Source: a virus. From it: a stretch of 24,451 nucleotides of DNA. Positions within the stretch are counted from its first letter, which is position 1. The number at the start of each line of letters is the position of its first letter. The position numbers and the translations under genes are program-made. The DNA lies in the IMG/VR virus record IMGVR_UViG_3300020457_000093, positions 1 through 24,451 of that record; one strand, written 5' to 3'. The notes beneath the pieces are model-generated. The model made no database searches and was not told where the DNA came from. It was given only the letters and a program-made list of their open reading frames with translations. This document shows positions 1 to 24,451 of this stretch, piece by piece.

Positions 1-3000
1 CCCTATTAACACGACGCATTCCTCGACCACCCCATACCCAAGCATTAGGTGAACGACCTACGTCTTCTCTTAACCAATGATTATTTCTAACAGTTCTACT
101 TGATATTGTACGAGTAGCAGTCCATTGATCTCTCCATGCACCCCACTGAACAGGAGCAAAACCATTTTGGTCAACTCTCAATTCAGAAGAAACTGCTCTG
201 AAATCACCTTCAATTTGAGTAACTTGTACTGGAAGTCTTCTTGTATCTAACCAGTCATCAGATGCTGGAGTTAAATCAATACGTCCAATGTAAGTAAATA
301 CGTTGAATGGGTTGATATTTTCAACTCTTGAAGCATATGGTTGGTCAATAATCTTCTTCTCTGTATAAGGAAGAGTTAATGCAGGACCAGTTTGTGTATA
401 ATTGGTAGATAATGATGCATTAATTTCAACACCTATGTTAGTAGTGTAGTGAGATGCACGGCAATAACCTTCTGTAAAGTCTAATGCAGCAGCAAAGTCC
501 TCATTAGAAACATCAGATTTACCATGATCTGAGAAATCATCAACGATAAATCCATTTTTCAAACGATCTTTACCATCAGCATCTATAATTTTAGTATTAT
601 AGGTATCTGTTTCAAGTAAATTTAATGAAGTATAGTACTCAACCTGATCTAATCTACGTTCTAAACCACCGATATCACGCATAGTAAAGCGTTTGTTATC
701 AGATCTTACAATAGCAACGTCATCTTCAGGGTTGAAACCATATGGTTTATGGTTAATGGTTGCTAAAAGCATACCATCTTTAAGATCATCAGGTTCTTGT
801 GGTGCCTCAGCAGATTTTCCTTTAATAATTTGGAACTCACCGTCAGGTGTAATAAATGCTTTGTCAGTTCTAGGTAAATACCAATCAAAATCACAACGGA
901 AATCGGTATTTAACTTAGGAATATCGAATAAAGTAGCATTAGGTGATCCAGATACATTGAATACTCTTGAATTAAAGTCAAAAGTAGACGCATTTACATA
1001 TGCTGGAGATGCTACAGTACCTGTTCCACTGTATAGATTCTTAACTCCTGGTCTGAAGTCTAAGAAATCTGCTAGGAATAGGTAAGTATAGAATGGAATA
1101 TCTGAGTAACTAGTATTCAGATAAGATTGACCACCGAAATAATCACCAGTTGCAGAGTGTGTATAGTAATCAACAACTATTTTTAATTTTCTAATTGGTG
1201 TTGCAACACCTTTCTTACGAACAATCTTAGAAATATCATATAAGAATCCAGTTTGATTGACTTCTAGGTAATAGTTGTCAGTAATAACTTTAGATCCTAC
1301 TACAACAGATCCTGAACTATCATTAATAATTGCAGAAATTGCAGTATTATTACTATCAAAACCATCAATCGTTTCACCAGCAACGAATGTTCCGTCTAAG
1401 TAAACGAGTGTTAGTTTTAAATTACCAGAGGCAAAGTCAACAACCTTTGCTCTTGCTTTAGATGTCTTACCAGTTACAATACTTCCTGTTGCAAAGAACA
1501 CTGGTTCTACAAGTGTTACTGAAGGTAGAATTGGATCATTATCATCTAATGATTCATAGACTGCATGTAATCTATAGCAGTCAGCAAGTCCTAGAGAAAC
1601 ATCTCTATCTTCAATTCTATTACCGTAAAGATTAGAGTAAACTAAATTATAATTTTGCTTATCAAGATCTTGAATAGTCTTATCTACTTTAAGAACAAAC
1701 ATCTGGTTTCCAGACTTAGTTTTTCTAGTAGTAACGTTCTTAGAGATAGTACCAGTTACCTTAACGGATGTAATATCTGTTAGATTATCAACCTGTAAAG
1801 TAGTTCTATCACTAGATGTGAATGTTGTATAACTAAGAGCACCAGAGTTAGTAGTATTCAAAGGTAATTCAGAACCTACTGCTGGAGGTGAACCACTACC
1901 ACTAACTGCCATTACAGTCATAGTGTAGTTCTCATTTGTAATTGCTTGGAACTGTTCGTTCTCTGGGAGAGTAATTGATATAGAACTAGAAGCAACAGTC
2001 TGAGAATCAAATGTTCTCCTTACAACCATTGACTCATCAGAAATACTCTTAACATACTTCTTAGGCATTGGGCTGAATAGATCAGCATTCTGTGCATCAT
2101 TTAATCTTGCACGATACCTTAATAAACTTGTGTAAGTACCTGCAGAAGGTGCTGCACCGCCACCTGGAGGAGTAACTTTAACTGTCTGTCCTGTTGAAGC
2201 AGTATAATCAAAAATGGATCCAATACCTGTAGTAGGTAGAGAATTAGGGTTTACATAATCAACATCAACATATTGAGTATTGTTAAAGTAAATTCTATCA
2301 CCTGGTCTTAAATCTAATGCAAAGTTTGATTGTAAACCAGTAATTTTCTCTGCACTACCTGTAGCATCATATGTAAATGTACTACCTTGTACTCCTAAAG
2401 CATCTTCTAATATAATGTCAGCAGTAAATTCTGTTGCATTAGTTGACTCATCCTTAGAAACAAGTTGACGTGTATCGGAGAATGAATATGTGTGTATAGT
2501 AGTTACAGTATCTTTATCTAATCCATCAACAGTAATCATTTCACCTGCAACAAAATTACCCTCAACTTGGTAAAGATCAATATGATCTGCAGCTGAGAAT
2601 GCCTCTGTTACATAACCTCTTGCACCTGAAGTCTTACCAACTACTAATGAACCTGCAGCGATTGTCTGAGCAGTATTCATATCCAAGATGGTGAACATCT
2701 GAACATCAAATAATACTGTCTTATAGACATCATCTGCATCACCAAACGTAGAGTTAGGATCATTAGCATGTTCACAAGTAAGTATCCTAGCAAGTCCGAT
2801 AATATTACCAGCACCTGATCCAGGAGAACTACTAAATGCGTCTCTTAATTCTGTCTTTTGATATGCATTACTAAGTGTAGATCCAGTAGCATTAGGAAAA
2901 CCGTAGATATTTTCGATATTTACTGAGTTTCCAACCTCAAATGGAATGATAGTATTCTGTAATGAATTGGTATCACGTGGTTTATCAAGATCAACATATG

Positions 3001-4111
3001 TTGGAGATAAAGTTTTAGTTCTATAACCTCTTACATAAGCAGTACCAGGACCAAACTCAACTGCATACATGCTCTCTGCAGTAGTATTACCATCAGCAGT
3101 AGTAGCACCAGCACCATATACACCATTATTGAACCCATCATCTAGGTTCTCTCTTAAGTTAATATCAAAATCTCTTACAACATAATCACCTGACTCTTCA
3201 TATGTTCTAGTAGCAAGTGATCTTTCTAATTCATTAAATGCACTACGATCAACTAACTGTTCTACTTTAGATTCATTGATACGTAATAGTTCGATGAAAT
3301 CTTTATCAGCATCATCTGTTAAAAGTTTCTTGACCAGCTTTGTGGTGATTCTAAATCTATGAGCACCAGGAGCAGCATAGTTAGATGTTCCAGCAGCATT
3401 ATCGTTGAGTGTGAGGTCATCTTCAGGAGTGATGATGGATTCCTGTATGTCGAGACCAATACGATATGATGGGTTGCTTCCATATTGATCGAGTAAGATA
3501 TATTGATATGCTACATCAACAAAGAATCCTCTAATGAAGTAGACACCTTCTTGCACATAAGCAACAGATCCAATCTGTAATGCACCTGTTGGTAGTAACT
3601 GAGCAAATGGTGAACCAATTTCAATCAGAGTAGTTCCAAATGTTATTTCTGTATCAGTAATTAACTGTTCGTTATTAGAGAAAGTGGATTGTGTATTTCC
3701 TGTACCACCAGACTCAATATACTTAACATATAATGTGATATAACCTTTATCTGATTCAGTATCAGATATACTATAAAGTACTTTTGCTTTAACTCCTGAA
3801 GTCAAACCTGTAATAATTTTACCTGTTAGCTGACTACGATATAATTCAACGTCAGCACCCAAGAAAGACTCCTGAAGCATAATTGCTTGAACTTCCAAGT
3901 CATAACCAACTTGACCTGGTATAACCATTGCACCATCTTTAAATAGGTGCGAACCGACATTCTCTACCTGATTCTGCAGAACACTCTGCATAGTAGTAAG
4001 TTCCCTTGCCTGAATTGGAAAGCCAGGACGGAACAGCACTCGATAAAAGTTTTTCGTTTTATCAAAGTCGTCGTAATACGGTGTTACGTTTAAATTAGTA
4101 TTTTGTGCCAT
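1..4111 (-). CDS. DUF4815-type virion structural protein, 3' end beyond the window (at least 1370 aa)
   Basis: I read this frame from the ATG at 4111 down to base 2 without meeting a stop, so the gene leaves the window on the left. The N-terminus (residues about 8-50) carries the PYYDDFD, NFYRVLFRPGFPIQARELT and 'LQNQVENVGSHLFKDG' pattern of DUF4815 structural proteins in marine T4-like phages. Around residues 175-235 are the equally typical 'GVYFIRGFFV', 'PSYRIGL' and 'SNYAAPGAHRF' blocks. Near the left edge come 'LPRTDKAF', 'FTMRDIGGLERRL', 'NPFNVFTYIGRIDLTP' and a Trp-rich QWGAWRDQW motif, seen in many phage tail structural proteins. Two 'FVAGExI' modules occur in the middle. The start lies 4 bp after the gp8 stop and has no clear Shine-Dalgarno, so translation may be coupled to gp8. 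The exact place in the particle is not known; a baseplate or tail-periphery role is inferred from context. Confidence 0.85.
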   Translation of the reverse strand, partial: MAQNTNLNVTPYYDDFDKTKNFYRVLFRPGFPIQARELTTMQSVLQNQVENVGSHLFKDGAMVIPGQVGYDLEVQAIMLQESFLGADVELYRSQLTGKIITGLTSGVKAKVLYSISDTESDKGYITLYVKYIESGGTGNTQSTFSNNEQLITDTEITFGTTLIEIGSPFAQLLPTGALQIGSVAYVQEGVYFIRGFFVDVAYQYILLDQYGSNPSYRIGLDIQESIITPEDDLTLNDNAAGTSNYAAPGAHRFRITTKLVKKLLTDDADKDFIELLRINESKVEQLVDRSAFNELERSLATRTYEESGDYVVRDFDINLRENLDDGFNNGVYGAGATTADGNTTAESMYAVEFGPGTAYVRGYRTKTLSPTYVDLDKPRDTNSLQNTIIPFEVGNSVNIENIYGFPNATGSTLSNAYQKTELRDAFSSSPGSGAGNIIGLARILTCEHANDPNSTFGDADDVYKTVLFDVQMFTILDMNTAQTIAAGSLVVGKTSGARGYVTEAFSAADHIDLYQVEGNFVAGEMITVDGLDKDTVTTIHTYSFSDTRQLVSKDESTNATEFTADIILEDALGVQGSTFTYDATGSAEKITGLQSNFALDLRPGDRIYFNNTQYVDVDYVNPNSLPTTGIGSIFDYTASTGQTVKVTPPGGGAAPSAGTYTSLLRYRARLNDAQNADLFSPMPKKYVKSISDESMVVRRTFDSQTVASSSISITLPENEQFQAITNENYTMTVMAVSGSGSPPAVGSELPLNTTNSGALSYTTFTSSDRTTLQVDNLTDITSVKVTGTISKNVTTRKTKSGNQMFVLKVDKTIQDLDKQNYNLVYSNLYGNRIEDRDVSLGLADCYRLHAVYESLDDNDPILPSVTLVEPVFFATGSIVTGKTSKARAKVVDFASGNLKLTLVYLDGTFVAGETIDGFDSNNTAISAIINDSSGSVVVGSKVITDNYYLEVNQTGFLYDISKIVRKKGVATPIRKLKIVVDYYTHSATGDYFGGQSYLNTSYSDIPFYTYLFLADFLDFRPGVKNLYSGTGTVASPAYVNASTFDFNSRVFNVSGSPNATLFDIPKLNTDFRCDFDWYLPRTDKAFITPDGEFQIIKGKSAEAPQEPDDLKDGMLLATINHKPYGFNPEDDVAIVRSDNKRFTMRDIGGLERRLDQVEYYTSLNLLETDTYNTKIIDADGKDRLKNGFIVDDFSDHGKSDVSNEDFAAALDFTEGYCRASHYTTNIGVEINASLSTNYTQTGPALTLPYTEKKIIDQPYASRVENINPFNVFTYIGRIDLTPASDDWLDTRRLPVQVTQIEGDFRAVSSELRVDQNGFAPVQWGAWRDQWTATRTISSRTVRNNHWLREDVGRSPNAWVWGGRGMRRVNR

Positions 4112-4115
4112 TCGA

Positions 4116-5648
4116 TTAGAACTCGATTACGATTTTAATATCTTCTACCTGGTCGTTTGCACGACTAATGGATCTCCTATTATCTATGTAAACAACGTCA
4201 CCGCTATTTGATTCGATCTCAGGTTTCGCATAACCATTATTAAATTTCATACCTAAGTCATACTCAGTGTTGTTAATTGTCCTTGCAGATGAGTTAGGAA
4301 CTGCGGGGAAGTTAACATCAGGTGCACCAGCAGCACCAGAGGTTGCACCACTAACAACGTTAGATCCGTCAAACTCATTTTGTGTACCAGTAACTTCTGG
4401 GAAGATACCGTCAACTGCGTTCTGATAATATTTCAGAACTTTAGTTGTTGCATTCCAAGAAATAACCCTACCACGAGCAGTAACGTTAGTACCACCTACA
4501 ACTCTTGTTTGAGTAATAATTTCATCAGGAACATAATTACCTTGGAAAGTTGGTGAGAATATCACCGCCTTTGTTGCTGAAACTGTCAAATCAGATATCA
4601 GTTCAGCAGTACCAAACTTAAGTGGGTTTGTAATCAAACCAATACGACGATAGTCGTTATCAACTGGGAAATCTCCCGCACCTTCATCATATGATAACTT
4701 AGCGTTGATCATGGTTCTAAAAGCACCAAGTTCAACTACCGAGTCCTTCCCATGACCACCTGGAGGAGGAATGATAACATCCACCTGACCAGAAGTACCA
4801 GTACCAATACCTGTAATATTATCCACAGAAATCTTACCGAAAGTATACCCAGTACCACCAGAAGTAACAGTAGCAGAGATAATTTTACCTCCATCAACCA
4901 CAATACTGACACGACCACCAGTGCCGTCACCGTTAATAGCAACATTATCATAAGTTCCGTTATTATATCCTGAACCTGCAGCGTTAATAACTACAGTATC
5001 AACCTCACCAGCAACTGCGTTCGTTTGAACTGCTGCGTTGGTAAACACAGGCATATAGTCGTTAGAGAAGAATTTAAGAACAGAAGCAACAGGAATAGTG
5101 TACATATACTTCCATCTATAACCATCACCAGTAGTAATGATTGAAGTTGAAGTACCTGTAGGTTCAACGGTAGAAGGTTTACCGTTAGGATCACTAGGTG
5201 ATGTACCGTTATAGATGCACTTATAAACTTGATACTGAGAGTTTACAACGTAAAAATCAGAATCATATAGTTTAGTTGCACCAGAAGCAGCAGTCTTACT
5301 TGGAGAATAATCATGACGATACATGTCATAAGTAAATCCTAAACCACCAGTAGTTTGTTCTGGGGATACCCAGTCAATCCTACGTACAACCTGTACGGTG
5401 TCAGAAGCGAGTACACGCTTCAAAGATACCATGTCATCATAAGACCCTGAAAATTCAGAGAATGAATCTACCGCTTGAGGCGGTGCGTTTTCATTATCCC
5501 AACTTTGCGGTCTTCCAATGAATAGATATAGACGATCTCTTGTTGCACCAGCAGCTGTATCGCTTTGGGTTGCATCTGGACCTTCTAAAGCTTTAATGAA
5601 TTTCTTCGCAGAAAAAATTCTAAATTGATCAGTTAATAGAGCTGCCAT
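4116..5648 (-). CDS. 8: gp8-like baseplate wedge protein
   Basis: Likely homologue of T4 gp8, a dimeric baseplate wedge subunit assembling with gp6, gp7, gp10, gp11 and gp53. The N-terminus has 'RDRLYLFIGRPQSW' (compare FITFGRSEPW in T4), then 'VVRRIDW' (T4 VIPRRDW), 'VYKCIYN' (T4 VYRCLD) and 'TTGDGYRWKYMYTIP' (T4 GDGYVWEYLFEIP). The C-terminus has 'RRIGLITNPLK' (T4 RQISIITNPLE) and ends 'GDVVYIDNRRSISRANDQ...EF', matching the T4 ending GEMIYMENRPPIIMAMDQ. At 510 aa it is much longer than T4 gp8 (334 aa). The excess is mainly two inserts, residues about 212-296 (two GxGY beta repeats) and about 345-470. A TAG stop two codons upstream of the ATG makes this the only ATG start near the conserved N-terminus. 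The gene begins 34 bp after the 1407-aa gene, behind a late-promoter-like octamer. Confidence 0.9.
   Translation of the reverse strand: MAALLTDQFRIFSAKKFIKALEGPDATQSDTAAGATRDRLYLFIGRPQSWDNENAPPQAVDSFSEFSGSYDDMVSLKRVLASDTVQVVRRIDWVSPEQTTGGLGFTYDMYRHDYSPSKTAASGATKLYDSDFYVVNSQYQVYKCIYNGTSPSDPNGKPSTVEPTGTSTSIITTGDGYRWKYMYTIPVASVLKFFSNDYMPVFTNAAVQTNAVAGEVDTVVINAAGSGYNNGTYDNVAINGDGTGGRVSIVVDGGKIISATVTSGGTGYTFGKISVDNITGIGTGTSGQVDVIIPPPGGHGKDSVVELGAFRTMINAKLSYDEGAGDFPVDNDYRRIGLITNPLKFGTAELISDLTVSATKAVIFSPTFQGNYVPDEIITQTRVVGGTNVTARGRVISWNATTKVLKYYQNAVDGIFPEVTGTQNEFDGSNVVSGATSGAAGAPDVNFPAVPNSSARTINNTEYDLGMKFNNGYAKPEIESNSGDVVYIDNRRSISRANDQVEDIKIVIEF
4761..5015 (-). repeat. GxGY beta-repeat insert in gp8
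   Basis: Residues about 212-296 of the gp8-like protein hold two copies of a 'V..V.V...GxGY....' unit (AAGSGYNNG and SGGTGYTFG), separated by Gly/Val-rich strands. T4 gp8 has nothing comparable here. The same unit recurs in the 1407-aa protein and at the C-terminus of the giant ORF. Confidence 0.65.
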
Positions 5649-5663
5649 TTCCTAAGACTATTG

Positions 5664-5670
5664 TCCTCCT
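5664..5670 (-). promoter_or_regulatory. strong but distant Shine-Dalgarno upstream of gp8
   Basis: The minus strand reads AGGAGGA here, a near-perfect anti-16S match, but 15 nt separate it from the gp8 ATG at 5648. A second AGGA at 5653-5650 is only 1 nt from the ATG. Neither has normal spacing and no alternative in-frame start is available, because TAG lies two codons upstream. Confidence 0.45.
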
Positions 5671-5673
5671 GTT

Positions 5674-5681
5674 TATTTATG
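5674..5681 (-). promoter_or_regulatory. candidate T4-type late promoter before gp8
   Basis: The minus strand reads CATAAATA, 7 of 8 bases of the T4 late promoter TATAAATA; T4-like cyanophages are reported to relax the first base. It sits in the 34-bp gap, just after the TAG stop of the 1407-aa gene and 25 nt before the gp8 ATG. With T4 spacing (octamer at about -13 to -6) transcription would start near 5668, giving a leader of about 20 nt. Confidence 0.45.
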
Positions 5682-5682
5682 C

Positions 5683-8600
5683 CTATTTCGAGCGAACAGT
5701 TGCTGAGTAATCAATTCTCTTGATTCTATAAGACGCACCACCGTTCCCATTAATCTTTTCTCCACCTAAAACTGCCTGTGCAGCAGCATTAGCACCAGTT
5801 GTATCACCAGAAGCATTTGTGAAGGTTACTGTTGGATGAATCGCATAAGTTCCATCTACAGTTTGTGGAATACCATATCCACCATTAGTTACAGTTAATG
5901 ATGCAACTTGGTCTCCTGCAGCAGTTAGTACCGCAGTTGCAGTTGCTTGTATATCACCTGTGTTTTCAATAGCAACAACAGGTGGTAGTGAATAGTTAGT
6001 ACCTGGATTTTGAATAACAAAATCTACAATACTATTCTTCTCTGAGAATTCATAAAGATATCCAGCAATACCAACGTTTATATTATTAGTATTGTAAGGA
6101 ATAATATCCTTAACTATTAACAATCCATCTGAAGGTGCCCATGAAACAACAGTTCCTTGTACACCAGAGATTGCACCTGTTACAACTTCATTAACAGAGA
6201 AGTTTGCACCATTATTATCTTTTACTAAATCAACATATATGTTAATTAGTGCTGTATGTTCTACACCCTCTGAGAGTCCACCTGCAGCACTTATAGTTGC
6301 ATACTTGAATGGAATACTACCATCTTTGATATTATCTCCAACTTGGAATAGAGTTGTATTAGTACCACCCTGAGTTTCCTCAATACCATAAAGAGAACTG
6401 AAAATACCACCATCAAGTGATATTTGATTCAAGAACGTAGTATTAGTATTTACCAAATCAGGAATACCATCACCTGCAGCAGTTGGTAAAATATCTTCAA
6501 ATTTCTTATCTTGTAAAGTTCCTATAGGAACTGTCAATGTAGCAATACTATCACCAGTAGAATCAAGAACTGTATGTGGTAATACACCAGCAGCAGAAGC
6601 ATCTGCAACACCAGCATCAAACTGAACAATCGCATCTTCAGTAGATGGAATACCACCATCAATAAATGCTAATTCATCAACTTCAAATGTAACTAGAAGT
6701 TCTCTAGTTGTAGGATCCCAGTCATATACTTTAGCAACCTTGTTATTAGCATTTTCAACTTTTCTAATAACTCTATCACCAACATCAAACTGATAAGTTG
6801 AATTTCCATTACTGTCATTCTGACCAGCATCAAGAATAACCCTTTGGTCATAATTGAAGTTAACACCTCTAGTTAAACCAGTAAACTTACCTGCAGTCTT
6901 AGAAGTATATGTAATAGTCTCTTTATTCAGAATAAGAGTACCAGATCCTGGATAAGCATCTGTAGAGTTTACAAATATATTACTATCATTTGCAGTAACG
7001 TTCTTAACTAAACCTGTTAAGAATATAGCAGTAGAATTATATGCCTGTCTTGCTCTAGTCTTACGTTTTAATTGAACTAACTTCGTAAAGATAATATTTG
7101 GTGCAGAAGTATATCCAGTACCAGGTTCAGTAATATTAATACCAGTAACAGCACCTTGACTAATAGTTGCTTCTGCTCTAGCACCAATACCACCGCCACC
7201 AGTGATTAAAACATATGGTGCTTCTTGATAGAACTCACCTTGATCTACAACATTAATACTTGTAACTTTACCTAGTTTATCAATTTGAGCAGCACCCTCA
7301 GCACCTTGTCCACCACCACCTTCAAAGATAAGTGTTGGAGGACTAGCATATTCTCTACCAGCATTTAATAGTGATAAACCAGTAACAGTTTGTACAACAG
7401 GACTACCAGTCGCACCTGTACCTTGACCACCTAATATTCTTGCAGCAGCAGGTCCGAAATAATTATCACCCTTTTGGGTCATCTTAATATAAGATATTTG
7501 ACCAGGATTATCAGTACTTAATACAATATTTCCTTCAGCACCTTCAGGGAAATTAGTTGATAATGCTGGAAGTGTATCACCTTCAAAATAAGGAACTCCA
7601 TAATATTTTGGTCCAATAGCATAAGGATATGTAGGATCACCTGAACCATCCTCAGTCATATAATAACAGTAAGTTCCATTTGGATATTCAGGAGTTACTG
7701 CAAATCTACCATTATAAGCATCAAGAGTACCAGTAGAAGTATCCCAAATATAATCTTGTGTTAAATCTCCGAGGATATAACCTTCCTGAACTGTTCTTAC
7801 ACCAGCACTAGCAGTATTATAAGCAAAGACATAAAGTAAACTAGGAGCATCTACAGGAACTGCAAATGTAATAGATCTTGCAGTAGCAGCATTAAATCCA
7901 GCAATATATGCTGCATAGGTTACATTTGCACCATCTAATTGGTAAGTAGTACCACTGTTTCCACCTGCTGCACCAGCCCAAACAAAGTCAGTATTACCAA
8001 CTAATGCTGCGTGCCATCCATCCTCAGTTGATGATATTAATAATTGATTATTAACATTAGTTGCATCATTCTGATTAAAGACATACGTCTTACCTCTCTT
8101 AAGATTTAAGAATGCAGGAGAACCACCATCAAAAGTAAACTTGTTATTCGCTATAGCAACTGTATAAGTTACTGTACTTGCAGTAACAACTTCAGGTCTA
8201 GTACCTGGAAGTTCAGCAGTAGTTCTTAATCTAAATCCAGAGGTCTCTCTTGCTACAGTACCACTAGCATTATATCCCCAAGGACCGTAAATTGGATATC
8301 CATCATAGGACATACCCAATATCTTAGAGTGTCCATCTACATGTCTTGAAAGATCAATCGTATTTGGATCATTTGAATCTGATTGATAATATCCAGTATG
8401 ATAATAATTATTAGGACGTGCAGAAGTATCTGGAGTGGTATTCAGTATCATATAACCTTCATCACCTGTATATCCAGACATATAACGATGATGTGCACAA
8501 TGATAATAAATCTTGTTTGTTTCATCTCCATTCATTATGAATAGAGGTTGGAAATTATTCTCGTAATCTGCTGATGGTGCTTGAGTTACACCTGTACTAT

Positions 8601-9906
8601 TATAGTATAAAGTACCTGCTGGACTTGCAGTCGTATTTAAAGGACCATCTGGAGTCGTACTAAAGTGCATTGGATGCCCTTGAGCATGAGTACCAGTAAT
8701 ACCATTACTTGCATCAGATTGATCCCAGATAATTAAATAATTTGCTTGTACCTGAATATTCTCAGGAGACATATAATAGGTTCCTGGAACAAATGGTCCA
8801 AATTCATCTGCTTCATCTCCAAAATCAATATAGAAAATACCATTAGGGAATGTAATTGGTGCACCGTTAACTCTAAATTGGAATCCGTTAGATCCTAAAC
8901 ATAGATCAGTATCAGTAAAGGCATCTCCAGATACATTACGAAGATATATTCTACTTACAGCATTTTGATTATCTCTAACAATCTTAGCAATTTCACCTCT
9001 AGCAGTACCACCTACCTCATCAACATATCTACCAACTTCAAATTGTCCTATAGATTCATCTGGAAGAGTAACGTTAAGTAATACATTATCAAATTCTGAT
9101 TTAATCTTCCAAGTAAAAGGTCTTAATTTACCCCACTCAAATACACCATTAACATTATCAAACTCTTTAATAACATTACTGTTTTGATAATACCATTGAT
9201 TACCTTCGAGAATAGCATTATAAGTTAATGACCCTGCGGTCATAACATTGTGATGTTTTACCGTATCAATAGAAAAGTTTGTTGGTGCACCACCTACAGT
9301 TCCCCATTCAGGAGTATGAAGCAGACCACCGTTTGCTAATATACCTAATACTTTATTATTTTGTTCTTCTCTAGTGCCTGGGTTAGGTACATCCTTACCA
9401 CCCCTATAAATGAATTCCTGATTGAAATTTCTGTCTACAATATCACCTGAACCTCCAGGTTGCCTTTCAGTCAACATGATCTGAGATGGCTTAGGAGAGT
9501 TATCAGATACTATGGTTAACCTATCTGTAGATTTAGGAGGAGTACCTGTTGTACCGAATGTTGCAGTTGTAGGACTGTTAGGATGATTTTGAAATATCCT
9601 TCTAATATCAAATGAATTTACGACATTAGGAGTTTCTTGTTCTGGTACAATTTGTAATCTTAGAGGATCATATCCTTTTCCTCTATTAAGAACACGAACG
9701 TGTATAATTCTACCAGAATCATCATCAATAATAGCTGCAAGAAGTGCTTCCTCATCTGGTGTACCACAACCAGTAACAGTCAAACGTGGGGGATCGGATG
9801 ATGTATATCCAGATCCTCCACTTATAACTCTGACTGCACGAACACCGAAAAATTCATCAAAAATCGGTTCAATGTCGGCACCAGTACCAGGGACAACTCT
9901 TGTCAT
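5683..9906 (-). CDS. 1407-aa virion structural protein with cupredoxin-like and YHYH domains
   Basis: Large beta-rich protein in a late structural operon. Order of modules: GxGY beta repeats at residues about 22-46 and 67-86; a cupredoxin-like domain about 375-495 with possible copper ligands H411, C470, H473 and M476; a YHYH domain about 500-772, recognised by '[20 protein letters not shown]' and by '[15 protein letters not shown]' with [10 protein letters not shown]; a second, ligand-less cupredoxin-like domain (about 577-710) inside it; three further GxGY-type repeats about 838-940; more beta modules, including '[13 protein letters not shown]' near 1236; and two more repeats about 1293-1366. 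There is no signal peptide or membrane segment, as expected for a virion part. The ATG lies 5 bp after the stop of the 408-aa gene without a good Shine-Dalgarno, so coupling is likely. Domain calls are by eye. A copper-binding or enzymatic role is inference; the domains may be purely structural or host-binding. Confidence 0.8.
5809..6030 (-). repeat. C-terminal GxGY-type beta repeats of the 1407-aa protein
   Basis: Residues about 1293-1366 contain '[20 protein letters not shown]' and, after a short Ala-rich link, '[15 protein letters not shown]' followed by HPTVTFTN. This is the same strand-turn unit as at the protein's N-terminus and centre. Confidence 0.6.
7087..7395 (-). repeat. central GxGY-type beta-repeat triplet of the 1407-aa protein
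   Basis: Residues about 838-940 hold three consecutive units: '[20 protein letters not shown]', '[20 protein letters not shown]' and '[17 protein letters not shown]'. They are about 37 residues apart and are linked by Gly-rich 'GGGGxGAxAxA' stretches. Such units are common in marine phage structural proteins and probably stack as beta ribbons. Confidence 0.7.
7591..8409 (-). other. YHYH domain, split by an inserted domain
   Basis: The N-terminal part (residues about 500-572) has '[20 protein letters not shown]' followed by '[12 protein letters not shown]'. The C-terminal part (about 711-772) has '[20 protein letters not shown]' and [10 protein letters not shown]. In ordinary YHYH proteins these blocks are close together; here about 135 residues lie between them. 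The function of YHYH domains is not settled. Confidence 0.75.
7777..8178 (-). other. degenerate cupredoxin-like domain inserted in the YHYH domain
   Basis: Residues about 577-710. '[15 protein letters not shown]' resembles the first strands of phage cupredoxin-like domains, and '[20 protein letters not shown]' aligns by eye with 'IPMDAPTTLYYQCTLHAAMQ' of the 408-aa protein. The copper ligands are replaced: His to N620, Cys to A695, His to T698, Met to A701. The fold is probably kept without metal. Confidence 0.6.
8422..8784 (-). other. cupredoxin-like domain with intact type-1 copper motif (1407-aa protein)
   Basis: Residues about 375-495. '[12 protein letters not shown]' supplies a first His (H411), and '[15 protein letters not shown]' supplies C470-x2-H473-x2-M476, the ligand order and loop spacing of amicyanin. 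The H411 to C470 gap of 59 residues is longer than in amicyanin and is filled by a Ser/Thr/Asn-rich loop. H472 and H414 are further possible ligands. Copper binding is inferred from the motif only. Confidence 0.6.
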
Positions 9907-9911
9907 TTATA

Positions 9912-11138
9912 TTAACTTACAACGTTTATTGTTCCTTGCATTGCTGCATGGAGAGTACACTGATAATACAGTGTTGTTGGAGCATCCATAGGGATAGTCC
10001 AGTATAATACAGTAGTTCCACTACCACTTTGACCAGTAGTATATGGTGTGCCAGATAATCCTTGAGTAGACTGAATCCTGAAAGGATGTCCACTACCCTG
10101 AACTGAATTATCAAAAGCGTAAGTGAACCCTCTATAAACATAGAATGTAGGATCATTTACTGTGCCACTAAACCCAGGACCAGTTACAGTGTAATCTGCC
10201 TGACCGTTAGCATTTATTTCCCACCAAGTAATTGGACTGCGTACAGGAACCCAGTTAGTTCCATTAAAGAATAATGAATCACCTTGAGTGATACCAGATG
10301 TATCTGTATCAGTTAAGGCAGCAAATGTTGTAGTTAGAGTTCCATCAAAGTTAATTGTTAGAACATCACCAACAACAGCAGTAGCAATATTAGTTCCACC
10401 TGTAACAGTTAATGTGTCTGTAGCAGAATCAGCAGTTGTATTACCAGTATCACCAGCAATCGTGGCAAATAAGTTTACAGAACTTACACCTGCATTGTCA
10501 TCTCCTGGAACCCACTTACTTGTACCAGTATTCCATTTTAGAACTTGGTTTGCTGTAGGTGCAGTAGTTGTAGTATCAACGTCTGCTAAAAGATCAATAC
10601 TAGAATATTGTGTTGCTAGTTTTGCTCTCACATCACCAGCACCACCTGCTGTAATATTAATGTTTACGTATGGATTATCGTCACCATCAACAGTATAGAA
10701 ATAACCAGTATAAGTTGCTGCTGCAGGAGCAGAACCAATATTGGCAAATTCGTTCTTATATTTTACCTTAGTCGGTAAATCGATCTCACCAGTGGCACCA
10801 TCAAAAGTAGAAGTGATGCTTCCAACACCAAGAGTAATATCACCTGTTCCGTTTGGAGCGATATTAATGTTTCCATTAGACGTGGATATGATAGAATTTC
10901 CATTTACATCTAATGCTGCAGTTAAGTTTGTATAATCTGAAGGGAGGAATGTGGAACCGTTGTAGCGTAATACTTGTCCTACAGCAGGGTTTGTAACACT
11001 AACTGTTAAGTTAGTGCCATTCCCTAATGCAGTATACAGTTCATCAAAATTATCATTAATCTTGTCACCACCAACACGGAGTGTATCACCTGTATTATCA
11101 TTAGCTGCGGTTCCAAGACCTAGTGATTGTTTAGCCAT
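9912..11138 (-). CDS. 408-aa fibre-like structural protein with C-terminal cupredoxin-like domain
   Basis: The N-terminus 'LGLGTAANDNTGDTLRVGGD' followed by KINDNFDELY is typical of marine phage fibre and neck-type structural proteins, probably an assembly or attachment segment. The middle is low-complexity Thr/Asn/Asp-rich and carries three related '(V/S)Lx(Y/W/F)N...xxP' units: QVLRYNGSTFLPSD near residue 55, QVLKWNTGTSKWVPGD near 198 and SLFFNGTNWVPV near 288. Residues about 314-408 form a cupredoxin-like domain with H351, C394, H397 and M400 in type-1 copper order, ending two strands later at the stop. The gene starts 16 bp after the giant ORF and ends 5 bp before the 1407-aa gene. GCGAG just upstream of the ATG is a weak ribosome site. 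The location in the virion is unknown; head fibre, collar and tail fibre are all possible. Confidence 0.75.
   Translation of the reverse strand: MAKQSLGLGTAANDNTGDTLRVGGDKINDNFDELYTALGNGTNLTVSVTNPAVGQVLRYNGSTFLPSDYTNLTAALDVNGNSIISTSNGNINIAPNGTGDITLGVGSITSTFDGATGEIDLPTKVKYKNEFANIGSAPAAATYTGYFYTVDGDDNPYVNINITAGGAGDVRAKLATQYSSIDLLADVDTTTTAPTANQVLKWNTGTSKWVPGDDNAGVSSVNLFATIAGDTGNTTADSATDTLTVTGGTNIATAVVGDVLTINFDGTLTTTFAALTDTDTSGITQGDSLFFNGTNWVPVRSPITWWEINANGQADYTVTGPGFSGTVNDPTFYVYRGFTYAFDNSVQGSGHPFRIQSTQGLSGTPYTTGQSGSGTTVLYWTIPMDAPTTLYYQCTLHAAMQGTINVVS
9915..10199 (-). other. cupredoxin-like domain with amicyanin-type ligand loop (408-aa protein)
   Basis: Residues about 314-408. 'GSGHPFRIQST' gives H351, and LYYQCTLHAAMQGTINVV gives C394-x2-H397-x2-M400. 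Amicyanin has the same C-x2-H-x2-M loop, followed likewise by Gly and a final beta strand. The H-to-C distance is 43 residues here and 39 in amicyanin. The metal is inferred, not shown. Confidence 0.7.
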
Positions 11139-11154
11139 TTCTCGCTATAATTTT

Positions 11155-14100
11155 TTAGTTATTTATGGGGGTTTCGGGGTCAACTTCTTCCTCACCATAA
11201 GATGATAAGTCAGGAGCAGTCCAATCGTCTGGTACAGTAGTTTCAACTGCGATATCTGGGTTCTGATAATTAGATCCAGGATTACTAATTTCAACACCAG
11301 CAACACCAACTAGAGCACGTATATTACCTTCAAAACCAGATATAGAGTCAACTCTTACAGTTGGTCTAGTTGTATAACTTGATCCACCTGCAGTAACCTG
11401 TACACTCTTAATAAATCCAGAAGTTAGAGCAGCACTTGCACTAGCATCTTGACCGAATACAGATCCAAGATAATCGAAGGTAATCAAGGAGTTAGAAGAT
11501 TCAATAACAGCAACTTCTCTTGCTTCTGTTTCACCCTGTATATCTATGAAATCGCCTGGTTCTACAGGAGGTACGATTTCAGCAGCATCAACGTCTGCCT
11601 CAGAACCAACGTATGAGAACGCAACGAATGTAGATCCTACACGAGGTATTTCTGAGAATATAATTCTTGAACCAACAATCTCAAATCCAATTCCAGGTTC
11701 CTGTATAACACCATTCAGTGAAACAATAATATTATTCTCTGGACGTATAGTAGATGATTGAACACCTTCAGTCAGAGTCAAGGAGTAGAATACATTATTA
11801 CGCTTGAGGTTGAATGACTGACGTAAAGAGTCAAAGTCGAATGAAATATCATCTAACTGTCTCAACTTACCTACGTAGAATCCTGTGAAGGATGCTCCTA
11901 GTTCTGGTGATTCAGTAAACTGAATCTGGTTAGAGAACGCTGTGTATGCGTTTGTAGCACCTGGAGGTTGCAATATACCATTAATGAATATTAAGAGGTG
12001 TCCTTCGGGGTCTGGGAGGTAGCTGGTGCCATTGTTCTGTGATAGGTTGAACGTGGTCTGTGTACCATCAAATCCTTTGAATGAACGCTTAACACGTGCC
12101 TTAAGATCACCCTTAATAGAGATAACAGATTTATATCCATCAATACTCTTAATAGCATCTCTAGTACTAAATGTACCGTTAATATCTGAAAGATATAATC
12201 TCTTCAGAGTACCAACCGTCTTAATACCCTGAACGACAGCAGATGCAGCACCAGCAGTAGTTACCTTAGTTGTAATAGTTGCGTATCCAACTGGGAAGTT
12301 AGATGATAGACCATAGTCTCCAATAACATCACCATTTTGGAAAGGATTTCCTTGATACTCTATTGCGTAAATGTAATTATTATCAAGATCAACTTCAGTA
12401 ATAATTGCGTATGTATTAGGATCCTGAATACCAGATACAACCTTATAAAGTCTATTACCAACAGTGAATACATTTAAGTTGCTAATAATGCTAACTTGTA
12501 AACGAATGTATCCTACAGATGCAATCTTAGAACCAACGCCAATATCAAGACCAGCGTATTTAATAACATCAAGATACTGTCTGGAAGACTCTGGATAAAC
12601 AACAGAGTTAAGTTCAAATGATCCAAGAAGTGTCTCAGTATCAACTGTCAAAGTACCACCTGTGTTATCAAGTACAGCAGCTTCGTTCTTCAAGAATGAT
12701 CCTGCAGGTTGTGCTGTCTTACCTGAATCATATCCCTTGAATGGAATATTATCTTCAAACGTACCCTTAAGATCAATAACATGAATACGATCTTCAATAG
12801 CACTAATCTGAGCAGTTGTAGAGTTAGTAGCACCTACAACGTTATCAGTAATTGCCCAAGGTCCAGCAGTTACCTTAACATCTAGGTACTTGTAGTTTGC
12901 ATCTTCATAGAATCCGTAAACAACACCAGTGATAGAAGGTGCACCCTGCTTGGCAACAACTTCATTCATAGTGAAAGGACCATCGGTAATATCACCATCG
13001 ATTCTAAATCTTTGATATACCTGAACAACCTTACCTGAATTCTCTGATAGAGATTCAAGTTCACCATAACTATCAGAAGATGTACCATACATGAAGTCTG
13101 CGTTATTCAATCCACCAGATACACCTATTGGAAGTGTTCTTGTTCCATAAGTCTTAGTTGGAAGTGAAACGCCATTATTAATATTAATCTGAGTAAAGTA
13201 TGTTCCAGTCTTAATCTGATTGCGTAGAATATTAAGTTGATATCTTACCAATCTGTGAATAGATCTCTCATTATAATCTGCGAAAGCAGTAGCATCAAAG
13301 TACTTGTAGAATCCAGCGTTAGGTGAAGGTTGTGTTAGACCATTCTGTAATGCCTGACTGATATAATCCTCAAGAATATCAAATGTGTAATTGTTGATAT
13401 TATAAGTTGCATCAGAATAGAATATAGTTCCATCACCAGACTGATAAGGATCTAGTGCAGTCTTAGTTAACTTAGCACCCCAAGCATAGATACCGTCTGT
13501 GCCATTACCAGCGTAAGACTGAGCACCAGCAGCGTTATTAACAATAATCTTATTCTGTAAAGTTGTGAAACCGAAGGAGAATGTAGTTGTGATATAGCAT
13601 CTGAACCAACCATTACCTAGAGGAACTACTCCTGCAGCATCATTAGTCATACCACCTTGAGGTGTAAAGACAGTGCCGATAGTACCTGCAGTTAAGTTAA
13701 GATCGAAGAATATTCTTTGTACAGCAGCAGTTCCTTCGTCAAGAGACATCTGGAAGCGAAGTGATGTATATCCAGCAGCTTTAACAAACATTGAGAATGT
13801 AAACGTCTGCGTAGCATTTGTTCCAGCAGCACCTTCGTCAAACTTCTGACCTGAAGTATCCCACTTAATAGTACCATCATCAAAGGTATCATAAGCAGTC
13901 AAACTATAGTTTCTACTGATAGTATGAAGACCTGTGTTTGTACTTGGTATAACCTTCTCAGCAGTAACATTTAAGTCTGGAGAAGCAATAGCATTATTAG
14001 TAAATGTTGTTTCAGTAGAAGTCCAATCACTTGCTAATGCTTCTGGATTACTATACAAGTTAGTTCCAGGAACTTCACCAGTAATATTAGATCCTAATGT

Positions 14101-17100
14101 TCTAGCATGTGCTAATGTTTGTACGTTACATGGTGTGTTGTACCAGTCATATTTTGGACCAATAGCAGATATTACTGCAACTGCATTTGAGGTTTGACCA
14201 GTAAGTGTATTATTAGCAACCCAAGTTGGACCAGTGAAAGGACCAACAACTAAGAATTGAGTGTCGTCATCCCATTCTAAGACTTCTGAATAAGCACCAT
14301 TGCTAGAGTAAACTATTTCACCAACTTGGAATGAATTGTAAACTGAACTTAATGTAATTTCACGAGCATCTTTCTTATCTGTAATATCAGTTGTAGCGAT
14401 GTCATGGCACATATCATTAATGATATTAGTCAAGAATGAATCATATGTCCATGATCCAGCACCAAATTGAGTATTAACTTGCTGAGTTAATTCTTCCTTA
14501 TAATAGTTGTAGTTAAAGAGAATGTTCTTACCAGCACTTCTACCAGTTGATTTAGCAGGAGCAATTATATCTCTAGCAACATCAACTAGATACTCAAATC
14601 TATCAATTACAGAAGCAATATCTGTAGGTGTTTCTGTATCTCTAACAGCATCAGTATTTGAATATTGTGCAGCGTAGTTAGGAGATTGCTCACCACTATT
14701 AAAGTCATACTGTACATTATTAAGTACATATCCACCAATCTCTTTGATCTTATTAATAGCAAATGCAGTTGCAAGAAGTTCTTCCTCAACCTGTCCTATT
14801 TGTAAGGCAGCATCGAGATATTTTTCCATTGCAGCAATAGTACTATTATTACCACCTGTTTGTAAATCAGAGCAAATACTTTCAATAATCAACTTAAGGT
14901 CTCTCTGGCAAGTTGTTTCACCAGCAGCACCAGGATAACTAAATGCGTTATAGGTTATTGCATTAAGAGTATAGTTAAATTCAGTACTTGTATAACCAGT
15001 ACATTCTTCAGCAATATACTTTCTGTTAAAGTAAAGTCTATTACCACCAATATTATAATCATTTCCAGTAGGAGCAATCATATCATTGATTGTAGTAATC
15101 AATGTATCAACTGCAGTTGCTACGTTTGCACAGTTACCAGAACCGCTATTATCAGTAATATCCCAATCACCAACAATAATGTCATCAGTATTATCATAAG
15201 TTAAATCACCAGTGATTGCTTGCTTAACATATACACCAATACGATCATGTGCATAGATTGACTGCCAAACTTGTAGACGTATATGAAGTAGTTCATTATT
15301 ATTTCCAAGATAGAAGTTTGCTGCTTCTACACTCTTCTCATTACCACCATCTTCAATATCATTTGCAATAGCATCAACAATCAAACCAAGGTCAGTCTTA
15401 CAACGTAATGTACCATCAGTAGATGTACCATTAGCATTTCTTGGCATATCTAATGCAAGATCTGGATATCTTGTAAGCATATCAAATGCTGCTTTATCAA
15501 CGATAACACCTCTGTTTGCACGAATTAATTCAGCAGCATCACGGAACCTGTACTGAGTATCAGCATCTATTTGTGCAGTATAAATTAGATCACTTGTACC
15601 ATCGTGATATGAAACTGGGAATCCAACTTCCCTATAGGAATCAATCGTTCCACCAACAAATTCTGCTTTTGGTTCTTGCTTAGTAATAGTAGCAAGATGA
15701 TCTACAGGAGATGCTAGAACTGCACTGTTAAGTGTATCAGTTAAGATAGTGACTAAGTTATTAGCAGTTGAAGTAACATCAGAACAATCAGCAAGACTAA
15801 ACTGAGATTTAGTAATACAATCAGATGTAGAACTTACAAATGTATGTGCATATTGATCATTAATTGGTGAAGGATTTACATTAACAGTAAATGTATTTGT
15901 AGATGCCTTCGTAATAGGTAGAAGTTGATTATATGAAGGATCAGTTAAACGAGGATAAGTGTGATTTGTAGCAAAGTTATCTTGAGCACACTTGAATGTT
16001 AGTGAATTTGGAGCAATGAATATTGCATCACCAGCACAAACTATTCCATTAGTGTCAGCAGACTGGAATGTATGTACATAATCACCACCAGTTGTTATTG
16101 CATTAGCAAGACCAGAAACAAATCTATGATTATATCCACCACCAGTGTAAAGCATAGCACGAGTTATGGAGTTAGTATCTGCCTTAACAAATGTGTGTGT
16201 ATAGTTTCCACCAGCAGTAATCGCATTAGCAGTTGCTGCTACAAAGATATGATTAGTTGTGTTAGTAGAAGGAGTCTTCTTAACAACTTTAACAGAGATA
16301 GTTGTATCAGTTACCTCAGTGATCTCAACTGGAGCATCATAAGAACTATCTTTCTTAACACTAACTCCACCAGAAACAGCAGATACAAATGAATGTGCGT
16401 CAGTATTAGTTGAAGGTAATGTATCTAAGACTAAGATATCGAATGTATTTGTCTGTGCATTCTCAACTCTAAGCCACTTACCGCTAATTGGGTCAGTAGA
16501 TCTTGGATAAGATTTCTCGGCAGCAGAACCAGATGCACCACCAAATGCACAACTGAATGTTAATGCATTGTCAGCAAGTTTAACCCAATCACCATTACCT
16601 AAACCATGACCGTTTACAGTAATTGTTATACGACCATTACCAGTGTCATAGGCAGCAGTAGTAGGTGTAATTGTGTTAACAGTTGTTCTAGGATATGAGT
16701 GATCAGTTGCATAGTCATCATGTGCACATCTAAACTTAAGTGAACTGGTAGCAATCTTAATACTCTGTCCCTTTCTCAAATCATGACGACCAATAGTCAT
16801 CTTCATTATTCCTGATGTTGGGTTGTAATCAATATCAGAAGGAGTATAGTTTTTAAGTGGAGACTTACCAACATTAACAGTAAACTTGTTGTAATCTACA
16901 TTAGAAATCTCTAACCATCTGTTGTTAACTGGATCAGTTGCACGTGGATAAGAATGCAATCCAGCATCATCACCCATATTACATCTAAAGTTAAGTGAGT
17001 TATTTGTAATCTTAATCTTCTCACCATTCTTCATTTGGTGTCCAACCTTAATGCAGTTAGTATTCTCAGATCCAGCAACAAAGTTATGAGTTGTTGTATC

Positions 17101-20100
17101 TGTAATAGTAGTTGCATCACCGTTAACATTAACAGTAATAGTTGTTGCTGCTTCATCAATGATCGTTAGATCTCTGTTATAAGCATAGTCAGCACCAGAG
17201 AATGTTGAAGCACCTGTTGCACGAGGATATGTCTTCTCAGTTGTATCACCATCACTATTGAAATCACAAGTGAAGGTTAATGAATTAGCATCAATTCTAA
17301 TAGTATCACCAACACTAAGAGTATGAGATCCAATAGTTAGAACCATAACACCTGATGCTGGAGTATATGATACAGCAGTTGGAGTAAAGTTCGTTGTTGG
17401 AATTGTTAATTCTAAATCACCTGTAGTTGGTGTATAAGTTGCTGCAGATGGAGTGTACTGGTTGTAGTTAACACCAACCCATGCATGAGTTGTAGTGTTA
17501 GAAGCAGTATAACCATCTAAAGTATTAATTGTAATTGTAGTACCAGTTACAGCATCAACTGGAATTGCCTGTGCAACTAAAGGATCACCTTCGACAATTC
17601 CACCTTTTTCAGCAGAAACGAATGTATGATTAGTAATATTCGTTGAAGGAATAGTGTCAAGAACCTGAACCTTAAATGTAGTAGATGAAGGTACAGACTC
17701 TACAAAGAACCATCTATTAGTTGCAGGGTCAGTTGCACGAGGATAAGTATGCTCAGTTTGATCCTGATCCTTAGTACATGTAAACTTCAAGGAGTTAGGC
17801 TCAAATCTTATTGGTGTACCAACAGCAAATCCATGTGCAGATGCAGTGGTAATTGTCATTATACCTGTTGATGGGTTATACAATGTACCAGCAGAAGCAG
17901 TATGCCTACTTTGCTCTGCTCTTGGATATGTGTGTACTGTAGCATCACTATCCTGATCACAGGTCATCTTAAGTGAATTAGGTGCTAACTTAACAGTTGA
18001 ATTTGCCTTACTCAATCCACCAGATGTTGCTGATTGGAATGTATGAGGAGTTACGTTAGTAGAAGGAATTTCAGCTAAGACTTGAACATCAAAAGTATTT
18101 GTAGTTACATTACTAATAGGAACCCACTTCTTACTAATTGGGTCAGTAGATCTTGGATAAGTCTTATTACCAGATCCATGAGTACAAGTGAATGTTAATG
18201 AATCATCTGCAAGTTTAATCTTCTCACCATTAGAGAATCCATGACCTGCAATAGTCAATGTCATTATACCTGTTGAAGGTACATAATTTGCATCAGTAAC
18301 TGTATGAGTTGTTGGAGCAGGTAAACTATGTGCACCAATCGTCAATTCTAAAGCACCTGTAGTTGCATTGTAAGATGCATCGGTAGGTGTGTAGTCAACT
18401 ACTGGAGACTTACCAATATTAACAGTAATAGTATTATCACGTTTAACTATTCCATGAGGAACAGCAGATACAAATGTATGAACGTACTGATTACCAACAA
18501 GAGCATCAAAACCAACATTAACTGTAAATGTATTCTCAGTTACAGCAGTGATTCTTAACCATCTACCTTGATATGGATCAGTTAATCTTGGATAACTAGC
18601 AACCTTCTTATTACCATCTCTTGTGCAAGTAAATCCTAATGAATGATTTTCAATTCTAATCTGATCAGTGGTTGTCATTCCATGACCAATAATAGTAATA
18701 GTCATTTCACCAGTTGCAGGATTGTATGACGCATTCTCTGCAGTCATTTCAATACCATTATTATAGATTGGTAGTGAAGTATTATAACCAGGATCATCAC
18801 CTCTAGGATAAGAGTGAATTGTCTTATAATTGTCTTGATCGCACTCGAACGATATACCGTCTTTAACTATTCTTAAAGTCTCTCCAGCACGAGTCATGCT
18901 ATTTGGTAAAGCATACTTGAAGGTATGAGTATAGTTTCCACCAGAGACTATACAACCAGAAGTTGCAGAAACAAATGTATGAGTTGTGAGGTTTGTAATA
19001 GGTCCACGTCCACCGTTAACATTAACTGTGATTGTAGTAGCACCTACAGCAAGAATTTCAAGTGAAGTATTGTAAGCATAGTCAGCACCACTGTTTGTAC
19101 CAGCACCTGCTGCTCTTGGATAAGATCCATTACCAAGACTACCTTGAGTACAACTGAATGTTAATCCATTTGCTAATATTTCAATATTTTCACCAACTGA
19201 TAAACTATGAGATCCTATTGTTAGTACCAATTCACCTGAAGTTGGATTGTATGTGGCACCAGTTGGAGTAAATGTTACTAAAGGAGATGCTCCTACATTA
19301 ACATCAAAGGTATTTGTAGTTACACTACTAATAGGTAACCAAGTGTTGTACTTAGGATCAGTAGTTCTAGGATATGCATGTTCAGTTGCATTACCATCCA
19401 TATCACAGGTAAAGACAAGTGAGTTTCTATCAAACATCACTCTATCACCAATATGGAATCCATGATTACCAATTACAGCACCAGTAGCAGCAGATACGAA
19501 TGTATGTGCATAATTACCACCAGAAATAACAGCACCAGAAACAGCACTTTGGAATGTATGAGTAGTAGTGTTGGAAGAAATACCAACGTTAATTGTAATA
19601 GATGTGTTTGCAACAACAGACTCAACAGTAATAGCAGTTCCTTGGAATGGGTCTCTCTTCTTCTTAATTCCGTTAGTTGTAGAAGTAACATAAGTATGAG
19701 TCGTTGTGTTAGTTGAAGGTATAGAATCTAATACTTGTATAGTAAAGTCATTACCAGCAACTTCTTCTACATTCATCCACTTACCGCTAATTGGGTCAGT
19801 AGAACGAGGATAAGCATGGTTAGTAGCACCACCATCTTGTGTACACTTGAATGTTATAGCACCATCTTCTAATTTAACAACGTCATTACACTTCTTAACG
19901 CCATCTGTAGTTGCAGATACGAATGAATGTGTATAATTTCCAAGAGCAGATGCACCTACAGGAATATCAAAGTTATTATTGTCAGGTACAGCAACAATAG
20001 ATACCCATTGACCGCTAATTGGATCACTAGGTCTAGGATATGCATGGTTAGTAGCATTATTATCCATTGTGCACTGGAAGGTAATAGCACCATCTTCCAA

Positions 20101-23100
20101 TTTAACTCTATCACCAACCTTATAGTTGTGAGTAGACTTAGTAATTCTCATAATACCTGTTGAGGCATTATAAGATGCACCTGTTGGAGTAATCTTATTT
20201 GGAGCAGTTAATCCATGACCAGCACTGGTAATTGTTAATAAACCAGTTGTGCCATTGTAAGTTGCACCAGTAGCTGAAATATCATCAGTTAAAGTTCTAG
20301 GATATGAGTGATTACCAGCACCAGCACCACAACTGAATTCAATAGATCCATCAATAAGTTTGATAGAATCACCAACAGCAATATCATGAGTACCAATGGT
20401 TAATACCATTTCACCTGTTGCTGGAGTAAATGCAGCACCAGTAGGTGTATAGTTGACGATTGGTGTAGCACCAACATTAACTACGATACTCTTATCGGTT
20501 ATTTTAGTAATTTCAAGATCTTGACCACTAACAGGATCACCAGATCTAGGATAAGCATGAATTGCTCTCTCCTCATCCATTGAACACTTGAAGAACAATG
20601 AATTATTAGCAATCTTAACCTGAGTACCTATATCAAGACTATGAGGTCCAATCCAGAGTTCTAAATCTCCAGTATCACCATCATAATCTGCATTATTAAC
20701 ATCGAAGTTATTATCAATGGTAATAGTCATAGCACCTGAAGATGCTGTATAAGCAACTCCAGTAGGAGTATACTTACTACCTGGTTTTAGATCATTATCA
20801 CCGATATTAAAGGTTAAGAATCCAGTCTCAGCATCATAAACTCCTGCAGTTGGTGTATAACTTACGGTTGGAGACTTACCAACATTAACACTAAAGTTAT
20901 TTGCATCGATATATGTAACTTCTAACCAACCTTGTCCAGCTGGATCATCTGATCTAGGATAACTTTGATTAACAGTATTACCATCAGATGTACAATTAAA
21001 TACTATAGAATTGGGCTTAAACTTAATTCTATCTCCTTGTACAAGATTATGTCCATTAGATACAATAGTTAAAACACCAGTTGTAGCAGTATATGTCGAA
21101 CCTGTTGCTGTAATTGTTCTAGGAGCAGCAAGTCCATGACTAGAAACTGTTAGTGTTAATTCACCAGTTACAGGATCATAATCTGCATTTGTAGGTGTCT
21201 TCTGTACAAGACCACCATAATCAGATTCTGTTAAAGTAGCATCAAATTTCTGTATAAATCCATGATCTCCTTGTATTTCCCAAGGTACATTATTAACGAT
21301 GAATCTAACCATCTTATCCATCACTTCATATGCAAAGACAGTCATTGAAACATCTGCTTCTACTGTACTTGCTTGAATTTGAATTGGGTTAGTAGTTCTA
21401 TCAACGTAGTAAGAAGCAGCAGTCCACATATGACTATTACTACCATTACGAAGATCATCTACTAATGAATTGACAACATCTCTTACATCATCTTCACAAT
21501 CAGCTTCACTACCCTTAACTGTATGTTGAGTATATACTTCCTTCATTATATGAACTGTCTCATTCTTAATGAAGTCAATATTTGATACTAATAAATCAGC
21601 AGCATCTAAGTATCTGTGTGAATTTCCAACAAATCCCTTAGAAGCAATACCAACGTTAACAGTTACAGTTGTACCAGTTACTGCAGTAATTGCTAAAGCA
21701 GTTCCATATGCAGGGTCAGTAGTTCTTGGATAAGTGTGTGATGTAGCGTTATTATCAAGTGAACAAGTAAAGGATAACTTATTGGCACCAATAGTAAGAG
21801 TATCACTTGTTGTATAACTATGAGATCCGATAGTTAATACCAAGACACCTGTTGTGTGGTCATAAGTTGCAGCAGTTACATCCTTCTGAACACTACCAGC
21901 AGTAATTGTGATAGCATTAGATGAAGTACCACCATCATAAGTGTGCTTACCAATAGCACGAGTACTTGCTAATATAGAATCATTATTAAACTCTTCTCCA
22001 GCAGTAAAACTCTCACCACCAGACCAATCTTCAGTGTAATTTACACCATCAGGACCATCAAAATGAATTAATAGTTTTGCATTTGCATCACCTTGATGAA
22101 TACCAGTTGCTGCAGTAAATGGAAGTGTAGAATAACGAGCAGTAGGTGATACCCTTAACTCATCAATATGTCCTTTAAATCCATTAGCACCAGCATAGTC
22201 AGCACCAATTCTTATTGGTTTCTGTGGGAAGTTGCTACTATCTGTACCAGTACCAACTTCAGCACCATTAAGTAAAATCTTAGATGTAGTAGAAGATCTT
22301 TGAACCGCTACATGATACCAAACATTATTGTTCAATGTTGTAGCACCAGAAGTTACAAGATCAGATCCATTAACGTTATAACGTATTTGACCAGCTTCTA
22401 AGTAAATTCTTATAGCAACTTCAGTTGCATTTGCTCTTTGATCAAATAGAGTTGCAGTTCCACTTAAAGATGATGCATCAGCACGTACCCAGAACTCGAT
22501 AGTAAATGCATTAGTAGTCCATGCAAACTCTGAAGAAGTTGCAATATTAACATAGTCAGTAGTTGCTGAATCTAATAATAATGAAGCAGTTCCAAATTTC
22601 TTCTGTGCAGTATCAATTTGAGCACTATTGTGGAAAATTATATCATGATAATCTTCACCACTTGCTTTTGATCTACCAATCTTACCAACATAAACAGTTT
22701 GTCTTGCTTGACTATATCCAACAACTTCTGCTTTAGTATCAGGAGTTCTAATTACTTGACCAGCAACAAAGAATCCACTACCCTTTTTATCTTTGAAAGT
22801 TATCTTTCTAACTTTACCTTCTTCACTAGCAGCAAAATCACCACTACTATTACCATATTCAATCTTATAGTTGCGAATAGTTTCGTTTTCTACTAATGCA
22901 CCACTAGCATTGTCATAAGGAATGACATAGTTATTAATTTGTTCATTAGCAGGGAAGTTTTCGTTAAATGGAGTATCGTTATCAGTGTAATTAACAATAT
23001 TAACTTGAGACTTAGATATATCATCTAAGACAACGTTTGGATATGATGTAGATGTAATTCTGTTGAATAATAGTCCGAAGAAGGATGATCCTGGAGATAT

Positions 23101-24451
23101 ATTAACCTGTCCAATAAACTCTTGAGTTACAGGGTCTTGATATGTGCTAGTTGCTGTAATTTGAGCAACAACACCAGACTGAGCAGCAATAATGTAGTCA
23201 TTTAACTGAATATCAAATAAACCTGGAGTAGACTGATATGTACCAGTAGTCTTACTTAAAGTTAAATTATTGGTAATTGTAATATCAGTTCCATAAAGAG
23301 GTACATCTTCTTGTTGTGCAGTAGCAGTAGTTCCATTCTGTGCTCTGGTTATACCAAGAGTAGTAGAATCATTATTCTGTGTAATAGTATCAACTCTAAA
23401 GATTTCAGAACCAAACTGATAATTCTTAGTAGTAGTAAAGGTTCCTGCAGGAACTGCCTCATCTGCAGCACTATTATCAGTCTTATACTTAACAACTTCA
23501 ACAGAAGTAGTTGAAAGACCAATAGTATAACGTAATTGAGCAAGAGGAGTTTCTTGACCTTTCTGTAGGTTAATTGCTTCTACTTGTGCAGTATCACCTT
23601 GGAAGTTAGTTACCTTCTCGTTAAAGACGAATAAACCTTGATTAACTACATTAGTAACTGAAGCAACGTTGGCAGAGAATCCAGTAGCACTAACAGTTAC
23701 CAATTCACCAACTATAAAGGAATCAGATCCTACAATGAATCCATTAACAGTATTACCAACAACGCTAGTAGTTGTTAAACGAGCATTAGAACTTGTACCA
23801 ACTAGATCATTACTGACGTTAGGGAAAATACCACTAATATTAGTAAATTCCATTGCAACAGTTTGAATCTGATTAATAACAACGTTTACATATTTTACAC
23901 TAGCAGGTGGTTGTGGTGCTTCACTAAAGACTATAGAGTCTTGCTGAATACTGAATGAAGTACCAGGAGTTTGTACAACACCATTAAGAACGATCATTAA
24001 CTGATTAGCGTTCGCAACAACGTTGTCCCCATTAACTGTTAGAGGGAATGATATTCTCTCACCATCAAATAGAGAGGAAACATCATCAATTCTTTGTACA
24101 ACAGATGTTAAAATGTTCTCAGAAGATGTTAATCGTTTCTGTCTGAATAATACCTCTGTATTATTAAACTCAGAGTAAACAGGTTCAACAAGAGCAAAGT
24201 TTTGTATATTAGGAACAATCGCTTCCTGTGCAAGTTCAACAGACTTAGTTAACTGGAAGAATGTCTCTTTGTTTGGAATATAACCATATTCATTAAGGTT
24301 TAGTTCACCAAATACCTTGAATGATGCAGGGTGAACGTTCTTAATAAGAATCTCTTTCCACTCACTAATAGAAGTAGAAGACTTAACAGCATAAGAGAAG
24401 TCCTGATAGTAGTAAGAGTCTTGAATCTTTTGAATAATTTCAGAAGGTTTA
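11155..24451 (-). CDS. giant mosaic virion structural protein, 5' end beyond the window (at least 4431 aa)
   Basis: The frame ending at the TAA at 11155 stays open to the right edge. The first ATG inside (23997) is not the start: 151 more in-frame codons lie upstream and include 'DSYYYQDFSYAVKSS' and 'KNVHPASFKVFGELNLNE', familiar from long marine T4-like phage structural proteins. Visible order: that N-terminal part; an NGVVQ module (about 23880-24000); beta-rich region; LamG-like domain (about 22050-22650); 18-copy 'Cys...YPR' array with an early helical insertion (15800-21885); two more copies of the helical repeat (near 15360 and 14860); carbohydrate-binding-like domain (about 13455-14066); further beta modules; two NGVxQ modules; two GxxY repeats; acidic tail. 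It probably forms a long fibre or tail-surface structure that meets the host; that is inference. It is far longer than T4 long-tail-fibre gp34 (about 1290 aa). Misassembly of repeats is possible but would have had to preserve the reading frame. Confidence 0.85.
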   Translation of the reverse strand, partial: KPSEIIQKIQDSYYYQDFSYAVKSSTSISEWKEILIKNVHPASFKVFGELNLNEYGYIPNKETFFQLTKSVELAQEAIVPNIQNFALVEPVYSEFNNTEVLFRQKRLTSSENILTSVVQRIDDVSSLFDGERISFPLTVNGDNVVANANQLMIVLNGVVQTPGTSFSIQQDSIVFSEAPQPPASVKYVNVVINQIQTVAMEFTNISGIFPNVSNDLVGTSSNARLTTTSVVGNTVNGFIVGSDSFIVGELVTVSATGFSANVASVTNVVNQGLFVFNEKVTNFQGDTAQVEAINLQKGQETPLAQLRYTIGLSTTSVEVVKYKTDNSAADEAVPAGTFTTTKNYQFGSEIFRVDTITQNNDSTTLGITRAQNGTTATAQQEDVPLYGTDITITNNLTLSKTTGTYQSTPGLFDIQLNDYIIAAQSGVVAQITATSTYQDPVTQEFIGQVNISPGSSFFGLLFNRITSTSYPNVVLDDISKSQVNIVNYTDNDTPFNENFPANEQINNYVIPYDNASGALVENETIRNYKIEYGNSSGDFAASEEGKVRKITFKDKKGSGFFVAGQVIRTPDTKAEVVGYSQARQTVYVGKIGRSKASGEDYHDIIFHNSAQIDTAQKKFGTASLLLDSATTDYVNIATSSEFAWTTNAFTIEFWVRADASSLSGTATLFDQRANATEVAIRIYLEAGQIRYNVNGSDLVTSGATTLNNNVWYHVAVQRSSTTSKILLNGAEVGTGTDSSNFPQKPIRIGADYAGANGFKGHIDELRVSPTARYSTLPFTAATGIHQGDANAKLLIHFDGPDGVNYTEDWSGGESFTAGEEFNNDSILASTRAIGKHTYDGGTSSNAITITAGSVQKDVTAATYDHTTGVLVLTIGSHSYTTSDTLTIGANKLSFTCSLDNNATSHTYPRTTDPAYGTALAITAVTGTTVTVNVGIASKGFVGNSHRYLDAADLLVSNIDFIKNETVHIMKEVYTQHTVKGSEADCEDDVRDVVNSLVDDLRNGSNSHMWTAASYYVDRTTNPIQIQASTVEADVSMTVFAYEVMDKMVRFIVNNVPWEIQGDHGFIQKFDATLTESDYGGLVQKTPTNADYDPVTGELTLTVSSHGLAAPRTITATGSTYTATTGVLTIVSNGHNLVQGDRIKFKPNSIVFNCTSDGNTVNQSYPRSDDPAGQGWLEVTYIDANNFSVNVGKSPTVSYTPTAGVYDAETGFLTFNIGDNDLKPGSKYTPTGVAYTASSGAMTITIDNNFDVNNADYDGDTGDLELWIGPHSLDIGTQVKIANNSLFFKCSMDEERAIHAYPRSGDPVSGQDLEITKITDKSIVVNVGATPIVNYTPTGAAFTPATGEMVLTIGTHDIAVGDSIKLIDGSIEFSCGAGAGNHSYPRTLTDDISATGATYNGTTGLLTITSAGHGLTAPNKITPTGASYNASTGIMRITKSTHNYKVGDRVKLEDGAITFQCTMDNNATNHAYPRPSDPISGQWVSIVAVPDNNNFDIPVGASALGNYTHSFVSATTDGVKKCNDVVKLEDGAITFKCTQDGGATNHAYPRSTDPISGKWMNVEEVAGNDFTIQVLDSIPSTNTTTHTYVTSTTNGIKKKRDPFQGTAITVESVVANTSITINVGISSNTTTHTFQSAVSGAVISGGNYAHTFVSAATGAVIGNHGFHIGDRVMFDRNSLVFTCDMDGNATEHAYPRTTDPKYNTWLPISSVTTNTFDVNVGASPLVTFTPTGATYNPTSGELVLTIGSHSLSVGENIEILANGLTFSCTQGSLGNGSYPRAAGAGTNSGADYAYNTSLEILAVGATTITVNVNGGRGPITNLTTHTFVSATSGCIVSGGNYTHTFKYALPNSMTRAGETLRIVKDGISFECDQDNYKTIHSYPRGDDPGYNTSLPIYNNGIEMTAENASYNPATGEMTITIIGHGMTTTDQIRIENHSLGFTCTRDGNKKVASYPRLTDPYQGRWLRITAVTENTFTVNVGFDALVGNQYVHTFVSAVPHGIVKRDNTITVNIGKSPVVDYTPTDASYNATTGALELTIGAHSLPAPTTHTVTDANYVPSTGIMTLTIAGHGFSNGEKIKLADDSLTFTCTHGSGNKTYPRSTDPISKKWVPISNVTTNTFDVQVLAEIPSTNVTPHTFQSATSGGLSKANSTVKLAPNSLKMTCDQDSDATVHTYPRAEQSRHTASAGTLYNPSTGIMTITTASAHGFAVGTPIRFEPNSLKFTCTKDQDQTEHTYPRATDPATNRWFFVESVPSSTTFKVQVLDTIPSTNITNHTFVSAEKGGIVEGDPLVAQAIPVDAVTGTTITINTLDGYTASNTTTHAWVGVNYNQYTPSAATYTPTTGDLELTIPTTNFTPTAVSYTPASGVMVLTIGSHTLSVGDTIRIDANSLTFTCDFNSDGDTTEKTYPRATGASTFSGADYAYNRDLTIIDEAATTITVNVNGDATTITDTTTHNFVAGSENTNCIKVGHQMKNGEKIKITNNSLNFRCNMGDDAGLHSYPRATDPVNNRWLEISNVDYNKFTVNVGKSPLKNYTPSDIDYNPTSGIMKMTIGRHDLRKGQSIKIATSSLKFRCAHDDYATDHSYPRTTVNTITPTTAAYDTGNGRITITVNGHGLGNGDWVKLADNALTFSCAFGGASGSAAEKSYPRSTDPISGKWLRVENAQTNTFDILVLDTLPSTNTDAHSFVSAVSGGVSVKKDSSYDAPVEITEVTDTTISVKVVKKTPSTNTTNHIFVAATANAITAGGNYTHTFVKADTNSITRAMLYTGGGYNHRFVSGLANAITTGGDYVHTFQSADTNGIVCAGDAIFIAPNSLTFKCAQDNFATNHTYPRLTDPSYNQLLPITKASTNTFTVNVNPSPINDQYAHTFVSSTSDCITKSQFSLADCSDVTSTANNLVTILTDTLNSAVLASPVDHLATITKQEPKAEFVGGTIDSYREVGFPVSYHDGTSDLIYTAQIDADTQYRFRDAAELIRANRGVIVDKAAFDMLTRYPDLALDMPRNANGTSTDGTLRCKTDLGLIVDAIANDIEDGGNEKSVEAANFYLGNNNELLHIRLQVWQSIYAHDRIGVYVKQAITGDLTYDNTDDIIVGDWDITDNSGSGNCANVATAVDTLITTINDMIAPTGNDYNIGGNRLYFNRKYIAEECTGYTSTEFNYTLNAITYNAFSYPGAAGETTCQRDLKLIIESICSDLQTGGNNSTIAAMEKYLDAALQIGQVEEELLATAFAINKIKEIGGYVLNNVQYDFNSGEQSPNYAAQYSNTDAVRDTETPTDIASVIDRFEYLVDVARDIIAPAKSTGRSAGKNILFNYNYYKEELTQQVNTQFGAGSWTYDSFLTNIINDMCHDIATTDITDKKDAREITLSSVYNSFQVGEIVYSSNGAYSEVLEWDDDTQFLVVGPFTGPTWVANNTLTGQTSNAVAVISAIGPKYDWYNTPCNVQTLAHARTLGSNITGEVPGTNLYSNPEALASDWTSTETTFTNNAIASPDLNVTAEKVIPSTNTGLHTISRNYSLTAYDTFDDGTIKWDTSGQKFDEGAAGTNATQTFTFSMFVKAAGYTSLRFQMSLDEGTAAVQRIFFDLNLTAGTIGTVFTPQGGMTNDAAGVVPLGNGWFRCYITTTFSFGFTTLQNKIIVNNAAGAQSYAGNGTDGIYAWGAKLTKTALDPYQSGDGTIFYSDATYNINNYTFDILEDYISQALQNGLTQPSPNAGFYKYFDATAFADYNERSIHRLVRYQLNILRNQIKTGTYFTQININNGVSLPTKTYGTRTLPIGVSGGLNNADFMYGTSSDSYGELESLSENSGKVVQVYQRFRIDGDITDGPFTMNEVVAKQGAPSITGVVYGFYEDANYKYLDVKVTAGPWAITDNVVGATNSTTAQISAIEDRIHVIDLKGTFEDNIPFKGYDSGKTAQPAGSFLKNEAAVLDNTGGTLTVDTETLLGSFELNSVVYPESSRQYLDVIKYAGLDIGVGSKIASVGYIRLQVSIISNLNVFTVGNRLYKVVSGIQDPNTYAIITEVDLDNNYIYAIEYQGNPFQNGDVIGDYGLSSNFPVGYATITTKVTTAGAASAVVQGIKTVGTLKRLYLSDINGTFSTRDAIKSIDGYKSVISIKGDLKARVKRSFKGFDGTQTTFNLSQNNGTSYLPDPEGHLLIFINGILQPPGATNAYTAFSNQIQFTESPELGASFTGFYVGKLRQLDDISFDFDSLRQSFNLKRNNVFYSLTLTEGVQSSTIRPENNIIVSLNGVIQEPGIGFEIVGSRIIFSEIPRVGSTFVAFSYVGSEADVDAAEIVPPVEPGDFIDIQGETEAREVAVIESSNSLITFDYLGSVFGQDASASAALTSGFIKSVQVTAGGSSYTTRPTVRVDSISGFEGNIRALVGVAGVEISNPGSNYQNPDIAVETTVPDDWTAPDLSSYGEEEVDPETPINN
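11160..11167 (-). promoter_or_regulatory. candidate T4-type late promoter before the 408-aa gene
   Basis: The minus strand reads CATAAATA, identical to the octamer before gp8 and one base from T4 TATAAATA. It overlaps the last codons of the giant ORF and lies 21 nt upstream of the 408-aa ATG. With T4 spacing the transcript would start near 11154, leaving a 16-nt leader. Confidence 0.4.
11240..11411 (-). repeat. GxxY beta-repeat pair near the C-terminus of the giant protein
   Basis: Two units, 'IKSVQVTAGGSSYTTRPTVR' and 'GVEISNPGSNYQNPDIAVE', of the same type as in gp8 and the 1407-aa protein. They precede a short acidic tail. Confidence 0.6.
11590..12006 (-). repeat. two C-terminal NGVxQ beta modules of the giant protein
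   Basis: The modules read 'LLIFINGILQPPGATNAY' (about 11866-12006) and 'NNIIVSLNGVIQEPGIGFEI' (about 11590-11735). Each is followed by an 'IxF(T/S)ExPxxGxxF' strand and an F(Y/S)xVG ending. A third copy lies near the N-terminal side at 23880-24000. The module is frequent in marine phage fibre-like proteins. Confidence 0.65.
13455..14066 (-). other. carbohydrate-binding-like jelly-roll domain in the giant protein
   Basis: Starts 'NLYSNPEALASDWTSTETTF' and contains 'TFTFSMFVKAAGYTSLRFQ', 'LNLTAGTIGTVF', 'PLGNGWFRCYITTTFS' and GNGTDGIYAWGAKL. This succession is typical of the CBM-like domains at receptor-binding ends of many phage tail proteins. Sugar binding is inferred. Confidence 0.7.
14812..15406 (-). 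repeat. two copies of a helical 'C..D(I/L)...DL..GGN' repeat
   Basis: 'CKTDLGLIVDAIANDIEDGG' with NEKSVEAANFYLG (about 15310-15406) and 'CQRDLKLIIESICSDLQTGG' with NNSTIAAMEKYLD (about 14812-14912). A third copy, 'CEDDVRDVVNSLVDDLRNGS' with NSHMWTAASYYV, is at about 21405-21501. The 'RDAAELIRANRGVIVDKAAF' helix before the 15360 copy matches 'DAADLLVSNIDFIKNETVHI' before the 21450 copy. Confidence 0.7.
15800..21885 (-). repeat. 18-copy 'TFxC..D....HxYPRxxDP' protein repeat array
   Basis: Each unit has up to three parts: a 'YxPxTGxLxLTIGSHxLxxG' strand pair; 'xxNSLTFxCxxDxxATxHxYPR' with a W(L/V)xI.xV strand; and an optional 'PSTNTTTHTFVSAxSGGI' or 'GGNYxHTFVSAxxxAI' tail. YPR motifs lie near 21730, 20955, 20550, 20300, 20035, 19810, 19370, 19120, 18810, 18590, 18150, 17920, 17740, 17220, 16940, 16690, 16500 and 15950. 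Spacing is irregular, about 180 to 775 bp. The Cys and YPR are present in all 18 by my reading, the His before YPR in 12. A helical segment (about 21230-21640) interrupts the array after the first unit. Confidence 0.85.
22050..22650 (-). other. LamG/concanavalin-like jelly-roll domain in the giant protein
   Basis: Contains 'KKFGTASLLLDSATTDYVNI', 'FTIEFWVRADASSL', 'ATLFDQRANATEVAIRIYLE', 'NNVWYHVAVQRSSTTSKILL', 'IRIGADYAGANGFKGHIDEL' and 'RVSPTARY'. This is the full order of a laminin-G3/concanavalin-type lectin domain. Glycan binding on the host surface is plausible but inferred. Confidence 0.85.
23880..24020 (-). repeat. N-terminal-side NGVVQ beta module of the giant protein
   Basis: 'QLMIVLNGVVQTPGTSFSIQ' followed by 'QDSIVFSEAPQPPASVKYVN'. 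It is the same module as the pair at 11590-12006. The Met of the first in-frame ATG (23997) lies inside this module, which shows that it is not a translation start. Confidence 0.7.

Follow-up and report, generated by a model that had tools for sequence, protein, structure and literature searches.

A predicted cupredoxin-like domain with a full His/Cys/His/Met ligand set at the C terminus of gp9 in a Kyanoviridae phage

Our analysis supports the prediction, from sequence comparison and structure models, that the baseplate protein gp9 of a Kyanoviridae phage ends in a cupredoxin-like domain with a full His/Cys/His/Met ligand set. The window analyzed here is a whole virus record of 24,451 bases, with every large gene encoded on the minus strand. 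The domain, its fold class, its ligand set, the strong conservation and coupled loss of that set, and its position in gp9 are supported by computation. It is very likely that gp9 binds copper at a type-1-like site. The best overall explanation, which we regard as likely, is that the cupredoxin end of gp9 would bind one copper and serve as a metal-stabilized docking module; set against the other roles weighed below, structural docking at the fiber socket is favored tentatively, by analogy with T4.

The gp9 homolog and its C-terminal domain

Homology and gene order identify the gene set at 2-24451 as the baseplate wedge cluster of a phage in the Kyanoviridae, with the 408-aa protein as gp9 (Table 1). 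This protein matches phrog_677 (E 3.5e-199), passes the cut-off for PF07880 (T4_gp9_10_N; E 1.8e-10, 41.6 bits against 25), and is 79.5% identical to S-SSM5 gp9 over its full length. Two cultured cyanophages have a matching gene order, namely S-SSM5 (T4-GC969 giant, gp9, T4-GC399 protein, gp8, VrlC-like protein) and P-SSM4 (gp7, gp9, T4-GC399, gp8, VrlC). According to an extract of PMC3037559, virion proteomics of S-SM1 detected 41 proteins, and T4-GC969 was detected in S-SM1 virions. The giant protein of the window contains many repeats resembling F-x-C-x2-D ... H-x-YPR-x2-DP, in which Cys and His recur at regular intervals.

Table 1. Features of the baseplate wedge cluster in the window, with predicted ligand residues
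Feature	Position	Strand	Evidence or remark
Giant protein, >4,400 aa	11155 to window end (24451)	-	
gp9 homolog, baseplate wedge-tail fiber connector, 408 aa	9912..11138	-	phrog_677, PF07880, S-SSM5 gp9 identity
T4_gp9_10_N domain, aa 3-91, expected wedge anchor	10866..11132	-	PF07880 match 3-91
Cupredoxin-like domain, aa 305-408 (last 104 residues)	9915..10226	-	AF2, Foldseek, profile match to amicyanin
H351, predicted first His ligand, GHPF motif	10086..10088	-	53/53 conserved; invariant in alignment A2
C394, predicted Cys ligand	9957..9959	-	sole Cys of gp9; conservation
H397, predicted second His ligand	9948..9950	-	conservation
M400, predicted axial Met ligand	9939..9941	-	conservation
Adjacent baseplate wedge protein, 1407 aa	5683..9906	-	phrog_708; T4-GC 399 family; two further domain copies
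Second domain, aa 370-480, complete set	8467..8799	-	HMM E 1.3e-22
H411, second-domain ligand	8674-8676	-	
C470, second-domain ligand	8497-8499	-	
H473, second-domain ligand	8488-8490	-	
M476, second-domain ligand	8479-8481	-	
Third, ligandless copy, aa 573-704, within YHYH domain	7795..8190	-	HMM E 5.7e-27
gp8	4116-5648	-	
phrog_358 protein	2-4111	-	

An earlier note on this DNA had placed the domain at 9915-10199 (aa 314-408). Its end was right, and the conserved domain begins about nine residues earlier, at aa 305. The same note's placement of H351, C394, H397, and M400 is correct in the 408-aa translation; its counts of 43 residues between H351 and C394 and of 39 between the corresponding amicyanin residues are each one too many, the distances being 42 and 38. 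The latter count runs from H53 to C92, which we take to be the amicyanin ligand numbering; amicyanin mutant names among the fold matches agree with it. The window gp9 has a single Cys, C394, and just two His residues, H351 and H397, and 60 distinct full-length gp9 relatives (24,501 aa) have 60 of their 63 Cys and 120 of their 150 His at the ligand positions. Because the sole Cys is the predicted ligand, a role of C394 in an internal disulfide is ruled out.

An AlphaFold2 model of the domain computed with 53 homologs has a mean pLDDT of 97 and a pTM of 0.88. In domain numbering, H47 precedes the strand 49-52, C90 closes the strand 85-90, and H93 and M96 come before the strand 97-103. This is the cupredoxin layout: a strand follows H351, the last strand but one finishes at C394, and the loop leading into the final strand contains H397 and M400. 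In a Foldseek search of the PDB, the best 17 matches were all rusticyanin or amicyanin, led by rusticyanin (E 2.3e-4, TM 0.57), and lower-ranked matches were cupredoxins mixed with immunoglobulin-like domains. The TM scores of 0.46-0.59, at rmsd values above 5 A, show the modeled domain to be a divergent cupredoxin, far from a near-identical copy of these proteins. In a library of viral structures (BFVD), the best fold matches were gp9, long tail fiber, and spike proteins of other cyanophages, and the domain is indeed present in fiber and spike proteins of such phages. Two copies, each with complete ligands, occur within one structural protein in P-SSM2, in a marine Salacisavirus, and in P-HM2. 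Pithovirus and Marseillevirus genomes contribute further BFVD matches (A0A481Z6J5, A0A481YWX9, and others), short "beta-sandwich proteins" that raise the possibility of similar domains in giant viruses.

Kinship with copper proteins is also seen in sequence. When a profile of 21 sequences (A1) was searched against 177,635 PDB sequences, amicyanin came first (E 1.1e-5), followed by plastocyanin (2.6e-5); nitrite reductase and rusticyanin were also found, and the top 39 matches were all copper proteins. With the four ligand columns hidden (17 of the 21 A1 sequences), all 18 PDB matches were still copper proteins, albeit weak ones (best E 0.03), which indicates a kinship signal beyond the ligand motif. 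The narrower profile A2 gave only weak PDB matches, the best of them below significance (E 0.097). A single sequence used as query returned one chance-level PDB match (nitrite reductase, E 1), and a family profile was therefore needed. PF00127 (Copper-bind) weakly matches 10 of 53 relatives (best E 8.6e-4) and does not match the window domain, while NCBIfam has no match for either the 408-aa or the 1407-aa protein. HMMER aligns Pro352 with the Pro preceding amicyanin His53, thereby offsetting the first His by two residues; we take this tentatively to be a Pro-Pro register effect. Together, the fold search, the family profile, the ligand-masked control, and the conservation of the ligands support the cupredoxin-like assignment made in the earlier note.

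The strong plastocyanin match raises the question of a captured petE fragment, in other words a photosynthesis gene transferred into a structural one. According to an extract of PMC3037559, petE is present as a separate gene in cyanophages, S-SSM5 among them. However, the profile also finds amicyanin, and phage structural proteins contain a diverse family of such domains. Both the loop (CxxHxxM instead of CxxHxxxxM) and the pair at the first ligand (His-Pro instead of His-Asn) differ; capture of petE is rejected on these grounds, and we consider it highly improbable. No cellular origin of the domain was found beyond one fragment in a Bacteroidetes single-cell assembly, which is possibly phage DNA; at 3860-4072 of the retrieved locus, this contig encodes a piece of the domain with Cys-x2-His-x2-Met.

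Conservation and loss of the ligand set

The four ligands are invariant in 53/53 distinct close IMG/VR relatives and, likewise, across 53 diverse homologs down to 29% identity (alignment A2, rebuilt from retrieved loci), where some structural positions (G, Y, F, P, and L) are invariant too. Both synonymous codons are in use at the His and Cys positions (CAT/CAC 36:21 at H351 and 43:14 at H397; TGT/TGC 40:17 at C394). After clustering at 60% identity, the most conserved columns are the four ligands and Y392. This conservation rules out a chance motif, and at the level of sequence the ligand pattern of gp9 is more than chance.

Among 381 distinct homologous domains, 319 have the set HCHM and one has HCHL, Leu being an established alternative as axial ligand in some laccases. 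Of the remainder, 60 have no Cys and one is truncated. In a tree built with the ligand columns masked, two losses suffice to account for the site-lacking domains, and these losses take Cys and both His together: (i) a clade formed by the third domain of the 1407-aa neighbor family and (ii) Synechococcus phage RN05-S, whose tail fiber repeat protein (1940-4285 of the retrieved locus) has His, Cys, and His replaced and Met kept. The RN05-S sequence reads as an independent loss of the site. The all-or-none pattern thus represents two events, not sixty, and, as the search seeds were site bearing, site-bearing domains are favored among those found. Domains of the ligandless clade still have the fold positions G320, G337, F342, and Y391 fixed, so the ligands are unnecessary for folding; their retention in gp9 therefore points to metal binding.

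The ligandless copies bring up another reading, in which the domain would be a generic beta-sandwich adhesion module and its ligands either a relic or a site that, in the virion, binds zinc, some different metal, or no metal at all. Such copies exist and are stably kept, immunoglobulin-like domains occur among the lower fold matches, and the cytosol is poor in free copper, so that a site on a phage assembled there could be empty or hold some other metal. On the other hand, residues left as a relic would have varied along with a fold that diverges to 29% identity, and this reading does not agree with the joint loss of Cys and both His. A calcium site is ruled out, since Cys/His2/Met are the wrong ligands for it, and the set is uncommon for zinc. 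We therefore regard the adhesion module as unlikely and keep to a copper site.

The earlier note had called the copper loop amicyanin-type. This holds for its length but not for its second sphere. In plastocyanin and amicyanin, Asn follows the first His and a Pro stands two positions beyond the Cys, whereas the window domain has H-P at the first ligand and C-T-L-H at the loop. In 304 of 320 site-bearing domains, the residue following the first His is Pro, and Pro is absent from the ten commonest residues at the position two after Cys (312/320 site-bearing domains). The length of the CxxHxxM loop is constant in 318 of the 320, while the spacing from His to Cys ranges from 40 to 75. As Pro has no backbone hydrogen bond to donate, a single NH-to-sulfur bond, coming from the other side, would be left at the phage site. 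The His-Pro second sphere would bear on color and potential, not on copper binding itself.

Two further copies of the domain lie in the adjacent 1407-aa wedge protein, the first with a complete site and the other ligandless; neither copy was mentioned in the earlier note. CxxHxxM is retained in 79/79 relatives of the former (the second domain in Table 1) and in 0/75 relatives of the latter (the third). Profile positions 77-138 of PF14240 match before the third copy and positions 141-183 after it, indicating that the YHYH domain is split by an insertion. In this YHYH domain (7540-8499, minus strand; aa 470-790), one segment, inspected by eye, suggests that the His residues belonging to the motif are replaced. 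A model of two domains of the wedge protein has low to medium confidence (pLDDT 69.5), and the first of them shows a gp9-like layout of strands and ligands. Most fold matches of this model, whose TM is low, are to laccases, nitrite reductase, or AcoP, a cupredoxin; given this pLDDT, the laccase matches count only as agreeing with tandem cupredoxin-like domains.

Proposed role of the domain

T4 gp9 is trimeric, with 18 copies in all. It binds gp7 through its N-terminal domain and receives the long tail fibers coaxially at its C-terminal domain; upon triggering, it swivels along with the fibers and contacts gp10 (PMC3004832). Given this arrangement in T4, and since cyanophage gp9 keeps the N-terminal family, the predicted copper domain is most likely located at the fiber socket or close to it.

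We infer copper occupancy, stoichiometry, orientation, and a docking role along the following lines. One copper ion per domain would be held by His351, Cys394, His397, and Met400, a type-1 set with a loop of amicyanin length. By the T4 analogy, six gp9 trimers would stand at the baseplate rim, with the N-terminal domain anchored and the C-terminal end at the socket of the long tail fiber, giving up to 18 sites per virion. Because free copper in the cytosol is very low, the metal would probably be acquired after assembly or on release. It would then act as a structural pin: copper would tie the CxxHxxM loop to the neighboring strands, and the loop and the edge around His397 would be held as a rigid docking surface for the fiber or for another component of the baseplate or host surface. 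Virions would thus probably carry copper near the fiber joint.

Two other roles for a copper-loaded domain deserve consideration. The first is attachment to, or mimicry at, a copper-handling component of the outer membrane, akin to the Trojan or Ferrojan horse proposed for iron. The location of the domain at the expected fiber end of gp9 and its presence in fiber and spike proteins elsewhere are compatible with this role, and HxH iron-binding motifs in tail fibers of T4, cyanophages, and alterophages offer a precedent (PMC11705849). Nevertheless, gp9 and the wedge protein are baseplate parts and not fiber tips, we identified no copper receptor, and some members of the family belong to proteins of uncertain location, which makes a host-surface role unlikely. 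The second is redox activity, whereby Cu(II)/Cu(I) switching or electron transfer would alter the fiber joint and license baseplate triggering only near a living host. Type-1 ligand sets normally serve electron transfer. The engagement of gp10 by a swiveling gp9 in T4 would fit such a switch (PMC3004832), but gp9 has neither a redox partner nor a second redox centre, its sole Cys being a ligand, and no result places the site of the neighboring wedge protein close to that of gp9. A redox role appears less probable still than a host-surface one, and structural docking remains our tentative choice.

A broader proposal, possible although we doubt it, is that the virions of marine T4-like cyanophages are copper metalloproteins, with tens of type-1-like sites (in gp9 and the wedge protein) of unusual second sphere (His-Pro with a loop of amicyanin length) and with metal controlling fiber docking or triggering at the host surface. 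If this were true, the copper status of the host and of seawater would affect infection. If copper is present, a widespread group of ocean phages has a copper protein among its core structural components; the idea of iron in tails would then extend to copper, a link of infection to copper in seawater or the host would be suggested, and there would be an explanation for a domain that recurs in fibers and baseplates of marine phages and has no Pfam or NCBIfam model.

Comparison with known systems

Our findings combine a known fold and a known type of site with a location that, to our knowledge, is undescribed, in genes that are already public for many cultured phages. In the open-access literature searched, we found no paper joining a cupredoxin with a phage baseplate (the absence of one being weak evidence) and no report of copper in phage particles; the sole paper there on cupredoxins and cyanophages concerns Borgs, not phages.

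With amicyanin, which is the top PDB match to the family profile and the second kind of fold match behind rusticyanin, the phage domain shares a Cys-x2-His-x2-Met loop of the same length. However, it is fused to a baseplate protein instead of being a free secreted electron carrier, it has Pro after the first His, and, in the case of the window domain, PF00127 does not match. The gp9 domain is therefore not an amicyanin. The Pro after the first His likewise sets the phage domains apart from azurin. Rusticyanin, the best fold match, has a similar Gly-His-x-Phe around its first ligand, but it is longer both in the loop and in the protein as a whole and is a periplasmic electron carrier of an acidophile. 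In multicopper oxidases, the type-1 His precedes Pro (HPxH motif), which the His-Pro pairing of the phage domain recalls, and laccases are the top fold matches of the two-domain part of the neighboring protein, at low TM. Nonetheless, the phage loop, CxxHxxM, is shorter than that of the oxidases, and the HxH and HCH motifs of a trinuclear site are absent from gp9, which has only two His. The plastocyanin of cyanophages (petE) is a copper protein of the same kind of phage, but it is encoded by a separate, soluble auxiliary gene and is no part of the virion (PMC3037559).

Compared with T4 gp9, the window gp9 shares the N-terminal family PF07880, and cultured relatives have an annotated gp9 near the gp8 region. 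Enterobacterial T4-like phages, however, align with the window gp9 over approximately its first 43 residues only; in this sequence-level comparison, no C-terminal homology to T4 gp9 was found. We know of no metal binding by T4 gp9.

The nearest published idea is that of iron in tail fibers (PMC11705849). The HxH motifs of T4 gp37 and alterophage R22Y likewise put a metal on a tail appendage protein, marine phages included, but there iron occupies an octahedral His site formed by a trimer, whereas the site predicted here would be a cupredoxin site of Cys, two His, and Met in each subunit.
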